DNA of 64,000 nucleotides from Microbacterium testaceum. GTDB lineage: Bacteria; Actinomycetota; Actinomycetes; Actinomycetales; Microbacteriaceae. The notes under the pieces were generated by a model. The model had not been told where the DNA came from and made no database searches. It worked only from the letters and a program-made list of their open reading frames with translations. Location: positions 2,294,001 to 2,358,000 of the forward strand of contig NZ_CP121699.1 of the NCBI RefSeq assembly GCF_029761935.1. The letters run 5' to 3'. Positions 1 to 64,000 of this stretch are shown here, piece by piece (position 1 is the first letter of the stretch; every line of letters begins with the position of its first letter). A program made the position numbers and the translations under genes.

Positions 1-2
1 CG

Positions 3-719
3 CAGCGTCACGTGACCGTCCCGGCCGGTCAGACGGTCGAGGTGCCGTTCGCGGTCGACGTGCCCCAGAACGCCACGCCGGGCGACTACGCGGGCGGGGT
101 TGTCACCACGCTCACGGTCGCGGACGCCTCCGCGAACGTCAACGTCGATCGTCGCCTGGGCATCCGCACCGGCATCCGTGTCGGGGGAGACCTCGCCCCG
201 GCGCTCGCCGTCGACGACCTGCGCGTTGGGTGGGACGGCGGTTTCGTGCCCTTCCTCTTCGGCGACGCCACCGTGCACTACCGCCTGCACAACACCGGGA
301 ACGTCTCGCTCGCGGCCGAAGAGGCCGACGCGGTCACGGGTCCGTTCGGGCTCGCGCGTCTCGACTCCGCGCCCGACGACGCGGCCCCCACCCTGCTGCC
401 CGGCGAGAGCTGGGAGCGCGACGTGCGGGTTCCCGCGGTGGCCGCGATGGGTGTACTGATCGCGTCGGTGTCGGCGACCCCGATCGTGACGGATGCCGCG
501 GGCTCCATCTCGACCCTCGATCCGATCGAGGTGTCGACGTTCGGGTGGGCGATTCCGTGGCCGCTGCTGCTCCTGGTCGTGCTGATCGTCGCGGGGGCGG
601 TCTTCGGTCCGCGTCTGCTGCGCGAGCGCCGTCGCCGGGCCCAGCAGGCGGAGGACGAGCGCGTGGCCGCCGCCGTCGAGCGCACGCTGGCCGAGAAGGA
701 GCGCCAGCCCGTCGAGTGA
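3..719 (+). CDS. DUF916-like surface protein with C-terminal membrane anchor (5' partial)
   Basis: The open frame runs in from the window edge, so the N-terminus is missing; a GTG at 12 is probably internal. The visible part begins with a beta-sandwich stretch (V-P-A-G-Q-T-V-E-V-P-F, then P-G-D-Y-A-G-G-V) that resembles the DUF916/WxL-associated extracellular domain. A second beta-rich region follows. A single hydrophobic helix lies about 60 residues before the stop (WAIPWPLLLLVVLIVAGAVF) and is followed by an Arg-rich and charged cytoplasmic tail. This gives a cell-surface protein anchored by its C-terminal helix. Family assignment is by motif only; the precise ligand (peptidoglycan or a WxL-like partner) is inference. 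Confidence 0.6.
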   Translation, partial: QRHVTVPAGQTVEVPFAVDVPQNATPGDYAGGVVTTLTVADASANVNVDRRLGIRTGIRVGGDLAPALAVDDLRVGWDGGFVPFLFGDATVHYRLHNTGNVSLAAEEADAVTGPFGLARLDSAPDDAAPTLLPGESWERDVRVPAVAAMGVLIASVSATPIVTDAAGSISTLDPIEVSTFGWAIPWPLLLLVVLIVAGAVFGPRLLRERRRRAQQAEDERVAAAVERTLAEKERQPVE

Positions 720-725
720 CCGGCA

Positions 726-763
726 GGTCACCGACCTCGTCATGGGGATCGACGTCGGTGACC
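726..763 (+). terminator. Hairpin after the surface-protein gene
   Basis: A perfect 10-bp inverted repeat (GGTCACCGAC / GTCGGTGACC) with an 18-base loop starts seven bases after the stop codon. There is no clear U-tract, so it may be a hairpin-only terminator or RNA-stabilising element. The stretch from 764 to about 945 shows no convincing gene. Confidence 0.4.
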
Positions 764-946
764 CGCCGAAGCTTCAGTTGTACCCGAGGATCACGCCCGA
801 TTCGAGGTCGACGTCCGAGGACGCGAGGGCGGGGTGATCGGAACCTTCTGCTTCACTCACCCGGCGATTCTGCCGCCGCCCCGGGGGTGGGGCCAGGGTT
901 CCTCACGGAACGCACACGAGAACGATCCGCGACGTGAGGACGACGA

Positions 947-974
947 AGGGACCGGGCCCCTCGGCTCGGTCCCT
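947..974 (-). terminator. Hairpin terminator of the 61-residue membrane protein gene
   Basis: GGGACCG and CGGTCCC pair around a G/C-rich centre, just downstream of the minus-strand gene ending at 993. It lacks a long U-run, as is common in high-GC actinobacteria. Confidence 0.4.
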
Positions 975-992
975 CGGTCGCGTATCGGGCGG

Positions 993-1178
993 TCAGAAGT
1001 GGATCGACGGCCCGTGCGCGATCGGTGTCGCGGGCCGGTAGTGGATGACCTCCGCCTGGACGGTGGCGGGCACGATCGCGGCGGTGACGGCGGGGCCGAC
1101 CGTCAGCAACGCCCCGAGGGCGACGGCGACGACGGCGAGACCGGATGGTCGGGTGCGGCTCACGGACGGGGGGATCAC
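993..1178 (-). CDS. Small membrane or secreted protein, unknown function
   Basis: This 61-residue protein begins at a GTG preceded by a good ribosome site (AAGGAG, five bases away). That is why the shorter start was chosen over a longer frame reaching 1349, whose extra N-terminus is Arg-rich and looks non-coding. After a short basic N-terminus (S-R-T-R-P) there is one hydrophobic segment (GLAVVAVALGALLTVGPAV), then about 30 residues with a VIHYRPATPIAHGPSIHF end. It is either a signal-anchor protein or a small secreted peptide. No family was recognised. Confidence 0.5.
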   Translation of the reverse strand: MIPPSVSRTRPSGLAVVAVALGALLTVGPAVTAAIVPATVQAEVIHYRPATPIAHGPSIHF

Positions 1179-1263
1179 GGCTTCTCCTTCGATCGGTTCG
1201 GCAAGACGATCGTATGGTGAAAAACGTACGCGAAGGTGAGCAATCGGCTGGGAACGCCGTCGG

Positions 1264-1899
1264 CTACCCCCTCGGCCCGGGCGTCCGACCGGCTTCCCGG
1301 CCCTCGAACGCCGACGCCACGACGTCCGCCACGTCGTCGAGAGCCGCATCGTCGCGACTGCTCAACCACCACTCGACCAGCCCGTCCACGCTCGCGCGCA
1401 GGGCGGAGGCGACGATCGGGATCGGGGTCTCGAGGGTGCGTCCCGTCGCCGTCGACCAGCGCTCGATGCTGTCCGAGATGGCGCGGATGCTCGCTTCGAT
1501 CTCGCTCTGCGCTGCGGCCCGCAGGTCGGGATGAGAGCGGGCGGATGCCGTCAGCTCGCTCACGACGCGGTACTCGCTCTCGTGTCGGCGCAGATCCCGC
1601 GCGAGTCCGCGCAGTGCGAGACGCACGGCCGCGGCGAAGTCGTCGAGGGCGAGGTCGTCGGCCCACACGGCCTCGAGGGTGCGCTGGGATGCGCGGTGGA
1701 GCACGGCCTCGACGAGGGCGGTCTTGGATCCGAAGGCGTAGGTCACCACGCGATGCGCGACGCCGGCGCGCTCGGCGACCCGGCGCAGGCTCAGTGCCGA
1801 CGCGCCCGCATCGGCAACGACGGTGAGGGCGGCGTCGAGCAGGCGTTCGCGGCGCTCTTCGAGGGGAAGGTAGTCACGGGTGGGGGCCTCGGCGTTCAC
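1264..1899 (-). CDS. TetR-family transcriptional regulator
   Basis: A 211-residue one-domain repressor. The N-terminal TetR helix-turn-helix is clear (RRERLLDAALTVVADAGASA, then the recognition helix in VAERAGVAHRVVTYAFGSK, about residues 18-60); the C-terminal all-helical ligand domain is typical in length. The GTG at 1899 is preferred because GGAG lies six bases upstream; a TTG four codons earlier overlaps that site. The gene is divergent from the GNAT acetyltransferase, and the AT-rich spacer between them is a likely operator, so control of itself and of the acetyltransferase is the natural inference. The ligand is unknown. Confidence 0.85.
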   Translation of the reverse strand: MNAEAPTRDYLPLEERRERLLDAALTVVADAGASALSLRRVAERAGVAHRVVTYAFGSKTALVEAVLHRASQRTLEAVWADDLALDDFAAAVRLALRGLARDLRRHESEYRVVSELTASARSHPDLRAAAQSEIEASIRAISDSIERWSTATGRTLETPIPIVASALRASVDGLVEWWLSSRDDAALDDVADVVASAFEGREAGRTPGPRG

Positions 1900-1934
1900 G
1901 GCGTTCTCCAAGCGATCGGGGCGGTCGAGTCTCG

Positions 1935-1961
1935 CATACTGAATATATCCACACGGACCAA
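1935..1961. promoter_or_regulatory. AT-rich divergent promoter/operator between tetR and GNAT genes
   Basis: The spacer holds GAATATATCC, a partly palindromic and unusually AT-rich island in this 70 % GC sequence, directly upstream of the GNAT ribosome site. It is a plausible joint promoter and TetR operator. The half-sites are not symmetric enough to define the operator exactly. Confidence 0.35.
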
Positions 1962-1973
1962 TTGGAGGACGAG

Positions 1974-2606
1974 ATGACCGACCTGCACATCACCCCCGCT
2001 CGAGAGGCCGACCTCCCCGCCGCCGCGCGCGTGCTCGCCGAGGCCTTCCGCGACGATCCCGTGATGGCCGCGATCCTTCCGGGCGGTCGCCGCATCGAGC
2101 GGCTCACGACCCTGTTCACCGCGCTCCTGCGGGGCGCCGCCTTCGAGACCGGCAGCGTCGACCTCGCTCGTCGCTCCGACGGGGACGAGATCCTCGGGGT
2201 GGCCGCGTGGGAAGGCCCCGGCGCGGCATCCCTCCCCTGGCGCCAGCTTCCCGGCTACCTGTCGGCCCTCGGCGTCGCCGGCATCGTCCGGGCGGCGGCC
2301 CTGTCGTCGCGGTTGGCGCGTCACCGCCCGCGGTCGCCGCACTGGTACCTCGCCCAGATCGGCGTCTCGCCCGCCGCGCGAGGACTCGGCGTGGGCGGTG
2401 CTCTCCTGCGCTCCCGCCTCGAGACGCTCGACGTCACGCGCACGACCGCCTACCTCGAGTCGTCGACCCCCGACAACCGCCGCCTCTACGGCCGCCTCGG
2501 CTTCGAAGAGATCGCGCCGATCCCGGGGATCCGCGGGGCCTCGCCGATGGCCATGCTCCGCCCGCCCGCGCCCGCTCGGCACGCGGTGCCCGCCCGAGCG
2601 GTCTGA
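1974..2606 (+). CDS. GNAT-family N-acetyltransferase
   Basis: A 210-residue acetyl-CoA-dependent acetyltransferase. The acetyl-CoA pyrophosphate loop is visible at about residues 130-142 (QIGVSPAARGLGVGGALL, the Q/R-x-x-G-x-G/A signature), and the C-terminal Y-G-R-L-G-F-E-E strand is also typical. The start is the ATG preceded by TTGGAGGA; a TTG four codons earlier sits inside that ribosome site and is rejected. It is divergent from a TetR regulator, an arrangement often seen with small-molecule detoxifying acetyltransferases. The acceptor substrate cannot be told from the sequence. Confidence 0.85.
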   Translation: MTDLHITPAREADLPAAARVLAEAFRDDPVMAAILPGGRRIERLTTLFTALLRGAAFETGSVDLARRSDGDEILGVAAWEGPGAASLPWRQLPGYLSALGVAGIVRAAALSSRLARHRPRSPHWYLAQIGVSPAARGLGVGGALLRSRLETLDVTRTTAYLESSTPDNRRLYGRLGFEEIAPIPGIRGASPMAMLRPPAPARHAVPARAV

Positions 2607-2710
2607 GGGGGCATCCCGGGCAGGCATCTCGACGTCGAGCGTCCACAAAGTCCGCTCAGGCGCCGAGGAATAGACTGGGCGACATCGACACCGTCTCTCC
2701 GGGACCCTCC

Positions 2711-3343
2711 GTGACCACTCCTTCTTCCGAGCGCGCCTTCGACGTTCGCCACGTGCAGCTCGCGCGCGCCCTTTTCGCGGCGCTGGCCGCCGTTATGGTC
2801 ACCTTCTCGTCCGACCACTCCGCCCCCCTCGGCCTGGGGGTGTTCAGCGGCTTCGCGCTCGCGACCGGGCTCGTCTTCGCCCTGTCGGTGTGGCTCGTCC
2901 ACCCGCGCGGCCAGCGCCTGATCCCGGCGCTGCTCGCGATCGTCTCGATCGTCGCGGGCATGGTCGCCAGCGTCGGCACCTGGCGCACGACCGGCGTCTT
3001 CTTCGGCGTCGTGATCGCGTGGGCTCTCGTCTCGGGCGCGATCGAGCTGATCGGCGCCCTGCGCCAGCGCAAGACGGTCGGGGCCGCGGGTGCGCGCGAC
3101 GGCGTGCTCATCGGCATCCTGAGTCTCGTCCTCGGGGTCGTGCTGCTGCTCCCGATCCAGCAGTACGCGCTCGACTACAGCATCGCCGGGGCGGGTTCGT
3201 TCACGCTGACCGGCATCACCATCGCCGTGGGTCTCTTCGGCGGGTACGCGGCGGTCGTCGCCGTGTTCCTCGCGATCGCGGGGTTCTCTCCGCGCCGCAC
3301 CGAGCCCGTTCCGGCCGTACCCTCCGAGGAGGCCGCGTCATGA
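2711..3343 (+). CDS. Multi-pass membrane protein, unknown function
   Basis: This 210-residue protein contains about six hydrophobic helices (for example GLVFALSVWLV, LLAIVSIVAGMVASV, VFFGVVIAWALV, LIGILSLVLGVVLLL), resembling the DUF308/HdeD-like group of small membrane proteins. The GTG start follows a TAGACT -10 element by about 30 bases; there is no strong ribosome site. Its stop overlaps the ATG of the next gene (ATGA), so the two are translationally coupled and probably form a two-protein membrane unit. No function is assigned. Confidence 0.6.
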   Translation: MTTPSSERAFDVRHVQLARALFAALAAVMVTFSSDHSAPLGLGVFSGFALATGLVFALSVWLVHPRGQRLIPALLAIVSIVAGMVASVGTWRTTGVFFGVVIAWALVSGAIELIGALRQRKTVGAAGARDGVLIGILSLVLGVVLLLPIQQYALDYSIAGAGSFTLTGITIAVGLFGGYAAVVAVFLAIAGFSPRRTEPVPAVPSEEAAS

Positions 3344-3705
3344 CCGACAAGCCCACCACCCGCCGCGACCTGATGAAGCCCGTTCAGCTTCTCGGTCTGG
3401 CTTTCATCGCCGCCCTGTTCGCCGGGTTCGTCACGCTCATGTCGATGGGCTTCTTCCAGACGCGGCCCGCCGACCAGATCCAGCGTGCGCTGATCGTGGG
3501 CCTGGTCGCCGCGGGAGCGACGTTCATCGTCACTCTCGTCTCGCTGGCGCTGCTGCTGCTGGCCGTCGACCCCTCCAAGGTCACCGCCACGGTCGACCGT
3601 CCGCTGCTTCTTCCGAAGAACGCTCCGGATGCCGACGCCCCCGAGGCCGCGGCCGCGCCCGAGTCCCCGCGCGTCGACGACGGCCCCACCGAGCCGCGCG
3701 CCTGA
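3340..3705 (+). CDS. Small two-helix membrane protein
   Basis: A 121-residue protein coupled to the preceding membrane protein by an ATGA overlap, with a strong ribosome site (GAGGAGG) inside the upstream gene. It has two hydrophobic helices (residues about 16-36 and 49-75) and an acidic, Ala/Pro-rich C-terminal tail (DADAPEAAAAPE...). It is probably a partner or accessory subunit of its neighbour. No characterised family was recognised. Confidence 0.6.
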   Translation: MTDKPTTRRDLMKPVQLLGLAFIAALFAGFVTLMSMGFFQTRPADQIQRALIVGLVAAGATFIVTLVSLALLLLAVDPSKVTATVDRPLLLPKNAPDADAPEAAAAPESPRVDDGPTEPRA

Positions 3706-3726
3706 CGCGCAGCCCGCGCCCCGCGA

Positions 3727-4764
3727 CTAGCGGCGCGGGTCGATCATCGTCATTCCCGCGGGTGACGCCGAGTCCATCGTCGGCAGCAGGTCGGCCGCCT
3801 CGGCGAGTCCCACCACGCGCTCGACGAGCTCCTGCGGTCGCAGGGCGCCGCTCTCGATGAGCGAGAGCATCTCGGGATAGTCCACCGCGGCCATGCCGTG
3901 GCTGCCGAGCAGGTCGAGTTCCCACGCGATCACGCGGGCCATGGGCATCGAGGTCATGCCGTCGGCGGTCGGGAGCAGCCCGATCTGCACGTGCCGCCCG
4001 CGTCGACGCAGGCTCAGCACGGCGTCGCGCGCCGTCTGGGCGCTGCCGACGGCGTCGACCGAGACGTGGCTGCCGCCCCCGGTGATCTCGTGCACGGCCG
4101 CGGCGATGTCCGAACCGTCGGCGACCAGCGTGTGCTCCGCCCCGAGCCGCTTCGCCGCGTCGAGAGCCGCCGGGGTGCGATCCACCGCGATGACGCGCGC
4201 GCCCAGGGCGGCGCCGATCATCACGGCGCTGAGGCCCACGCCGCCCGCGCCGACGACGGTGATCCACTCGCCCGCCTGCACGCGCGCCCGCCCCGTGAGC
4301 GCACGGTAGGCGGTGGCGAAGCGGCAGCCGAGGGCGGCCGCGGCCTCGAACGAGACGTCGTCGGGAATGCGCACGACGTTCGTGTCGGCCGCGCGCAGCA
4401 CGACGTGCTCGGCGAAGCTCCCCCACTGGGTGAAGCCCGGCTGCTGCTGGTCGGGGCAGACCTGTGCGTTGCCGCCGAGGCACCACTCGCAGGCCCCGCA
4501 GCCCATCACGAAGGGCACCGTCACGCGGTCGCCGACGCTCCAGCGCTGCACGCCGTCGCCGACCTCGACGATCACGCCCGCCAGCTCGTGCCCCGGAACG
4601 TGGGGGAGTGAGACGTCATCGTGCCCGACCCACGCGTGCCAGTCGCTCTTGCACAGGCCCGTCGCGTGCACCTCGACGACGACCCCGCCGGTGGGGGCGC
4701 TCGGGGCCTCGACCTCACGCACCTCGAGGGGTTCGGCCAGGGCATCCATGATCATCGCGCGCAT
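3727..4764 (-). CDS. Zinc-dependent alcohol dehydrogenase
   Basis: This 345-residue medium-chain dehydrogenase/reductase has the normal family length. The catalytic zinc ligands are visible in ATGLCKSDWH and PGHELAG near the N-terminus. The structural zinc site is the four-cysteine loop CGACEWCLGGNAQVC, and the nucleotide-binding motif is GAGGVG in the central Rossmann fold. Two in-frame ATGs lie at 4773 and 4764; the second is preferred because GGGAG is too close to the first and the product then begins MRAMIMDA as in homologues. It should oxidise an alcohol with NAD(P)+; the substrate is not determinable. Confidence 0.85.
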   Translation of the reverse strand: MRAMIMDALAEPLEVREVEAPSAPTGGVVVEVHATGLCKSDWHAWVGHDDVSLPHVPGHELAGVIVEVGDGVQRWSVGDRVTVPFVMGCGACEWCLGGNAQVCPDQQQPGFTQWGSFAEHVVLRAADTNVVRIPDDVSFEAAAALGCRFATAYRALTGRARVQAGEWITVVGAGGVGLSAVMIGAALGARVIAVDRTPAALDAAKRLGAEHTLVADGSDIAAAVHEITGGGSHVSVDAVGSAQTARDAVLSLRRRGRHVQIGLLPTADGMTSMPMARVIAWELDLLGSHGMAAVDYPEMLSLIESGALRPQELVERVVGLAEAADLLPTMDSASPAGMTMIDPRR

Positions 4765-4841
4765 GGCATCCATTCTCCCGCTCCGCGTGCGCGGCCCGCG
4801 CGCGGTGCGGTGGGCCGCGACGGCGAGGTGCTCACCCGTCG

Positions 4842-4897
4842 CGTGTCCACAACACGCGGAGGCTCTGGGATGTCGTCCGGGTGCTCTGGACACTCAC
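4842..4897. repeat. Degenerate copy of a dispersed intergenic palindrome (copy 1)
   Basis: The sequence GTGTCCACAACACGCGGA ... TCCGGGTGCTCTGGACACTC is a mutated version of the long inverted repeat also found at 8462-8510 and 20519-20577. It lies between the alcohol dehydrogenase and the end of the GH43 gene. It could act as a hairpin terminator for one of them. Confidence 0.6.
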
Positions 4898-4915
4898 GTC
4901 GCGTGAGCGGCGGCG

Positions 4916-7900
4916 TCAGGCGTGCCGGCGACGGCGCAGAAGGAGCAGCCCCGCGCCGAGACCACCGAAGACCAGGGCCAGGATGCCGAGGGCCAGAGGC
5001 ATCTCGGAGCCGGTGGCGGCCAGACCGCCGCCGGCCGCCGCGGTCCCGCCGGATCCGCCGACGGTGCCCGCCGGGGTGCCGGGGGTACCCGTGCCCGTTC
5101 CGGAGCCGTCGCCCCCTCCCGCGCCATCCCCCGGTGCGGCCCCCGCCACGACCGTGACGGTCGCGGACCGCGCCTGCTCGAGGTTGCCGGCCACGTCGGT
5201 GGAGCGGAACTGCACGAGGTGGTCGCCGGCGCCGGTGAGCGTCACGCTCGAGCCCGCGGTCCACGTCGTCCCGCCGTCGAGCGAGTACTCGGTCAGGGCG
5301 ACGCCCGAGGTGGCATCCGTCGCCTGGAACACCACCGTCGCCTCGGCGGGCGCCAGGGCCTGGAACACCGCGGCCGGCTGCATGAGGCGCAGCAGCGTCG
5401 AGGGCTTCTCGGTCGAGGCCTCGGTGGTTGGGGCGGCCGTGTCGATGCGGATGGGGAGCGATCCGGCGACCTCGGGCACCTCGGTGCCGTTCCACAGGGC
5501 GCGGTAGTCGACGGTGTGGTCGCCGTCGGTGGTGACGTCGAAGTCCGGTCCCGTCTGCCACGCCCCGCCGTCGAGGCGGTACTGCACCTCGACGTCGGTG
5601 TTGCCGTCGTGCGACAGGCTCACCGGGACGGGAGCGGCGGTGTACCAGCCGGCGGCGTTGGGCTGCGTCCGCAGGAACGGCTCGATGTGCGCGATCCCGC
5701 CGGCCTCGGCCACGAAGAACTCGGGGATCTTCAGGTACGACCCGGGGGTCGCGAAGGTGAAGCGCAGGCCCGTCGCCAGGACCTTCTGGAACGACAACGT
5801 CGTCTCGACGCCGTTCGTCACCGTGGGCGCGTCACCGGTGAGGGGCAGCGGCTTCCACTGGTTGTCGTGGTAGTCCCGGTACTCGAGCGAGACACCCGCG
5901 ATCGATCCCTCGAGGTTCGTGAAGCGCACCTCGTTCAGGCGGTGGATCTCCAACGTCTCCATCGTGAAGGTCGCGGAGTCCTTGTAGCCCGCGTCGGTCC
6001 AGGTCGACCACGCCGTGCCGAGTCGGCCGTCGCACGCGTTGGAGGCGGGCATCGTGGCCCACTTCGTCTGGTGGAACGATGCCGACACCGTCGTGCCCAT
6101 ATCGCGGCATACGTTCACGGCCGAGGCGTTGCCCCACACGTCGACCTCAGAGATCGACTGCCACGTGTTCGCCTGGCTCGTCAGCCGGAGCCGCAGGGCG
6201 CTGGCCGCCGGAAGCGTGCGGGCGTCGATCACGGCCGTGGGGGCCGGGGCGCTGGCATCCTGAGCGAGAGTCGCCTCGACCGCGGTGTCCTTCCATGCGC
6301 CCGAGGCGTCGCGGTACTGCACCTGGATGCGCGAGGGCCAGGTCGCCGTCGCCCCGTCCTTGTAGGTGTGCACGACGATCGAGTCGAACGTGCGGTCGGT
6401 GCCCCAGTCGAACTGCAGCCAGCTGTCGCGCGGGTAGCCGTTTCCGGTCCAGTCGTCCCAGCCCTTGGCCGTGGGGTTGCCGTCGGTGAGGGTGGCGACG
6501 AGGTCGGAGCGGCTCGACGCGGTGACGGTCGCCTCGGGGGCGATGTCGGCGATGCCGGGCTCGGCGACCGTGATCGTGCGCTGGAACGAGCGACCGGCGG
6601 TGAAGTTCGCGTCGGCGGCGAGGGTGCCGGTGATCGTCTGCGGGCCGAGCACGCTCGTGTCGATCGTCGACCAGGTGACGGCGACCGGGGCGGTGCCGGC
6701 GGAGGTGTCGACGGGGACGCTGGTGGGCAGCTGCGGGATGGCGCCGCGGCGGACGGTCTCGGGCAGGCCGGTGGTCACGGCGCGCCAGGTGCCGTGGCCG
6801 AAGCCCTTGTCATCCCAGTACGAGGCGTCCCATCCCTTGCCGTACCGCGCGGGGTCCTCGGCGGCGGGGTTGTGCATCTCGAGGCGTCCGTTCTCGCCCA
6901 CCGTGAGCGGGAGCCAGACGTAGGTCGAGTCGGACTTGCCCTCGTTCCAGCGGTCGCCCATGTAGACGAACTTGCCCGGCTCGAGTTCGAACACGTTCGT
7001 CGTCTGCGAGCCGAACGTCGAGCGGCGCACGTCGCCGATCGAGAGCAGGCCGTCACCCCCGTCGGGGATGGCGTTGTACGAGACGGTCTCGTTCACGTCG
7101 TTCGCGTCGACACCGCGGATCCACGTGCCCATCAGGTTCTTCGTCGTGTAGTACGTCTGCGGGTTGGGCGCCCAGCCGGTCGCGCCCGAGGTGACGACGC
7201 TGTAGGTGCCGTCGCGCTCGAAGATCGCGGGCGCCTCGAGGTGGCCGCACTCCTTGACGATCTGGAAGTCCTTCCCCCGTTCCGGCGCCGCGGGGGTCCC
7301 GTCGGCGAAGACGTAGGGGTAGCGGCCGTCTTCGGAGTACTGGTTGACGTCGAGGGTGTCGCGATCGGTGGTGTGGGTGACGTTCGTGTAGGTGTCGTCG
7401 AGGGCGGCGACGTAGAGGCTGTAGTTCTCCTCCGATGAGTACGAGATGTATGCCTTGCCGTCGTCGTCCTGGAACACCGTCATGTCGCGCGCCTGACCGG
7501 GGACCGCGTACGGCGTGCAGGCCTGGTAGTCGGTGCGGTTGGGCATGCGGAAGGCGCCCGTCATGCGGAACGGGCCCGCGGGCGAGTCCGATACGGCGAC
7601 GGCCGCCATCGACCGCGCGTAGGTGCTGCCGCCGGGCTCGGTGCGCCCGTCGGCGTGCCACCACATGACCCACTTGCCGGTCTTGGCGTTGTGCAGCACC
7701 TTGGGGCGCTCGAAGATCGCGGTGTAATCCGAGTTCTGCGTCGAGTTGAGGTGGTACGCGAGGGCGTCGATCTTCTCGGTGCGCGGCTGGCCGTTCTCGT
7801 CGACGGTGTCGTACAGATCCTCGAAGTAGGGCGTGAGCAGGTCGTCGCGCGTCGAGATGCTGCGGAGCGCGTCTCCGAGGTTCGTCCAATTCTTGGCATC

Positions 7901-8278
7901 CGTCGATCGATACACCGCGACGCCGGGGCTGTTCCAGTAGCCGTTCGTGCGGTCTTCGCCGTACCAGTAGGAGACGGTCTGGCCGTTCTCTTCGGTCGTG
8001 ACCACCTGCCCGCCGTGCGCCTGGATGTGCCGGCCGTCGGTGTCGTACCAGGCCGGTTGGAAGTAGTCGGCCGCGCCGAGGCCGGGGTCGGCGAGCGGCT
8101 GGAAGTTCGTGTAGGTGACGGGCGGGTCGATCCGGGGCACCCCGTCGTTCGGATCGGTCGGCACGCCGCCCGCGGCGCTCGCCGCGAGGGGGGATGCCAG
8201 GGCTCCGCCGACCACGGCAGCGGTCACGGCCGCGAGGAGCGTGCGCACGAAAGAGGAAGAGGGGCGTCGAGGCGTCAT
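4916..8278 (-). CDS. Secreted, wall-anchored GH43 glycosidase with F5/8-type carbohydrate-binding domains
   Basis: This 1120-residue modular enzyme starts with a signal peptide (about residues 1-36, ending LAASA). The catalytic five-bladed propeller occupies about residues 55-490. The motif IQAHGGQVV (85-93) and YWYGED match GH43 subfamily-24-like exo-beta-1,3-galactanases, and HLEAP at 346-350 holds a likely general-acid Glu. A bacterial Ig-like stretch, two discoidin/F5/8-type domains, an OmpL47-like domain and a Gly/Thr-rich linker follow. The C-terminus is a sorting signal: LAATG, a hydrophobic helix and RRRRHA, i.e. the LAXTG form used by class E sortases. ATG 8278 is chosen because it puts the signal peptide at the N-terminus. 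Substrate is inference. Confidence 0.85.
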   Translation of the reverse strand: MTPRRPSSSFVRTLLAAVTAAVVGGALASPLAASAAGGVPTDPNDGVPRIDPPVTYTNFQPLADPGLGAADYFQPAWYDTDGRHIQAHGGQVVTTEENGQTVSYWYGEDRTNGYWNSPGVAVYRSTDAKNWTNLGDALRSISTRDDLLTPYFEDLYDTVDENGQPRTEKIDALAYHLNSTQNSDYTAIFERPKVLHNAKTGKWVMWWHADGRTEPGGSTYARSMAAVAVSDSPAGPFRMTGAFRMPNRTDYQACTPYAVPGQARDMTVFQDDDGKAYISYSSEENYSLYVAALDDTYTNVTHTTDRDTLDVNQYSEDGRYPYVFADGTPAAPERGKDFQIVKECGHLEAPAIFERDGTYSVVTSGATGWAPNPQTYYTTKNLMGTWIRGVDANDVNETVSYNAIPDGGDGLLSIGDVRRSTFGSQTTNVFELEPGKFVYMGDRWNEGKSDSTYVWLPLTVGENGRLEMHNPAAEDPARYGKGWDASYWDDKGFGHGTWRAVTTGLPETVRRGAIPQLPTSVPVDTSAGTAPVAVTWSTIDTSVLGPQTITGTLAADANFTAGRSFQRTITVAEPGIADIAPEATVTASSRSDLVATLTDGNPTAKGWDDWTGNGYPRDSWLQFDWGTDRTFDSIVVHTYKDGATATWPSRIQVQYRDASGAWKDTAVEATLAQDASAPAPTAVIDARTLPAASALRLRLTSQANTWQSISEVDVWGNASAVNVCRDMGTTVSASFHQTKWATMPASNACDGRLGTAWSTWTDAGYKDSATFTMETLEIHRLNEVRFTNLEGSIAGVSLEYRDYHDNQWKPLPLTGDAPTVTNGVETTLSFQKVLATGLRFTFATPGSYLKIPEFFVAEAGGIAHIEPFLRTQPNAAGWYTAAPVPVSLSHDGNTDVEVQYRLDGGAWQTGPDFDVTTDGDHTVDYRALWNGTEVPEVAGSLPIRIDTAAPTTEASTEKPSTLLRLMQPAAVFQALAPAEATVVFQATDATSGVALTEYSLDGGTTWTAGSSVTLTGAGDHLVQFRSTDVAGNLEQARSATVTVVAGAAPGDGAGGGDGSGTGTGTPGTPAGTVGGSGGTAAAGGGLAATGSEMPLALGILALVFGGLGAGLLLLRRRRHA

Positions 8279-8342
8279 CGCGTCTGTTCCGATCTGCGCC
8301 GCGACGGTGCGGCGCACGACGGCCCGGGGGCCGCGGTGGGGA

Positions 8343-8356
8343 TGTTGACGTCAACA
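8343..8356. promoter_or_regulatory. Perfect 14-bp palindrome, likely LacI-type operator of the GH43 gene
   Basis: TGTTGACGTCAACA is a perfect palindrome 65 bp upstream of the glycosidase start. Its size and CG-centred symmetry fit LacI-family operators, the usual regulators of actinobacterial glycosidase genes. It also contains TTGAC on both strands, so binding would cover a -35 element. No LacI gene lies in this window. Confidence 0.5.
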
Positions 8357-8461
8357 CTATGGGGCACCGGTGCGCGACGTCCAGGGGCAGTTCGCGGTGT
8401 GGTGCTCGCCGACGCGAACGCCGCGCCGGCACGACGCGGGCGCGAGAACACGCCGATTGCG

Positions 8462-8510
8462 CAGAACACCCGGACGTTTCCGAAGATCGTCCGGGTGTTC
8501 TGGACACTCA
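8462..8510. repeat. Dispersed intergenic palindrome (copy 2)
   Basis: CAGAACACCCGGACG pairs perfectly with CGTCCGGGTGTTCTG around an 11-base loop, and the right arm continues GACACTCA as in the other copies. It lies between the GH43 promoter region and the end of purB and may terminate purB transcription. Confidence 0.8.
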
Positions 8511-8552
8511 CGGAGGGGGCGGGCGGCGGCGCGTGCCCGCGCCCGCAGCGCG

Positions 8553-9932
8553 TTACAGCGCGTCGACCACCTGCGACGCGAGGCCCGCGTACGCGGCGGG
8601 GGTCAGCGCGAGCAGGCGCTCTTTCGCGGCGTCGCCGATGTCGAGGCCGCGCACGAACTCCGCGAGCTCGGGGCCGCCGACGCGGCGTCCGCGCGTGAGG
8701 TCCTTCAGCAGCGCGTAGGGGTCGGTGATCTGCGAGCGACCCGCGGCGATCTCCGCGCGCACGACGGTCTGGATCGCCTCGGCGAGCACTTCCCAGTTCG
8801 CGTCGAGGTCGGCCAGCAGCACGCCTTCGGCAAGCGAGATCTCGGTCAGGCCCCGCTGCAGGTTGTCGAGCGCGAGCAGCGAGTGTCCGAACGCGACGCC
8901 GATGTTCCGCTGCGTCGTCGAGTCGGTGAGGTCGCGCTGCATGCGGCTGGTGACGAGGGTGGATGCCAGGGTGCCGAACAACCCGCCGGCGATCTCGAGA
9001 TTCGCCTCGGCGTTCTCGAAGCGGATCGGGTTGATCTTGTGCGGCATGGTCGACGAACCGGTGGCGCCGGCGACGGGGATCTGCGTGAAGTATCCCAGCG
9101 AGATGTAGGTCCAGATGTCGGTGGCGAGGTTGTGCAGGATGCCGCCCGCGTGACGCGCGCGGTCGTACAGCTCGACCTGCCAGTCGTGCGACTCGATCTG
9201 CGTGGTGACCGGGTTGAAGCCCAGGCCGAGCGACTCGATGAACGCGCGCGTCAGCTCGGGCCAGTCGACGTCGGGCTCAGCGGCGACGTGCGCCGACCAG
9301 GTGCCGGTGGCCCCCGAGAACTTGGCGAGGTACTCCCCGGCATCCAGCTGACGGATGACGCGCCCGAGGCGCCATGCGAACACGCCGATCTCTTTGCCCA
9401 TGGTCGTGGGGGTGGCGGGCTGGCCGTGCGTGCGCGAGAGCATCGCGGCGTCGCGGTGCTGCGTCGCGAGCTCGGCGAGGGCGGCGGTGACCGAGCGGAG
9501 CTTCGGCAGCCAGACGCGCTCGACCGCGCGCTGCACGGTGAGGGCGTAGGCGGTGGAGTTGATGTCTTCGCTGGTGCACGCGAAGTGGGTCAGCTCGGCG
9601 AGGGCGGTGAGGCCCAGGGTGTCGAGGCGGTCGCGCACGAGGTACTCGACGGCCTTGACGTCGTGGCGGGTGACCGCCTCTTTCTCTTTCAGCCACGCGA
9701 TCTCGTCGGCGCCGAACTCCTCGTAGAGGGCGCGCAGGCGCGCGCGGTCGGCGTCGGAGACGGGCGAGGTGCCGAACAGCGAGCGGTCGGTCAGGGCGAG
9801 CAGCCACTCGACCTCGACCTCGACGCGGGCGCGGTTGAGCCCGGCCTCCGACAGGTAATCGCCGAGTTCCGCGACGGTGGCGAAGTACCGTCCGTCGAGC
9901 GGGCTGAGGGGCTGCGGGGGCAGAGAGGACAC
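8553..9932 (-). CDS. purB: Adenylosuccinate lyase
   Basis: A 459-residue fumarase/aspartase-superfamily lyase acting twice in purine synthesis: it splits SAICAR to AICAR and adenylosuccinate to AMP, each time releasing fumarate. The family signature GSSTMPHKINP is intact, as are the catalytic-site segments TSEDINS and SRTHGQPATPTTMG. The start is GTG with GGGAG a few bases upstream. The phosphatase gene follows 27 bp upstream on the same strand, so the two may be cotranscribed although functionally unrelated. Confidence 0.95.
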   Translation of the reverse strand: MSSLPPQPLSPLDGRYFATVAELGDYLSEAGLNRARVEVEVEWLLALTDRSLFGTSPVSDADRARLRALYEEFGADEIAWLKEKEAVTRHDVKAVEYLVRDRLDTLGLTALAELTHFACTSEDINSTAYALTVQRAVERVWLPKLRSVTAALAELATQHRDAAMLSRTHGQPATPTTMGKEIGVFAWRLGRVIRQLDAGEYLAKFSGATGTWSAHVAAEPDVDWPELTRAFIESLGLGFNPVTTQIESHDWQVELYDRARHAGGILHNLATDIWTYISLGYFTQIPVAGATGSSTMPHKINPIRFENAEANLEIAGGLFGTLASTLVTSRMQRDLTDSTTQRNIGVAFGHSLLALDNLQRGLTEISLAEGVLLADLDANWEVLAEAIQTVVRAEIAAGRSQITDPYALLKDLTRGRRVGGPELAEFVRGLDIGDAAKERLLALTPAAYAGLASQVVDAL

Positions 9933-9959
9933 GGGTCTCCCGGGGGTTGCGCGAACGGG

Positions 9960-10466
9960 TCAGCCCGCGGAACGGATGGCGGGCTCGAGCTGTCGGAACA
10001 GGGCCCTGCTGGCGCGTTCGATCATACCGAGCACCTCGTCGAACATCGGGGCCCCGGCGTAGTACGGGTCGGGGACATCGAGGGTCTCGGCATCCGGAAG
10101 GAAGGACTGCAGCAGGGCGATCTTGTCGGCGTCGTCGTCGTCGCGCGCCCACCCGCGCAGCACGCGCTCGTGGCTGCGGTCGAGGGCGACGACGAGGTCG
10201 TTGCGCTCGAAATCGGCGTACTGGAACTGCCGGGCGCGGTGCGAGGAGCCGTCGTAGCCCAGGCGATCGAGAGCCGCGAGGGTGCGGTGGTCGGCGCGCT
10301 CGCCGACGTGCCAGTCGCCGGTGCCGGCCGAACTAGACGCGATGTGCGCCCCGAGGCCCGAGGTGTCGGCGATGCGGCGGAACACGACGTCGGCCATCGG
10401 CGAGCGGCAGATGTTGCCACTGCATACGAACACGACGCGGAACGGCGCGTCGGGGTTCGCGGTCAT
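9960..10466 (-). CDS. Low-molecular-weight protein-tyrosine phosphatase
   Basis: A 168-residue cytosolic phosphatase of normal family length. The P-loop CSGNICRSP (C-x5-R-S) is near the N-terminus, and the general acid is the Asp in DVPDPYY close to the C-terminus. It hydrolyses phosphotyrosine or phosphoarginine; the target is not identifiable from context. It lies between purB and a small membrane protein gene, all on the minus strand. Confidence 0.92.
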   Translation of the reverse strand: MTANPDAPFRVVFVCSGNICRSPMADVVFRRIADTSGLGAHIASSSAGTGDWHVGERADHRTLAALDRLGYDGSSHRARQFQYADFERNDLVVALDRSHERVLRGWARDDDDADKIALLQSFLPDAETLDVPDPYYAGAPMFDEVLGMIERASRALFRQLEPAIRSAG

Positions 10467-10500
10467 CCCCCCATCATGGCGGTGATGGGCCTCGAACGCA

Positions 10501-10905
10501 TCAGCGGCGTTCGCGCTCCTCGCGCCGCGGACGCAGGATGCCGCCCAGGACGGCGTTGATGATGCCGATGAGCAGCGCGGCCACGACCGTCAACCAGAAC
10601 TCGCCGGTGCGCAGGCCCCAGTCCCCGTTCGCGGTGATGACGCCCGTGAGCCACAGCAGGAAACCGTTGATGATCAGCGAGATGAGTCCGAGCGTCAGGA
10701 TGTAGAGCGGAATCGCGACGATCTTGACGACGGTGCCGATGATCGTGTTGACCAGCGCGAAGATGAGCCCGACCACGAGCAGCGTGAGCAGAACCTGAAA
10801 CCACTCGCCCGGGGCGAAGGGGATGAGCCGCACCTGCAGGGCGGGCAGCAGAGTGACGATCCAGATGGCGAAGGCGTTGACGGCGACGCGGACGACGAAA
10901 CGCAT
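10501..10905 (-). CDS. Phage-holin-4-2-like (PF04020-type) membrane protein
   Basis: This 134-residue protein is almost entirely four hydrophobic helices: about residues 5-25, 32-55, 60-85 and 103-125. The pattern VNAFAIWIVTLLP, LVNTIIGTVVKIVAIPLYILTLGL and GIINAVLGGILRP is typical of the widespread small membrane family sometimes called holin family 4_2, which is not a phage holin in most chromosomes. It ends in a charged RREERERR tail. Function is unknown. Nothing nearby suggests a prophage. Confidence 0.75.
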   Translation of the reverse strand: MRFVVRVAVNAFAIWIVTLLPALQVRLIPFAPGEWFQVLLTLLVVGLIFALVNTIIGTVVKIVAIPLYILTLGLISLIINGFLLWLTGVITANGDWGLRTGEFWLTVVAALLIGIINAVLGGILRPRREERERR

Positions 10906-11039
10906 GCCCCCATCGTGGCACGCACCCGCCGTCGCGCCACGGGGTTGTGGAGAACGCCCCGCGCGCTCGAGGCCTGGGGAGGACTCGCCGGGGGATAGGG
11001 CGCCTAAAGTGGGACTGACGCGCACGGCGGGCCCCCGGT

Positions 11040-11045
11040 TAGGCT
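11040..11045 (+). promoter_or_regulatory. -10 box of a leaderless promoter (aminotransferase gene)
   Basis: TAGGCT ends six bases before the GTG at 11052, so transcription should begin at or next to the start codon. No ribosome site precedes the GTG. Confidence 0.6.
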
Positions 11046-11051
11046 CGCGGG

Positions 11052-12128
11052 GTGAGTGACGAGCCGGTCCTGCCCCGTATCCGCCCCGAGATCGCCGCGC
11101 TGCCCGCGTACCGGCAGGGACGACAGGCCAGCCCCGACGCCTTCAAGCTCTCGAGCAACGAGAACCCCTTCGAGCCGCTTCCCGGCGTCCTCGATGCGGT
11201 CGTCGCCGCGGGAGCTTTCAACAGATACCCGGATGCCACGGCCGCCCGCCTGCGCGAACGCCTGGCGGCGCGGTACGGCGTCTCGCCCGACGAGGTGCAC
11301 GTCGGCGCCGGCAGCGTCTCGGTGCTGGCGCAGCTCCTGCTGGCGACCTCGGGTCCCGGCGACGAGGTCGTCTACGCCTGGCGCTCGTTCGAGGCCTACC
11401 CCTCGCTCGTCGCGGTCGCGGGGGCGAAGAGCGTGCAGGTGCCGTTGACCGCCGACTCGCGTCACGACCTCCCCGCGATGGCCGCCGCCGTCACCGAGCG
11501 CACGCGCCTGGTGATCGTGTGCAGCCCCAACAACCCCACGGGGCCGACCGTCGGGTACGACGAGTTCGCCGCGTTCGTCGACGCCGTGCCGCGCGACGTG
11601 CTCATCGTCCTCGACGAGGCCTACGCCGAATTCGTGACCGACCCCGCGTCAGTCGAGGGCAGTCGGGTGCGCGCGGTGCTCGGTCGCCCGAACGTCGTCG
11701 TCCTGCGCACCTTCTCGAAGGCATACGGGCTCGCGGGTCTGCGTATCGGCTACGCGATCGGCCACACCGGGGTGCTCGATGCCGCGCGCACCACCGCCAT
11801 CCCGCTCTCGGTCACGGCGGCCGGAGAGGCCGCGGCGATCGCGAGCCTCGATGCCGAGAGCGAGCTGCTGCACCGCGTGAAGGTCATCGCCGAGCGACGC
11901 GACCGCCTCGTCGGCCGCCTTCGCGAGGCCGGGTGGAACGTCCCCGACGCCCAGGGCAACTTCGTGTGGCTCGCCGCCGGCGATCGCACGGTCGAGGTCG
12001 CCACCGCTTTCGAAGAGGCCGGGCTCATCGTGCGTCCGTTCCCGGGCGACGGCATCCGCATCTCGATCGGCGAAGAGGAGTCGCTCGACCGCGTGGTCGA
12101 GGTCGCCGCGGCCACCGCCCCGCACTGA
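11052..12128 (+). CDS. hisC: Histidinol-phosphate / aromatic aminotransferase (HisC family)
   Basis: A 358-residue fold-type-I PLP aminotransferase. Visible landmarks are [11 protein letters not shown] at the N-terminus, CSPNNPTG, the PLP Asp in LDEAYAEF and the Schiff-base Lys in [16 protein letters not shown]. It transfers an amino group between histidinol phosphate (or an aromatic or related 2-oxo acid) and 2-oxoglutarate. It is not in a his operon; the next genes encode a 2-oxoacid dehydrogenase. A role in amino acid breakdown, supplying 2-oxo acids to that complex, is therefore as likely as histidine synthesis. Confidence 0.85.
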
Positions 12129-12226
12129 TCCGCGGCGGCGCCTTTGTCGACAACGAACGCCGAATCACGGCATCCGTTGTGCACCTCATGCGGTCTCGCG
12201 CATGGGTCGCGCGTTAGCGTGGGTTC

Positions 12227-13357
12227 ATGACCCCGCTCGACGACCCCGCTCTCGTGCGCGTTCTGGCAGCCGACGGCACGCTGGCCCCCACGCCCGCCGC
12301 CGAGCGCTACCTGCCGCTCATCGACGCCCTGACCGACGCCGAACTCGAGACCTTCTACCGCGACATGGTCTCGATCCGCGCGTTCGACGTGCAGGCCACC
12401 AACCTGCAGCGCCAGGGGCAGCTCGCCCTGTGGCCGCCGTCCTTCGGGCAGGAGGCCGCGCAGGTCGGCTCCGCTCGCGCGGCCCGCGCGCAGGACCATG
12501 TCTTCCCCTCGTATCGCGAGCACGTGGTCACCCGCATCCGCGGCGTCGACCCGCTCGACATCATCCGCCTCATGCGCGGACTCACGCACGGCGGGTGGGA
12601 CCCGACCGACCCGAAGAACGGCAACACGCACATCTACACGCTGGTCCTGGGCGCGCAGACGCTGCACGCCACGGGTCTTGCGATGGGCCTGGTGTTCGAC
12701 GGAAAGAGCGGCACGGGCGACCCCGAGCGCGACGAAGCCGTGATCGTCTACTACGGCGACGGCGCCTCGAGCCAGGGCGACGTGCACGAGGCGATGGTCT
12801 TCGCCGCGAGCTTCCAGACCCCCGAGGTGTTCTTCCTGCAGAACAACCAGTGGGCCATCTCGGTGCCGGTCGCGACGCAGTCGCGCTCGCCGCTGTACAA
12901 GCGCGGTGAGGGCTACGGCATCCCGAGCCTCCAGGTCGACGGAAACGACGTGCTCGCGAGCTACGCCGTGTCGAAGGTCGCCCTCGACGAGGCGCGCGCA
13001 GGCGGCGGCCCCCGCGCGATCGAGGCGATGACCTACCGCATGGGCGCGCACACGACCAGCGACGATCCCACCAAGTACCGCACCTCCGACGAAGAGAAGG
13101 CGTGGGCCGGGCGCGACCCGATCGCCCGCATGCGCGCCTACCTCGAGGGACGCGGCGCCTCGCAGCAGTTCTTCGACGACGCGGATGCCGAGGGTGCCGC
13201 CCTCGCCGACGACGTGCGCGTGCGCACGAACGAGCTCGGTGGCATCCCGCGCGTGCACATGTTCGAGAGCGTCTACTCCGAAGCCCACGCGCTGATCGCC
13301 GAGGAGCAGCGCTGGCTCGACGACTACGAGAACTCGATGGAAGGGGGCGCGCAGTGA
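12227..13357 (+). CDS. 2-oxoacid (branched-chain/pyruvate) dehydrogenase E1 component, alpha subunit
   Basis: This 376-residue thiamine-diphosphate subunit shows QEAAQVG, SYREH near the active site, and the ThDP/Mg motif YYGDGASSQGDVHEAM...NNQW. The ATG lies six bases after TAGCGT (leaderless). Its stop overlaps the GTG of the beta subunit (GTGA), ensuring matched synthesis. With the beta subunit it decarboxylates a 2-oxo acid and passes the acyl group to the E2 lipoyl arm. The separate alpha/beta architecture and the nearby aminotransferase favour a branched-chain 2-oxoacid complex; pyruvate cannot be excluded. Confidence 0.9.
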   Translation: MTPLDDPALVRVLAADGTLAPTPAAERYLPLIDALTDAELETFYRDMVSIRAFDVQATNLQRQGQLALWPPSFGQEAAQVGSARAARAQDHVFPSYREHVVTRIRGVDPLDIIRLMRGLTHGGWDPTDPKNGNTHIYTLVLGAQTLHATGLAMGLVFDGKSGTGDPERDEAVIVYYGDGASSQGDVHEAMVFAASFQTPEVFFLQNNQWAISVPVATQSRSPLYKRGEGYGIPSLQVDGNDVLASYAVSKVALDEARAGGGPRAIEAMTYRMGAHTTSDDPTKYRTSDEEKAWAGRDPIARMRAYLEGRGASQQFFDDADAEGAALADDVRVRTNELGGIPRVHMFESVYSEAHALIAEEQRWLDDYENSMEGGAQ

Positions 13358-14331
13358 CCGACAACATGCCGATCAGCCGCGCGCTGAACGCCGGGCTCCG
13401 TCGCGCGCTCGAGACCGACGACCGCGTGCTGCTCATGGGTGAGGACATCGGCCCGCTCGGCGGCGTCTTCCGCGTGACCGAGGGCCTGCAGAAGGACTTC
13501 GGTCCGCGCAGGGTCATCGACTCCCCGCTCGCGGAGTCGGGGATCGTCGGCACCGCGATCGGTCTCGCGATGGGTGGCTTCACGCCCGTCCTCGAGATCC
13601 AGTTCGACGGGTTCGTCTTCCCCGCCTTCGACCAGATCACCTCGCAGCTCGCGAAGATCACGAACCGCCACGAGGGCGCGGTGCGCATGCCCGTCGTCAT
13701 CCGCATCCCCTACGGCGGACACATCGGCGCGGTCGAGCACCACCAGGAGAGCCCCGAGGCGTACTTCACGCACACGGCAGGGCTCCGGGTGGTCAGCCCC
13801 TCGAACGCGAACGATGCTTACTGGATGATCCAGCAGGCGATCGAATCGCCCGACCCCATCGTCTTCCTCGAGCCGAAGGCCAAGTACTGGCAGAAGGGCG
13901 AGGTCGACCTCGAGGCCCCCGCGCTGCCGTTGCACGCGAGCCGCATCGTCCGCCGCGGCACCGACGTCACGCTCGTCGGACACGGCGCGATGGTGACGAC
14001 CCTGCTGCAGGCCGCCGCTCTCGCCGAGAGCGAGGGCACGAGCTGCGAGGTCATCGACCTGCGTTCGCTCTCGCCCGTCGACTACGGCCCCCTGCTCGAC
14101 TCGGTGCGCCGCACCGGCCGCATGGTCTACGCGCAGGAGGCGCCGGGCTTCACCTCGCTCGGCTCCGAGATCGCCGCGACCGTCATGGAGAAGGCTTTCT
14201 TCGCGCTCGAGGCGCCCGTGCTGCGGGTGTCGGGGTTCGACGTGCCCTTCCCGCCCGCGAAGCTCGAGGGCACCTACCTGCCCGACGCCGACCGCATCCT
14301 CGAGGCCGTCGACCGGTCTCTGGCGTACTGA
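13354..14331 (+). CDS. 2-oxoacid dehydrogenase E1 component, beta subunit
   Basis: A 325-residue transketolase-like beta subunit, coupled to the alpha gene by a GTGA overlap. Typical motifs are LLMGEDIGPLGGVFRVT, DSPLAESGIVGTAIGLAM, EIQFDGFVFPAFDQ, the His-bearing GGHIGAVEHHQESPEAYF and the C-terminal GFDVPFP. It completes the heterotetrameric E1 enzyme. The length is normal. The gap to E2 (14332-14445) contains a long composite palindrome. Confidence 0.92.
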   Translation: MTDNMPISRALNAGLRRALETDDRVLLMGEDIGPLGGVFRVTEGLQKDFGPRRVIDSPLAESGIVGTAIGLAMGGFTPVLEIQFDGFVFPAFDQITSQLAKITNRHEGAVRMPVVIRIPYGGHIGAVEHHQESPEAYFTHTAGLRVVSPSNANDAYWMIQQAIESPDPIVFLEPKAKYWQKGEVDLEAPALPLHASRIVRRGTDVTLVGHGAMVTTLLQAAALAESEGTSCEVIDLRSLSPVDYGPLLDSVRRTGRMVYAQEAPGFTSLGSEIAATVMEKAFFALEAPVLRVSGFDVPFPPAKLEGTYLPDADRILEAVDRSLAY

Positions 14332-14358
14332 TCCGCTCTTCCTCTCCCCGCCATGAAC

Positions 14359-14429
14359 CGCGAGACTGCAACTCGCTGACGAATCCGCGACAGCCTGTCA
14401 CCGTTTCGTCAGCGAGATGACGTCTCGCG
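14359..14429. repeat. Long composite palindrome between E1 beta and E2
   Basis: Nested arms pair around a short GACAGCCTGTC centre: CGCGAGAC (14359-14366) with GTCTCGCG (14422-14429), and CTCGCTGACGAA (14372-14383) with TTCGTCAGCGAG (14405-14416), the latter perfect over 12 bp. In RNA this would form a strong 71-base hairpin just upstream of the E2 ribosome site. It could set the E1:E2 expression ratio. Confidence 0.75.
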
Positions 14430-14445
14430 AGCAAAGGACACCACC

Positions 14446-15774
14446 GTGACCGAGCAGACCTTCGTTCTCCCCGACGTCGGGGAAGGGCTCACCGAGGCCG
14501 AGATCGTGCAGTGGCGCGTCGCGCCGGGTGACACCGTCGCCGTCAACGACGTGATCGTCGAGATCGAGACGGCCAAGTCGCTCGTCGAGCTGCCCTCGCC
14601 ATACTCGGGCACGGTGGGCGAGTTGCTGGCCTCCGAGGGCTCCACCGTCGAGGTGGGCGCACCGATCATCACGATCGGATCGGCGGATGCCGACACCCCG
14701 GCCCCCGCGGAACCGGTGAGCGCCCCCGAGCCCAGCGACCCCGGCGGGGCCGTGCTCGTCGGCTACGGCACGGGCGGAGCGGTGTCGTCGCGGCGGCGGA
14801 AGCCCGCCGAGCGCCCCGTGAAGGCGTCGGTCGGCGTCGTCGCCAAGCCCCCGATCCGCAAGCTCGCGCGCGACCTCGGTGTCGACCTCTCGGCCGTCAC
14901 GCCCAGCGGACCCGCCGGCGAGGTGACCCGCGACGACGTTGTGAAGCACGCCGAGCAGGCCAGCGTGTTCCGCAACATCGAGACGCCCGCGTGGGGTGCC
15001 GTCCGCGAGGAGACGATCGCCGTGGCCCCACCCGCGACGCCCGCCCCCGTGGCATCCGCTCCCTCCTCCGACGCCCGCGAGGAGTCGATCCCCGTCCGCG
15101 GTGTCCGCAAGGCGACCGCCAACGCGATGACCTCGAGCGCGTACTCGGCGCCGCACGTGTCGGTGTGGGTCGACGTCGACGCCTCGCGCACGATGGAGCT
15201 CGTCAAGCGCCTCAAGGCCTCGCCCGACTTCGCCGACGTCAAGATCTCGCCGCTGCTGATCATGGCGCGCGCCGTGATCTGGGCCCTGCGCCGGACCCCG
15301 ATGATCAACGCCGCGTGGGTGGACTCCGAAGACGGCGCGCAGATCTCGGTGCGCCACTACGTCAACCTCGGCATCGCCGCGGCGACACCCCGCGGCCTGC
15401 TCGTGCCGAACATCAAGGACGCCCAGTCGATGAACACGCGCGAGCTGGCGAAGGCACTCGAGCACCTCACCCTCACCGCGCGCGAGGGCAAGACCAGCCC
15501 CGCCGACCAGACCGGCGGCACCTTCACGATCACGAACATCGGCGTGTTCGGAGTGGATGCCGGGACCCCGATCATCAACCCCGGCGAGGCCGGCATCATC
15601 GCGCTCGGCGCGATCCGCCAGAAGCCGTGGGTCGTCGACGGCGAGGTGCGTCCCCGCTGGGTGACCACGGTCTCGGGCTCGTTCGATCACCGCGTGGTCG
15701 ACGGCGACGGAATCTCGCGGTTCATCGCGGACGTGGCATCCGTGCTCGAGGAGCCGGCGCTGCTGCTCGACTGA
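14446..15774 (+). CDS. Dihydrolipoamide acyltransferase (E2) of a 2-oxoacid dehydrogenase complex
   Basis: This 442-residue E2 has one lipoyl domain (residues about 5-80; the lipoylated Lys is K44 in [10 protein letters not shown]), a Pro/Ala linker, a peripheral-subunit-binding domain (about 130-168, [18 protein letters not shown]) and a catalytic acyltransferase domain ending with [11 protein letters not shown], which carries the active-site His and Asp. The GTG start has AAAGGA upstream. It transfers acyl groups from E1 to CoA. No E3 gene is in the window, so a shared dihydrolipoamide dehydrogenase is implied. Confidence 0.93.
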
Positions 15775-15805
15775 GCGGCGCGCGCACTGCCGGCGCGCAG
15801 GGGGC

Positions 15806-17245
15806 TCAGCGCAGCGACGGCCGCTTCTCGACCGGCGTCGACCGCGTGGGGATCAGCAGCGCCAGCACCAGCGCGATCGCCGCGGCGCCGATGCCCATCA
15901 GGAACGACACCTGGAACGCCTGCGAGGTCGGCACGCGCGTCTCACCCGAGCCGGTCGACAGGGTCGCGAGCACGACGCCGACGATCGCGGCGGCGGTGCT
16001 CGTGCCGAGGGAACGCGCGAGGGCGTTGAGGCCGTTCGAGGCGCCGGTCTCGCTCGGCGGCACGGCGCGCATGATGAGCATGGGCATGGCGGCGTACCCG
16101 AACCCGATGCCGAAGCCGATCAGGATGTTCGCGACGACGAAGTGCCAGACCTCGGTCGAGAAGATGAGGCTGAAGCCGTAGGCGAGGATGAGCGAGATCG
16201 AGCCGGCCACGAGCAGCACACGGGGTCCGATCGTCCGGGCCAGGGTGCCCGAGATCGGCGACAGCACCATCATCACCAGGCCCGAGGGCATGACCACGAG
16301 GCTCGCGGCCAGCAGCGACAGGCCGAGTCCGACGCCGGTGGCGACGGGAAGCTCGAGCATCTGCGGGTACGCGACGTTCGAGGTGAAGAGGGCGAAACCC
16401 ATCGCGACGGATGCCAGGTTGGTGAGCAGCACGGGGCGGCGCGCGGCGACACGGAGGTCGAGCAGCGGGTTCTCGACGCGCAGCTCGTACCAGCCCCACA
16501 CGAGCAGAACGAGAATGCCGCCGATGGCGAGGCCGAGCGTCAGCGGCGAGGTCCAGCCCCACGAGTTGCCGCGCGAGACCGCGAGCAGCACGCCGATCAG
16601 GCCGATCGCGAGGCCGACGGCGCCCAGGTAGTCGAAGCGCCCGGCGGTGCGCAGCACGCTGACGGGGACGATCCAGAGGATCAGCACGAAGACGATCGCG
16701 CCGAGGGCTCCGGCGATCCAGAACAGCCAGTGCCAGTCGGTGTTCTCGGCCACGAGGGCGCTGATCGGCAGCCCCAGGGCGCCGCCGACGCCGAGCGTCG
16801 CGCTCATGAGGGCGATCGCGCTGTCGACGCGGTTCTCGTGCAGCACGTCGCGCATGATCGAGATGCCCAGCGGCACGACGCCCACCACGGCGCCCTGCAG
16901 CGCGCGACCGATGATCATGCCGATGATCCCGGTCGAGAGCGCGGCCACGACCGAGCCGAGCATCATCACGATCAGCAGCACGAGCACGATGCGGCGCTTG
17001 CCGTACATGTCGCCCAGGCGGCCCGCGATGGGGGTGATGACGGCGGCGGCGAGCAGCGTCGAGGTCACGACCCAGGCGGTGTCGTCACGCGAGGCGTTCA
17101 GCAGCTGCGGCAGCTGCGACTGGATGGGCACCACGAGGGTGAACATGAACGACGAGCACAGGCCCGCGAGGGCCAGGATCGCGACGACCAGACCCTGAGG
17201 GCTGTTCCGGGACAATCTCTTACGCGCGTTTTCATCCCGTGACAT
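15806..17245 (-). CDS. MFS transporter, DHA2-type drug exporter (14 helices)
   Basis: A 479-residue, highly hydrophobic protein with about 14 membrane helices. The MFS motif A is seen as GRLGDMYGKRR after helix 2 and motif C-like glycines follow in helix 5. It is probably a proton-driven multidrug exporter. The ATG at 17245 is used; a GTG directly before it is possible because TAGCCT lies five to eight bases upstream and suggests a leaderless message. It is divergent from the methionine transporter operon. Substrate unknown. Confidence 0.85.
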   Translation of the reverse strand: MSRDENARKRLSRNSPQGLVVAILALAGLCSSFMFTLVVPIQSQLPQLLNASRDDTAWVVTSTLLAAAVITPIAGRLGDMYGKRRIVLVLLIVMMLGSVVAALSTGIIGMIIGRALQGAVVGVVPLGISIMRDVLHENRVDSAIALMSATLGVGGALGLPISALVAENTDWHWLFWIAGALGAIVFVLILWIVPVSVLRTAGRFDYLGAVGLAIGLIGVLLAVSRGNSWGWTSPLTLGLAIGGILVLLVWGWYELRVENPLLDLRVAARRPVLLTNLASVAMGFALFTSNVAYPQMLELPVATGVGLGLSLLAASLVVMPSGLVMMVLSPISGTLARTIGPRVLLVAGSISLILAYGFSLIFSTEVWHFVVANILIGFGIGFGYAAMPMLIMRAVPPSETGASNGLNALARSLGTSTAAAIVGVVLATLSTGSGETRVPTSQAFQVSFLMGIGAAAIALVLALLIPTRSTPVEKRPSLR

Positions 17246-17349
17246 CACTGTCCAGGCTACGCCTCCGCTGTGAGCCCGCGGGTCGATGAGGCGTGCGATC
17301 ATCGCCGATGCCTCGGCATCCGCCCAATCGATTACTCCGCGTGACAGCC

Positions 17350-17366
17350 CGTTACCGGTCGTAACG
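17350..17366. promoter_or_regulatory. Inverted repeat, possible operator upstream of metQ
   Basis: CGTTAC and GTAACG form a perfect 6-bp inverted repeat with a five-base spacer, 43 bp upstream of metQ. It is a candidate repressor site. No SAM-riboswitch-like sequence was seen in this spacer. Confidence 0.35.
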
Positions 17367-17408
17367 CCTCGAATTCCGATCCCGGATGCCGCGTGCTGAC
17401 GTGGTCTC

Positions 17409-18311
17409 ATGACTACTCGCCGCACCGCACGCCTGGCCACGATCCTCAGTGCTTCCGCCGCTGCCCTGATGCTGACCCTCACCGGTTGCGCCGGGGGTGC
17501 GGCATCCGCAGGCGACTCCTCGCGCATCGTCCTCGGCGCCGACGACGGCAACGAGGCGCACTGGACGGTGCTGAAGCAGAAGCTCGCCGGCGAGGGCATC
17601 GACCTCGAGGTGCGCACCATCAACGACGGCGTGCAGCTCAACCAGGGCGTGCAGGACGGCGAGCTCGATGTGAACCTCTTCCAGCACCTGATCTACCTGT
17701 CGCAGTTCAATGTCGAGAACAACGGCTCGCTCGTGCCGGTCGGTGCGACGGCGGTGTACCCGCTCGCGCTGTACTCCGAGAAGTACCAGGACGTGAAGGA
17801 CCTGCCCGAGGGTGCGAAGGTCGCCATCCCCAACAACCCGACCAACCTCGCCCGCGGTCTGCTCAACCTGCAGACGGCGGGGCTGCTGACGCTGAAGGAC
17901 GGCGGCACGGCCTTCTCGACGCCGGCCGACATCGTCTCGACCAAGGTCGAGCTGCTGCCCGTCGACACGAATCAGACCGTCACCGCGCTCAAGGACGGCA
18001 GCGCCCAGGCCGCGATCGTCAACAACACGCAGGCGCAGAAGGGCGGGCTCGGCGACGAGCTCATCATCTTCAAGGAAGACCTGAACAACCCGCAGCTCGC
18101 TCCGTACATCAACGCGTTCGTCACGCGCGACGACAAGAAGGACGACCCGCGCTGGGCCAAGCTCGTCGAGGCGTACCACTCGACCGAGGTCGAGACGGCG
18201 GTCACCGAGCTGAACCAGGGCAACCTGCAGTTCAAGACCGAGTGGACCGGCGCGCAACTGCAGGACGAGCTGACGAGCCTCGAAGACGCCCTCAAGGCCC
18301 AGAAGGGATGA
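17409..18311 (+). CDS. metQ: MetQ/NlpA-family substrate-binding lipoprotein
   Basis: A 300-residue exported binding protein of an ABC importer. The signal peptide ends in lipobox LTGC (cysteine near residue 27), so it is tethered to the outer face of the membrane. Motifs GVQLNQGVQDGELDVNLFQH and VAIPNNPTNLARGL are characteristic of MetQ-type proteins. It is followed without a gap by the ATPase and permease, forming a complete D- or L-methionine (or related amino acid) importer. No strong ribosome site precedes the ATG. Confidence 0.9.
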   Translation: MTTRRTARLATILSASAAALMLTLTGCAGGAASAGDSSRIVLGADDGNEAHWTVLKQKLAGEGIDLEVRTINDGVQLNQGVQDGELDVNLFQHLIYLSQFNVENNGSLVPVGATAVYPLALYSEKYQDVKDLPEGAKVAIPNNPTNLARGLLNLQTAGLLTLKDGGTAFSTPADIVSTKVELLPVDTNQTVTALKDGSAQAAIVNNTQAQKGGLGDELIIFKEDLNNPQLAPYINAFVTRDDKKDDPRWAKLVEAYHSTEVETAVTELNQGNLQFKTEWTGAQLQDELTSLEDALKAQKG

Positions 18312-19333
18312 CCGCGGTCATCGAGCTGCGGGGCGTCACGAAGAGCTTCCGCACCGATCGCCGCACCTCCACCACCGCCGTCGACGACGTGTCGCTGTCG
18401 GTCGAGGAGGGGTCGATCGTCGGGGTGATCGGATACTCCGGCGCCGGCAAGTCCACCCTCGTCCGGCTGCTCAACGGGCTCGAGCAGCCGACATCCGGCA
18501 CCGTCGAGGTGCTGGGAGTGAACGTGGGGGATGCCACGGAGGCGAAGCTCCGCGACCTGCGACGCCGCGTGGGCATGATCTTCCAGCAGTTCAACCTGTT
18601 CACCTCGCGCACGGTGGCGGCGAACGTCGCCTACCCGCTCAAGGTGGCGGGCTGGAAGAAGGCGGACCGCGACAAGCGCGTCGCCGAGCTGCTCGACTTC
18701 GTCGGCATCGGCGATAAGGCGAAGCAGTACCCGCGGCGCCTGTCGGGCGGGCAGAAGCAGCGCGTCGGCATCGCCCGTGCGATCGCCACGGACCCCCGGA
18801 TCCTGCTCGCCGACGAGGCCACCAGCGCCCTCGACCCGCAGACCACGGCCGAGGTGCTCGACCTGCTGCGCGAGATCAATCGCCGCTTGGGCATCACCAT
18901 CGTCGTCATCACGCACCAGATCTCGATCGTGCACGAGCTGTGCGATCAGGTGATCGTCATGGACGGCGGACGGGTCGTGGACAGCGGGGACACGTACCGC
19001 GTATTCGCCCACCCCCGCGCCGACCTCACGAAGCGCTTCGTGGCCGCCGTGACGCAGGGCGTGCCCTCGGGCGAAGCCCTGGCGGCGCTCGCCGCGGGCG
19101 GGGGAGAGCTCGTGAGCGTCGAGGTCAACGAGTTCTCGAGCGAGGACGTCTCGGCGGTGTTCCACCGCCACGGCGTCCGTCATTCCGTCGTCTACGGCGG
19201 GGTGACCGACGTCCTCGGCCGACAGCTCGGCACCCTGACCTACCGCGTGCACGCCGACGACCTCGATGCGGTGGTCGCGGAACTGCGCGCGCACACCGAG
19301 GTCGTCGTGCCGGCGAGGGAGGCGCGCTCGTGA
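18308..19333 (+). CDS. metN: Methionine ABC transporter ATP-binding protein
   Basis: A 341-residue ATPase whose ATG overlaps the metQ stop (ATGA). Walker A is GYSGAGKST, the signature is LSGGQKQR, Walker B is ILLADEATS and the switch His lies in VITHQ. The roughly 80-residue C-terminal extension is the NIL domain of MetN proteins, which binds cytoplasmic methionine and shuts the transporter (trans-inhibition). The GTG of metI overlaps its stop. Confidence 0.93.
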   Translation: MTAVIELRGVTKSFRTDRRTSTTAVDDVSLSVEEGSIVGVIGYSGAGKSTLVRLLNGLEQPTSGTVEVLGVNVGDATEAKLRDLRRRVGMIFQQFNLFTSRTVAANVAYPLKVAGWKKADRDKRVAELLDFVGIGDKAKQYPRRLSGGQKQRVGIARAIATDPRILLADEATSALDPQTTAEVLDLLREINRRLGITIVVITHQISIVHELCDQVIVMDGGRVVDSGDTYRVFAHPRADLTKRFVAAVTQGVPSGEALAALAAGGGELVSVEVNEFSSEDVSAVFHRHGVRHSVVYGGVTDVLGRQLGTLTYRVHADDLDAVVAELRAHTEVVVPAREARS

Positions 19334-19989
19334 ACAAGTGGGACACCCTGACCCCGGTGCTGATCCAGTCGATCGGCGAGACCGTCTACATGGTGGCCGT
19401 CTCGCTGCTGATCTCGGGCGTCGCGGGACTCGTCATCGGGGCGTTGCTGTACGCGACGCGCCCCGGGAATCTCTTCGCGAACCGGGCGGTCTTCGCGGTC
19501 GCGAACCTCGTGATCAACCTCATCCGGCCGATCCCGTTCATCATCTTCCTCACCGCCGTGGCCCCGGTCACGCGCGCGGTGACGGGGACGACCCTGGGAA
19601 CGGATGCCGCGATCGTGCCCATCACGATCATGGCCACGGTCGTGATCGCCCGCGTCGTCGAACAGAACCTCGTGGCCGTCGACCCCGGAACCGTCGAGGC
19701 GGCCCGGGCCGTGGGCGCGCGCCGCATCGGCGTGCTGTTCGGCGTGGTCATCCCCGAGGCCCTCGCCCCGCTGATCCTCGGCTACACGTTCATGTTCATC
19801 GCGGTCGTCGACATGTCGGCGATGGCCGGGTACATCGGCGGCGGCGGACTCGGCAACTTCGCGATCATCTACGGCTATCAGCAGTTCAACCAGCAGGCGA
19901 CGTGGGTGACGGTGGTGATCATCGTCGTCATCGTGCAGGCGGGCCAGCTGATCGGCAACGCACTGGCGCACCGCATTCTGCGCCGCTGA
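19330..19989 (+). CDS. metI: Methionine ABC transporter permease
   Basis: A 219-residue inner-membrane permease with about five helices, coupled to metN by a GTGA overlap. The EAA loop that contacts the ATPase is seen as VEAARAVGARRIGVLFGVVIPEALAPL. It forms the homodimeric channel of the MetNI importer. Family length is normal. Confidence 0.92.
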   Translation: MNKWDTLTPVLIQSIGETVYMVAVSLLISGVAGLVIGALLYATRPGNLFANRAVFAVANLVINLIRPIPFIIFLTAVAPVTRAVTGTTLGTDAAIVPITIMATVVIARVVEQNLVAVDPGTVEAARAVGARRIGVLFGVVIPEALAPLILGYTFMFIAVVDMSAMAGYIGGGGLGNFAIIYGYQQFNQQATWVTVVIIVVIVQAGQLIGNALAHRILRR

Positions 19990-20061
19990 CGGGGGCGGCG
20001 GGGGGTGGCGTGTCCGCCCCCGCGCTCCGCGCGTGCCGAACAGCCCGCCTACCCTCGGAGG

Positions 20062-20472
20062 ATGAGCCTCCCCCGCACACTCGTTCGCTGGCTGCTCGGT
20101 GCCGCACTCGTGTTCACCGGCACCGCGCATCTGACCTTCGCCCGCGACGACTTCGTCGCTCAGGTGCCCGCGTGGCTTCCGCTTCCGGTCGACGTGACGG
20201 TCGTGGCATCCGGGGTCGTCGAGATCACCCTCGGACTCGCCCTCCTCGTCCTCGGCCGCTGGCGCGTCGCGGTCGGCTGGATCGTCGCTGCCTTCTTCGT
20301 CGCGATCTTCCCCGGCAACATCGAGCAGTTCGTCCGGGGCACCGACGCCTTCGGCCTCGACACCGACCTCGCCCGCGGCATCCGCCTGCTCTTCCAGCCC
20401 TTGTTGGTGATCTGGGCGCTGTGGTCGACCGGGGCATGGAAGGCGTGGCGAACCCGAAGACGAGTTCGCTGA
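20062..20472 (+). CDS. DoxX-like membrane protein
   Basis: A 136-residue protein with four predicted helices, matching the DoxX/YphA pattern: LLGAALVFTGTAHLTF, then VVASGVVEITLGLALLVLGRW, a FPGNIEQF loop and a last helix. The ATG is preceded both by TACCCT at the leaderless distance and by GGAGG. Function in this organism is unknown; the family contributes to membrane redox or quinone-linked processes elsewhere. Confidence 0.75.
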   Translation: MSLPRTLVRWLLGAALVFTGTAHLTFARDDFVAQVPAWLPLPVDVTVVASGVVEITLGLALLVLGRWRVAVGWIVAAFFVAIFPGNIEQFVRGTDAFGLDTDLARGIRLLFQPLLVIWALWSTGAWKAWRTRRRVR

Positions 20473-20518
20473 GCCGCATCCCACAACCCGCGTCGCCTCT
20501 GGGCCTCGGCACCCCCTG

Positions 20519-20577
20519 TTGAGTGTTCAAAACACCCGGGCGATTTTCGAGTCCGTCCGGGTGTTTTGGGCACTCAA
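20519..20577. repeat. Dispersed intergenic palindrome (copy 3)
   Basis: The best-preserved copy has two 24-base arms (20519-20542 and 20554-20577) beginning TTGAGTG and ending CACTCAA, with AACACCCGGGCG facing CGTCCGGGTGTT. Only a few mismatches interrupt the stem; the loop is 11 bases. It lies downstream of the DoxX-like gene. Confidence 0.85.
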
Positions 20578-20744
20578 CGGGGTCGACCCCGCCCACGGAG
20601 CGCACCCGGTATCGATTTCGTCTCGACATTTCCCGCCCGCGCATCCTGCATTCGTAATCCGTCCAGGTGCATTCGGTGCGGTCGGGCGACCTGCATTCCC
20701 CTGAATAGACTCGCGAGGTTGTCCAAGCGGGGGAAGGGGAATCC

Positions 20745-20795
20745 ATGCGATTCCGGAATGCAGTGGTCCGAACGAAGGCGGCGGTGGCCGCGTGA
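20745..20795 (+). CDS. Possible 16-residue leader peptide coupled to the nuclease gene
   Basis: An ATG with an excellent ribosome site (GGGGAAGGGG, about five bases away) opens a short frame, MRFRNAVVRTKAAVAA, whose TGA overlaps the GTG start of the next gene as GTGA. The nuclease start itself has no ribosome site, so ribosomes probably reach it by termination-reinitiation from this peptide. A TAGACT -10 box lies at 20706-20711. Whether the peptide has a role of its own is unknown. Confidence 0.5.
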   Translation: MRFRNAVVRTKAAVAA

Positions 20796-22177
20796 CGAAT
20801 GCGACGCCGGGGTGGTACCCCGACACCGAGACTCCCGGTCGCCTGCGCTGGTGGGACGGCCGCCAGTGGACGAACGACTTCACCCCGCTGCCGCCCGCGC
20901 CGACCGTGACCACCGCCCCTCCGCCGGTGGCGCCGGGCGAGGCGCGCCCCTGGTTTTCGCGCGTTCCGATGTGGGGCCGGGTTGTGGCCGGCCTCGTCCT
21001 GCTCGTGGCGCTGTGGTTGCTCGCCCCGTTCGTCGCGATGGTCGCCCTCGTGGTGCTCGTCACCGGGATCGTCTCGCTCGCGCGCAACACCCCGACCTGG
21101 TTGCGGTTCCGCTCGCGGACGACGGCGGCGATCTGGACGGTCGCCGGCGTCGTCGCCTTCGCGGTCGCGGGAGGCATCACGGGGGCCACCTCGCCGAAGA
21201 ACGCGTCTTCCGTCGCCCAGGCGGTGCCGGCCGCCACGGTTTCTCCGACGCCGTCGCCCACTCCCACGGCATCCGCCACCCCCTTCGCCGACGATCAGGC
21301 CGCCCTCGCCGCATTCGCGGGACAGCCGGGTACCGTCGCCGACGCCTCGGCGACCACAGACAAGACAGCGCTCTCCGTGCTCGACACCCTCGCCGTGAAG
21401 GGACGCGCGCCCAAGACCGGGTACGACCGCGCCCAGTTCGGTCAGCGCTGGCTCGACGTCGACCGCAACGGATGCGACACCCGCAACGACATCCTCGGCC
21501 GCGACCTGAAGGATGCCGTGCGCTCCGGAACCTGCCGAGTGACCGCCGGCACGCTCGCCGACCCGTACACGGGGCGGAGCATCGCCTTCGTCCGCGGCCA
21601 GGGCACCTCGGAGCTCGTGCAGATCGATCACGTCGTCGCGCTGTCCGACGCGTGGCAGAAGGGCGCTCAGCAGCTCACCGCCGACCAGCGCGCCAGCTTC
21701 GCCAATGACCCCCTCAACCTGCTCGCCGTCGACGGCGCGGCCAACGCGCAGAAGAGCGACGGCGACGCCGCCACGTGGCTCCCCGCGCAGAAGAGCTACC
21801 GCTGCACCTACGTGGCCGCGCAGATCGCGGTCAAGGCCACCTACGGGCTGTGGGTGACCGAGGCCGAGCGCGATGCGATGAAGCGGGTGCTCGAGGCGTG
21901 CCCCGATCAGCTCGTGCCGACCTCGGCCTTCGCCGCTCCGGCGCCGGCCCCGGTCGTGGAGCCCGAGCCGGTCGTCGCTCCCGTCGTCGCGCCCGAGCCC
22001 GCGCCGGCGCAGCCTCAGCCCGCTCCCGCCGAGCCCGCGCCGGCGCCGCCCGCAGAGGACGCGTATTACGCCAACTGCGACGCCGTTCGCGCGGCGGGCA
22101 AGGCGCCCCTGTATCGGGATCAGCCGGGTTACCGGTCGAAACTGGACCGCGACAACGACGGAGTGGCTTGCGAGTGA
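20792..22177 (+). CDS. Membrane-anchored GmrSD/HNH-type nuclease-like protein with Excalibur domain
   Basis: A 461-residue protein with a clear order of parts. Residues 5-30 form a DUF2510 motif (GWYPDTETPGRLRWWDG). Two or three hydrophobic helices lie at about 58-97 and 110-128, followed by a Pro/Thr linker. The GmrSD-C/DUF1524-like nuclease domain spans about 185-370, with the His-metal motif QIDHVVALSDAW, then NLLAVDGAANAQKSDGDAATWLP. A Pro-rich repeat (PAPAPVVEPEP...) precedes a C-terminal Excalibur Ca2+-binding domain (YYANCDAVRAAGKAPLY...DRDNDGVACE). Nuclease and Excalibur parts would be outside the cell. DNA is the inferred substrate. Confidence 0.82.
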   Translation: MTNATPGWYPDTETPGRLRWWDGRQWTNDFTPLPPAPTVTTAPPPVAPGEARPWFSRVPMWGRVVAGLVLLVALWLLAPFVAMVALVVLVTGIVSLARNTPTWLRFRSRTTAAIWTVAGVVAFAVAGGITGATSPKNASSVAQAVPAATVSPTPSPTPTASATPFADDQAALAAFAGQPGTVADASATTDKTALSVLDTLAVKGRAPKTGYDRAQFGQRWLDVDRNGCDTRNDILGRDLKDAVRSGTCRVTAGTLADPYTGRSIAFVRGQGTSELVQIDHVVALSDAWQKGAQQLTADQRASFANDPLNLLAVDGAANAQKSDGDAATWLPAQKSYRCTYVAAQIAVKATYGLWVTEAERDAMKRVLEACPDQLVPTSAFAAPAPAPVVEPEPVVAPVVAPEPAPAQPQPAPAEPAPAPPAEDAYYANCDAVRAAGKAPLYRDQPGYRSKLDRDNDGVACE

Positions 22178-22206
22178 TGAGCGCGGCGCTCACCCGCTGA
22201 ACGCCT

Positions 22207-22243
22207 GAGACGCGCCGCTCCCTTATCGGGGGCGGCGCGTCTC
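22207..22243. terminator. Strong hairpin terminator
   Basis: GAGACGCGCCGC pairs perfectly with GCGGCGCGTCTC, and the C/G-rich inner part extends the stem around TTATC. It serves the nuclease gene and possibly the convergent TetR gene. Confidence 0.75.
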
Positions 22244-22313
22244 GCACAGTCGGCAGAGGGGCGGATGCCGCGGCCCCGGGTTCGGGCCGGGCGACACCGG
22301 CCATGGTTCCTGC

Positions 22314-22952
22314 TCAGGCGGAGGCGGCCCCGCGCGTCAGCCCGAGGATGCAGCCCTCGACCGCGGCGACCCGCACCCGCTGGGTGTCGGCGTGAAGCAC
22401 GCTCTGGCTCACCGCCCCGACGTGAGCGGCGACGACCGCGCGCGTGAACAGGGCGGGGTCGATCACCGGATGCAGGCCGATGCGCGAGAGGCACTCGACG
22501 AGCAGCGGCTGCAGCGTGTCGTGGAAATGGTCGGTGTGCGCGGTGAGCACTACGCGGACCTCCTCGTCGTGACGCGCCCGCGTGATGAGCACCGAGCGGA
22601 TCGCGTACCACTTCTCCTCGGGAGGGAGCCCCTCGACGACGCCGCGCACGATGTCGTCGAGGGTCGGCTGCTCGCTGCTGCGCGCGTCGCCGAGCATGTC
22701 GCTGAGCAGGTCGAACACCAGCTTCGCCTGTTGTTCGTAGACGGCGAAGAACACCTCGTCGACCGAGCGGAAGTTCGAGTAGAACGCCCCGCGCGTGTAT
22801 CCCGCGCGGCGCGTGATGGCCTCGACGCTCACCGAGGTGCTGCCGGTCTCGTCGAAGATCGCCTCGGCGGCCGCGATCAGCGCCGTGCGGGTGCTGCTGC
22901 GGCGTCGCACGGGCTTCGGCGCCTCTGCGGGGGTGGTCGTCACGGGCTCCAC
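22314..22952 (-). CDS. TetR-family transcriptional regulator
   Basis: A 212-residue repressor with an N-terminal helix-turn-helix (TRTALIAAAEAIFDETG, then ITRRAGYTRGAFYSNFRS, about residues 20-65) and a helical C-terminal domain. The start is GTG one base after the stop of the acetoacetate decarboxylase gene, so both are cotranscribed. It probably controls its own operon and the divergent dehydrogenase through the tandem repeats at 23733-23765. The effector may be a CoA ester or 3-oxo acid; this is inference. Confidence 0.87.
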   Translation of the reverse strand: MEPVTTTPAEAPKPVRRRSSTRTALIAAAEAIFDETGSTSVSVEAITRRAGYTRGAFYSNFRSVDEVFFAVYEQQAKLVFDLLSDMLGDARSSEQPTLDDIVRGVVEGLPPEEKWYAIRSVLITRARHDEEVRVVLTAHTDHFHDTLQPLLVECLSRIGLHPVIDPALFTRAVVAAHVGAVSQSVLHADTQRVRVAAVEGCILGLTRGAASA

Positions 22953-22953
22953 G

Positions 22954-23715
22954 TTACGCAGCGGCGGCGCGGTTCACCTCGTCGAGGTAGTCGAACACCG
23001 GGCGGACGGGGGCGAGGGTCAGGTCGGTGACGATGTGCGAGGCGCTGACGATCTCGCGCACGGGGAGATCGGCCATCGGGGCGAGCGCGTGCTCGAAGAG
23101 CTGCAGGCGGGCGGGTCCGGTCCACGCCTCCTTCACCTCGATGTCGGTGATCTCGGTGCGCACGAGGTGCGCCGCGCGCAGGCCCTGCGTGAAGACGTCG
23201 GGCACGAGTTTGACCATGAAGGTCGGCACCGTGATCTGCGCCTTCGCCTCGTCGAGGTCGAGCGGCTCCCACTTGTAGCCCATGGTGGCCGTGGCCACGC
23301 GCTCGCCGCCGCGGTCGAGGGTGCCGACGAGGGCGCCCTGGTCGACGCGCAGGTCGGGGGTTCCGGTCACCTTCGGGTAGGCGCTGAGCTCTCGCCCCGA
23401 CACGGTGGCGGCGAAATTGTCGAGGTACATCGCGTGCAGGTATTCGCCGCGCTCGCCGTCGAGGGTGACGGGGATCGCCTGTCCCGACTCGACGTAGGGA
23501 CCGTAGCCGTCGACCTCGCCCATCTTCATGACCTCGAAGCGCACGAGCGGCTCGTCGATCTCGAGCGGCTCTGGAACCACGGCGCGCAACGCCTCGGCAT
23601 CCGTTCGATAGACGACGTTGAAGTACTCGCGGTTGAGGAAGCGCGTGACCCGCAGCGGGTAGACGGGGGCGGTCAGCGGCGTGGTGCCGCGGCGGAGGAT
23701 CTCGAGGGGGTTCAT
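22954..23715 (-). CDS. Acetoacetate decarboxylase family protein
   Basis: A 253-residue protein of the ADC superfamily. The segment GRELSAYPKVTG carries the Lys expected to form the Schiff base, and DNFAATVSGREL precedes it as in the family. It would decarboxylate acetoacetate or a related 3-oxo acid. It is in one transcript with the downstream TetR gene and divergent from a 3-hydroxyacyl-CoA dehydrogenase, suggesting a short 3-hydroxy/3-oxo-acid pathway. Some family members act on other substrates, so the exact reaction is open. Confidence 0.82.
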   Translation of the reverse strand: MNPLEILRRGTTPLTAPVYPLRVTRFLNREYFNVVYRTDAEALRAVVPEPLEIDEPLVRFEVMKMGEVDGYGPYVESGQAIPVTLDGERGEYLHAMYLDNFAATVSGRELSAYPKVTGTPDLRVDQGALVGTLDRGGERVATATMGYKWEPLDLDEAKAQITVPTFMVKLVPDVFTQGLRAAHLVRTEITDIEVKEAWTGPARLQLFEHALAPMADLPVREIVSASHIVTDLTLAPVRPVFDYLDEVNRAAAA

Positions 23716-23732
23716 CGGTCATCACCTGTTCA

Positions 23733-23765
23733 GTACGAAGTGTATTGAGTACAGTGTGTATCGAG
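23733..23765. promoter_or_regulatory. Tandem direct repeat, probable TetR operator
   Basis: Two 17-base units, GTACGAAGTGTATTGAG and GTACAGTGTGTATCGAG, are repeated head to tail with a 16-bp period and share one G. They fill the AT-richer spacer between the divergent decarboxylase/tetR and dehydrogenase genes. The 1.5-helical-turn spacing would place two repressor dimers on adjacent faces. Confidence 0.5.
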
Positions 23766-23810
23766 AGGTTCGCGTTCGCAAGCGACCCTCGCCCGCACGA
23801 GAGGAATGAC

Positions 23811-24689
23811 ATGAGCGTCCAGCTGCCCCAGAACATCGACACCCGACCCGTCACCGTGATCGGGGGTGGCACGCTCGGTCGTCGCATCGCGCTGATGTTC
23901 GCCAGCGGAGGAGCCGACGTGCGCATCTTCGATCTCGCCGATGCCGTGCGCTCCGCCGCCGTCGCCTACGTCGAGCAGACGCTGCCCTCGGTGGTGGCCG
24001 CCCGCGAGGGAGCCGCCGCGGGAACCGTGCACGGCGCCGACGAGTTGGCATCCGCCGTCTCGAACGCCTGGCTCGTCGTCGAGGCCGTGCCCGAGCGCAT
24101 CGAGCTCAAGACGTCGGTGTTCGGCGATCTCGACCGCCTCGCGCCGGCGGACGCCATCCTCGCCAGCAACTCGTCGTCGTTCGCGTCGCGCTTGATGATC
24201 GACGAGGTCTCGGCACCCGAGCGCGTGCTCAACATGCACTTCTACATGCCGCCGCAGCAGAACGCGGTCGACCTCATGAGCGATGGACAGACCGCGCCGG
24301 AGGTCATCGCCTTCCTGCAGGAGCAGCTCCCGAACTTCGGGGTGTTTCCATTCGTCGCCCGTCAGGAGTCGACCGGCTTCATCTTCAACCGCATCTGGGC
24401 CGCCATCAAGCGCGAGGCCCTCGCGGTCGTCGCCGACGGCGTCTCGACCCCCGAAGACGTCGACGCCATGTGGCGGGTCAACTCCGGCGCCCCCGCGGGC
24501 CCGTTCCAGATGATGGACCAGGTCGGCCTCGACGTCGTGCTCGACATCGAGCAGCACTACGCCGACGAGAACCCGCACCTGCCCGAGGGTCCGCGCGAGC
24601 TGTTGAAGGGCTACGTGGATGCCGGGAACCTCGGCGTGAAGTCGGGCCGCGGCTTCTACGACTACAGCGAGAAGGCCGCCGCCGCCTGA
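23811..24689 (+). CDS. 3-hydroxyacyl-CoA dehydrogenase, NAD-binding
   Basis: A 292-residue oxidoreductase with an N-terminal Rossmann motif (VIGGGTLGRRIALMFASGG), the catalytic-loop segment ASNSSSF, the His in NMHFYMPP and a helical C-terminal domain ending GVKSGRGFYDY. It oxidises a 3-hydroxyacyl-CoA (or 3-hydroxy acid) with NAD+. The ATG at 23811 has GAGAGGAA upstream; an earlier start at 23745 lies inside the operator region. It is divergent from the TetR/decarboxylase operon and likely coregulated. Confidence 0.88.
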   Translation: MSVQLPQNIDTRPVTVIGGGTLGRRIALMFASGGADVRIFDLADAVRSAAVAYVEQTLPSVVAAREGAAAGTVHGADELASAVSNAWLVVEAVPERIELKTSVFGDLDRLAPADAILASNSSSFASRLMIDEVSAPERVLNMHFYMPPQQNAVDLMSDGQTAPEVIAFLQEQLPNFGVFPFVARQESTGFIFNRIWAAIKREALAVVADGVSTPEDVDAMWRVNSGAPAGPFQMMDQVGLDVVLDIEQHYADENPHLPEGPRELLKGYVDAGNLGVKSGRGFYDYSEKAAAA

Positions 24690-24700
24690 CCCGCGGGGCG

Positions 24701-26026
24701 TCAGGCGCGCGCGGCCTCGGCCTGCAGAACCTCGACCAGCACGTCGAGGCCGCGGTGGGCGTCGGCATCGCCGATCACGGCGGGCGGCACCACGTGCACG
24801 CGGTTGTCGGCGGTGAAGCCGAGCAGGCCCTTCTCGAGCATCGCGGCCTTGATCGCGCCGATGCGTGCGGCGGCCAGGGGCTCGCGCGTGGCCTGGTCGG
24901 ATACGAGTTCGACGGCCCAGAACACGCCGCGGCCGCGCACCTCTCCGACGAGCGGCGAGTCCTCGGCCAGCTGGCGCAGGCGCGGGCCGATGACCTCCTC
25001 TCCGATGCGGCGAGCGTTCTCGATCACGCCCTCATCGGCCATCGCCTGCTGGGCCGCGACGATGGATGCCGCGGCGAGCGGGTGACCCGAGTACGTCAAG
25101 CCACCGGGGAAGACGCGGTCGTCGAACACCGAGGCCACGGCATCCGAGATCGCCACTCCACCCACGGGAACGTACCCGGAGTTCACGCCCTTCGCGAAGG
25201 TGATGAGATCGGGCCGCACGCCGAACGCGTCGAACGCGAACCACTCGCCCGTGCGGGCGAAGCCGGCCATGACCTCGTCGAGGATCAGCAGGATGCCGTA
25301 GCGGTCGGCGATCGCGCGGACGCCCTCGAGGTATCCGGGCGGCGGAACGAGCACGCCCGCGGTGCCGGGGATCGTCTCGAACAGGAACGCCGCGATCGTG
25401 TCCGGCCCCTCGGCCTGCACGGTGCGCTCGAGGTGGCGAAGGGCGCGCTCGCACTCCTGCTCGGGCGTCTCGGCCCAGAACTCCGACCGGTAGAGGTAGG
25501 GGCCGAACACGTGAACGTGTCCGCGCGAGTACTCGTTCGGCATGCGGCGCCAGTCGCCGGTCGCCACGATCGCCGACCCGGTGTTGCCGTGGTACGAGCG
25601 GTAGTGCGACACGATCTTGTCGCGGCCCGTGGTCAGGCGGGCCATGCGGATGGCGTTCTCGTTGGCATCCGCCCCGCCATTGGTGAAGAAGACCTTCGAG
25701 AACCCCTCGGGGGTCCGCTCGAGGATGAGCTCGGCCGCGTGCGCGCGCGTCTCGTTCGCGTGCGCGGGAGCGACCGTGGTCAGCTGCGCCGCCTGCTCCT
25801 GGATCGCGGCGACGACCCGCGGATGCTGGTGCCCGATGTTGACGTTGACGAGCATGCTCGAGAAGTCGAGGTAGCGTCGGCCGTCGGCATCCCAGACCTC
25901 CACTCCCGAGCCCCCGGCGAGGGGGAGCGGCGCGAGCGAGCCCTGCGCCGACCACGAGTGGAAGACGCTCGTGCGGTCGCGGTCGCTGATCTCGGCGTTG
26001 CGGGGAGTCGAGAGGGGTGTCGGCAT
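24701..26026 (-). CDS. Class-III omega-aminotransferase (beta-alanine/amine:pyruvate type)
   Basis: A 441-residue PLP aminotransferase. Class-III landmarks are present: FTNGGADANENAIRMAR, SYHGNTGSA, the PLP Asp in LILDEVMAGFARTG and the Schiff-base Lys in LITFAKGVNSGYVPVGG. It probably converts an omega-amino acid or amine and pyruvate/2-oxoglutarate to a semialdehyde. It is divergent from a PucR regulator, and a CoA-acylating semialdehyde dehydrogenase follows. That trio fits breakdown of beta-alanine or beta-aminoisobutyrate, i.e. pyrimidine or valine degradation. Confidence 0.85.
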   Translation of the reverse strand: MPTPLSTPRNAEISDRDRTSVFHSWSAQGSLAPLPLAGGSGVEVWDADGRRYLDFSSMLVNVNIGHQHPRVVAAIQEQAAQLTTVAPAHANETRAHAAELILERTPEGFSKVFFTNGGADANENAIRMARLTTGRDKIVSHYRSYHGNTGSAIVATGDWRRMPNEYSRGHVHVFGPYLYRSEFWAETPEQECERALRHLERTVQAEGPDTIAAFLFETIPGTAGVLVPPPGYLEGVRAIADRYGILLILDEVMAGFARTGEWFAFDAFGVRPDLITFAKGVNSGYVPVGGVAISDAVASVFDDRVFPGGLTYSGHPLAAASIVAAQQAMADEGVIENARRIGEEVIGPRLRQLAEDSPLVGEVRGRGVFWAVELVSDQATREPLAAARIGAIKAAMLEKGLLGFTADNRVHVVPPAVIGDADAHRGLDVLVEVLQAEAARA

Positions 26027-26069
26027 GCCTCCAGTGTGAAAGCGTCGCGCCGTGCCGGGGAGCGCCGAT

Positions 26070-26099
26070 CTGTCGGTAATCTCTACGGACGATCGACAG
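26070..26099. promoter_or_regulatory. Inverted repeat in the divergent aminotransferase/PucR spacer
   Basis: CTGTCG and CGACAG are perfect inverted half-sites separated by 18 bases, spanning an AT-richer core (GTAATCTCTACGG). The position between two divergent genes makes it a candidate PucR operator. Confidence 0.4.
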
Positions 26100-26110
26100 T
26101 TTGGCCCGCC

Positions 26111-27631
26111 ATGCCCGCGACGCTCCGCACCCTCCTCGACGACCCGTCGTTCCCCCTGCGCGTGCTGACCCGACTCGACGACGACGCGCTCGACCGGCCC
26201 CTGTCGTGGGTGCATAGCTCCGACCTGCCCGATCCCACCCCGTACCTCGAGGCCGGCAACCTGCTTCTGACCAACGGGGCGCAGTTCTCTCCGGATCCGG
26301 ATGCCGATGAGGCACGGGCCTATTGCCGACGTCTCCGTGAGCTCGGGGTGGCGGGCCTCGGCTTCGCGACCGACATCATCCACGACCGCGTGCCCGAGGC
26401 GGTGCTGCGCGCGGGTGAGGCGGCCGACCTGCCGATCGTCGAGATCGCCGATCGCGCGCCGTTCATCCGGATCATCCGCTTCGTCGCCGACATCATCGCC
26501 GCCGAGGGCGCCGCGCGCCTGTCGTGGCTGCTCGACGCCCAGCGCGCGGTGGCCCGAGCTGCGGTGCGCGACGACGGCCTGCGCGAGATCCTCGCCACCC
26601 TGTCACGCCTTCTCGACGCGTGGGTCGAGCTGTACGACGCGGTCGGTGGGCGCCTGTCGTCGCCGGGTCTGCGGGCCGCGCCGGCCGAGGTCGAGGCCGA
26701 GGTCGGTCGCGACGTGCGGCGCCTGCTCGAGCGACGCACCGCGGCGAGCCTCGTCGTGCCGTCGGCCGGCCACGCGCTGGTGCAGACGATCGGGCAGAGC
26801 GGGCGACTGCGCGGCGTGCTCGCGGTCGGTGGACCCGAGCCGCTCGACCCGGCGGGCCGGGATCTCGTGGCCTCGGTCGTGGCGCTGGCGAGCATCGCGC
26901 TCGAGCAGCAGCGCGGACTGCAGTCGGCCCTGCGCGGCGTGCGCGCGGGGGTCATCGACCTGCTCGTCGACGGACACGGCGACACGGCGCGGCGCGTGGC
27001 CGCGTCTGCGCTCGGGGGTCTCCCCGCGGCGCCGTACCTGGTCGGGGTCGTGCGCGGGGCGGCAGCGCGTGCGGGACTGCACGACGAGCTCGACCTCGTC
27101 TCGAGCGACCCCGCCCGCATGTTCTCTGCCGAGCGCGACGACGACATCATCGTGCTCGTGGCGGACGACGCGGCCCCCGCGCTCGCGGCGCTCGCGGAGC
27201 GACGGTCGCTACGCGTCGGAACCGTCCGTCACACTGACGACGACGACCTCGCCGAGGATCTGCGACGAGCGGAGCACGCGGCGAGCGACGCTGCGGCCGG
27301 CACCGTCCGCGCCTACGACGAGCTCGCGGGCCGCGGCCTGGTGGGGGCGCTCCGCGAACGGGGCGGCGCGGTGCTCGCCCGCTCCCTGCTGCAGCCTCTC
27401 GAGGTGCTCCCGGCGCTCGAGCGGGAGCGACTGATCGCGGCGGCGCGGGTCTGGCTCGACGCCAACGGCGCCTGGGATCCCGCGGCGCGGAGCCTCGGCA
27501 TCCATCGCCACACCCTGAGGGCGCGCATGGCGCAGCTCGAGCAGGTGCTCGAGATCGACCTGTCGAGCTTCGCCGCGCGCGCCGAGCTGTGGGCCGCGCT
27601 GGAACTGGCGGGTCCTCCCGCCCGCGCGTGA
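26111..27631 (+). CDS. PucR-family transcriptional regulator
   Basis: A 506-residue regulator with an N-terminal PucR sensor domain (about residues 5-130, starting with TLRTLLDDPSFPLRVLTRLD), a variable middle region and a C-terminal PucR helix-turn-helix (about 440-490, WLDANGAWDPAARSLGIHRHTLRARM). Family members respond to purine, pyrimidine or amino-acid breakdown products. It is divergent from the omega-aminotransferase and convergent with mmsA, so it likely activates this catabolic group. The start ATG is weakly supported by a ribosome site. Confidence 0.87.
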   Translation: MPATLRTLLDDPSFPLRVLTRLDDDALDRPLSWVHSSDLPDPTPYLEAGNLLLTNGAQFSPDPDADEARAYCRRLRELGVAGLGFATDIIHDRVPEAVLRAGEAADLPIVEIADRAPFIRIIRFVADIIAAEGAARLSWLLDAQRAVARAAVRDDGLREILATLSRLLDAWVELYDAVGGRLSSPGLRAAPAEVEAEVGRDVRRLLERRTAASLVVPSAGHALVQTIGQSGRLRGVLAVGGPEPLDPAGRDLVASVVALASIALEQQRGLQSALRGVRAGVIDLLVDGHGDTARRVAASALGGLPAAPYLVGVVRGAAARAGLHDELDLVSSDPARMFSAERDDDIIVLVADDAAPALAALAERRSLRVGTVRHTDDDDLAEDLRRAEHAASDAAAGTVRAYDELAGRGLVGALRERGGAVLARSLLQPLEVLPALERERLIAAARVWLDANGAWDPAARSLGIHRHTLRARMAQLEQVLEIDLSSFAARAELWAALELAGPPARA

Positions 27632-27689
27632 GGGGTCGGTTTCTGTCGCTTCGGCGGTCGCCAGGCGACACTTCTTGACCTCTCACGCG
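27625..27689. terminator. Composite palindrome, bidirectional terminator between pucR and mmsA
   Basis: Outer arms CGCGTGAGGGGTC (27625-27637) and GACCTCTCACGCG (27677-27689) pair with one mismatch; inner arms TGTCGC and GCGACA pair perfectly. The PucR stop codon lies inside the left arm. The site separates two convergent genes. Confidence 0.65.
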
Positions 27690-27767
27690 AAGCGCGGGAC
27701 AGAACGACGGATGCCGCGACCCGAGGCTCGCGGGGAGCCCGGGGCCGCGGCATCGGGTGTCGACGAC

Positions 27768-29282
<1,515 letters not shown>

Positions 29283-29407
29283 GGATCCCAGTAAAGAGAT
29301 CCCGACCCGGGTCCGCCGTCGACAATCGGGCGACCGCACCCGTGAGGGGAGGACAGATCGGCAGGATGCCGGATCCTGAGAACCTCGTATGCGGTACACC
29401 CTGAGTT

Positions 29408-29435
29408 TGAGAACGATTATCAACGGCGATACGGT
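29408..29435 (+). promoter_or_regulatory. Zur-box-like operator and leaderless promoter of znuA
   Basis: TGAGAACGATTATCA (29408-29422) is a near-palindromic, AT-rich 15-mer of the Fur/Zur type, lying over the expected -35 position. TACGGT (29430-29435) is six bases before the ATG. Zinc-bound Zur would therefore block transcription. A zur gene lies 3.3 kb downstream. Confidence 0.65.
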
Positions 29436-29441
29436 TTCCCT

Positions 29442-30443
29442 ATGACCCGCCGCATTCTCGCCCCCGTCGCCCTCGGGGCCGTCTCCGTTCTCGCGCTCGC
29501 CGGCTGCGCCGGAGGCACCGCCTCGCCCGCTTCATCGGACTCGTCCGGAAAGGTCAAGGTCGTGGCATCCACCGACGTCTACGGCTCGATCGCCCAGGCG
29601 GTCGGCGGCGAGTACGTCGACGTGGCCTCGATCATCACCTCGCCCAGCCAGGACCCGCACGAGTACGAGGCGAGCGCGCAAGACCAGCTGACGCTGAAGA
29701 ACGCCGGTCTCGTGATCGAGAACGGCGCCGGTTACGACGCGTTCATGGAGTCCCTCATCCAGGCCAGCGGCACGTCGGCTCCCGTGCTCACCGCCGTGGA
29801 GTACAACCACGACTACCCCGGGTCGAAGGATCACTCCGACGACGACGCGAGCCCCGCCCCGAGCGAGAGCGCCGACGATCACGCGCACGCCGAGGGCGAC
29901 GGTCACGACCACATCGAGGGCTTCAACGAGCACGTCTGGTACGACCCCCACACCATCGAAGACCTCACCGAGGCCATCGCCGACGAACTGGGCAAGATCG
30001 CGCCCGACCACGTCGCCGACTTCAACGCCAACGCCGAGGCCTTCACCCAGCAGATCGCCGGCCTCGAGGACTCCCTCGACGCGATCAAGGCGAAGGATGC
30101 CGGCAAGAAGATCTTCGTGACCGAGCCGGTGCCGGTGTACCTGACCACGACCGCAGGCCTCGACAACGCCACCCCCAACGAGTTCAGCGAGGCGGTCGAA
30201 GAGGGCCAGGACGTCCCGCCCGCGACCCTGCTCGAATCGCTCCAGCTGTTGGATTCGGGTCAGATCACCGTCATGATCGTCAACCCGCAGACCGGCGGCG
30301 CCGAGGTCACACAGGTGCAGAACGAAGCGAAGTCCAAGAACATCCCCGTGATCGAGTTCACGGAAACGCTTCCCGAGGGACAGACTTACATCTCGTGGAT
30401 GCAGAGCAACATCACGGCGCTGTCCGACGCGCTGGCGGCGTGA
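29442..30443 (+). CDS. znuA: Zinc ABC transporter substrate-binding lipoprotein
   Basis: A 333-residue cluster A-I metal-binding protein. The signal peptide ends in lipobox LAGC. A His/Asp-rich loop (residues about 130-165, DDHAHAEGDGHDH) and HVWYDPHTIEDL are typical of zinc-specific members, and the metal ligands would include His in DPHEYEAS. It captures Zn2+ outside the membrane. It heads a three-gene operon with ATGA/GTGA overlaps and sits behind a Zur-box-like site. Manganese specificity is less likely given the His loop. Confidence 0.88.
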   Translation: MTRRILAPVALGAVSVLALAGCAGGTASPASSDSSGKVKVVASTDVYGSIAQAVGGEYVDVASIITSPSQDPHEYEASAQDQLTLKNAGLVIENGAGYDAFMESLIQASGTSAPVLTAVEYNHDYPGSKDHSDDDASPAPSESADDHAHAEGDGHDHIEGFNEHVWYDPHTIEDLTEAIADELGKIAPDHVADFNANAEAFTQQIAGLEDSLDAIKAKDAGKKIFVTEPVPVYLTTTAGLDNATPNEFSEAVEEGQDVPPATLLESLQLLDSGQITVMIVNPQTGGAEVTQVQNEAKSKNIPVIEFTETLPEGQTYISWMQSNITALSDALAA

Positions 30444-31255
30444 GCGCGACCGCACCGCTGCGCATCCGCGGAGCCGCCCTCGAAAGAGGGGGCCGGGAGC
30501 TCTGGGCCGGGCTCGACCTCGAGGTCGAGCCCGGCGAGCTCGTCGCCGTGCTCGGACCCAGCGGCTCGGGCAAGACCACGCTGCTGCGCGCGATCCTTGG
30601 GCTCGAACGCCTCAGCGGGGGATCGATCGAGGCGCTCGGAGCCCCGGTGCGCCGCGCCGGCAACCGCCGCATCGGCTACATCCCCCAACAGCGCCCCCTG
30701 CCGCGCGAGACGCCCCTCCGCGGCCGCGACATCATCGGTCTCGGGGTCGACGGGCACCGTCTCGGTCTGCCCCTGTCACGCAAGAAGGATCGCGCGCGCA
30801 TCGACGAACTGCTCGAGGCCGTGGGGGCCACCGCGTTCGGCGACCGCCCCGTGGGGCTCCTCTCCGGCGGAGAGCAGCAGCGACTGCGCGTGGGCCAAGC
30901 GCTCGCCGACGACCCCGCCCTCCTGCTCTGCGACGAGCCGCTGACGAGCCTCGACCTCGCCAACCAGCAAGCCGTCGTGCGGCTCATCGACCGCCACCGT
31001 CGCGAGCGCGACGCCGCCGTGCTGCTGGTCACCCACGACATCAATCCCGTGCTGTCGCGCGTCGACCGCATCCTCTACATCGCCAACGGCCGCTTCACCC
31101 TCGGGACTCCCGACGAGGTGCTCACGACCGAGACCCTCTCGGCCCTGTACGGCGCCCCCGTGTTCGTCGTCCGCGCCGGCGGCCAGCTCATCGTCGTCGG
31201 AGCCCCGGATGCCGAGGACGCCCACCACCATCACCACGACGAGGACGACGCATGA
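30440..31255 (+). CDS. znuC: Zinc ABC transporter ATP-binding protein
   Basis: A 271-residue ATPase that starts with a GTGA overlap on znuA. Walker A is GPSGSGKTT, the signature LSGGEQQRLRVGQAL, Walker B LLLCDEPLTSLD and the switch VTHD. The C-terminus ends HHHHHDEDD, a natural metal-binding tail. The ATG of the permease overlaps its stop. Confidence 0.9.
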   Translation: MSATAPLRIRGAALERGGRELWAGLDLEVEPGELVAVLGPSGSGKTTLLRAILGLERLSGGSIEALGAPVRRAGNRRIGYIPQQRPLPRETPLRGRDIIGLGVDGHRLGLPLSRKKDRARIDELLEAVGATAFGDRPVGLLSGGEQQRLRVGQALADDPALLLCDEPLTSLDLANQQAVVRLIDRHRRERDAAVLLVTHDINPVLSRVDRILYIANGRFTLGTPDEVLTTETLSALYGAPVFVVRAGGQLIVVGAPDAEDAHHHHHDEDDA

Positions 31256-32112
31256 ACTGGTCCGACGTCGGCACCGCCCTCTTCGGCGGGGTGAGCCAGT
31301 ACGGCGCGATCCTCGAGCTGGTGCAGAACTCCGTCTACGCGGGTGCGGTCCTGGGCCTGGTGGGCGGCCTCATCGGCGTCTTCGTCATGCAGCGCGACAT
31401 GGCCTTCGCCGTGCACGGGATCAGCGAGCTGTCCTTCGCCGGTGCCGCGGTGGCCCTGCTCATCGGCGTCGACGTCGTGTCGGGCTCGATCGTGGGCTCC
31501 CTGATCGCGGCCGCACTGATCGGGGTGCTGGGCGCCCGCGCGCGCGATCGCAACTCGATCATCGGCGTGCTCATGCCGTTCGGCCTGGGTGTCGGCATCC
31601 TGTGCCTCTCGCTCTACAACGGGCGCAGTGCGACGCGCTTCAGCCTGCTGACGGGGCAGATCGTGTCGGTGCAGAGCGAGCAGCTGGGGTGGCTCGTGGT
31701 GATCGGCGTCGCGGTGTTGGTCGCCCTTCTGCTCATCTGGCGCCCGTTGCGCTTCGACTCCCTCGACCCGCAGTCGGCGGCCGCGCGCGGAGTGCCCACC
31801 ACTGCCGTGTCGCTCGCGTTCATGCTGCTGCTCGGCCTGATCGTCGCCGTGGCCGTGCACATCATCGGCGCGCTGCTGGTGATGGCGCTGTTGGTCACTC
31901 CCGCCGCGGCGGCGATGCGCGTGGCATCCGGTCCCCTCTCGGTGCCGCTGCTGGCCGCGCTGTTCGGCTTCGTCTCGGCCGTGGGCGGAGTGCTGCTCGC
32001 CGTGGCAGGAACGCTGCCGGTGAGCCCGTACATCACGACCATCTCGTTCGCGATCTACCTCGTCTGCCGCCTGGTCGGCGCCCGCCGCGATCGCACGACC
32101 CGGGCGGTCTGA
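31252..32112 (+). CDS. znuB: Zinc ABC transporter permease
   Basis: A 286-residue ABC-3-family permease with eight or so helices. Recognisable segments are YAGAVLGLVGGLIGVFVMQRDMAFAVHGISELSFAGAA near the N-terminus and LLVMALLVTPAAAAMR in the C-terminal half. It forms the channel of the ZnuACB importer. It ends the operon; an unrelated minus-strand gene pair follows. Confidence 0.9.
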   Translation: MNWSDVGTALFGGVSQYGAILELVQNSVYAGAVLGLVGGLIGVFVMQRDMAFAVHGISELSFAGAAVALLIGVDVVSGSIVGSLIAAALIGVLGARARDRNSIIGVLMPFGLGVGILCLSLYNGRSATRFSLLTGQIVSVQSEQLGWLVVIGVAVLVALLLIWRPLRFDSLDPQSAAARGVPTTAVSLAFMLLLGLIVAVAVHIIGALLVMALLVTPAAAAMRVASGPLSVPLLAALFGFVSAVGGVLLAVAGTLPVSPYITTISFAIYLVCRLVGARRDRTTRAV

Positions 32113-32181
32113 GGGGTTCCTCGGGGATGCCACGCGGTGCGGGTTCCGTCACGCGCGACGCCCGCGAGAGGCCAACGACCG

Positions 32182-32304
32182 TCAGTTCGCGCTCCCGCGT
32201 TGGTCTTCGAACGGAGCGTCGAGGTCGAACAGGCGGAGCGCGTAGCTAGCGGGATCGTCGGTGTCTCCGAGTTCGGCGCGGTGGGGCCCGACCGGAGACC
32301 TCAC
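32182..32304 (-). CDS. Possible 40-residue protein coupled to the upstream 99-residue gene
   Basis: A GTG at 32304 overlaps the stop of the preceding minus-strand gene as GTGA, the same coupling used by true operons here. The frame encodes about 40 mostly acidic residues (GDTDDPASYALRLFDLDAPF). Base composition and residue make-up look more protein-like than the other frames. No family was recognised. It could instead be the frameshifted tail of the 99-residue protein. Confidence 0.3.
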   Translation of the reverse strand: MRSPVGPHRAELGDTDDPASYALRLFDLDAPFEDQRGSAN

Positions 32305-32600
32305 CGCGGACCCGCCGTCAGGTTTGGATCGTCGAAGCCCCCTTCGATGCCGTCGAGAAGCGACACCATCGCTCGTTCGTGCTCCTGCCACAGCGCCACG
32401 GTCTGTCGCACACCCGTGGCGAGGGTCTCGAGATCGGCCCGCCGTGCGTTCAACGACAGTCGCAGCGCGTCGGCGGCGTCGCTCCCCGCTCGCGCCAGAT
32501 CGTCGTCGTGCACCGATGGGGGTGTCGAGACCCCGCTCGGAGCCTGGTCTCGAACTCCGTCCACCCGACGCGCCACGTCTGTGAGTGCGTCGCCACTCAT
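32301..32600 (-). CDS. Small helical protein, unknown function
   Basis: A 99-residue product starting at ATG 32600, with GGGGGCGG a few bases upstream. It is mostly charged alpha-helix (DDDLARAGSDAADALRLSLNARRADLETLATGVRQTVALWQEHERAMVSLLDG) with a heptad-like pattern over residues 35-85. It resembles in size and helix content the WXG100/ESX-like accessory proteins, but no WXG motif is present. It stands alone between znuB and zur on the opposite strand, with a possible 40-residue partner. Confidence 0.5.
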   Translation of the reverse strand: MSGDALTDVARRVDGVRDQAPSGVSTPPSVHDDDLARAGSDAADALRLSLNARRADLETLATGVRQTVALWQEHERAMVSLLDGIEGGFDDPNLTAGPR

Positions 32601-32742
32601 CGAGATCCGCCCCCGTGAATCCATGAGCGGCGTGTTAACGAGCGCCGTGAGACGCACTCCACCCTCCCGGTCGGATTTCACCCGCAGATTCACCCGCGGG
32701 GCGCACCCGCCCCGCGCCCAGCCGATTCACCGATCCCCTCGC

Positions 32743-32748
32743 TAGACT
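32743..32748 (+). promoter_or_regulatory. -10 box of the leaderless zur promoter
   Basis: TAGACT ends seven bases before the zur ATG at 32756, and no ribosome site precedes it. Confidence 0.6.
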
Positions 32749-32755
32749 CGCGGCC

Positions 32756-33169
32756 ATGGTCCAGCGCAACACGTGGCAGCGCGAACGCGTGCGGGAGGCT
32801 CTGTCCGGAGCTCCCGGCTTCGTCAGCGCCCAGTCGCTGCACGCGACCCTGCGCGACGAGAACACCGGCATCGGCCTCGCGACCGTCTACCGCACCCTCG
32901 CGGGTCTCGCGGCCCGCGGTGACGCCGACTCCCTGCAGAGCCCCGACGGCGAGAACCTGTTCCGCGCCTGCGAGACCCGCGGTCACCACCACCACCTGAT
33001 CTGCCGTTCGTGCGGCAAGGCGGTCGAGATCGCGGCGACCGACGTCGAAGAGTGGGCGCAGCGCACCGCCGCGCAGCACGGCTTCAGCGAGGCCGAGCAT
33101 GTGGTCGACATCTTCGGCATCTGCACCGATTGCGCCCACGCCCGGGCTCGTGAGCGTGGCGACGAGTAG
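32756..33169 (+). CDS. zur: Fur-family regulator, probably Zur
   Basis: A 137-residue Fur-type repressor with an N-terminal winged helix (FVSAQSLHATLRDENTGIGLATVYRTL) and a C-terminal dimerisation domain. Structural zinc cysteines are in CRSCG and CTDC; the sensory His-rich stretch is RGHHHHLIC. Zinc rather than iron sensing is inferred from position: a zinc importer with a Zur-like box lies upstream and a YraQ/TIGR03943 pair, common in Zur regulons, directly downstream and overlapping. Confidence 0.85.
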   Translation: MVQRNTWQRERVREALSGAPGFVSAQSLHATLRDENTGIGLATVYRTLAGLAARGDADSLQSPDGENLFRACETRGHHHHLICRSCGKAVEIAATDVEEWAQRTAAQHGFSEAEHVVDIFGICTDCAHARARERGDE

Positions 33170-34184
33170 TCGCACCACGGCACCCCCGCCGCAACGCTCG
33201 GGCGCCTCCCGCACCCTCGTCGCGCTCGGCCTGGGTGTCGTCGTGGTCACGGCGCTGTTCCTTGTCGACGCCTTCGCCCCCACGTTCTTCGCGCAACCGC
33301 TCCCCACCCGCGCGCAGGACGGGCTCACGCTCGCGCTCAGCGTGCTGATCGAGTCGCTGCCGTTCGTGGTCCTCGGCGTCGTGCTGTCGATCATCGTGCA
33401 GGTCTGGGTGCCCCCGGGGGCGATCGAAAGATGGATGCCACGCGCGCCGTGGGCGCGCCGGGCCGTCCTTTCGCTGCTGGGCATGTTCATCCCGGTCTGC
33501 GAGTGCGGCAACGTGCCCTTCGCCCGCGGCCTGCTGATGCGCGGTTTCGGGGTGAGCGACACGCTGACCTTCCTGGTCGCCGCTCCCATCGTCAATCCGA
33601 TCGTCATCATCAGCACGCACGCCGCCTTCGGCTTCAGCGACGGCATCCTGGTGGCGCGTCTGATCGGCGGGTACCTGGTCGCCAACCTCATCGGCTGGCT
33701 GTACAGCCGGCATCCCGATCCCGACAAGCTGCTCACCGAGCGCTTCCTCGAGACGTGCGAGATCGTCGTCCAGGAGCGCGGCGACCGCGGTCGGCGCACC
33801 CTCGCCCAGTTCGTCGTCGAGCTGCGCTCGGTCATGCCGGCGCTCATCATCGGTTCTCTCCTCGCGGGGGCCGTGCAGGTGCTCGTGCCGCGCAGCGCCC
33901 TGCTGGCGATCGGATCCGACCCCGCGCTGTCGATCGCCGCGATGATGGCGCTCGCGATCGTGGTCTCGCTCTGCTCGAACGTCGACGCGTTCTTCGCGCT
34001 GTCGTTCGCCTCGACCTTCACGCCCGGCTCGATCGTGGCCTTCCTCGTGGTGGGGCCGATCATCGACCTCAAGATGATGGCGCTGCTGCGCACGACCTTC
34101 TCGTCACGGGTCCTCGTGGGCATGACGGTGGTCGTCGTGCTCTTCGCCTTCACGCTCGGAACGGTGGTGAACCTTCTTGTCTAG
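33150..34184 (+). CDS. YraQ-family permease (DUF318/ArsP_1)
   Basis: A 344-residue membrane protein with about eight to ten helices. FIPVCECGNVPFARGLLMRG and VSLCSNVDAFFALSF are the two Cys-bearing repeats typical of the family. The GTG at 33150 overlaps the zur 3' end by 20 bp; GTG 33156 is an alternative. It is paired with a TIGR03943 protein. In Firmicutes the equivalent ycgRQ genes belong to Zur regulons, so a role in zinc or zinc-metallophore handling is inferred. Confidence 0.82.
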   Translation: MSVATSSRTTAPPPQRSGASRTLVALGLGVVVVTALFLVDAFAPTFFAQPLPTRAQDGLTLALSVLIESLPFVVLGVVLSIIVQVWVPPGAIERWMPRAPWARRAVLSLLGMFIPVCECGNVPFARGLLMRGFGVSDTLTFLVAAPIVNPIVIISTHAAFGFSDGILVARLIGGYLVANLIGWLYSRHPDPDKLLTERFLETCEIVVQERGDRGRRTLAQFVVELRSVMPALIIGSLLAGAVQVLVPRSALLAIGSDPALSIAAMMALAIVVSLCSNVDAFFALSFASTFTPGSIVAFLVVGPIIDLKMMALLRTTFSSRVLVGMTVVVVLFAFTLGTVVNLLV

Positions 34185-35034
34185 AACGGGTGCTCTCGCC
34201 ACGCGCTGGCTCGGGGTGGGCCTGACCGCGTGCCTGTCGATCACGACGATCGCGCTCTGGGCGACCGGGCGGATGGCGCTGTACATCAACCCCGATTCGG
34301 CGTGGTTCGCCGTCGGCATGGCCTTCATCGCGCTGATCGGCGCGATCGCCTCGTTCGCCCTGCCGCTCGGAGCCGAGGCCGATCACGGCCACGACCACGA
34401 GCACGGGCATTCCCCCGCCGCGGCCTCCGCCCGCCGCGAGGCGTTCGCTCACGCCGACCACGCGCACGCCGACCCGCTCGACGAGCACGATCACGTCGCG
34501 CACGACCACCTGGCGGCCCGCCCGCGCCTGACACCCGGCGGGATCGCCGCCTTCACTGGAGGCGTGTTGGCCTCGGGGGCGGTGATCGCCGTGCTGCTCA
34601 CCCCCGCGGCCTCGCTGTCGACCGAGCTGGCGGTGTCGCGCGACGTGGGTGCGCCTCCGTTGTTCGCCGGCTCCGACGCGGTGACCCTGGCCGCCTCGGG
34701 CGACACCTCGAAATTCGGCATCGGCGACTGGTCGGCGGTCTTCGCGCACGCCACCAACCCCGAGACCTTCGACGGCAAGCCCGTCACCCTCACCGGGTTC
34801 ATCACCCCGGCGAACGACGGTTCGAGCTTCGACCTCACCCGGCTCGTGATCACGCACTGCGTGATCGATGCGCAGACCGCGCGTCTGCCCATCGCCGCGG
34901 CGACCGGTACCCCCTCGACCGGCCAGTGGGTGACCGTCACCGGGACGGTGCGCTCGAGCGGAGACGGCAAGCTCGCGGTGCACGCCGATCAGGTCGCCGC
35001 GATCGACGAGCCCTCGGACCCGTATGAGTACTGA
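34177..35034 (+). CDS. TIGR03943-family protein, partner of the YraQ permease
   Basis: A 285-residue protein beginning at TTG 34177, which overlaps the permease stop by eight bases. Two N-terminal helices are followed by a striking His/Asp-rich stretch (about residues 68-113; HGHDHEHGH, then HADHAHADPLDEHDHVAHDH), a third helix and an extracytoplasmic OB-like domain with FITP and RLVITHCVIDA near the C-terminus, as in this family. The His-rich segment suggests metal buffering. It is part of the zur operon. Confidence 0.8.
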   Translation: MSRTGALATRWLGVGLTACLSITTIALWATGRMALYINPDSAWFAVGMAFIALIGAIASFALPLGAEADHGHDHEHGHSPAAASARREAFAHADHAHADPLDEHDHVAHDHLAARPRLTPGGIAAFTGGVLASGAVIAVLLTPAASLSTELAVSRDVGAPPLFAGSDAVTLAASGDTSKFGIGDWSAVFAHATNPETFDGKPVTLTGFITPANDGSSFDLTRLVITHCVIDAQTARLPIAAATGTPSTGQWVTVTGTVRSSGDGKLAVHADQVAAIDEPSDPYEY

Positions 35035-36448
35035 CTCCCGTCGCGGCGGCGACTCCCGCCGTTCGCGCGCCCGCCGCCGGCGCGGGCGTGGATTCGCGAT
35101 CGCGTTCGCCGCCGTCCTCGTCGGTCTCGTGGTCGTCGGCGGCCTCGGCGGAGTGGTCGCGGTGGCGCAGGGGCCACGCGTCACGGACGTGCAGGTCGAT
35201 CCCGCCGCGGCCGTTGCGGCATCCGGGTCGCGCGTGATCCTCACCACGACGCAGTCGCTGCAGAAGGTCGACCCCTCGCAGGTCGAGGTCGACCCGGCGA
35301 CGCCGTTCACGGTCGACACCTCGGGGCGCAGCGTCGGCGTGCGTTTCACGCTGCCGTTGCGCGACGACACCGACTACCGCATCACCGTCAACGGGGTGAA
35401 CGGCCTGGGTGCGGGTCCGGCCTCGACGCTTACCGAGACGTTCCGCACCCCTCCGCTGCAGGCCTACCTGATGCAGCGCGGCACTCCCGAGGGCGACACG
35501 ATCTTCCGCACCGACCTGCAGGGCCAGGCGGGGCTCCCGGTGTTCGTGAACCCCCACATCGAGGATTTCCGCGCCACCGCCAACCACCTCGTCATCTCGG
35601 TGCGCGACGGCGACACCCCGCGCGTGATCGTGACCGACCCCGACGGCAAGAATGAGCGCGACATCGCCCTCCCCGGCCCCGGGTACGTGACCAATCTGCA
35701 GTCGGCCGACCGGGGGGAGCGCATCGGATTCACCTTCTCGGATGCCGACCTGGGCGCCGCCGGAGGTCGCGAGAGTCGCCTGTTCACGGCGTCGGCGGCC
35801 GACGATTCCCCGCCCGTCGAGGTGGGGCTGAACGGCGGCGACGTGCGCATCGCCGACTATCGCTTCGTGCCCGACACCGACAGCATGCTGGTGCTCACCT
35901 TCGACTCTCGCCTGCTCCTGACCGACGCGCAGGGCGGCAACGCCGCGCCCCTCGGCAGCGCCGTGTCGATCGACGGCATCGCCCGCGGTTCTTCGGTCGC
36001 GATCGTCGAGAGGCTCGAGGGCATCCGCGAGATCGATCTGACCGACGGCTCAGAGCAGGGGCTCGTCGAGCCCGTCGACCCGCCGGGGATGGCGGGACGG
36101 GCGACGCCGATGCCCGGGGCGGGGGCGGGGACGATCCGTTCGTTCGCCGACATCAGCTCCGACGGGGTCTCGCGATCGACGATCGTCTCGCACGTCGACA
36201 CCGACGGCACCGTTCGCCAGCTGCTGAGCGTGCCGGGCTCCGACACCGTGCTGCAGACCTGCGTGTCGCCGAGCGGGCGCTACGCCGCGGTGCTGGTCGC
36301 GCCGCGCGCGGTCGACAATCCCTTCGACCGCTACCAGCTGCCCCTTCCGCAGCGCCTGCTCACCCACCTCGTCGAGGTCGACACCGGCCAGGAGGTCGTC
36401 GCGCTGCAGGGCTTCGACCTGTCGTGGTGCCAGGTGCCCCCGCAGTGA
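35024..36448 (+). CDS. Membrane-anchored beta-propeller-like protein
   Basis: A 474-residue protein whose ATG overlaps the TIGR03943 gene by 11 bp. It has an Arg-rich cytoplasmic start, one signal-anchor helix (FAIAFAAVLVGLVVVGGLGGVV, about residues 24-48), an Ig-like region to about 145 and a series of TolB/YVTN-like repeat strands (for example DSMLVLTFDSRLLLTDAQGG). It is likely extracytoplasmic. Function is unknown; operon position may link it to the metal-handling genes or be incidental. Confidence 0.65.
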   Translation: MSTDSRRGGDSRRSRARRRRGRGFAIAFAAVLVGLVVVGGLGGVVAVAQGPRVTDVQVDPAAAVAASGSRVILTTTQSLQKVDPSQVEVDPATPFTVDTSGRSVGVRFTLPLRDDTDYRITVNGVNGLGAGPASTLTETFRTPPLQAYLMQRGTPEGDTIFRTDLQGQAGLPVFVNPHIEDFRATANHLVISVRDGDTPRVIVTDPDGKNERDIALPGPGYVTNLQSADRGERIGFTFSDADLGAAGGRESRLFTASAADDSPPVEVGLNGGDVRIADYRFVPDTDSMLVLTFDSRLLLTDAQGGNAAPLGSAVSIDGIARGSSVAIVERLEGIREIDLTDGSEQGLVEPVDPPGMAGRATPMPGAGAGTIRSFADISSDGVSRSTIVSHVDTDGTVRQLLSVPGSDTVLQTCVSPSGRYAAVLVAPRAVDNPFDRYQLPLPQRLLTHLVEVDTGQEVVALQGFDLSWCQVPPQ

Positions 36449-37128
36449 TGCGCCCCGCGACCCGCGCCGACCTCGTCGATCTGCCGGTCGAGGTCGCTCC
36501 CCGGCTGCTGGGCGCCCTGCTCGAGACCGAGGTCGCCGGAGAACGGGTCGTCGCGCGCCTCACCGAGGTCGAGGCGTACCACGGCCTCGGCACCGGAGAG
36601 CGCCCCGATCCGGGTTCGCACGCCCGCATGGGGCCGACGGCGCGCAACGCCACGATGTGGGGGGAGCCGGGGCACCTATACGTCTACCTGAGTCACGGCA
36701 TCCATTCGTGCGTGAACGTCGTGTGCGGCCCCGAGGGTGTCGCGGGCGGAGTGCTGCTGCGCGGCGGCGAGATCGTCGAGGGGGCCGATATCGCAGAGCG
36801 GCGGCGGCTCGAGCGCCGCGGGGCGGTGCGGGCGTCGCGGGATCTCGCTCGCGGTCCCGGACGATTCGGCGACGCGGTGGGTCTTCGGCATCCGATCCAC
36901 GACGGCATCGACGCGGTCACCGGCGCGGAGCGGGCCGGGGCTCGAGCGCGGCTGCTCTTGCCCGCGGGCCCGCCGCCGGTCGTGGCGACGGGGCCGCGCG
37001 TGGGGGTCGCGGGCATCGCCGGCACCGACGCGTTCCCGTGGCGCTTCTGGATCGAGGGGGATGCCACGGTCTCGGCGTTCCGCTGGGGCCGGGGCGCGGC
37101 GGAGGCGGCTTGGGCGCGAGGGGGCTGA
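36448..37128 (+). CDS. 3-methyladenine DNA glycosylase (AAG/MPG family)
   Basis: A 226-residue base-excision repair enzyme. Family landmarks are ARLTEVEAYHG (the catalytic Glu), PGSHARMGPTARNATMWGEPGHLYVYLSHGIHSCVNVVC and GGVLLRGGEI. It removes alkylated purines such as 3-methyladenine from DNA. The ATG overlaps the preceding stop (TGATG); a GTG one codon earlier is possible. Confidence 0.92.
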   Translation: MRPATRADLVDLPVEVAPRLLGALLETEVAGERVVARLTEVEAYHGLGTGERPDPGSHARMGPTARNATMWGEPGHLYVYLSHGIHSCVNVVCGPEGVAGGVLLRGGEIVEGADIAERRRLERRGAVRASRDLARGPGRFGDAVGLRHPIHDGIDAVTGAERAGARARLLLPAGPPPVVATGPRVGVAGIAGTDAFPWRFWIEGDATVSAFRWGRGAAEAAWARGG

Positions 37129-37178
37129 CCCCGCCGAAGCCCCGGTGCCTTCGACGGGCTCGGGGACCTCGCGTTCGA

Positions 37179-37194
37179 TGACCTGATCAGGTCA
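37179..37194. promoter_or_regulatory. Perfect 16-bp palindrome over the rpmB -35 region
   Basis: TGACCTGATCAGGTCA is a perfect palindrome ending 16 bases before the TAGACT -10 box at 37211-37216. It thus overlaps the -35 position. A repressor bound here would silence the rpmB-rpmG-rpsN operon. It does not resemble the Zur box upstream of znuA. Confidence 0.55.
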
Positions 37195-37219
37195 AGGCGA
37201 CACGCCGTGCTAGACTGAC

Positions 37220-37335
37220 CCCTTGTCTGCGCGCACTCCAGCACGCAGTTCGCATCCCTCCTCTCGATCCCGGCCTTCCGCCGTGCTCGAACGGGGTGCA
37301 GACAAGGGATCTTGGGTGACACCGTCCGGTGTCAC
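37220..37335 (+). ncRNA. Structured 5' leader of the rpmB-rpmG-rpsN operon
   Basis: The transcript probably begins near 37222, six to seven bases after TAGACT. A perfect 11-bp stem closes it: CCCTTGTCTGC (37220-37230) with GCAGACAAGGG (37298-37308). Inside, GCACG (37241-37245) can pair with CGTGC (37282-37286) and GTTCG (37248-37252) with CGAAC (37288-37292); these cross, giving a pseudoknot or alternative folds. A perfect hairpin GTGACACCG-TC-CGGTGTCAC (37316-37335) follows, then AAGGAG and the L28 ATG. Autoregulation by a ribosomal protein is the natural guess. No named Rfam family was recognised. Confidence 0.55.
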
Positions 37336-37356
37336 GGTACAGAAGGAGACATCACC

Positions 37357-37593
37357 ATGGCAGCAGTGTGCCAGGTGACTGGAGCGGTTCCCGGCTTCGG
37401 TCACAACATCTCGCACTCGCACCGCCGGACGAAGCGCCGCTTCGACCCGAACGTGCAGAAGAAGACCTACTTCGTTCCGTCGCTGGGTCGCAACATCAAG
37501 CTCAACGTTTCGGCGAAGGGCATCAAGGTCATCGACGCTCGCGGCATCGAGTCCGTCGTCCGTGACCTGCAGGCGAAGGGCGTGAAGCTGTAA
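37357..37593 (+). CDS. rpmB: 50S ribosomal protein L28
   Basis: A 78-residue large-subunit protein with the signature [28 protein letters not shown]. It has a single Cys where zinc-binding L28 proteins carry a CxxC ribbon, so it is the zinc-free form. A strong AAGGAG ribosome site precedes the ATG. Its stop TAA overlaps the rpmG ATG (TAATG). Confidence 0.97.
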
Positions 37594-37763
37594 TGGCGAA
37601 GAAGGCTCAGGACGTTCGTCCGATCATCAAGCTGCGTTCGACCGCCGGCACGGGATACACCTACGTGACGCGCAAGAACCGCCGCAACAACCCCGACCGC
37701 ATCGTGCTCAAGAAGTACGACCCCGTGGTCCGTAAGCACGTCGACTTCCGAGAGGAGCGCTAA
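37593..37763 (+). CDS. rpmG: 50S ribosomal protein L33
   Basis: A 56-residue protein, [12 protein letters not shown]...[14 protein letters not shown]...[11 protein letters not shown], typical of bacterial L33. It lacks the two CxxC pairs of zinc-binding L33. Translation is coupled to rpmB by a one-base overlap, and four bases separate it from rpsN. Confidence 0.97.
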
Positions 37764-37767
37764 GCAC

Positions 37768-38073
37768 ATGGCTAAGAAGAGCAAGATCGCGCGCAACGAG
37801 CAGCGCAAGGTCGTCGTCGAGCGCTACGCCGCGAAGCGCGCCGAGCTGAAGAAGACCCTGGTCGACCCCAACGCGACCGACGAGGCCCGCGAGGCCGCCC
37901 GCGTGGGTCTGCAGAAGCTCCCCCGTAACGCGTCGCCCGCGCGCGTGCGCAGCCGCGACGTCATCGACGGCCGCCCCCGTGGTGTCCTCACGAAGTTCGG
38001 CGTCTCGCGCGTCCGCTTCCGTGACATGGCCCACCGTGGCGAGCTGCCCGGTGTGACCAAGTCGTCCTGGTAA
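37768..38073 (+). CDS. rpsN: 30S ribosomal protein S14 (long, zinc-free type)
   Basis: A 101-residue S14 of the long form, ending [24 protein letters not shown]. It lacks the CxxC...CxxC zinc module of short S14. The ribosome site AGAGGAG lies in the end of rpmG. The three genes form the L28-L33-S14 operon found in many actinobacteria next to zinc-regulated genes. Confidence 0.97.
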
Positions 38074-38087
38074 GCACCAGACACCGT

Positions 38088-38126
38088 ACGAGAGGCGGGG
38101 GCCCCAGCGGGGCCCTCGCCTCTCGT
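38088..38126 (+). terminator. Terminator of the rpmB-rpmG-rpsN operon
   Basis: ACGAGAGGCG pairs perfectly with CGCCTCTCGT, and the inner GGGGCCCC/GGGGCC bases extend the stem. It starts 14 bases after the rpsN stop and is followed by TCGTT. Confidence 0.8.
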
Positions 38127-38187
38127 CGTTGACGGCGTCGATCGGCGGCGGCTCCATCAGGGTCCGGAGCGCGGCGCTGCACGACGC

Positions 38188-39639
38188 TCACTTGTCGAGG
38201 GCGGCGAGCATCTCGACGGCGTCGGTCCGACCGCGCACGCCCAGTTTCTGGTAGATCGAGCGCACCTGGCTCTTGACAGTGTTGAGCGAGACGCCGCGCT
38301 CGCGGGCGATCTCGACGAGGCTCAGCGACTGCCGTAACAGGTCGGCCGTCGCCCTCTCGGTCGGGGTGAGACGAGCCGCCGCGACCGGCGAGTGGGCGTC
38401 GCAGCCGGACGTGGCGACGCGCGCGAGTGTCGCCTGCAGGTGCGGGAGGGCCGCGGCGAGCACGGTGTCATCGTCGGCCACGGCGTCCATCAGCGCCCGG
38501 GTCTCGTCGTGCGGCAGAGCGAGGAACGGCGTCGCCGAGGAGCCGGTGCGCACGATCAGATGCAGGGCCGCCTGCATGCTCTGGCGTGCACGCCGGGTGT
38601 AACCCAGCCGGTTCTGCGCCAGCGCCCGTCTCACCAGGGCGGGGGTCAGGGTGCGCAGGCAATGGTTCGATCCGGGTGCGACGCAGGCGTCGGTCTCGAG
38701 CAGCAGCTCGCGCTCGCGGCCGAGCCCGAGCAACGCGCCGGTCCGCTGCATCGCGAAACAGGAGCCGTGACCCTCGGGGGACTCGAAGGGATCCAGCGTG
38801 GTCAACGCCTCACGGTGTTCGCCCTGCGCGACGAGGATGTCGGCGAGCATGCAGACGAGGAGATGCCGGACCATGCGTTGGCTGCTGAGTCGGCGGCTGC
38901 CGTGCAGGAGCCGTTGGCATTCGGCGCGGCCGGTGCCCAGGTCACGGTCCAGGACCATCGCCATCACCTCGACGACGCGTGCCGCGTACCCCGCGTAGGG
39001 GTCGTCCGGATGCGCGCATCGCATCGTCACCGCCACACCCCGCAGTCGCGAGACGTTCAGATCGGCGGCGGCGATGAGAGCCTCGGCGAGCTGAAGCAGG
39101 GGGGAGATGTCGGCGGCAGCCCATTCCCGAGCCGTGAACAGCTCGGCGGCCTCGGCTCGGGCGCTTTCGGCCGTGAGGTATTCGCCGTTCAGTGCGTGTG
39201 CCAGGGCGCTCACCGACAGCGCCCGGTACCTGGTCGCGTCGGTGTCGGCGAACAGGAGAGCCTCGACTCCGAAGCGTGCGCCCATCTGCGGCCAGCCGAT
39301 GGCGGTGCCGTACTCGCCGGCGGAGGCGTACAACTGGGACCGCGCGCCGGACGACAGCGTGGCCGGTCGCCGCAGGCGGACCTCGTCGAAGTAGCGGGAG
39401 AGGGCGGCGGTGCCCTCGGTGAGGGCGTCGCGGCGGGCACGGGCGGCCAGGAGGGCTGCCAGCGGAAGAGCCGTGGAGTCGGTCCAGACCGCGGGCGGCT
39501 CGGGAAGCTCCGCCTCCGAGAGCAGCGCGAGGTGGCGGGGTGCGGGGACTCCGTGGCCGGGCAGCAATCGCAGGGCCGTCGTCGTGGCGGCCGCGCGGAG
39601 TATGGCGCGTGCCTCCATCGAGGCGGGTGAACCTGGCAT
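38188..39639 (-). CDS. LuxR-type regulator with large helical sensor region
   Basis: A 483-residue protein. The C-terminal 60 residues are a LuxR/NarL helix-turn-helix (LTPTERATADLLRQSLSLVEIARERGVSLNTVKSQVRSIYQKLGVRGR). The preceding 400 residues are Ala/Leu/Arg-rich helices of TPR-like character; no Walker motifs are seen, so it lacks the ATPase of MalT/LAL regulators. ATG 39639 has GGGGGAG just upstream, and the extra N-terminal frame beyond it is Pro/Arg-rich and not convincing. The target is unknown; it stands alone. Confidence 0.75.
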   Translation of the reverse strand: MPGSPASMEARAILRAAATTTALRLLPGHGVPAPRHLALLSEAELPEPPAVWTDSTALPLAALLAARARRDALTEGTAALSRYFDEVRLRRPATLSSGARSQLYASAGEYGTAIGWPQMGARFGVEALLFADTDATRYRALSVSALAHALNGEYLTAESARAEAAELFTAREWAAADISPLLQLAEALIAAADLNVSRLRGVAVTMRCAHPDDPYAGYAARVVEVMAMVLDRDLGTGRAECQRLLHGSRRLSSQRMVRHLLVCMLADILVAQGEHREALTTLDPFESPEGHGSCFAMQRTGALLGLGRERELLLETDACVAPGSNHCLRTLTPALVRRALAQNRLGYTRRARQSMQAALHLIVRTGSSATPFLALPHDETRALMDAVADDDTVLAAALPHLQATLARVATSGCDAHSPVAAARLTPTERATADLLRQSLSLVEIARERGVSLNTVKSQVRSIYQKLGVRGRTDAVEMLAALDK

Positions 39640-40053
39640 CTCTCCCCCTTCGTCGCTGCCCAGCGGGTGGAGTGCGCGCGGAGCGCAATCCGGCCGAATG
39701 TACTTCGGGTGGGTCTCGCCGACGGCGTGAGCGGGGCATGCTGTCAACAACGCGTGACAGCGTGTCGCGGCGTCGCGGACGGCCGGCGACGGGGCACGCT
39801 CGGACGAGCGCGGACTCTCGACTCCGGGCCCGGGGCTGCGCGGTGACGCGGGCGGGCTCACCCGACCCATCCGCCTCACGCGTCCCATAGGTCGCACGAC
39901 ACGCCGGTCGAGAATGGGTCGAAATCCGTCAGAATCCCCGTAATTCCGCGGTTCGGTTGATACTGTCGAGGCGGTCTCCCGACCACCGAGGAGGATTCCC
40001 CCCTCGTCCGCGTAACGAGAGGCGACCTACGTCGTCGCCTGGAGGACAACCAC
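39640..40053. other. 414-bp intergenic region between luxR-type gene and hup
   Basis: No convincing gene is present. The right end holds the hup promoter, with an extended -10 (TGATACTGT, box TACTGT at 39961-39966). The roughly 80-base 5' UTR contains a hairpin AGGCGAC/GTCGCCT (40020-40040) directly before the GGAGG ribosome site, which could modulate HU synthesis. In the left part, up to about 39900, no structure stands out. Confidence 0.5.
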
Positions 40054-40341
40054 ATGGCTGACAAGTCCATCACCAAGACCGAGCTCGTCGCGAGCATCGC
40101 CAGCGCGACCGGGCAGAGCCAGTCCGCCGTGTCGGGCGTGCTCGACTCCCTCTTCTCCACCGTCTCCGAGGCGGTCGCCAAGGGCAGCAAGGTTTCGATC
40201 CCCGGTTGGATCGCCTTCGAGCAGGTCGCGACGTCGGCTCGCACGGGCCGCAACCCCCAGACGGGCGAGGAGATCTCGATCCCCGCCGGCAAGCGCGTCA
40301 AGGTGACCGCGGGCTCCAAGCTGAAGGCCGCCGTCAAGTAA
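40054..40341 (+). CDS. hup: DNA-binding protein HU
   Basis: A 95-residue nucleoid protein with the HU signature around GWIAFEQVATSARTGRNPQTGEEI and the DNA-intercalating loop proline in the RNPQTGE arm. It bends and compacts DNA as a dimer. It lacks the Lys/Ala-rich C-terminal extension of mycobacterial HupB. The ATG follows GGAGGACAACCAC. A very strong terminator follows. Confidence 0.95.
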   Translation: MADKSITKTELVASIASATGQSQSAVSGVLDSLFSTVSEAVAKGSKVSIPGWIAFEQVATSARTGRNPQTGEEISIPAGKRVKVTAGSKLKAAVK

Positions 40342-40356
40342 GACGACGTCGAACGA

Positions 40357-40390
40357 CAGAGGGGGGATGCCACACGGCATCCCCCCTCTG
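40357..40390 (+). terminator. hup terminator built from paired GGATGCC/GGCATCC words
   Basis: A perfect 15-bp stem: CAGAGGGGGGATGCC, loop ACAC, GGCATCCCCCCTCTG. The stem top is the over-represented 7-mer facing its own complement. Confidence 0.9.
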
Positions 40391-40418
40391 TGGTTCTCTC
40401 GCGACGTAGGCTGAGGGG

Positions 40419-42401
40419 GTGAATCCCCGCCTGCTCCGCGTCGCGGGACCCGTCATCCTGGTCGTGGTCTCGCTGATCGCCGTCGCGGTGGGGCTCGCGT
40501 ACGGAGGCGGAGCGGCTCCCACGCAGCTCGCCGACCCCGGCCCGGTCGTCCGGTGGGGCTTGCCGATCGCCACCGTCGTCGTCAACCTCGCCGCCGCCAC
40601 GATGGTCGGTTCGCTGGTCCTGGCGCTGTTCGCCCTGACGGCGGGGGAGCGACCCTTCGAGATCGCCCTGGACACGGCATCCATCGGCGCCGCCGTGTTC
40701 ACCGTCTCGGCGGCCACCACGGGGTATCTGACCTTCCTCAACGTCCTGAATGCGAAGCCGACGCTCGACGCGGTGTTCGGGCAGCAGCTCGGACGCTTCC
40801 TCGTCGAGAGCTCGATCGGGCAGGCGTGGCTGATCACCACCATCGCCGGCGCCGTGCTGACCGTGCTCACCTTCGCCGTCCGCTCGTGGATCCCCACGCT
40901 CGTCGTCGCGATCCTCGCCCTCGCCTCGCTCATCCCCATGGGCACGCAGGGGCACGCGGGCGAAGAGGCCAGCCACAACGCGGCCGTGACCTCGCTCGTC
41001 CTGCACATCATGGCCGCGGCCGTGTGGCTCGGCGGACTGATCCTGCTGGTGGTCGTCCGCCCCGCGATGTCGCGCGGGCACCTGCAGACCGCGCTCCTGC
41101 GCTACTCGTCGATCGCCCTCGTCGCCTTCATCGTCGTCGCGATCTCGGGAACCGTCCGCGCCTCGATCGGCCTCCTGGGCCTCCAGAACCTCTGGTCGGC
41201 CTACGGCGTCCTCGTGCTCGTCAAGGTGGGCGCGCTGATCGCCATGGGCGTCCTGGGCGCCTGGTATCGCCGTCGACTGATCTCGGGCATGGCCGACGAG
41301 CCCGGCTCCCGCCGCTTCTGGGGCGTCATCACCCTCGAGCTGGCGTTCATGGGCATCGCCAGCGGTGTCGCTGCAGCCCTCGCGCGGACACCCCCGCCGG
41401 TGCAGCCCCCGCTGGTGGGACAGACCCCGGCCGAGGTGCTGACCGGCGCGCCGCTGCCTCCCGATCTGACCATCGAGCGCTGGTTCACCGCGTGGGACGT
41501 CGATCTGCTCTGGACCCTTGTGGTCGCGTTCGGGATCTTCTTCTACCTCGCCGGCGTCTGGCGTCTGCTCCGCCGCGGCGACTCGTGGCCGATCTACCGT
41601 ACGGTGCTGTGGGTCCTCGGCATGCTGAGCGTGTTCTGGGTCACGTCCGGTCCGATCAACGTGTACCAGGACTACCTGTTCAGCATGCACATGATCGGCC
41701 ACATGCTGCTGTCGATGGCGATCCCGCTCATGCTCGTGGCGGGGGCCCCGGTCTCGCTCGCGGCGCGCGCCATCCGCAAGCGCACCGACGGGACGCGCGG
41801 CGGCCGCGAGTGGATCCTCTGGGCGGTGCACAACCCGGTCGCGAAGGTGCTGACCAACCCCTACGTGGCGGCGGGCCTGTTCATCGGCTCGCTCTGGTCG
41901 TTCTACTACACCGACCTGTTCCGCTGGTCGCTGTACGACCACGTCGGGCACATCTGGATGGTCGCGCACTTCCTGGTGACGGGTTACCTCTTCGTGCTGA
42001 GCCTCATCGGCATCGATCCCGTTCCGTACCGCCTGCCCTACCCCATGCGCCTGCTCGTGCTCATCGCGATCATGGCGATGCACGCCTTCTTCGGCATCGC
42101 CATCATGATGAACTCGGGTCTGATGGTCGCGGAGTGGTTCGGCGCGATGGGCAGGACCTGGGGGGCGACACCTCTTCAAGACCAGTACGTCGGCGGTGGT
42201 GTGGCCTGGTCGGTCGGCGAGATCCCCACGCTCATTCTGGCGATCGCGGTGGCCATCCAGTGGAGCCGGAGCGACGAGCGTCAGCAGCGCCGACGCGACC
42301 GTCACGTCGACCGCGTCGGCGATCTCGAGCTCGACGCGTACAACGAGGAGCTCGCTCGCCTCGCCGAGCGCGACGCCCGGGTCGCATCCCGCGGCAACTA
42401 G
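40419..42401 (+). CDS. CopD-CtaG fusion: copper / cytochrome c oxidase assembly membrane protein
   Basis: A 660-residue protein with about 14 helices. The N-terminal half (to about 300) matches the CopD copper-resistance domain, with GHAGEEASHNAAV and HIMAAAVWLGGL. The C-terminal half matches CtaG/caa3 assembly proteins (YQDYLFSMHMIGHMLLSMAIPLML, DHVGHIWMVAHFLVTGYLF, MHAFFGIAIMM), whose His and Met residues likely handle copper. It probably delivers Cu to cytochrome c oxidase. The GTG lies six bases after TAGGCT (leaderless). Confidence 0.88.
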   Translation: MNPRLLRVAGPVILVVVSLIAVAVGLAYGGGAAPTQLADPGPVVRWGLPIATVVVNLAAATMVGSLVLALFALTAGERPFEIALDTASIGAAVFTVSAATTGYLTFLNVLNAKPTLDAVFGQQLGRFLVESSIGQAWLITTIAGAVLTVLTFAVRSWIPTLVVAILALASLIPMGTQGHAGEEASHNAAVTSLVLHIMAAAVWLGGLILLVVVRPAMSRGHLQTALLRYSSIALVAFIVVAISGTVRASIGLLGLQNLWSAYGVLVLVKVGALIAMGVLGAWYRRRLISGMADEPGSRRFWGVITLELAFMGIASGVAAALARTPPPVQPPLVGQTPAEVLTGAPLPPDLTIERWFTAWDVDLLWTLVVAFGIFFYLAGVWRLLRRGDSWPIYRTVLWVLGMLSVFWVTSGPINVYQDYLFSMHMIGHMLLSMAIPLMLVAGAPVSLAARAIRKRTDGTRGGREWILWAVHNPVAKVLTNPYVAAGLFIGSLWSFYYTDLFRWSLYDHVGHIWMVAHFLVTGYLFVLSLIGIDPVPYRLPYPMRLLVLIAIMAMHAFFGIAIMMNSGLMVAEWFGAMGRTWGATPLQDQYVGGGVAWSVGEIPTLILAIAVAIQWSRSDERQQRRRDRHVDRVGDLELDAYNEELARLAERDARVASRGN

Positions 42402-42417
42402 GCGGGTCGCGCGGGAC

Positions 42418-43497
42418 TCAGTCGGACGATCCGCCGACGAGGATCGAGGCGGTGCCGTCCGGCAGCACCGTGATCTCGCCGTCGACGCGGAACGCGACGT
42501 CTTCTTCGACCGTGCGGACGCTGCCGTCGAAGATCGAGCGGATGTCGACGACGATGTGCGCGACGGCCTTCGCCGAGGGGATGCGCCACCCGGCGCCGTC
42601 GGGGACCACGGTCACCTCGGGTTGCTGCACGATCGACCAGGTGGGCGCGTCGTCGATGCGGTTGCGCACCGTGAAACCGAAGGGGCAGCCGGTGGGTTGC
42701 AGCACCTTCTGCTGGGCGCACGTGGTCAAGAAGTCCTCGACGCGCGACTGCACGACCGAGATGAACTCGTCGGTCGGCTGCGCCTGCACGTCGACCGGGA
42801 TGCCGGCCAGCGGCGCGTCGGCGAGCACGGCGACACCGGGGGTCGCCGAGATCGCCGTGTCGACGTCGACCGAGTAGAGCCCCGGCGAGAACACCAGGAG
42901 CGGGACAGCGGACGTGGGATCGACGTCGGCCCCGTCGACCGAGACCTGTCGCTTGTCGACCTCGAACCCGTTCACGGCGAATCGCATCGATCCCTCGACC
43001 GTGAGCTTCATCACCGACAGCGGGCTGCGGGCGAACCGCCACCGGGGGAGCAGGCCCTCGTTCGTGTCGTGCTGCACCGAGAAGGTCGTCTTTCCGGCGT
43101 ACCCGCCCGCGGTGTACGAGACCGTGACCTGCGTCTCGTCGCCGTCGGCGCTCTCGCCGGTGATCTCGGCATCCGTCAAGGACGTCAGGGCATCGGGGCG
43201 CAGCAACGCCTCGGATGCCGTGGCCGGCAGGCCCGCCGACTGCAGCTCGGCGGAGTCGACGGCCACGCCCGGAACCGCGAGAGCCTCCGCCGTGCGGCGC
43301 TCCTGCAGGAGCTCGAGGTAGTGCTGGACGAAGGCGCGGGGGCTGTAGAACTCGCGGTACAGCGAGGCGGCTCCCGCCCCGAGCGCGGCGATCAGCAGCA
43401 CGCCGACCAGGACGATCCCGGTGATCGTGGCCGCGGGGCGTGCGCGCGCGCCGCGAACGCCTTCGGGCGTCGCGGGGCCCCCGCCTGCGGTGTCCAC
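42418..43497 (-). CDS. Membrane-anchored extracytoplasmic protein, unknown function
   Basis: A 359-residue protein with one N-terminal signal-anchor helix (about residues 22-45, ATITGIVLVGVLLIAALGAGAA) and a long beta-rich extracytoplasmic part. A YREFYSPRAFVQHYLELLQERR segment just after the helix and VSVDGADVDPTS recall actinobacterial NTF2-like/DUF surface proteins. The GTG start is preceded by TACACT six bases away and also by GGAGG. No function can be assigned. Confidence 0.65.
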   Translation of the reverse strand: MDTAGGGPATPEGVRGARARPAATITGIVLVGVLLIAALGAGAASLYREFYSPRAFVQHYLELLQERRTAEALAVPGVAVDSAELQSAGLPATASEALLRPDALTSLTDAEITGESADGDETQVTVSYTAGGYAGKTTFSVQHDTNEGLLPRWRFARSPLSVMKLTVEGSMRFAVNGFEVDKRQVSVDGADVDPTSAVPLLVFSPGLYSVDVDTAISATPGVAVLADAPLAGIPVDVQAQPTDEFISVVQSRVEDFLTTCAQQKVLQPTGCPFGFTVRNRIDDAPTWSIVQQPEVTVVPDGAGWRIPSAKAVAHIVVDIRSIFDGSVRTVEEDVAFRVDGEITVLPDGTASILVGGSSD

Positions 43498-43539
43498 GCC
43501 TCCAGTGTAGGAAAAGCTCCTGTGGAGGCGCCGCGCGCG

Positions 43540-44373
43540 TCAGTCCATGACGAGCGATTGCACGATCGCGACCGCCGCCAGCTGACCGCCGGCGATGGCT
43601 GCGGCGAGCGAGAACAGGGGTCCCGGCAGGTGATCGGGGTGCGCCAGGTCGCCCACCGCGTAGACGTTCTCGATGCTCGTGCGCCCGAAGGGATCGGTGC
43701 GCACGGCCCCCGACTCCTGCAGCTCCACGCCGAGCCCCTCGACGAAGCCGGCCCGTGAGCTCCACGTCGGGGCGACGAACGCCCCGGCGACCTCGAGCGC
43801 CGAGCCGTCGGTGCGCTCGAGCGCGAGACCGTCGGTCGTCCCGGCGACGCGCACGAGGTCGGCGGGATCGACGAGGTGCACCTCGGATGCCACGGGCTCG
43901 AGCATGCGTCCGAGGGCTGCCGCGTGGGCGCTGCCGTTGACGATCGCCACCGGTCGGCCGGCGAACTCGTGACCGTGGCAGAACGGGCAGTTGGCGACGC
44001 GGTCGCCCCACTGCGCGGCGAGGCCGGGGATGTCGGGCAGCCGGTCGGCGACCCCCGTGGCGAGGATGACGGCGTGGGCGCGGAGGATCTCGTCGCCCAC
44101 CGTGACGGTCACGGCGTCGGTCTCTCGGGCGACGGCCGAGACGGCGGCATCCCGGATCTCGACGTCGGGGTAGGCGGCGATCTCCTCCCGGCCGAGGCGG
44201 CGGAGCTCGGCGGGGTCGCGCCCGTCGTTCGTCAGCAGGTTGTGCGCGTGGCGCACGGTGCCGTTGCGGTAGTCGCCCGAGTCGAGCAGCAGGGTCCGGC
44301 GGTGCATGCGCCCGAGGGTGAGGGCCGCCTGCAGGCCCGCGGGGCCGCCTCCGATGATGATCGCGTCGTACAC
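43540..44373 (-). CDS. Thioredoxin-reductase-like FAD/NAD(P) oxidoreductase
   Basis: A 277-residue flavoprotein. The FAD motif is IIGGGPAGLQAALTLGR, the redox-active pair is CPFCHGHEF in the NAD(P) domain and the second FAD motif is ENVYAVGDLAHP. It is shorter than thioredoxin reductase and belongs to the CxxC oxidoreductases often divergent from regulators. The GTG start has an excellent GGAAGGAG ribosome site seven bases away. It is divergent from a MerR gene and shares a 24-bp palindromic operator, so it is probably induced by a redox or electrophile signal. Confidence 0.85.
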   Translation of the reverse strand: MYDAIIIGGGPAGLQAALTLGRMHRRTLLLDSGDYRNGTVRHAHNLLTNDGRDPAELRRLGREEIAAYPDVEIRDAAVSAVARETDAVTVTVGDEILRAHAVILATGVADRLPDIPGLAAQWGDRVANCPFCHGHEFAGRPVAIVNGSAHAAALGRMLEPVASEVHLVDPADLVRVAGTTDGLALERTDGSALEVAGAFVAPTWSSRAGFVEGLGVELQESGAVRTDPFGRTSIENVYAVGDLAHPDHLPGPLFSLAAAIAGGQLAAVAIVQSLVMD

Positions 44374-44409
44374 GATGAGCTCCTTCCGTTTGCGTTCTCG
44401 TCCATCCTG

Positions 44410-44433
44410 TGACTTCATGTCGACATGAAGTCA
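44410..44433. promoter_or_regulatory. Perfect 24-bp palindrome, operator of the MerR regulator
   Basis: The 24 bases from 44410 to 44433 (half-site TGACTTCATGTC) are a perfect inverted repeat with no spacer, located between the divergent flavoprotein and merR genes. The merR ATG (44425) lies inside it. Length and position fit autorepression of merR and control of the flavoprotein promoter. Confidence 0.75.
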
Positions 44434-44973
44434 AGCGCGGCGAAGGACGGCGAGTCGATCGGCGAGGCGGCGGCGCGGTTCGGGCTCGAGACGCATGTCC
44501 TGCGGCACTGGGAGGACGCGGGACTCCTGGATCCGGCTCGGGATGCCGCGGGCCGACGCCGCTACGTCGAGGGCGACAGCGTGCGCATCGCGGTGATTTT
44601 GCGGAACAAGGCCGCGGGGCTCTCGCTCGACCAGATCCGGGTGCTGCTCGACGACGGAGCCCCCGACCGGCATCGCGTGCTCGAGGAGCACGTCGCGGAG
44701 TTGGACCGACGTGCGGCCGACATCGCCCAGGCCCGCGCCATGACCGAGCACGCCCTGCGCTGCCGCGCGCACGACATCACCGAGTGCCCGCGCTTCCGCA
44801 GCCACGTCGCCGACGTGCTGTCGGGGGAGGCGCGGTGGCTGCTCGTCCACACCGAGCCGATGGGCGGGCCCATCCCCAGCTCGCCGTCCGAGGCGACGCT
44901 CGTGGGTGAGTCAGGCCGTAAGCCGGTCGCGCTCGAAGTACCGCGCGTGGGTGCGCTGAACCGTTGCGAGTGA
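44425..44973 (+). CDS. MerR-family regulator with C-terminus altered by an insertion
   Basis: A 182-residue regulator. The winged-helix DNA-binding domain covers about residues 10-80 (SIGEAAARFGLETHVLRHWEDAGLLDPARD) and is followed by a dimerisation coiled coil (about 85-115). Residues C113 and C121 could be sensory. After ...PIPSSPSEAT the reading frame passes into the inserted cassette, adding about 24 foreign residues before the stop at 44973. The repeat copy at 46014-46048 preserves what looks like the original ending, ...SEATRAN-stop (46057-46059). The last 63 bp overlap the cassette's 73-residue gene on the other strand. Confidence 0.82.
   Translation: MKSSAAKDGESIGEAAARFGLETHVLRHWEDAGLLDPARDAAGRRRYVEGDSVRIAVILRNKAAGLSLDQIRVLLDDGAPDRHRVLEEHVAELDRRAADIAQARAMTEHALRCRAHDITECPRFRSHVADVLSGEARWLLVHTEPMGGPIPSSPSEATLVGESGRKPVALEVPRVGALNRCE
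44863..44897. repeat. 35-bp direct repeat, left copy
   Basis: Identical over 35 bases to 46014-46048 (begins GGCGGGCCCATCC, ends GTCCGAGGCGAC). It lies inside the merR coding sequence. Confidence 0.95.
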
Positions 44974-45132
44974 GTCGCTGTTGAGCGAGACGATTTCCCA
45001 GTCGTCGCTCTCGCGTGCGTCTTCCAACTCAAGACGAAGACGGAGCGCATCGCGATGGCCGGTCGAACCGGGGAAGCTGTGGACGCGACGTTCACCGCTC
45101 AGGCGGTTGTACTCGATGACGAATCCAGCCAT
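44911..45132 (-). CDS. 73-residue partner of the RelA/SpoT-domain protein (candidate antitoxin)
   Basis: The ATG lies two bases after the stop of the RelA/SpoT gene, with a strong GAGGGGGG ribosome site in the upstream gene's end, so the pair is cotranslated. The product (MAGFVIEYNRLSGERRVHSF...HARYFERDRLTA) is small, charged and has no membrane segment. It contains an F-x-G-S-T-G-H-R-D-A-L-R-L-R helix and a DDWEIVSL strand. No family was recognised. A role as antitoxin or regulator of its neighbour is inferred from size and coupling only. Confidence 0.6.
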   Translation of the reverse strand: MAGFVIEYNRLSGERRVHSFPGSTGHRDALRLRLELEDARESDDWEIVSLNSDSLATVQRTHARYFERDRLTA

Positions 45133-45134
45133 GA

Positions 45135-45962
45135 TCAGCCCCCCTCTTTCTCCGCGCGTTGATCGTGCAGCAGATTTCTTAGACGATCGAGATCAGAGCG
45201 GAGCTTCAGCTCGTTAGAAAGGTTCCGCTCTTCCAGTATTTCTACCCTACGGCGGGCTGCGCGGTAGTGCGCCCTGGTGCGAATCCCGTCGGGAAGTTCA
45301 TCGAGAGACATCAGGAGAGTGGCGATCTCGTTGCGGTCCTTCTCGATCTGGGCAACCCTTTTCGTCGAGATCGCGCGAAGGGATAGAACGATCTGACGCT
45401 CGATCTCCCCTTCCGGCAGCGCTTCGTATCGGATACCCCGGCCGAACAGGTCGGCGGCGACCTCGTACATGTTTGCCCAGTCGCCCTGGAGGTGCGTCCG
45501 GACCTGCACTTCGACCCGAGCGTCGAGCCGCAACCACAGATGGACCGCGCGATACCCGGAATGTGGCGCACCGCGCATGTCTCGGACGCAGTCCGGAAGG
45601 GGATGTCGGAACAAGCCCGCGATGGCATTGACTACCGCATCCTGCTCGTCGAGTGTCATCTCCGCCTCGAAACGGACCCCGGCCACGTCTTGCACGCTGG
45701 GGAGAGGAGTGCGGGGGTCGCGCTGGAGCTTTTGGCGCAGGGTGTCCAGCGTCTTCGGGCGGGAGGTGATCTCGTAGGACCGACTTCCGAGGAGCGGCGT
45801 CCAATCCAACCCCCCGATCGCCGACTGGACGTATTCCGCGAGGTCGTTGTACCAGAGCATTACCTCGCCATAGGACGGGGTCGAGCCGCTGGGGGGCTCG
45901 CCTGTCCTGATCTGACGGCTCAGCCGCTTCAGCTGGTTCGCTGACCACGGCATCGGTTCCAT
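45135..45962 (-). CDS. RelA/SpoT nucleotidyltransferase-domain protein (small alarmone synthetase / toxSAS candidate)
   Basis: A 275-residue single-domain RelA/SpoT protein. Synthetase motifs are intact: RPKTLDTLRQKL (68-79), QDVAGVRF (91-98), HSGYRAVHLWL (134-144) and VEVQVRTHLQGDWANMYE (150-167). There is no hydrolase, TGS or ACT domain. A C-terminal coiled coil spans about 200-270. It would transfer pyrophosphate from ATP to GDP/GTP, to another nucleotide or to tRNA, as in toxic small alarmone synthetases. ATG 45962 lies six bases after TAGCCT (leaderless); a second ATG at 45953 is possible. Confidence 0.82.
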   Translation of the reverse strand: MEPMPWSANQLKRLSRQIRTGEPPSGSTPSYGEVMLWYNDLAEYVQSAIGGLDWTPLLGSRSYEITSRPKTLDTLRQKLQRDPRTPLPSVQDVAGVRFEAEMTLDEQDAVVNAIAGLFRHPLPDCVRDMRGAPHSGYRAVHLWLRLDARVEVQVRTHLQGDWANMYEVAADLFGRGIRYEALPEGEIERQIVLSLRAISTKRVAQIEKDRNEIATLLMSLDELPDGIRTRAHYRAARRRVEILEERNLSNELKLRSDLDRLRNLLHDQRAEKEGG

Positions 45963-46013
45963 GTACGGAGGCTAGCGGCGGCGAGTGCCGGCCCCGACGT
46001 TTTCCACAGGCCA

Positions 46014-46048
46014 GGCGGGCCCATCCCCAGCTCGCCGTCCGAGGCGAC
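46014..46048. repeat. 35-bp direct repeat, right copy
   Basis: Identical to 44863-44897. From here the frame continues CCC-CGC-GCG-AAC-TAG-type into the presumed native merR stop at 46057-46059, and the -10 box TAGCAT of the helicase gene overlaps that stop. Confidence 0.95.
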
Positions 46049-46070
46049 CCGCGCGAACTAGCATGGGCCG

Positions 46071-47444
46071 GTGACCACGCCGCCCCTTTCCGCCGAGCAG
46101 CAGGCGCTGTTCCGGCTGATCGAGGACACCCGCGAGCACGTCTTCGTCACCGGGCGCGCGGGCACGGGCAAGTCGACCCTCCTGCAGCACCTGGCGTGGA
46201 ACACCAAGAAGCAGATCGCGGTCTGCGCACCCACGGGGGTGGCCGCGCTCAACGTCGAGGGACAGACGATCCACTCGCTGTTCCGCCTGCCGATCGGGCT
46301 CATCGCGAACGGCGATATCGACCAGAACGACGCCACGCGCAAGATCCTGAACGCCATCGACACCCTCGTGATCGACGAGATCTCGATGGTCAACGCCGAC
46401 CTGATGGATGCCATCGACCGCTCGCTCCGCCAGGCGCGCGGTCGACGCTCGGAGCCGTTCGGCGGCACCCAGATCGTCATGTTCGGCGACCCGTACCAGC
46501 TGGCGCCCGTGCCGCCGCGTGGGGACGAGGCGCGCTACATCCGAGATCACTACCGCTCGTTCTGGTTCTTCGACGCGAAGGTGTGGTCGGGCGAGGCCGC
46601 CAGCGACGGTCTCATCGACATCGGCCGCCACGGGGCCGACCTGCACGTGAACGAGCTCGTCGAGATCCACCGGCAGTCCGACCCCGGGTTCAAGCAGCTG
46701 CTGAACGCCGTGCGGTACGGCCGGGTCACCGCCGAGATGGCCGGGGTGCTCAACACCGCGGGTGCGCGCACGCCCCCGCACCCGGCCGACGGCGAGCACC
46801 CGATCATCACGCTCGCGACCCGCAACGACCGCGTCAACACGATCAACCGCAAGCACCTCGATGAGCTCATCGGTCGCACGCAGACCGCGAACGCCGAGAT
46901 CTCGGGCGACTTCGGGCGCGGCGAGGCGAACTACCCGGCCGAGATGGAGCTGACGCTCAAGGTCGGTGCACAGGTGATGTTCCTGCGCAACGACGGCGCG
47001 CAGTTCGGCGAGGCTCCGCGCTGGGTCAACGGCACGATCGGCACCGTGACCCGCATCGCCGGCGACAGCGTGCGCGTCGAGGTCGACGGCATCCAGCACG
47101 ATGTCGAGCCGGCCGTGTGGGAGAGGTACCGCTACGCGTACGACCCGGGGACCAAGAACCTCTCGCGCGAGATCGTCGCGGAGTTCACGCAGTTCCCGCT
47201 GCGCCTGGCGTGGGCCGTGACGATCCACAAGTCTCAGGGCAAGACCTACGACCGAGCGGTCGTCGACCTCGGGGCGGGGGCCTTCGCCCCGGGGCAGACC
47301 TACGTCGCCCTCAGCCGTCTCACCTCGCTCGACGGCCTCTACCTCACGCGGCCGCTCAAGCCGAGCGACATCCGGGTCGACGAGGACGTCCGACGCTTCA
47401 TGAAGCAGGCGTGGCTCTCGCGGCAGGACGCCGCGAAGGCGTGA
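46071..47444 (+). CDS. Pif1-like SF1B DNA helicase / AAA ATPase
   Basis: A 457-residue helicase core. Walker A is GRAGTGKST, Walker B is TLVIDEISM, motif III is MFGDPYQLAPVPPRGDE, and the C-terminal motifs AVTIHKSQGKT and YVALSRLTSLDGLYL are intact. This is the Pif1/RecD2-like layout without accessory domains, implying 5'-to-3' unwinding in repair or replication. GTG 46071 is six bases after TAGCAT (leaderless). Confidence 0.88.
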   Translation: MTTPPLSAEQQALFRLIEDTREHVFVTGRAGTGKSTLLQHLAWNTKKQIAVCAPTGVAALNVEGQTIHSLFRLPIGLIANGDIDQNDATRKILNAIDTLVIDEISMVNADLMDAIDRSLRQARGRRSEPFGGTQIVMFGDPYQLAPVPPRGDEARYIRDHYRSFWFFDAKVWSGEAASDGLIDIGRHGADLHVNELVEIHRQSDPGFKQLLNAVRYGRVTAEMAGVLNTAGARTPPHPADGEHPIITLATRNDRVNTINRKHLDELIGRTQTANAEISGDFGRGEANYPAEMELTLKVGAQVMFLRNDGAQFGEAPRWVNGTIGTVTRIAGDSVRVEVDGIQHDVEPAVWERYRYAYDPGTKNLSREIVAEFTQFPLRLAWAVTIHKSQGKTYDRAVVDLGAGAFAPGQTYVALSRLTSLDGLYLTRPLKPSDIRVDEDVRRFMKQAWLSRQDAAKA

Positions 47445-47447
47445 GCC

Positions 47448-48101
47448 TCACGCGACCTGGTGGGCCTTCGCGCGGGTGAGGTCGGCGAACAGCTCGGTGG
47501 TGAACCGGTACGCGACGAGCACCTCGGCGATCACCCGCTCCTTCTCGCGGTCGTCCCACGGCGCGGCGTCGAGCTGTTCGCGATAGACGGTCTTGAACGC
47601 CTTGGGATCGGCGATGTCGCCGAACAGCAGGAAGCCGATGCCGTTGGTCTCGAAACCGAACCGGCGCCGCATCAGGCGGCCGATCGACGGACCGCCCGAC
47701 AGATCGCCGAGCAGGCGGGTGTAGTGGTGGGCGACGAAACCGCCGGGCCAGGTGGCGGCCACGCGGCGGATACGCGACACGTAGGCCTGCGTCGTGGGAA
47801 GAGGGGCGATGCGCTCGCGCCAGTCGGCACCGATCAAGAAGGCCAGGTCGGCCTCGAGAGCGGGAAGACGCGAGAGTCGGCCTTGGAGGAACACGGATGC
47901 CACGGGATCGGTCCGCATGCGGCTCGCCGCCTCTTCGAGGGCCGCGTAGATGAACCAGTGCTGGGCGATGAGGGCGATGTAGTCGTCGCGCGTGCCGGCG
48001 CCCGTGAGCAGGTCGGTCATGAAACCGTCGCACTCGCTGGGGGAGTGCGCGTCGCTGGAACGCTCGCGCAGAGCTGTCGAGAACGGGACGACGGCGTTCA
48101 T
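47448..48101 (-). CDS. Biliverdin-producing heme oxygenase
   Basis: A 217-residue heme oxygenase. The proximal His is in RSSDAHSPSE near the N-terminus and the distal-helix glycine motif is LLGDLSGGPSIGR. It opens heme to biliverdin, CO and Fe2+, releasing iron in the cytoplasm. An iron-box-like palindrome lies upstream, fitting induction when iron is scarce. Confidence 0.9.
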   Translation of the reverse strand: MNAVVPFSTALRERSSDAHSPSECDGFMTDLLTGAGTRDDYIALIAQHWFIYAALEEAASRMRTDPVASVFLQGRLSRLPALEADLAFLIGADWRERIAPLPTTQAYVSRIRRVAATWPGGFVAHHYTRLLGDLSGGPSIGRLMRRRFGFETNGIGFLLFGDIADPKAFKTVYREQLDAAPWDDREKERVIAEVLVAYRFTTELFADLTRAKAHQVA

Positions 48102-48121
48102 GCGGCCATCTTACGCACAGA

Positions 48122-48137
48122 GTTAGGTTCCCCTAAC
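48122..48137. promoter_or_regulatory. IdeR/DtxR-type iron box upstream of the heme oxygenase
   Basis: GTTAGG-TTCC-CCTAAC is a perfect inverted repeat, and the wider context TTAGGTTCCCCTAACC matches the TTAGGTTAGnCTAACC-type consensus. It begins 21 bp upstream of the ATG. Confidence 0.7.
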
Positions 48138-48289
48138 CCCTATTTCCCTCCGGGCTCGCTCGGCGTCAGCCGCGTCGTGATGCAGACGTGACGGTAACGG
48201 GGGCGCAAGCGGCCCTTTCGTTCAGGTGCCGTGTGTTTGAATCTTCGGAGCGGGCGCTTCGTCGCGCGCGGAAGTGCTGGGGGTTTCAC

Positions 48290-49561
48290 ATGCGGGCATG
48301 GCGTCGTTCCGCGGCCATCGCGATCGCGGGCGCGAGCGTGCTCGCCGTCGTCCTGAGCGGCTGCACGCCGGAAGGCTCGGTCTCGGTCAACGTCCCCGCG
48401 CAGGTCGACGCGCCGCTGCCCGAGGCGACGGTGACCGAGCTGCAGAACGCCGTGACCGCGGCCATGACCGCGACGGGCTCCACTGGCGCGATCGTGGGCG
48501 TCTGGGCGCCGTGGAGCGGCACGTGGGTGTCGGGCATGGGAACCCAGGGACCCGGCGGCGCAGAGGTCACCGCGGACCTCGGATTCCGCGCGGGCGATGT
48601 CACCGGCGCGATGACGTGCGACGTGCTCTACCGCTTGGCCGCAGACGGCAAGGCGTCGCTGAGCGATCCCGTCACCAACTGGGTCAGCAACCTCCCCGGG
48701 TACGAGGACATCACGCTCCGTCAACTCTGCGACGGCACCTCGGGCCTCGCGTCCTACACCTCGGTGCTCGACGGCCAGGTGGCGAAGAACCCCGAGCGCG
48801 TGTGGAACCCGCGCGAGCTCATGACCTACGGCATCGCGAGCCCCCGGACCAACGCCCCCGGTGTGGCCTTCTCCGACTCGGCGACCGACTACGTGCTCGC
48901 CGGTCTCGCCGCCGAGCGCATCGCCAACGAGCCGCTCTCCCAGCTCATCGCCGAGCGCGTCACCGAGCCCCTGGGCCTCGGCGCGACCGGACTCCCCGAC
49001 CCCGCCCCGGCGGATCCGGCAGCGGTCTCGCTCTCGGGCTACTGGTCGCAGCAGAACGCCGAGGGCGCCTGGAACTGCACCGACCCGGGCGACTACACCG
49101 ACATGTCCTCGAGCTACGGCGGCGCCGCGGCGGGAGCCGTGACGAACATCACCGATCTGGGGCGGTACGCGCAGGCGCTCGCCACGGGTGCGCTCCTGCC
49201 CGCCGGGAACGACCGATTCGCCGCCCCCGTGCCCGTCGGCGGCGATCAGCCCACGTGGTTCACCGCCGCGGGCGGCGCCTTCCAGGCGGGATCGCTCATC
49301 GGTCAGTACGGATCGACCCCGGGGTACCTGGTCGGCGCCTTCGCCGACCCGACGACGGGGATGTCCATCGCGGTCGTGCTGAACAACTCCGGCGGCAACA
49401 AGACCACGGGCGCGTGGCTGGCCTGGGAGCTCGCGGCGATCGCGTCGAAGGCTCCGGCCGCCCAGGGGCAGACGGCTCCGCAGGCGGGGCTGCCGTGGAC
49501 CGCCGAGCAGATGCGTGACAACATCGCCGGCAACGCCATCTGCGCTCCTCCCGCCGGATGA
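48290..49561 (+). CDS. Serine-hydrolase (beta-lactamase-like) lipoprotein with degenerate active site
   Basis: A 423-residue lipoprotein (lipobox LSGC, Cys25) with the fold pattern of class-C beta-lactamases/PBP4*. The nucleophile motif SxxK is replaced by DVTG (103-106), the YxN motif by FSD (194-196), and the usual HTSGL by DGTSGL (148-153). The rest of the fold (LYRLAADGKASLSDPV, GYEDITLRQL, GQYGSTPGY) is conserved. It is therefore probably not an enzyme but a binding or sensory protein. ATG 48290 is chosen because it places the signal peptide first. Confidence 0.75.
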   Translation: MRAWRRSAAIAIAGASVLAVVLSGCTPEGSVSVNVPAQVDAPLPEATVTELQNAVTAAMTATGSTGAIVGVWAPWSGTWVSGMGTQGPGGAEVTADLGFRAGDVTGAMTCDVLYRLAADGKASLSDPVTNWVSNLPGYEDITLRQLCDGTSGLASYTSVLDGQVAKNPERVWNPRELMTYGIASPRTNAPGVAFSDSATDYVLAGLAAERIANEPLSQLIAERVTEPLGLGATGLPDPAPADPAAVSLSGYWSQQNAEGAWNCTDPGDYTDMSSSYGGAAAGAVTNITDLGRYAQALATGALLPAGNDRFAAPVPVGGDQPTWFTAAGGAFQAGSLIGQYGSTPGYLVGAFADPTTGMSIAVVLNNSGGNKTTGAWLAWELAAIASKAPAAQGQTAPQAGLPWTAEQMRDNIAGNAICAPPAG

Positions 49562-49568
49562 CCCCGCG

Positions 49569-50477
49569 ATGACCGCGCGCGGCGGGCAGGGGTCGGCCGC
49601 CTCGCTCGTGCTCGTCGGACTGGCGTGCCAGGAGGTCGGCGCGTCGTTCGCCGTGATGCTTTTCCCCGAGACCGGACCGCTCGGCATCGTCATGCTGCGG
49701 CTGCTCTTCTCGGCCGTCCTGCTGCTCATCATCGCCCGCCCGCGTCTGCGCGGGCACACGGGCTCCGCGTGGCGCTCCGTGGTCGGTTTCGGCGTGGTGC
49801 TGGCATCCATGAACGGACTGTTCTACCTCGCATTGGAGCGGCTGCCGCTGGGCGTGACCGTGACCATCGAGGTGCTCGGGCCCCTCACGCTGTCGATCCT
49901 CACCGCGACGGGTGTCGCCCGCTGGGTGTGGGCCGGACTCGCGCTGGGCGGCGTCGTCGCCCTCGGAGCCGGAGGATGGGACCGCCTGGACGCCCTCGGC
50001 GTGCTCTTCGCGTTGGGCGCAGCGGTGAGCTGGGCCCTGTACATCCTCGCCTCGGCGCGGGTGGGTCGGGAGTTCCCGCGACTCGACGGCCTCGCGCTCG
50101 CGATGGCCGTGGGGGCCGTCATCGCCCTGCCGTTCGGCATCGCCCAGGCCGGATCGGCCCTGTTGCGCCCCGACATCCTGGCCCTCGGCGCCGCGGTCGC
50201 GCTGCTGTCGTCGACCATCCCCTACGCCCTGGAACTCGTCGCCCTCCGCCGTCTGGCGGCGTCTGCCTTCGCGATCCTGATGAGCCTCGGCCCGGCCACC
50301 GCCTCGATCGCCGGGTTCCTGCTGCTCGGTCAGCACCTGTCGTGGCTCGAGCTGGCCGGAATCGCCCTGGTGATCACGGCCAGCATCGGCGCCGTCCTCG
50401 CCGCCGCGCGCCGCAGCGCCGGGGCGCGGCATTTGGGACCGGACGCCGAAGAACCCCTCAGCGAGCCGATCGGCTGA
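49569..50477 (+). CDS. EamA-family (RhtA-type) transporter
   Basis: A 302-residue ten-helix drug/metabolite-type exporter with two EamA repeats: GLFYLALERLPLGVTVTIEVLGPL in the first and LVALRRLAASAFAILMSLGPATASIAGFLLLGQ in the second. This matches RhtA-like exporters of threonine, homoserine or other amino compounds. It follows the preceding lipoprotein gene by seven bases and may share its transcript. Confidence 0.85.
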   Translation: MTARGGQGSAASLVLVGLACQEVGASFAVMLFPETGPLGIVMLRLLFSAVLLLIIARPRLRGHTGSAWRSVVGFGVVLASMNGLFYLALERLPLGVTVTIEVLGPLTLSILTATGVARWVWAGLALGGVVALGAGGWDRLDALGVLFALGAAVSWALYILASARVGREFPRLDGLALAMAVGAVIALPFGIAQAGSALLRPDILALGAAVALLSSTIPYALELVALRRLAASAFAILMSLGPATASIAGFLLLGQHLSWLELAGIALVITASIGAVLAAARRSAGARHLGPDAEEPLSEPIG

Positions 50478-50547
50478 GCGGATGCCATGACCCCGGCGAC
50501 TCCGCAAGGGGTCTCTCGCGCACCCGGGCGGTGGCGAGGATGACCGG

Positions 50548-50874
50548 ATGAGCGACGACGATCAGACGAAGAAGGATTTCGACGAGGCGGTCAACATGAC
50601 CGCGAGCGAGCTGAAGAAGTGGCTCGACACCGACGAGTCGAAGTCCGTCGGCCAGAAGAAGGACGGCGGGGAGTCGACCGGGCACGAGAGCGGGCGGCAC
50701 ATCGTGCGCATCCTCGAGAAGAGGAAGGCCGACCTCACCGACGACGACTACGCGCACATGCGCAAGGTCGTCGGCTACGTCAAACGGCACAGCGCGCAGA
50801 AGCCGAAGGGCGACATCACCGACACCGACTGGCGGTACTCGCTCATGAACTGGGGCAACGACCCGAAGAAGTGA
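50548..50874 (+). CDS. DUF3140 family protein
   Basis: A 108-residue, highly charged cytosolic protein with the motif pattern of DUF3140: FDEAVNMTASELKKWL, TGHESGRHIVRILEKRK and YVKRHSAQKPKGDI...WRYSLMNWGNDP. The family is suspected to bind DNA, but the role is not established. GAGGA lies upstream of the ATG. Confidence 0.85.
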   Translation: MSDDDQTKKDFDEAVNMTASELKKWLDTDESKSVGQKKDGGESTGHESGRHIVRILEKRKADLTDDDYAHMRKVVGYVKRHSAQKPKGDITDTDWRYSLMNWGNDPKK

Positions 50875-50945
50875 CCCCGTAAGGACATCGTGAGGGTCGG
50901 CGCGACGGGGCCCGCGCGCATAGGCATCCGGGGTACAACGGACTC

Positions 50946-51944
50946 ATGCCCATCATCGACAGCGCCGTGTACGTCGACGGTCACCGCATCGAGAACCCGG
51001 CCAGCCTCGACCAGACCTTCGAGTACATGGAGGCCCACGGCGGTATGGCGTGGATCGGCCTGTTGCGGCCCTCGCCCGAGGAGCTCGAGCGCGTCGCCGC
51101 CGAGTTCTCGCTGCACCCGCTCGCCGTCGAGGACGCTCTCGCCGGCCACCAGCGCGCGAAGCTCGAGCGCTACGGGGGCAACCTCTTCGCGGTGCTCCGA
51201 CCCGCGCGCTACATCGACGAGACCGAGACGGTGGAGTTCGGCGAGCTCCACGTCTTCATCGGCCCCGACTACGTCGTGACCGTGCGTCACGCCGAGGTTC
51301 CCGACCTCTCGCAGGTGCGCCGAAGACTCGAGAAGAACCCCGACCTGCTCGCGCGCGGTCCCGAGGCGGTGCTCTACGCGATCCTCGACGAGGTCGTCGA
51401 CCAGTACGACCCCGTGGCCCGCGGCCTGCAGAACGATGTCGACGAGATCGAGGACCAGCTGTTCGGCGAGGGCGGCGCGGATCTCACGCAGCGCATCTAC
51501 GAGCTCGCGCGCGAGGTCATCCACTTCCAGCGGGCGACCGAACCCCTGCGCGACATGCTCGAAGCCCTGCTGCGCGGGGCCGACAAGTACGGCGTCGACC
51601 TCGAGCTGCAGCGCTCGCTGCGCGACGTGCTCGATCACGTACTGCGACAGTGCGAGAAGCTCACGGCGCTCCGGGCGATCCTCGACAACGCTCTCACCGT
51701 CAACGCGACGCTGGTGACGCAGCGACAGACCGAGACCTCGCTGAAGCAGAACGAAGAGGTCAAGAAGATCTCGGGGTGGGCGGCCATCCTGTTCGCGCCG
51801 TCCCTCGTGGGCGGCATCTACGGCATGAACTTCAAGAACATGCCCGAGCTCGATTGGACCTTCGGGTACCCCATGGCCCTCGCCCTGATGGCCGCCACCT
51901 CGATCGGACTGTGGTTCGCGTTCAAGCGCAAGCAGTGGCTCTGA
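50946..51944 (+). CDS. corA: CorA-type magnesium/cobalt transporter
   Basis: A 332-residue CorA channel. A large cytoplasmic alpha/beta and helical domain is followed by two C-terminal helices, the first ending in the pore motif YGMNF (with MPELDW in the external loop). The C-terminus FKRKQWL is basic, as usual. It mediates Mg2+ (and Co2+) influx as a pentamer. The ATG lies six bases after TACAAC, consistent with leaderless transcription. Confidence 0.93.
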   Translation: MPIIDSAVYVDGHRIENPASLDQTFEYMEAHGGMAWIGLLRPSPEELERVAAEFSLHPLAVEDALAGHQRAKLERYGGNLFAVLRPARYIDETETVEFGELHVFIGPDYVVTVRHAEVPDLSQVRRRLEKNPDLLARGPEAVLYAILDEVVDQYDPVARGLQNDVDEIEDQLFGEGGADLTQRIYELAREVIHFQRATEPLRDMLEALLRGADKYGVDLELQRSLRDVLDHVLRQCEKLTALRAILDNALTVNATLVTQRQTETSLKQNEEVKKISGWAAILFAPSLVGGIYGMNFKNMPELDWTFGYPMALALMAATSIGLWFAFKRKQWL

Positions 51945-52035
51945 ACGCTCCCGCCGGGGCACGGCATCCGATGCGGGATGCCGACACTGCGGCGCGCTTG
52001 CTGGACAGACGCTGCGCAATTCGCACGATGGGTAC

Positions 52036-53547
52036 GTGACCGACTCCTCCCCCCGCTCGAGCGACGCCGCAGAGCCGCCCCGCACCACCTCGACCGTGCA
52101 GCTCGAGGACGACGGGTACCACAAGCGCCTGACGTCGCGTCAGGTGCAGATGATCGCGATCGGCGGTGCGATCGGAACGGGCCTGTTCCTCGGCGCCGGC
52201 GGCCGCCTCGCGCAGGCCGGCCCCGCGATCGTGCTCTCCTACGCCGTGTGCGGGTTGTTCGCGTTCTTCATCCTCCGCGCGCTCGGCGAGCTCGTCCTGC
52301 ACCGCCCCACGTCGGGGTCGTTCGTGTCGTACGCGCGCGAGTTCTTCGGTGAGAAGGCCGCGTTCGTCTCGGGCTGGTTCTACTGGATCAACTGGGCCAC
52401 GACGACCATGGTCGACATCACCGCCGCCGCGCTCTACATGAACTTCTTCGGCAAGTACGTGCCGTGGATCGGCGCCGTCCCGCAGTGGGTGTGGGCGCTC
52501 GCCGCCCTCGTGACGGTCCTCGCCGTCAACCTCGTCTCGGTCAAGGTGTTCGGCGAGCTGGAGTTCTGGTTCGCGCTCATCAAGGTCGCCGCCCTCGTGG
52601 CGTTCCTGCTCGTCGGCATCTACTTCGTCGTCTTCGGCACCCCCACGGGTGCGCCCACCGGGTTCTCGCTGATCGCCGACAACGGCGGGTTCTTCCCCAA
52701 CGGCATCCTGCCCGCCATCATCCTCATGCAGGGCGTGGTGTTCGCGTACGCCTCGATCGAACTGGTCGGCACCGCCGCCGGCGAGACCAAGAACCCCGAG
52801 AAGGTCATGCCCCGCGCGATCAACTCGGTGATCTTCCGCGTCGCGGTCTTCTATGTCGGCTCGGTGCTGCTGCTGTCGCTCCTGCTGCCCTTCACCGCGT
52901 ACTCGAAGGACGAGAGCCCCTTCGTGACCTTCTTCGCCTCCATCGGCGTTCCCGGCGTCGACGTGATCATGAACCTCGTCGTGCTGACCGCCGCGCTGTC
53001 GTCGCTGAACGCGGGGCTGTACTCCACCGGCCGCATCCTGCGCTCGATGGCGGTCGCGGGCTCGGCGCCGAAGTTCGCCGCGCGCATGAACAAGGCGGGC
53101 GTGCCCTACGGCGGCATCGCGATCACCGCGTTCGTGGCCCTCTTCGGTGTCGTGATCAACTTCGTGGCCCCGAGCGACGCGTTCGAGACCGTGCTGAACG
53201 TCGCCGCCGTCGGCATCCTGGTCACGTGGGCGACCATCATGCTCTGCCAGATGAAGTTCAAGCGCCTCACCGACCGCGGCGAGCTGGTGCGCCCGGCCTT
53301 CCGACTGTTCTGGGCGCCGTACACGGGCTACGCGACGCTGCTGTTCCTCGCCATCGTGCTCGTGCTGGTGTTCATCGACTCGCCCGCGACCCTGCTCGTG
53401 GCCGTCATCGCGAGCATCGCCATCACGATCGGGTGGTTCGCGTGCCGCACGCGCATCGCGGAGCTGGCGGCCGAGCGCGAGGGGTACACGGGCACGGTGC
53501 CGGTGGTGCCGAGCCCCTTCCCGAAGCCGCGCGACAAGAAGGACTGA
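52036..53547 (+). CDS. Amino acid permease (APC family)
   Basis: A 503-residue transporter with 12 helices. The substrate-binding motif IGGAIGTGLFLGAG is in helix 1, and GELVLHRPTSGSFVSYAREFFGEKAAFVSGWFYWINW follows in the usual AAT-family order. It probably brings in an amino acid with protons. The start is GTG; no good ribosome site is seen, and an unambiguous -10 could not be placed. Confidence 0.9.
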   Translation: MTDSSPRSSDAAEPPRTTSTVQLEDDGYHKRLTSRQVQMIAIGGAIGTGLFLGAGGRLAQAGPAIVLSYAVCGLFAFFILRALGELVLHRPTSGSFVSYAREFFGEKAAFVSGWFYWINWATTTMVDITAAALYMNFFGKYVPWIGAVPQWVWALAALVTVLAVNLVSVKVFGELEFWFALIKVAALVAFLLVGIYFVVFGTPTGAPTGFSLIADNGGFFPNGILPAIILMQGVVFAYASIELVGTAAGETKNPEKVMPRAINSVIFRVAVFYVGSVLLLSLLLPFTAYSKDESPFVTFFASIGVPGVDVIMNLVVLTAALSSLNAGLYSTGRILRSMAVAGSAPKFAARMNKAGVPYGGIAITAFVALFGVVINFVAPSDAFETVLNVAAVGILVTWATIMLCQMKFKRLTDRGELVRPAFRLFWAPYTGYATLLFLAIVLVLVFIDSPATLLVAVIASIAITIGWFACRTRIAELAAEREGYTGTVPVVPSPFPKPRDKKD

Positions 53548-53694
53548 GCCCGCGCGGCACCCGCGCGCGGCGCTGCGCAACGGCCTGCGCGCCGAGCCCG
53601 CCGAGCCCGCCGGCGCGCCGGGCGCGCTGGCGATGTGAGGAGTGACCGGCGGCGCTGCAGGCCGGAGCGTCGGTGCCGATCCGCCTGGGGGCGT

Positions 53695-53772
53695 CACGAG
53701 AACCGGATTGGCACCCGAACAGGCCGATTCGGCGCGGATCGGACTGTTCTCGTCGCATCCCCCGTTCTCGTG
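53695..53772. terminator. Long composite palindrome downstream of the permease gene
   Basis: Outer arms CACGAGAAC (53695-53703) and GTTCTCGTG (53764-53772) enclose an inner hairpin in which GAACAG/CTGTTC and CCGAT/ATCGG pair. It sits between convergent permease and P450 genes and may terminate both. Confidence 0.65.
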
Positions 53773-53797
53773 GGGCGCAGCGCGGTGCCGGACCGCG

Positions 53798-55117
53798 TCA
53801 GCGCGCGGACCGACCGAGGTGGAACGGGCAGGACGACGGCGCATGCGCCCGGCGCACGCGTCCACCCGAGCGCGGCTTGGTCGGCATCCGTCGCCTGTTC
53901 ACCTCGAGCCCGCGGCCGCTGATGCGGATGCGCGGGTCGCTGAGGACGGCGATGGATGCCGCGAGCCCGGCGATCGCGAGCTTCTCTCCGGGGCAGCGGT
54001 GGCCGGTGCGGACGTCGGCGCCGCCGTGGGGGACGAACGCGCGGATCGCCTCGTAGTCGTCGACGCCGACGAAGCGCTCGGGGGCGAAATCGGAGGGACG
54101 CTCCCACTCGCGGGTGTCGGTGTCGGTGCCGAGGATGTCGAGCACGACCCGCCCGCCCGCCGGCACGCGCTGACCGTCGAGCTCGATGTCGGTCTCGGCC
54201 CACGCGGGCAGCATCGGCACGAAGGGGGCGGTGCGGCGGATCTCCTGCGCGAAGGCCATCGCGAGCTCTCCGCCGACGAGCGTCCCGCGTTCGGTCGTCT
54301 CGGCGGCGATGCGCTCGCGCCACTCGGGGCGGTCGTGCAGTTCTTTCGCGGCGAAGGCGACGAAACGCGAGACGGCGATCATGGGCCGGAAGCTGTTCTG
54401 CAGCTCGATCCCCGCGGTCTTCGCGGAGAGGAGTTCGCCGTCCTCGTCGGGGTGGTGCGCCCACGCGTGCAGGGCCGTGTTCTCGGCGGGGCGCAGGGTG
54501 CCGGCGCGTACCGCGTCGATGAGCTCGGCAGCGTGACGGTCGGACCACCGGCGGTTGATGAGCGCGAGCGCGAACTCGGGGGAGTAGGGGACGCCGAAGC
54601 CGTCGACGATCTGCGCCTGGCGCTTCGCCCAGCGGGTCTGCGCCGACGCGGTACCGGGGATCCCGGCCCAGCGCATGATCGACCGGCCGAGGGCGCCCAC
54701 CGCCGCGTCGTACGCCGAACGCTGGCCGCCGGCGACCCAGGCGTCGAGTTCGCGCTGCCACTGCCCGTCGAGCTCGGGGAGCAGGCGCTGCACCTCAACG
54801 TCGTCGTACAGCACGTCGACGAAGGTCGCCTTGCGGTGGCGGTGCTCGGCGCCGTCGAGGCTGTGCACCGATGCGTGGCCGAAGAGCGACTCCTGGATGA
54901 AGGCGGGCATGGCGCCGTGACGACGGATACGCGACTCGTCGTAGAAGAGCTCCACCCCCTCCTCGCCGCGCACGAACAGCGCCTCACGCCCGAGCAGGCG
55001 GAACGGCACGGCGCGGGCACCGCGGTCGGCCCGACGCCACAGGTGCGAGCCGAAGCCGTATCCACGGATCAGAAGAGAGAGCGAGTCATCACGGAGCAGG
55101 GCGAGGGGGGATGCCAT
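53798..55117 (-). CDS. CYP152-family P450 peroxygenase, OleT-like
   Basis: A 439-residue P450 of the peroxide-using CYP152 family. The heme-thiolate loop is FVPHGGADVRTGHRCPGE with Cys375. The fatty-acid carboxylate-binding pair Arg244-Pro245 (SFRPMIAVSRFV) replaces the usual oxygen-activating acid-alcohol pair. Phe79 and His85 (SVHSLDG) coincide with the residues that mark OleT-type fatty-acid decarboxylases, whereas hydroxylating members carry Gln85. It should use H2O2 to turn fatty acids into terminal alkenes and/or hydroxy acids. No redox partner is needed or present nearby. Confidence 0.85.
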   Translation of the reverse strand: MASPLALLRDDSLSLLIRGYGFGSHLWRRADRGARAVPFRLLGREALFVRGEEGVELFYDESRIRRHGAMPAFIQESLFGHASVHSLDGAEHRHRKATFVDVLYDDVEVQRLLPELDGQWQRELDAWVAGGQRSAYDAAVGALGRSIMRWAGIPGTASAQTRWAKRQAQIVDGFGVPYSPEFALALINRRWSDRHAAELIDAVRAGTLRPAENTALHAWAHHPDEDGELLSAKTAGIELQNSFRPMIAVSRFVAFAAKELHDRPEWRERIAAETTERGTLVGGELAMAFAQEIRRTAPFVPMLPAWAETDIELDGQRVPAGGRVVLDILGTDTDTREWERPSDFAPERFVGVDDYEAIRAFVPHGGADVRTGHRCPGEKLAIAGLAASIAVLSDPRIRISGRGLEVNRRRMPTKPRSGGRVRRAHAPSSCPFHLGRSAR

Positions 55118-55187
55118 GCCCTCACGGTTCCACGCGGAGCGACGGCCGCCGAGGGGGCGGCGCGACCGCGGGTCGGTGTGATAACCC

Positions 55188-56273
55188 TCAGCGCCACTGC
55201 TCCGGCGGCGTCAACGGCACGAGCGGTGGAATGGCGGGCGTCGTGCGCAGGTCGATCCGTCGGCCCTCGCGTGCCGACAGGGGGAGCGCCGTCACGATCT
55301 CGGTGACGTGCAGGGCGATCTCGCCGCTCGCCCGCCCGTGGCCCCGCACCATGTCGACGAGGCCGACCCCTCGCCCCGCCCCCACGTACCCCGCGCTCAC
55401 CGGCAGGGCGACCCACCCGTCCGAGCCGACGGCGTGATGACGCACCTCGCCGTCGAAGTCGTTCGGGTCGGGGACGGCCAGCGACCCGGCTTCGCCGTGT
55501 ACCTCGATCGGCGCGGCCGTGGTCCCGCCCGCGTCGAAGCTGAACGTCACGCTCGATAGGGCGCCATTCGCGTGCCGGAGGGTGCCGGTGACGTGGGTGT
55601 CGACCTCGACGGGAATGCGCTCGCCCGCCCGCGGCCCCGACCCGATCTCGCGTTCGGTCCGCCCACGCGAGACTTCTCCGCTGACCGACACGACCGGGCC
55701 GAGCAGGTGCACAAGAGAGGTCAGGTAGTACGGCCCCATGTCGAAGTGGGGCCCTCCGCCCTCGCGGTAGTAGAAGTCGGGATTCGGATGCCAATGCTCG
55801 TGGCCCGGCGAGACCCAGGTCGCGGTGGCCGCCGTCGGCCGACCGATGAGGCCGCTCTCGATGGCCGCCCGGGCCGTCTGGACCCCCGTGCCGAGCACCG
55901 TGTCGGGGGCGCTCCCGACGGCGACGCGGGCGGCCGTGGCATCCGCCATCACGCGCTCCGCGTCGGCGAGCGTCGTGGCGAGCGGCTTCTCGCCGAACAC
56001 GCCTTTGCCCGCGGCGATCGCGGCGCGAGCGATCTCGGCGTGCGCGGCGGGGATGGTGAGGTTGACGACCACGTCGACGTCGTCCGCGGCGAGCAGCTCG
56101 TCGACGCCGAGCGCGCGGGCCGAGGGGAGGGCCTCGGCGACCTCGGCCGCGCGATCGGCGCGCAGGTCGGCAACGGCGACGATCCGGACGGCGGGATGGT
56201 CCCTCAGGGTGCGGAGGTATTGGTCGCTGATGACCCCGAGGCCGATCAGCCCGATGCGCGTCGGCTCGTCCAC
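55188..56273 (-). CDS. Gfo/Idh/MocA-family oxidoreductase
   Basis: A 361-residue NAD(P)-dependent sugar or inositol oxidoreductase. The Rossmann motif is GLIGLGVISDQYLR, and the Gfo/Idh signature GEKPLATT is at about residue 95. The C-terminal beta-sheet domain has HPNPDFYYREGGGPHFDMGPYYL. GTG 56273 follows AAAGGGG. It overlaps the end of the ThuA gene by 28 bp, so the two form an operon for conversion of a carbohydrate, probably in disaccharide breakdown. Confidence 0.88.
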   Translation of the reverse strand: MDEPTRIGLIGLGVISDQYLRTLRDHPAVRIVAVADLRADRAAEVAEALPSARALGVDELLAADDVDVVVNLTIPAAHAEIARAAIAAGKGVFGEKPLATTLADAERVMADATAARVAVGSAPDTVLGTGVQTARAAIESGLIGRPTAATATWVSPGHEHWHPNPDFYYREGGGPHFDMGPYYLTSLVHLLGPVVSVSGEVSRGRTEREIGSGPRAGERIPVEVDTHVTGTLRHANGALSSVTFSFDAGGTTAAPIEVHGEAGSLAVPDPNDFDGEVRHHAVGSDGWVALPVSAGYVGAGRGVGLVDMVRGHGRASGEIALHVTEIVTALPLSAREGRRIDLRTTPAIPPLVPLTPPEQWR

Positions 56274-56953
56274 AGCAGTCCCCTTTCGATGATGGTCCGC
56301 ACGTGCGGGTCGGTCAGAACGCCGGGGTCGTGACCGGGCGTCGCGACGAAGACGCGCCCCCGCCCCCATTCGCGCGTCCAGACCGCGGGGGAGACGATCG
56401 GTCGGTGCCACGGCTCCTCACCGCGCACCGGGTGCGTGGTCGTGGCCAGGACGTCGTTCAGGTCGTCGTGCAGCACCCAGTACTGCTCCGTGACGAGGGG
56501 GAAGTCGTCGATCCCGCTCGTGATTTCATGCGTTCGCCCGAGGTCGGTGATCTCGATACGGTGCTCGACGAAGGCGTCGGTCGCCGGATCGACGCGGTCG
56601 CCCGGGTCTTTCCGGGGGTGCGCGGCGAACTGCCCGCCGACCAGCTGCAGGTACGCGGCGTCGTGGCGGTACGAGTCGACGATCCCGCCGTGCCACCCGG
56701 CCAGACCCGTGCCCGCGGCCACCGCCGCGCGGAGACCTTCGATGCTCTCGGCGTCGGCCTCGCTCATCGTCACGGCCTGGACGACGAGGTCGACACCGCT
56801 CATGACATCGGCGTCGGTGTAAATGCGGGGGGACTCCTCGATCCGCACCTCGAAGCCGTTGCTCCGCAGGAACGGCAGGAACATCTCGGTCGTCTCGACG
56901 GGGTGGTGCCCGTCCCACCCGCCGCGCACGATCAGCGCCGTCCGTGACGTCAT
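56246..56953 (-). CDS. ThuA-like (trehalose utilisation) protein
   Basis: A 235-residue type-1 glutamine-amidotransferase-like protein of the ThuA family. Landmarks are GGWDGHHPVETTEMF, GTGLAGWHGGIVDSYR and GRGRVFVATPGHDP. ThuA/ThuB pairs act on 3-ketodisaccharides in rhizobia, and ThuB is a Gfo/Idh enzyme, just as downstream here. A GGAGGG ribosome site precedes the ATG. The true sugar is not known. Confidence 0.85.
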   Translation of the reverse strand: MTSRTALIVRGGWDGHHPVETTEMFLPFLRSNGFEVRIEESPRIYTDADVMSGVDLVVQAVTMSEADAESIEGLRAAVAAGTGLAGWHGGIVDSYRHDAAYLQLVGGQFAAHPRKDPGDRVDPATDAFVEHRIEITDLGRTHEITSGIDDFPLVTEQYWVLHDDLNDVLATTTHPVRGEEPWHRPIVSPAVWTREWGRGRVFVATPGHDPGVLTDPHVRTIIERGLLWTSRRASG

Positions 56954-57084
56954 CGTCCCTCCTCCGCTCCGGATGCCGGCTCCGGCTCCCGTATCGACGC
57001 CTCACGCTACCGTCGGCCACCGACATGGCCCAGGGCCCTGCGCGAACGGGCCGAGCCCGTGGCATCCCGTCCGATAATGGAGCT

Positions 57085-57474
57085 GTGGAGGTCTGGGAGA
57101 CGCGCGAGTGGTTCGCCGACTATCTCGAGGCACTCAACCGCCACGACCTCGAAGCGGTTCGCGGGCTGCTGCACCCCGCCGTGCGTCGTGCGCACCTTCC
57201 CGCGGGGGCGGAGGCCTGGATCGCCGACCTCGCCGAACTGTGGCACGGCTTCCCGGATTGGCAGTGGAAACGCATCCAGCTGATCGTCGAGGACGACCGT
57301 CTGGCGGTGCACCTGCGGGGCGGGGGATCGCACACGGGCTCGTTCGGCCACGTGAGCCCGACTCGGCGGCGGGTGAACATCGCGTCTTTCGCGATGTACC
57401 GTCTCGAGCGCGGCCGGATCGTCGAGGCGAGCGGCACCGACGATCCCGCGCAGATCCTTCTCGCTCTCGGCTGA
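57085..57474 (+). CDS. SnoaL-like / NTF2-fold ester cyclase-like protein
   Basis: A 129-residue NTF2-fold protein: WFADYLEALNRHDLEAVRGLLHP, WIADLAELWHGFPDWQWKRIQLIVEDD and the final RIVEASGTDDPAQILLAL are typical of SnoaL-like proteins. The GTG lies six bases after GATAAT (leaderless). Function ranges from polyketide cyclase to unknown in this family; none is assigned. Confidence 0.75.
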   Translation: MEVWETREWFADYLEALNRHDLEAVRGLLHPAVRRAHLPAGAEAWIADLAELWHGFPDWQWKRIQLIVEDDRLAVHLRGGGSHTGSFGHVSPTRRRVNIASFAMYRLERGRIVEASGTDDPAQILLALG

Positions 57475-57596
57475 GTCGGAGCGCGTGCGGTCGGGGTCTA
57501 TCGCGTCGCGCGATCTGTCAAGGGCGGCCGTATGTCGGGGGGTCCGGGTACGGTCGCTCTCGCCCGTTTCCATCCCGGGTAGAAAGAGGGGCGACC

Positions 57597-57881
57597 ATGG
57601 TGTCTCACGACCGCCCCGGCGCCGGAGTCGTGTGGGCTCGCGTCGAAGACGGCTTCCATGTCGGTAGCAGGAACGGTGTGTTCCTGGGGTACATCGACCG
57701 CCAGACCGACGGCGCGTTGCTCGCGTACGACGGTCGTTCGCGCCTCGTCGGCCGCTTCGACGCGCTCACTGCCGCCATGGCCGCCGTGACCAACGATCAG
57801 CCCCCGCAGGACGCCGAGATCACCCTCCGCGAAGTGCGGGTTCCCGCGCCTCGGTCGATCGACGGCGAGAAGGCCTCATGA
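57597..57881 (+). CDS. Small protein cotranscribed with the BLUF photoreceptor
   Basis: A 94-residue protein with AAAGAGGGG upstream of the ATG and an ATGA overlap with the BLUF gene. It reads like a compact beta-rich domain (VVWARVEDGFHVGSRNGVFLGYIDRQTDGALLAYDGRSRLVGRFDAL). No family was recognised. Tight coupling suggests it works with, or is regulated by, the photoreceptor. Confidence 0.6.
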   Translation: MVSHDRPGAGVVWARVEDGFHVGSRNGVFLGYIDRQTDGALLAYDGRSRLVGRFDALTAAMAAVTNDQPPQDAEITLREVRVPAPRSIDGEKAS

Positions 57882-58315
57882 GCTCCGACCTCGTCTCCAT
57901 CTCCTACGTCAGCGCGGCCGCCGAGCCGTTCGACGACGACCGGCTGCACGACCTGCTCGCGCAGAGCCGCCGCTCGAATCACGAGCACGACCTCACCGGC
58001 ATGCTGCTGTACCGTCGCGGACGCTTCTTCCAGGTGCTCGAGGGGCCGCAGGATGCCGTGGACGAGCTCATGACGAAGATCCGTCGCGACCCGCGTCATA
58101 CCGGTGTCCGCGTGCTGCTCACGGAGCACATCGACGACCGTCGATTCACCGAGTGGACGATGGGGTACGAGCCGATCGGCACCCCCACCACTCCCGCTCC
58201 CGAGGGGTTCCGCGACACCTTCGACGATCTCGAGGCCGACGACGAGGACGCGAGCATCCGCGCCGTGCGCGAACTCACCGTGTGGTTCCGCGCCCGGACC
58301 GCGAGCGACGACTGA
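57878..58315 (+). CDS. BLUF-domain blue-light sensor
   Basis: A 145-residue short BLUF protein. The flavin-site residues are all present with canonical spacing: Tyr10 (ISYVS), Asn34 (RRSNHEHDLTGMLLY) and Gln52 (RFFQVLEG), plus the Trp/Met pair in FTEWTMGY. No output domain is attached beyond a short acidic helix (DDLEADDEDASIRAVRELTVWFR), so signalling must go through a partner. The coupled 94-residue protein is the obvious candidate. Confidence 0.92.
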   Translation: MSSDLVSISYVSAAAEPFDDDRLHDLLAQSRRSNHEHDLTGMLLYRRGRFFQVLEGPQDAVDELMTKIRRDPRHTGVRVLLTEHIDDRRFTEWTMGYEPIGTPTTPAPEGFRDTFDDLEADDEDASIRAVRELTVWFRARTASDD

Positions 58316-58343
58316 CGCAGAGGCCCCCACGGGTCGGGCGCGG

Positions 58344-58349
58344 TAGCGT
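58344..58349 (+). promoter_or_regulatory. -10 box of a leaderless promoter (Pr6Pr gene)
   Basis: TAGCGT ends six bases before the GTG at 58356. The same arrangement recurs at several genes in the window. Confidence 0.6.
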
Positions 58350-58355
58350 CGCGGG

Positions 58356-58988
58356 GTGACCTCCCACCCCGCAGGCTCTCGTCGACGCGCCCGCTCTGTC
58401 GCCCGCATCGCCGCCGCCGTGGGCGTGCTCGGGGTCGTGCTGTTCGCCTACGGGCTACGCATCGCCGCGGACGACCCCGGCTTCTTCGACTTCTTCGGGT
58501 ACTTCACCAATCAGACGAGCAGCCTGACGGCGCTCGTGCTGATCGGCGTGGGTGCCCGGGGCGCGGCGGATCGACCCGTGCCCGTCGGGCTCGCTCTCGC
58601 GTGGGCGATCGGGGCGGCCTGCCTCATCGTGGTCGCCGTCGTCTACAACGGTCTCGTCCCGGGGACGGGATCGGCCCCACCGTGGGTGAGCACGGTGCTG
58701 CACCTCGTCTTCCCGCTGCTCGTCGTCGTCGACATCGCCACGGCTCCCGATCGTCCCCGACTCGCGTGGCGCCACCTCTGGTGGGTGCTGCCGTACCCCG
58801 TGGTGTGGGTCACGGTCGTCCTCGTGCGCGGCGCCACCGACGGATGGGTGCCCTACGGCTTCCTTCTGCCCGAGCGGGGTCTCGCCTCTCTCGTTCTGCA
58901 CGTGGTCGGCATCCTGGCCCTGCTCCTGCTCGCGGCCACGGCGGTCTGGGCGCTCGGTCGTCGACCCCGACGCGCCCCGTCGTCATAG
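58356..58988 (+). CDS. Pr6Pr family membrane protein
   Basis: A 210-residue protein with six predicted helices and the family sequence DFFGYFTNQTSSLTALVL after helix 1, with LHLVFPLLVVVDI and WVPYGFLLP later. The function of the family is unknown. It converges with, and overlaps by six bases, the SGNH hydrolase gene. Confidence 0.82.
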   Translation: MTSHPAGSRRRARSVARIAAAVGVLGVVLFAYGLRIAADDPGFFDFFGYFTNQTSSLTALVLIGVGARGAADRPVPVGLALAWAIGAACLIVVAVVYNGLVPGTGSAPPWVSTVLHLVFPLLVVVDIATAPDRPRLAWRHLWWVLPYPVVWVTVVLVRGATDGWVPYGFLLPERGLASLVLHVVGILALLLLAATAVWALGRRPRRAPSS

Positions 58989-59672
58989 CGGCGGGTCGAG
59001 GGCGCGGAGCGCGGCATCCATCCGCTCCGCCATGTACGCGTAGCCGGTGTCGTTCGGATGCAGGCCGTCGGCGGCCATCCAGCTGTCGGACGAATCGGCG
59101 TAGTGACCATCGAGCCAGTGGCTGGCCCCCGCGATGTGGTCGGCGCCGATCCGCGCGGCGGCGTCTTCGACCCACCCCGCGATGACGTCGACCGACGCCG
59201 GGCGGTCCGCGGTGTACCAGAAGGGCTCGACGACGACGATGCGCGCGTCGGGCAGGCCCGCGCGCAAGCGCTCGAGGTCGCTGTCGATCGTTTCGCGGAT
59301 GCGGTCGGCCGCGCGGTCGTAGCTGAAGTTGTCGTTCAGGCCCATCGTGACGAAGACGAGGTCGGGATCGTCCGCGATCACCTGGGAGGGGATGTCGTCG
59401 AGGCCCGGCCCCATCGAGGCGCGGCGGTTGACGAACCCCAGGCCGTTCTCGCTGCGGTTGATCTCCTGCCACCCGCGCTCGGCCGAGACGATCGTCGACC
59501 AGCGCTTGTCGTTTGCGCTCGCACCCGTGCCGCGCGTGTACGAATCGCCGTAGAACGACACGACCGGGCCGGTCGCGGCGGGGGCCGGTGCCGCGGTCGG
59601 GGCCGCGCACCCCGAGACGATGAGGAGGAAGGATGCCGCGGAGACCAGGCCGAGGAGTCGTCGCGCACGCAT
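58983..59672 (-). CDS. SGNH/GDSL-type hydrolase lipoprotein
   Basis: A 229-residue exported esterase-like protein. The signal peptide ends in lipobox VSGC. Catalytic blocks are GDSYTRGTG (Ser), GLNDNFSYD (Asn) and the C-terminal DGLHPNDTG (Asp-His). It would hydrolyse an acyl ester on the cell surface; the substrate is unknown. ATG 59672 is chosen because it starts directly before the signal peptide. Confidence 0.87.
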   Translation of the reverse strand: MRARRLLGLVSAASFLLIVSGCAAPTAAPAPAATGPVVSFYGDSYTRGTGASANDKRWSTIVSAERGWQEINRSENGLGFVNRRASMGPGLDDIPSQVIADDPDLVFVTMGLNDNFSYDRAADRIRETIDSDLERLRAGLPDARIVVVEPFWYTADRPASVDVIAGWVEDAAARIGADHIAGASHWLDGHYADSSDSWMAADGLHPNDTGYAYMAERMDAALRALDPPL

Positions 59673-59692
59673 GACCCCATTCTCGGCGGCGA

Positions 59693-60277
59693 TCACTGCT
59701 CGGGGGCCGGGGGAACCGATTCTGCGGAGAGGCGTTCGACGTGGCGTGCGATGCGCGCCGCACGGGTGGCCGGCGTCGCCGCCGTGACCACGGGGTGCAG
59801 GACGGAGTAGCGCTCCGCCTTCGTCAGGGCGTCGAAAGCGCGCGCCGCGTCGGGGACGGCGTCGAGCGCCGCGCGCAGATCGGCCGGCACCTCGATCGCC
59901 GCGGAGCCCTCGTACGCGCGCTCCCAGCGGCCGTCGGCGTGGGCGCGGGCGATCTCGTCGGCCCCGCGCGGGCGCATGCGGCCCTCGTCGGTGAGGCGTG
60001 CCACGTGATCGACGTTGCGTTTCGACCACACCGAGCGGGCGCGGCGCGGGGTGAAGTGCTGCCGGAAGGTGGCGGCATCCCGAGACTGCTTCCGCCCGTC
60101 GATCCACCCGCTGCAGAGGGCCTCGTCGAGGGCCTGGGCGTAAGAGAGCGACGTGGGCGAGGTCGTGCCCTTCTTGGCGAGCACCAGCCACACGCCGTCG
60201 CTGGTGTCTTCGTGGGTGTCGAGCCACGACCGCCATCGTGCGGCGTCGTCGACGATCAGTTCGGGGGCTTCAGGCAC
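59693..60277 (-). CDS. YdeI/OmdA family protein
   Basis: A 194-residue protein of the YdeI (bacteriocin-protection/OmpD-associated) family: SLSYAQALDEALCSGWIDGRKQSRD, HFTPRRARSVWSKRNVDHVARL and the helical C-terminus FDALTKAERYSVLHPV. The family is widespread, with no agreed biochemical role. The start is GTG. Confidence 0.85.
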   Translation of the reverse strand: MPEAPELIVDDAARWRSWLDTHEDTSDGVWLVLAKKGTTSPTSLSYAQALDEALCSGWIDGRKQSRDAATFRQHFTPRRARSVWSKRNVDHVARLTDEGRMRPRGADEIARAHADGRWERAYEGSAAIEVPADLRAALDAVPDAARAFDALTKAERYSVLHPVVTAATPATRAARIARHVERLSAESVPPAPEQ

Positions 60278-60402
60278 GATCGCGGTCCTTTCCGACGGCT
60301 CACCGGACCTTAGCGCGGACCCCCGACACGCGCGCCCTATCGGAGCGGGCGCCCCACGGCAACCGGCCCCCGCCGACGCGCTCGAGAGGAGATCATCGCT
60401 GA

Positions 60403-60759
60403 ATGCGCAGTGTGACCTATGCCGGTGAGACCGTGACCACGACCGACGACGTGGCGGAGGCCCTGGTCCAGCTGACGGCGTCGATCGCCGCTGAGGGGCA
60501 GGCGGAGGCCGTGAGCATCCCGATCGTCACCGACGGCGGTGAGGAGGAGGCCGAGCTCGTCATCGGCGTCGGCAACGACGTCCTCAGCGCTCCGGCCGAC
60601 TGGACGGGTGAGGAGCCCGACTTCTCGTGGGCGGCGGAAGAGCTGCGTCAGCACAAGCGCTTCCCCCAGGCGCCGGCTATCGCCGTCGAGCAGCCGAGCG
60701 AGGACGCGAACCCCGACGCGTTCTGGGACCCCGACCTCGACGGGTTCACCCGCGCCTGA
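60403..60759 (+). CDS. Hypothetical acidic protein
   Basis: A 118-residue acidic cytosolic protein (VTYAGETVTTTDDVAEALVQLTASIAAEGQAEAVSIPIVTDGG...). GAGAGGAG lies about 10 bases upstream of the ATG. It has an alpha/beta pattern and ends FWDPDLDGFTRA. It resembles the small DddI-like/immunity-type proteins in size but no confident match was recognised. Confidence 0.65.
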   Translation: MRSVTYAGETVTTTDDVAEALVQLTASIAAEGQAEAVSIPIVTDGGEEEAELVIGVGNDVLSAPADWTGEEPDFSWAAEELRQHKRFPQAPAIAVEQPSEDANPDAFWDPDLDGFTRA

Positions 60760-60979
60760 GCGGGCCCGCCCCTGGTCAGGCCGTGTTCGCACGGCCGTCG
60801 GCCCCCGCACCCCGTGAGGGAGCTCGTCAAGCCCACCCCCGCTCCCGCGCTCGGACGTAGCGTGGGTCATCCGCACCGGAGGTGACCGGTTCATCGCCCC
60901 GGTGCGTGAGCCCCGGACAGTTCGGGCGGCCCGCCGTTTCGCGGTGCCGCCCGGACGCTCGTACCGGGAGGATGGGGGC

Positions 60980-61741
60980 ATGTTGCACTCCCTCGTCACC
61001 GGTGCCTCGCGCGGGATCGGTCGGGCCATCGCCGTCGCCCTCGCTTCACGCGGCGACCGCGTCGCCGTCCACTACGGCCACGACCGCGCCGCCGCCGAAG
61101 AGACACTCGCCCTGCTCCGCGGAGACGGGCATCTGCTCGTCGGCGGCGACCTGTCCGACCCGGCGACGGCGGAGCGCGTGGTCGGCGATGTCCTCTCGGC
61201 CTTCGGACGCATCGACGTTCTGGTCAACAACGCCGCGATCGCCCCGAGCCCCGAGACCTCGCACCCGATCGCTACCGTCGACTACGCCACCTGGCATCGC
61301 ACGTGGGAGCGGATGGTCGACGTCGACCTGAACGCCCCCGCGAACATGGTCTTCCTCGTCGCGCGATCCTTGATCGAGCGGGGGTTGCCGGGGTCGATCG
61401 TGAACGTCGGCTCGCGCGGCGCCTTTCGCGGCGAGCCGGAGTTCCCCGCCTACGGTGCGGCGAAGGCGGGCCTGCACGCGATGGGTCAATCCGTCGCCGT
61501 CGCTCTCGCGCCCCACGGCATCGCGGTCACGAGCGTCGCCCCCGGCTTCGTCGGTACCGACCGGCAGCAGCAGAAGCTGACCGGGGCGGAGGGTGACGGC
61601 ATCCGAGATCAAAGTCCCTTCGGTCGCGTGGCCACGCCCGAAGAGGTGGCGGATGCCGTGGTGTACCTCAGCGCGCCCGGCTCGCAGTGGGCATCGGGAA
61701 CGATCCTCGATCTGAACGGCGCCTCGCACCTGCGCACGTGA
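60980..61741 (+). CDS. Short-chain dehydrogenase/reductase
   Basis: A 253-residue SDR. The cofactor motif is TGASRGIG, the NNA motif is LVNNAAIAP, and the catalytic Ser and YxxxK occur in NVGSRGAFRGEPEFPAYGAAKAG. It is of the classical type, like FabG or sugar/alcohol dehydrogenases. GGGAGGA lies eight bases before ATG 60980; an earlier in-frame GTG at 60902 adds an Arg-rich tail and was rejected. Confidence 0.9.
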   Translation: MLHSLVTGASRGIGRAIAVALASRGDRVAVHYGHDRAAAEETLALLRGDGHLLVGGDLSDPATAERVVGDVLSAFGRIDVLVNNAAIAPSPETSHPIATVDYATWHRTWERMVDVDLNAPANMVFLVARSLIERGLPGSIVNVGSRGAFRGEPEFPAYGAAKAGLHAMGQSVAVALAPHGIAVTSVAPGFVGTDRQQQKLTGAEGDGIRDQSPFGRVATPEEVADAVVYLSAPGSQWASGTILDLNGASHLRT

Positions 61742-61754
61742 CGGCCGGCACGAG

Positions 61755-62294
61755 TCAGGATCCCGCCGGACGCACTGCGGTCATGTGCTCCACGAGCGTG
61801 GCGGGAGTGCGCCTTGGCGCGGGCGACAGTGCCGTATAGACGTCGCCCCAGGTGAGCATCAGGTGCGCGCGGCTCCCCGTCGCGGCAGTCCATCGCCCGG
61901 CCTCGTCCAGCCGTTCCGCGTGATCGCGCAGCGGTGAGGCGTCGGTCATCCACACGCCCGCGCCGCTGATCTGCCACGACTCGCGCACGCGACGCGCGAA
62001 CGGTCGGCTCCGCCACACCAGCCACGCCCACGGTCCGAGCCACACGGCCGCGCCGAGCGCCACGCTCCACGAGACGGAGGCGGCGTGGTGCACGAGGACG
62101 GCTGCGGCGATCCCGCAGAAGAAGCCGACGGTGGGCCAGATGACGGCGGCGTTCCAGGCGAGCCGCTCCTCGGGGGTGCCGTTCGGGGGGAGCACCCGCA
62201 GGTGCTCGACGACGAGCCCGTGTCCGCTCAGCCGTCGTTCGTACGAGCCCCAGGTGCCGCTGACGTGAGAGGGGGAGCCGGTGTTCGATCGCAC
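61755..62294 (-). CDS. DUF6611-like membrane protein
   Basis: A 179-residue protein with two central hydrophobic helices (about residues 50-70 and 75-98) between soluble parts. The C-terminal half contains WMTDASPLRDHAERLDEAGRW and WGDVYTALS. It resembles a Microbacteriaceae-restricted DUF (DUF6611-type) by layout. The GTG start has no strong ribosome site. Function unknown. Confidence 0.65.
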   Translation of the reverse strand: MRSNTGSPSHVSGTWGSYERRLSGHGLVVEHLRVLPPNGTPEERLAWNAAVIWPTVGFFCGIAAAVLVHHAASVSWSVALGAAVWLGPWAWLVWRSRPFARRVRESWQISGAGVWMTDASPLRDHAERLDEAGRWTAATGSRAHLMLTWGDVYTALSPAPRRTPATLVEHMTAVRPAGS

Positions 62295-62396
62295 GTAACG
62301 ATGGTGCGCTCACCCGATTCGCCCCGCGAGGATCCTCACGATACCCATGCGGCAGGCGCAACGCGTCCGAGTCGTGCACACCGGCGAACAGCCGTC

Positions 62397-62469
62397 TCCA
62401 CAGCTGTGGATAACTTTGTGGAAAGTGTGTGTGGAAACCGGCACCGCCTGTGCAAACAAGTGTGGATAA
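62397..62469. other. DnaA-box cluster
   Basis: Two perfect 9-mer DnaA boxes (TGTGGATAA, complement of TTATCCACA) lie at 62405-62413 and 62461-62469. Between them are TTGTGGAAA (62416-62424) and TGTGGAAAC (62430-62438), each close to the box, and the first box is part of a TCCACAGCTGTGGA palindrome (62397-62410). They fill the AT-richer spacer between two hypothetical genes. No dnaA, dnaN or rpmH is nearby, so this is not a normal oriC setting. Confidence 0.65.
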
Positions 62470-62585
62470 GCCCCGGATTCGTTAACGTGTTCGAAACTAC
62501 ACGCGCGTAATTTCGCGGAGTGGCGGGCCGGCGTCGGCGCTTCGCCCTGTGGAGAATCCCCGACCGGATGCCACCGCCTCGGGTC

Positions 62586-62996
62586 TCAGCCCATCACGCT
62601 GCCGAAGATCCTGGCGGCGCCCACAACGCACATCGCGACCCAGAACAGCGTCCACGCCAGCAACGTGTAGCCCCAGATCGCCTCACCCACGCTCATCCGA
62701 CCGCGGCGGAAGCGAACACCGAGTGCCGCTCCGATGATGAGCACGATCGCGACCACGGCCGCGACGACGGGCTGCTGCCACACGACCAGCAGAGGAAGGG
62801 CGAAGATGATCGCCAGCGCCGCAGCGGTGTAGTTCACACCGGTGGACTGCGCCTGCACGACCTGCAGAGCGATGAAGGCCACCACGATGAGCGCGATCGC
62901 GACGACCTGCAGCCACCCGAGCGCCTTCACCCAGAACGGCAGACCCGGCCTCTCGATCCCCGCGGCATCCGTTCGATCTTCCGAGATCTCCGTCAT
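62586..62996 (-). CDS. Small four-helix membrane protein
   Basis: A 136-residue protein with about four hydrophobic helices (VKALGWLQVVAIALIVVAFIALQVVQ, ALAIIFALPLLVVWQQPVVAAVVAIVLIIGAALGV and a C-terminal AIWGYTLLAWTLFWVAMCVVGAARI). An AAGGGGGA ribosome site precedes the ATG. The family was not recognised. The DnaA-box cluster lies downstream of it. Confidence 0.65.
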   Translation of the reverse strand: MTEISEDRTDAAGIERPGLPFWVKALGWLQVVAIALIVVAFIALQVVQAQSTGVNYTAAALAIIFALPLLVVWQQPVVAAVVAIVLIIGAALGVRFRRGRMSVGEAIWGYTLLAWTLFWVAMCVVGAARIFGSVMG

Positions 62997-63142
62997 GACG
63001 TCCCCCTTCGTCGGTCCCCACCCTGGCGGGTCGCGGCGACGGGGCGGGGAGGGGTTGACGTGCGGCGGCGCCGGACTACCCGAGGGTTCGCTTCACGGCA
63101 ACACGAAAGCCCTCCCGGGCGGCCGATGGCCACCCGTGAGGG

Positions 63143-63165
63143 CTTTGAGGGGCTGACGGGAATCG
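63143..63165. repeat. 23-bp copy of the tRNA-Gly 3' end
   Basis: CTTTGAGGGGCTGACGGG plus AATCG is identical to 63298-63320, which covers the 3' part of tRNA-Gly(CCC) and the start of its terminator. The copies are direct repeats 155 bp apart. Each is preceded on the left by its own hairpin. Confidence 0.8.
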
Positions 63166-63261
63166 TCCCCACCGCCTCTCCACGCGCCGCTGCGCAGCGC
63201 GCGGAGCCTCTGGCGGCGTGGGCCCACCCGCTGCGGGTTCGGTTCCTACGGCACCCACACA

Positions 63262-63301
63262 AAAGGTCCGTTCCATCGCCAAGGCGATGAACCGGACCTT
63301 T
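63262..63301 (-). terminator. Terminator of tRNA-Gly
   Basis: AAAGGTCCG and CGGACCTTT pair around a stem with CATCGCC/GGCGATG, immediately downstream of the tRNA on the minus strand, with the transcript ending in a U-run (complement of CACAAAAGG). Confidence 0.75.
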
Positions 63302-63302
63302 G

Positions 63303-63373
63303 AGGGGCTGACGGGAATCGAACCCGCGCTATCTGCTTGGGAAGCAGAAGTTCTGCCATTGAACTACAGCCCC
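63303..63373 (-). tRNA. tRNA-Gly (anticodon CCC)
   Basis: A 71-base tRNA. The acceptor stem GGGGCTG/CAGCCCC, the T-arm with GGTTCGATTCC, and the anticodon loop TTCCCAA on stem TCTGC/GCAGA are all clear on the minus strand, giving anticodon CCC for GGG codons. CCA is not encoded. Confidence 0.95.
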
Positions 63374-63623
63374 GTGCGCCTTGCGGCGACCCGGCCAGCA
63401 TAACAGCGTCCGCGCGGCATCCCTCGGCATCCGCCCCGAGATCGCATCCGCCGGCGAAACCGCATCCGTTCGTCGAGTGCGCGTTCCTGTGCGTGCGACA
63501 GCGTGCGTTCTCGGCGAACGGATACGTCCTCGCGCACCATGCGCGCGGCGAACCCGGTCACCTCGACGCGGCCCACCCGGGCAAACAGGGTGACACAGGC
63601 AGCACGGGCGCGGGCCCCGCCTC

Positions 63624-63629
63624 TAGGCT
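63624..63629 (+). promoter_or_regulatory. -10 box of the leaderless dcd promoter
   Basis: TAGGCT ends six bases before the dcd GTG at 63636; no ribosome site is present. Confidence 0.6.
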
Positions 63630-63635
63630 GGGGCC

Positions 63636-64000
63636 GTGCTGCTCTCCGATCGCGACATCCGGGCCGAACTCGACGCGAAGCGCCTCGGCCTCGAGCCCTT
63701 CGACCCGGCCATGATCCAGCCCTCGAGCGTCGACGTGCGTCTGGACCGGTACTTCCGGTTGTTCGACAACCACAAGTACCCCTTCATCGACCCGGCCGAG
63801 GATCAGCCCGAGCTCACCCGCCTCATCGAAGTGGAGCCCGACGAGCCGTTCATCCTTCACCCGGGGGAGTTCGCGCTCGGATCGACGTTCGAGCGCGTGA
63901 GCCTGCCCGACGACGTCGCCGCACGGCTCGAGGGCAAGTCGTCGCTCGGGCGCCTGGGGCTGCTCACGCACTCCACCGCGGGCTTCATCGACCCGGGCTT
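63636..64000 (+). CDS. dcd: dCTP deaminase (3' truncated by window end)
   Basis: The first 121 residues are visible. [40 protein letters not shown] N-terminus, the [22 protein letters not shown] segment and the nucleotide-binding loop [26 protein letters not shown] identify dCTP deaminase, in actinobacteria usually the bifunctional enzyme giving dUMP. It supplies dUMP for thymidylate synthesis. The remaining C-terminus lies outside the window. Confidence 0.93.

Follow-up and report, generated by a model that had tools for sequence, protein, structure and literature searches.

A PhRel-type toxin-antitoxin pair without an integrase between attachment-like repeats at the 3' end of merR in Microbacterium testaceum

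In the chromosome of Microbacterium testaceum, the end of a merR gene is separated from the rest of its reading frame by about 1.15 kb of DNA, and the locus raises the questions of what this block is, how it reached the end of merR and whether it could still be moved. The locus lies in a window of 64,000 nucleotides, by which the whole stretch of DNA analysed is meant. An earlier sequence-only reading had taken the block for a cassette of two genes that used the merR 3' end as an attachment site and was moved in trans by a recombinase encoded elsewhere. The coordinates of the features were collected in Table 1.

Table 1. Features of the merR locus, numbered from the first letter of the window.
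Feature	Position	Strand	Remarks
merR as it stands now	44425..44973	+	ending RAN lost; a 20-residue tail encoded in the insert takes its place
Left 35-bp repeat (attL-like)	44863..44897	+	within the merR reading frame; one native counterpart each in L004-L006
Inserted DNA between the repeats	44898..46013		1116 bp (1151 bp with one repeat copy)
Antitoxin gene	44911..45132	-	73 aa; begins 2 bp past the toxin stop; a homologue of Phrann gp30 (PHROG 22117, 4.9e-18)
toxSAS toxin gene, PhRel/CapRel type	45135..45962	-	275 aa; Pfam RelA_SpoT, PHROG 4773 (Phrann gp29 family), PADLOC PDC-S33
Right 35-bp repeat (attR-like)	46014..46048	+	continues as the original end of merR
Displaced native merR 3' end	46049..46061	+	encodes the last residues and the stop
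PIF1-type helicase gene	46071..47444	+	right flank; conserved merR neighbour in the relatives examined

The two 35-bp direct repeats were identical and 1151 bp apart. With up to 3 mismatches allowed, the 35-mer was matched only at these two places in the window and not once in 100 shuffles, and the search of the whole 3.38-Mb genome returned the same two copies, by which a common dispersed repeat was ruled out. The left copy was read in frame in merR, which now ends in ...SEAT-LVGESGRKPVALEVPRVGALNRCE, and the right copy continued in ...SEATRAN-stop, the ending that the sequence-only reading had correctly taken for the native one. Under a simple base-composition model, about 1e-11 exact 35-bp repeats within 1.2 kb are expected in 64 kb. 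The genome is a single contig estimated to be 99.94% complete, the site without the insert was found at 29 loci of other genomes and a like layout was met in other genomes. All of this spoke against a chance repeat or an assembly artefact, for which the probability is negligible.

The background of such repeats was estimated in 911 kb of the same genome (the window and 43 further stretches), in which 11 repeat pairs scored at least 45 at a distance of 0.5-6 kb. Besides the pair at merR, nine looked by eye like paralogous coding sequence and one was intergenic around native-looking genes. The latter (L203, G000:C1:2780001-2800000, positions 12582-12672 and 14252-14342) was a 91-bp near-perfect direct repeat, 54 bp of it exact, that enclosed two native-looking genes, with one copy upstream of a long DUF222/HNH-like ORF; given the native GC of its interior, it is not a cassette like that of the window.

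Relatives were then compared at merR. The protein search gave some match in 196 of 198 same-genus genomes, many of them paralogues, and 30 same-genus merR loci were compared, the 29 outside the own genome (L004-L032) being the best merR matches after its own. In all 29 the PIF1-type helicase gene followed merR, and the compared flanks were 15-151 bp apart, as against 1206 bp here. In the three nearest relatives (L004, L005 and L006), the native stretch of 55 bp was colinear, the merR end was uninterrupted, and the single native 35-mer differed from that of the window at 2, 6 and 2 positions, respectively. Given these distances and the single native copy, 1151 bp had been added here, including a second copy of the merR end. 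The block has therefore been inserted at the 3' end of merR, and relatives keep this site empty and in single copy. None of the 29 loci held the same two genes at this place; other cargo at merR, which had been looked for between the same repeats on the suggestion of the sequence-only reading, was likewise absent from all of them.

The lower GC noted in the sequence-only reading was borne out, the insert having a GC content of 63.2% against 70.5% for the window and a third-position GC of 76% (toxin) and 74% (antitoxin) against 92% in merR and 95% in the helicase gene. The insert was filled by two intact minus-strand ORFs, leaving spacers of 13 and 51 bp between the pair and the repeats. Family matches were obtained only for these two genes, and no recombination gene was found in the insert, as had been claimed, nor any transfer gene. 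An insertion sequence or MITE was ruled out, since no family match to a transposase was found in the insert and none of the 23 inverted-repeat pairs listed had its arms at both insert ends. A consensus scan of the insert for promoters and terminators found none.

The two genes, left unidentified in the sequence-only reading, could be assigned to families. The toxin matched RelA_SpoT (PF04607) at 2.7e-9, above the cut-off, PHROG 4773 at 2e-28 and PADLOC PDC-S33 at 3.4e-16; the PDC-S33 model matched both proteins, the antitoxin weakly, and NCBIfam gave no match for either. The toxin was 45% identical to gp29 of phage Phrann over 80% of its length, its profile reached CapRel (7ztb) at 8.5e-4, and its nearest relative showed 69% protein identity. 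Phrann gp30 was found with the antitoxin as query at 7e-19; a plain tblastn of the antitoxin against phages returned nothing, so the link to gp30 rests on profile or per-locus searches. The catalytic residues of the toxin fold family were kept, including the G-loop tyrosine, whose role in toxSAS toxins is treated in PMC9712102; this residue (Y137, motif GYRAVH) was invariant in 9 and in 17 aligned sequences. Judged by these homologies, the pair is a PhRel/CapRel-type toxSAS toxin with its antitoxin, of a known anti-phage kind.

Phrann PhRel and ATphRel form a toxSAS pair akin to CapRel, and actinobacterial pairs are usually unfused (PMC9712102). Expressed from a prophage, Phrann gp29/gp30 defends against several phages (PMC9262239). 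The two genes, their order and their spacing are the same in Phrann gp29-gp30 (PhRel-ATphRel; PMC9712102, PMC9262239) and in the window; in Phrann, however, the pair belongs to a temperate phage of 45 kb and has the integrase gene about 3 kb away, whereas the window pair stands alone in the chromosome between repeats. By homology, the antitoxin would keep the toxSAS enzyme inactive until infection by some phages frees it, and the freed toxin would pyrophosphorylate tRNA ends or make a toxic alarmone, stop translation and abort the infection. The pair may serve anti-phage defence in this strain, by analogy with Phrann and CapRel relatives, for which toxicity, neutralisation and phage defence are known.

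Toxin matches were found in 10 of the 198 genus genomes, seven of them strong, and a scan of genome contigs gave 44 loci. A fixed repeat test was adopted, with 600-bp flanks and a local alignment score of at least 45; three loci were unscored, and L052, L053 and L054 were omitted as duplicates of L045, L044 and L046. Flanking direct repeats were detected in 10 of the 44 scored pairs, at eight distinct sites, and were absent in the other 34, about three quarters. None of 643 control pseudo-cassettes of 1070 bp, placed elsewhere in the window and the loci, reached 45, the best scoring 39. Wider flanks added L048 and L071, and L057, L066 and L078 were dropped as doubtful, which left an accepted set of eight independent pairs.

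The accepted repeats measured 35 bp without mismatch at the merR 3' end of the window, 55 bp with 2 mismatches between hsp20 and amidohydrolase genes (L043), 43 bp with 3 mismatches at the glmM 3' end (L046), 206 bp with 2 mismatches at the 3' end of an NADH:flavin oxidoreductase gene of OYE type (L047), 52 bp without mismatch at tRNA-Ala (L048), 29 bp with 1 mismatch at tRNA-Lys (L056), 75 bp with 14 mismatches at tRNA-Ser (L071) and 31 bp with 2 mismatches at tRNA-Val (L072). They showed no mutual resemblance, each site having its own sequence. Repeat-flanked pairs occur in Microbacterium, Rathayibacter and Mycobacterium. Searched with Rfam, five loci yielded nothing beyond the tRNA already known near L047.

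Several other repeats were not accepted. That of L078 (149 bp) had the look of a repeat dispersed in Bifidobacterium, with a third stretch like it; that of L045 (27/30) was coding-like; that of L057 (32/37) lay inside a gene fragment; and those of L066-L068 (57/68, gapped) were intergenic and confined to one species group. The L057 and L066-L068 repeats are counted among the 10 of 44. In Phrann (L049), a weak 83-bp direct repeat around gp29-gp30 (2099-2181 and 3789-3871) scored 48 against a shuffled best of 31, and was set aside because the two proteins there match weakly. The plasmid search found relatives of the pair, without repeats, on two Arthrobacter-type plasmids. On a Pseudarthrobacter plasmid (L051, 3147-3881), a serine-recombinase-family gene lay just upstream of the toxin gene and divergent from it, with TIR and caspase-like genes adjoining. 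In Gordonia alkaliphila (L081, 5909-6230), a tRNA-Ser gene stood about 230 bp past the antitoxin gene with its 3' end towards the pair, and a second copy was not found.

The pair was read in the direction of the target gene, with its antitoxin end facing the distal repeat, in six of the seven sites at gene or tRNA 3' ends (L046, L047, L048, L056, L071 and L072). Alone among the seven, the window pair reads against its target gene, which counts against one common layout. The native end of the target gene was kept at the glmM and OYE insertions, but not at merR. In the glmM case, the distal copy differed from the proximal one at two synonymous codons and one missense codon and, from its sequence, looks like the glmM end of another species. 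At the glmM ends of 29 other Microbacterium loci, the best repeat score was 27, against 71 in G033 (L133 was unplaced). For the OYE and the amidohydrolase-side insertions, no close relative with an empty site was found, the best OYE relative being 69% identical and the amidohydrolase being present in 2 of the 198 genomes. The toxin gene at the glmM end, in M. esteraromaticum, carried an in-frame stop codon (at about 4344 of L046), and this copy therefore looks inactive; its repeats persist.

Gene 3' ends are typical targets of tyrosine integrases. The repeats could also have arisen without an integrase, if transposition or break repair had inserted the block with no site specificity and duplicated 35 bp of the target. 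The perfect repeat of native merR sequence, the wide range of repeat lengths (29-206 bp) and the intergenic position of L043 would suit such an event, but it accounts poorly for sites at the 3' ends of glmM, the OYE gene, tRNA-Lys, tRNA-Ser, tRNA-Val and tRNA-Ala as well as merR, for an insert lacking both transposase and terminal inverted repeats, and for the existence of an integrase-bearing version (L048). Non-site-specific insertion is thus improbable.

That version was found in M. kyungheense, where 52 bp of the tRNA-Ala gene end (14037-14088) were perfectly repeated at 7420-7471. The repeats enclosed 6.6 kb with a tyrosine integrase gene adjoining the tRNA gene (12783-14018; Phage_integrase, 4.4e-12), and the pair lay at the opposite end, with 138 bp between the antitoxin stop and the distal repeat. 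Like the window unit, this element is bounded by repeats at a gene 3' end and holds the pair near one end; it carries an integrase, whereas the window unit has none. Integrases also occurred near the pair in L057, L070, L077, L080 and L082, without accepted repeats. In Bifidobacterium scaligerum (L082, 3751-4989 and 4995-5997), the integrase gene was directly upstream of the toxin gene and divergent from it; no repeats were found within the 10 kb, and the locus is a candidate for a minimal element of integrase plus pair.

Elsewhere, the tRNA-Val repeat of L072 serves as a site for integrases. Its 25-mer was present in 23 viral stretches; 17 of the 20 viral records tested had a Phage_integrase match, 16 of them over the cut-off, and in several stretches (L098, L099, L101, L108, L110 and L115) the integrase lay within about 200 bp of the 25-mer. 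The 23-mer of the merR repeat had no match in 2.9 million viral contigs, and that of the glmM repeat had no viral match. The own genome held three Phage_integrase genes, of which, by NCBIfam, one was over the XerD cut-off, one matched XerC best but under the cut-off, and the third, near 987,600 of G000:C1, was phage-type; the 35-mer was absent from all three stretches around them. No integrase or phage that uses the merR site was found in these searches.

With a probability of about two in three, an element once integrated at merR, and the insert is the part of it, devoid of an integrase, that stayed between attL-like and attR-like copies of the merR end. Of the earlier reading, the insertion into the 3' end of merR, the empty single-copy site in relatives, the attachment-like nature of the repeats, the lack of a recombinase inside and the presence of similar units elsewhere are supported. 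A prophage or integrative island carrying the PhRel-type pair would have integrated by site-specific recombination with a tyrosine recombinase, the merR 3' end acting as attB; the integrase and the remainder would have been lost before or after integration, and the pair with a short upstream region would alone have stayed between attL and attR. Because no integrase-bearing parent is known at merR, we infer the deletion step. Within spacers of 13 and 51 bp, the arm-type sites of lambda-like integrases would hardly fit, which counts against this reading; so do the lack of repeats at 34 of the 44 scored pairs, the direction of the window pair against merR, the loss of the native merR end and the failure to find an integrase or virus with the merR site in the searches above. 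As the pair would punish its own loss, it may be the surviving piece for this reason. For all eight sites, integration at gene ends by site-specific recombination, with the integrase gone, is the simplest account.

The sequence-only reading had the block moving in trans, and this is possible for the window unit. In a true mini-element, a phage or island integrase would excise the pair with one attachment site as a small circle, move it and integrate it, and an own integrase would never have been needed. The tight packing in the window and in L046 (spacers of 2 and 65 bp), with a period of 1151 bp in both, fits this idea, as do the differing sites of the strong pairs whose sites were identified (window, L043, L046, L047 and L048), the glmM distal copy resembling another species' gene end, and the orientation of the pair with respect to the lysis genes, which is opposite in the phages Phrann and WST1. 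However, the different repeat sequence at each accepted site would demand another helper for each; the viral contigs and the stretches around the own integrases yielded no helper for the merR site; and no near-identical cassette was seen at different sites in two compared genomes, the nearest relative having the protein identity of 69% given above. A true mini-element is rather unlikely. Similarly unlikely is the wider idea that PhRel-type pairs form a whole class of minimal mobile units, circles of 1.1-1.7 kb that combine a single defence module with a borrowed attachment site; any phage or island integrase recognising that site might carry them, and their site specificity would change between hosts. 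The glmM copy with its foreign gene end would then be what one such move left behind. Single genomes cannot tell a stranded remnant from a mini-element moved in trans, and the stranded remnant is favoured for the window unit.

The impression that this design has no name held in part. Integrase-less cargo between attL and attR has already been named in streptococci, as the cis-mobilizable element (CIME): an ICE or IME that has decayed, with attL and attR preserved and the integrase and transfer genes gone. The smallest reported with cargo is 1.2 kb (PMC7563491, PMC5704250). Common to the CIME so described and the window unit is cargo between attachment-like repeats at a gene 3' end, with no recombination gene. 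The insert shows CIME-like features in its terminal direct repeats, the empty single-copy site in relatives and the lack of an integrase or transfer gene inside. The window unit differs in standing alone without a neighbouring ICE or IME, in its actinobacterial host, in having a toxin-antitoxin pair as its sole cargo and in that a phage origin is as likely as descent from a conjugative element. It may be a CIME reduced to one defence pair, or at least work in the manner of one, the class being defined by descent and mobilisation and the likeness here by repeats, empty site and missing integrase. Repeat-flanked PhRel pairs themselves were not found reported in the literature searched on integrase-less toxin-antitoxin units, PhRel context, att-flanked cargo, CIMEs, Microbacterium merR islands, toxSAS and Phrann.

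Prophages and islands are known to carry defence genes as cargo. In the present case, one defence pair is repeatedly nearly all that remains between two attachment sites, alongside an integrase-bearing version. The case yields a search rule: where short repeats at the 3' end of a gene enclose a toxin-antitoxin pair or a defence gene, an island may be present that island finders miss for want of an integrase. It also offers a small, testable system in which to ask if addictive defence pairs outlast everything else in a decaying integrated element, and if borrowed integrases are still able to move units of about 1 kb.
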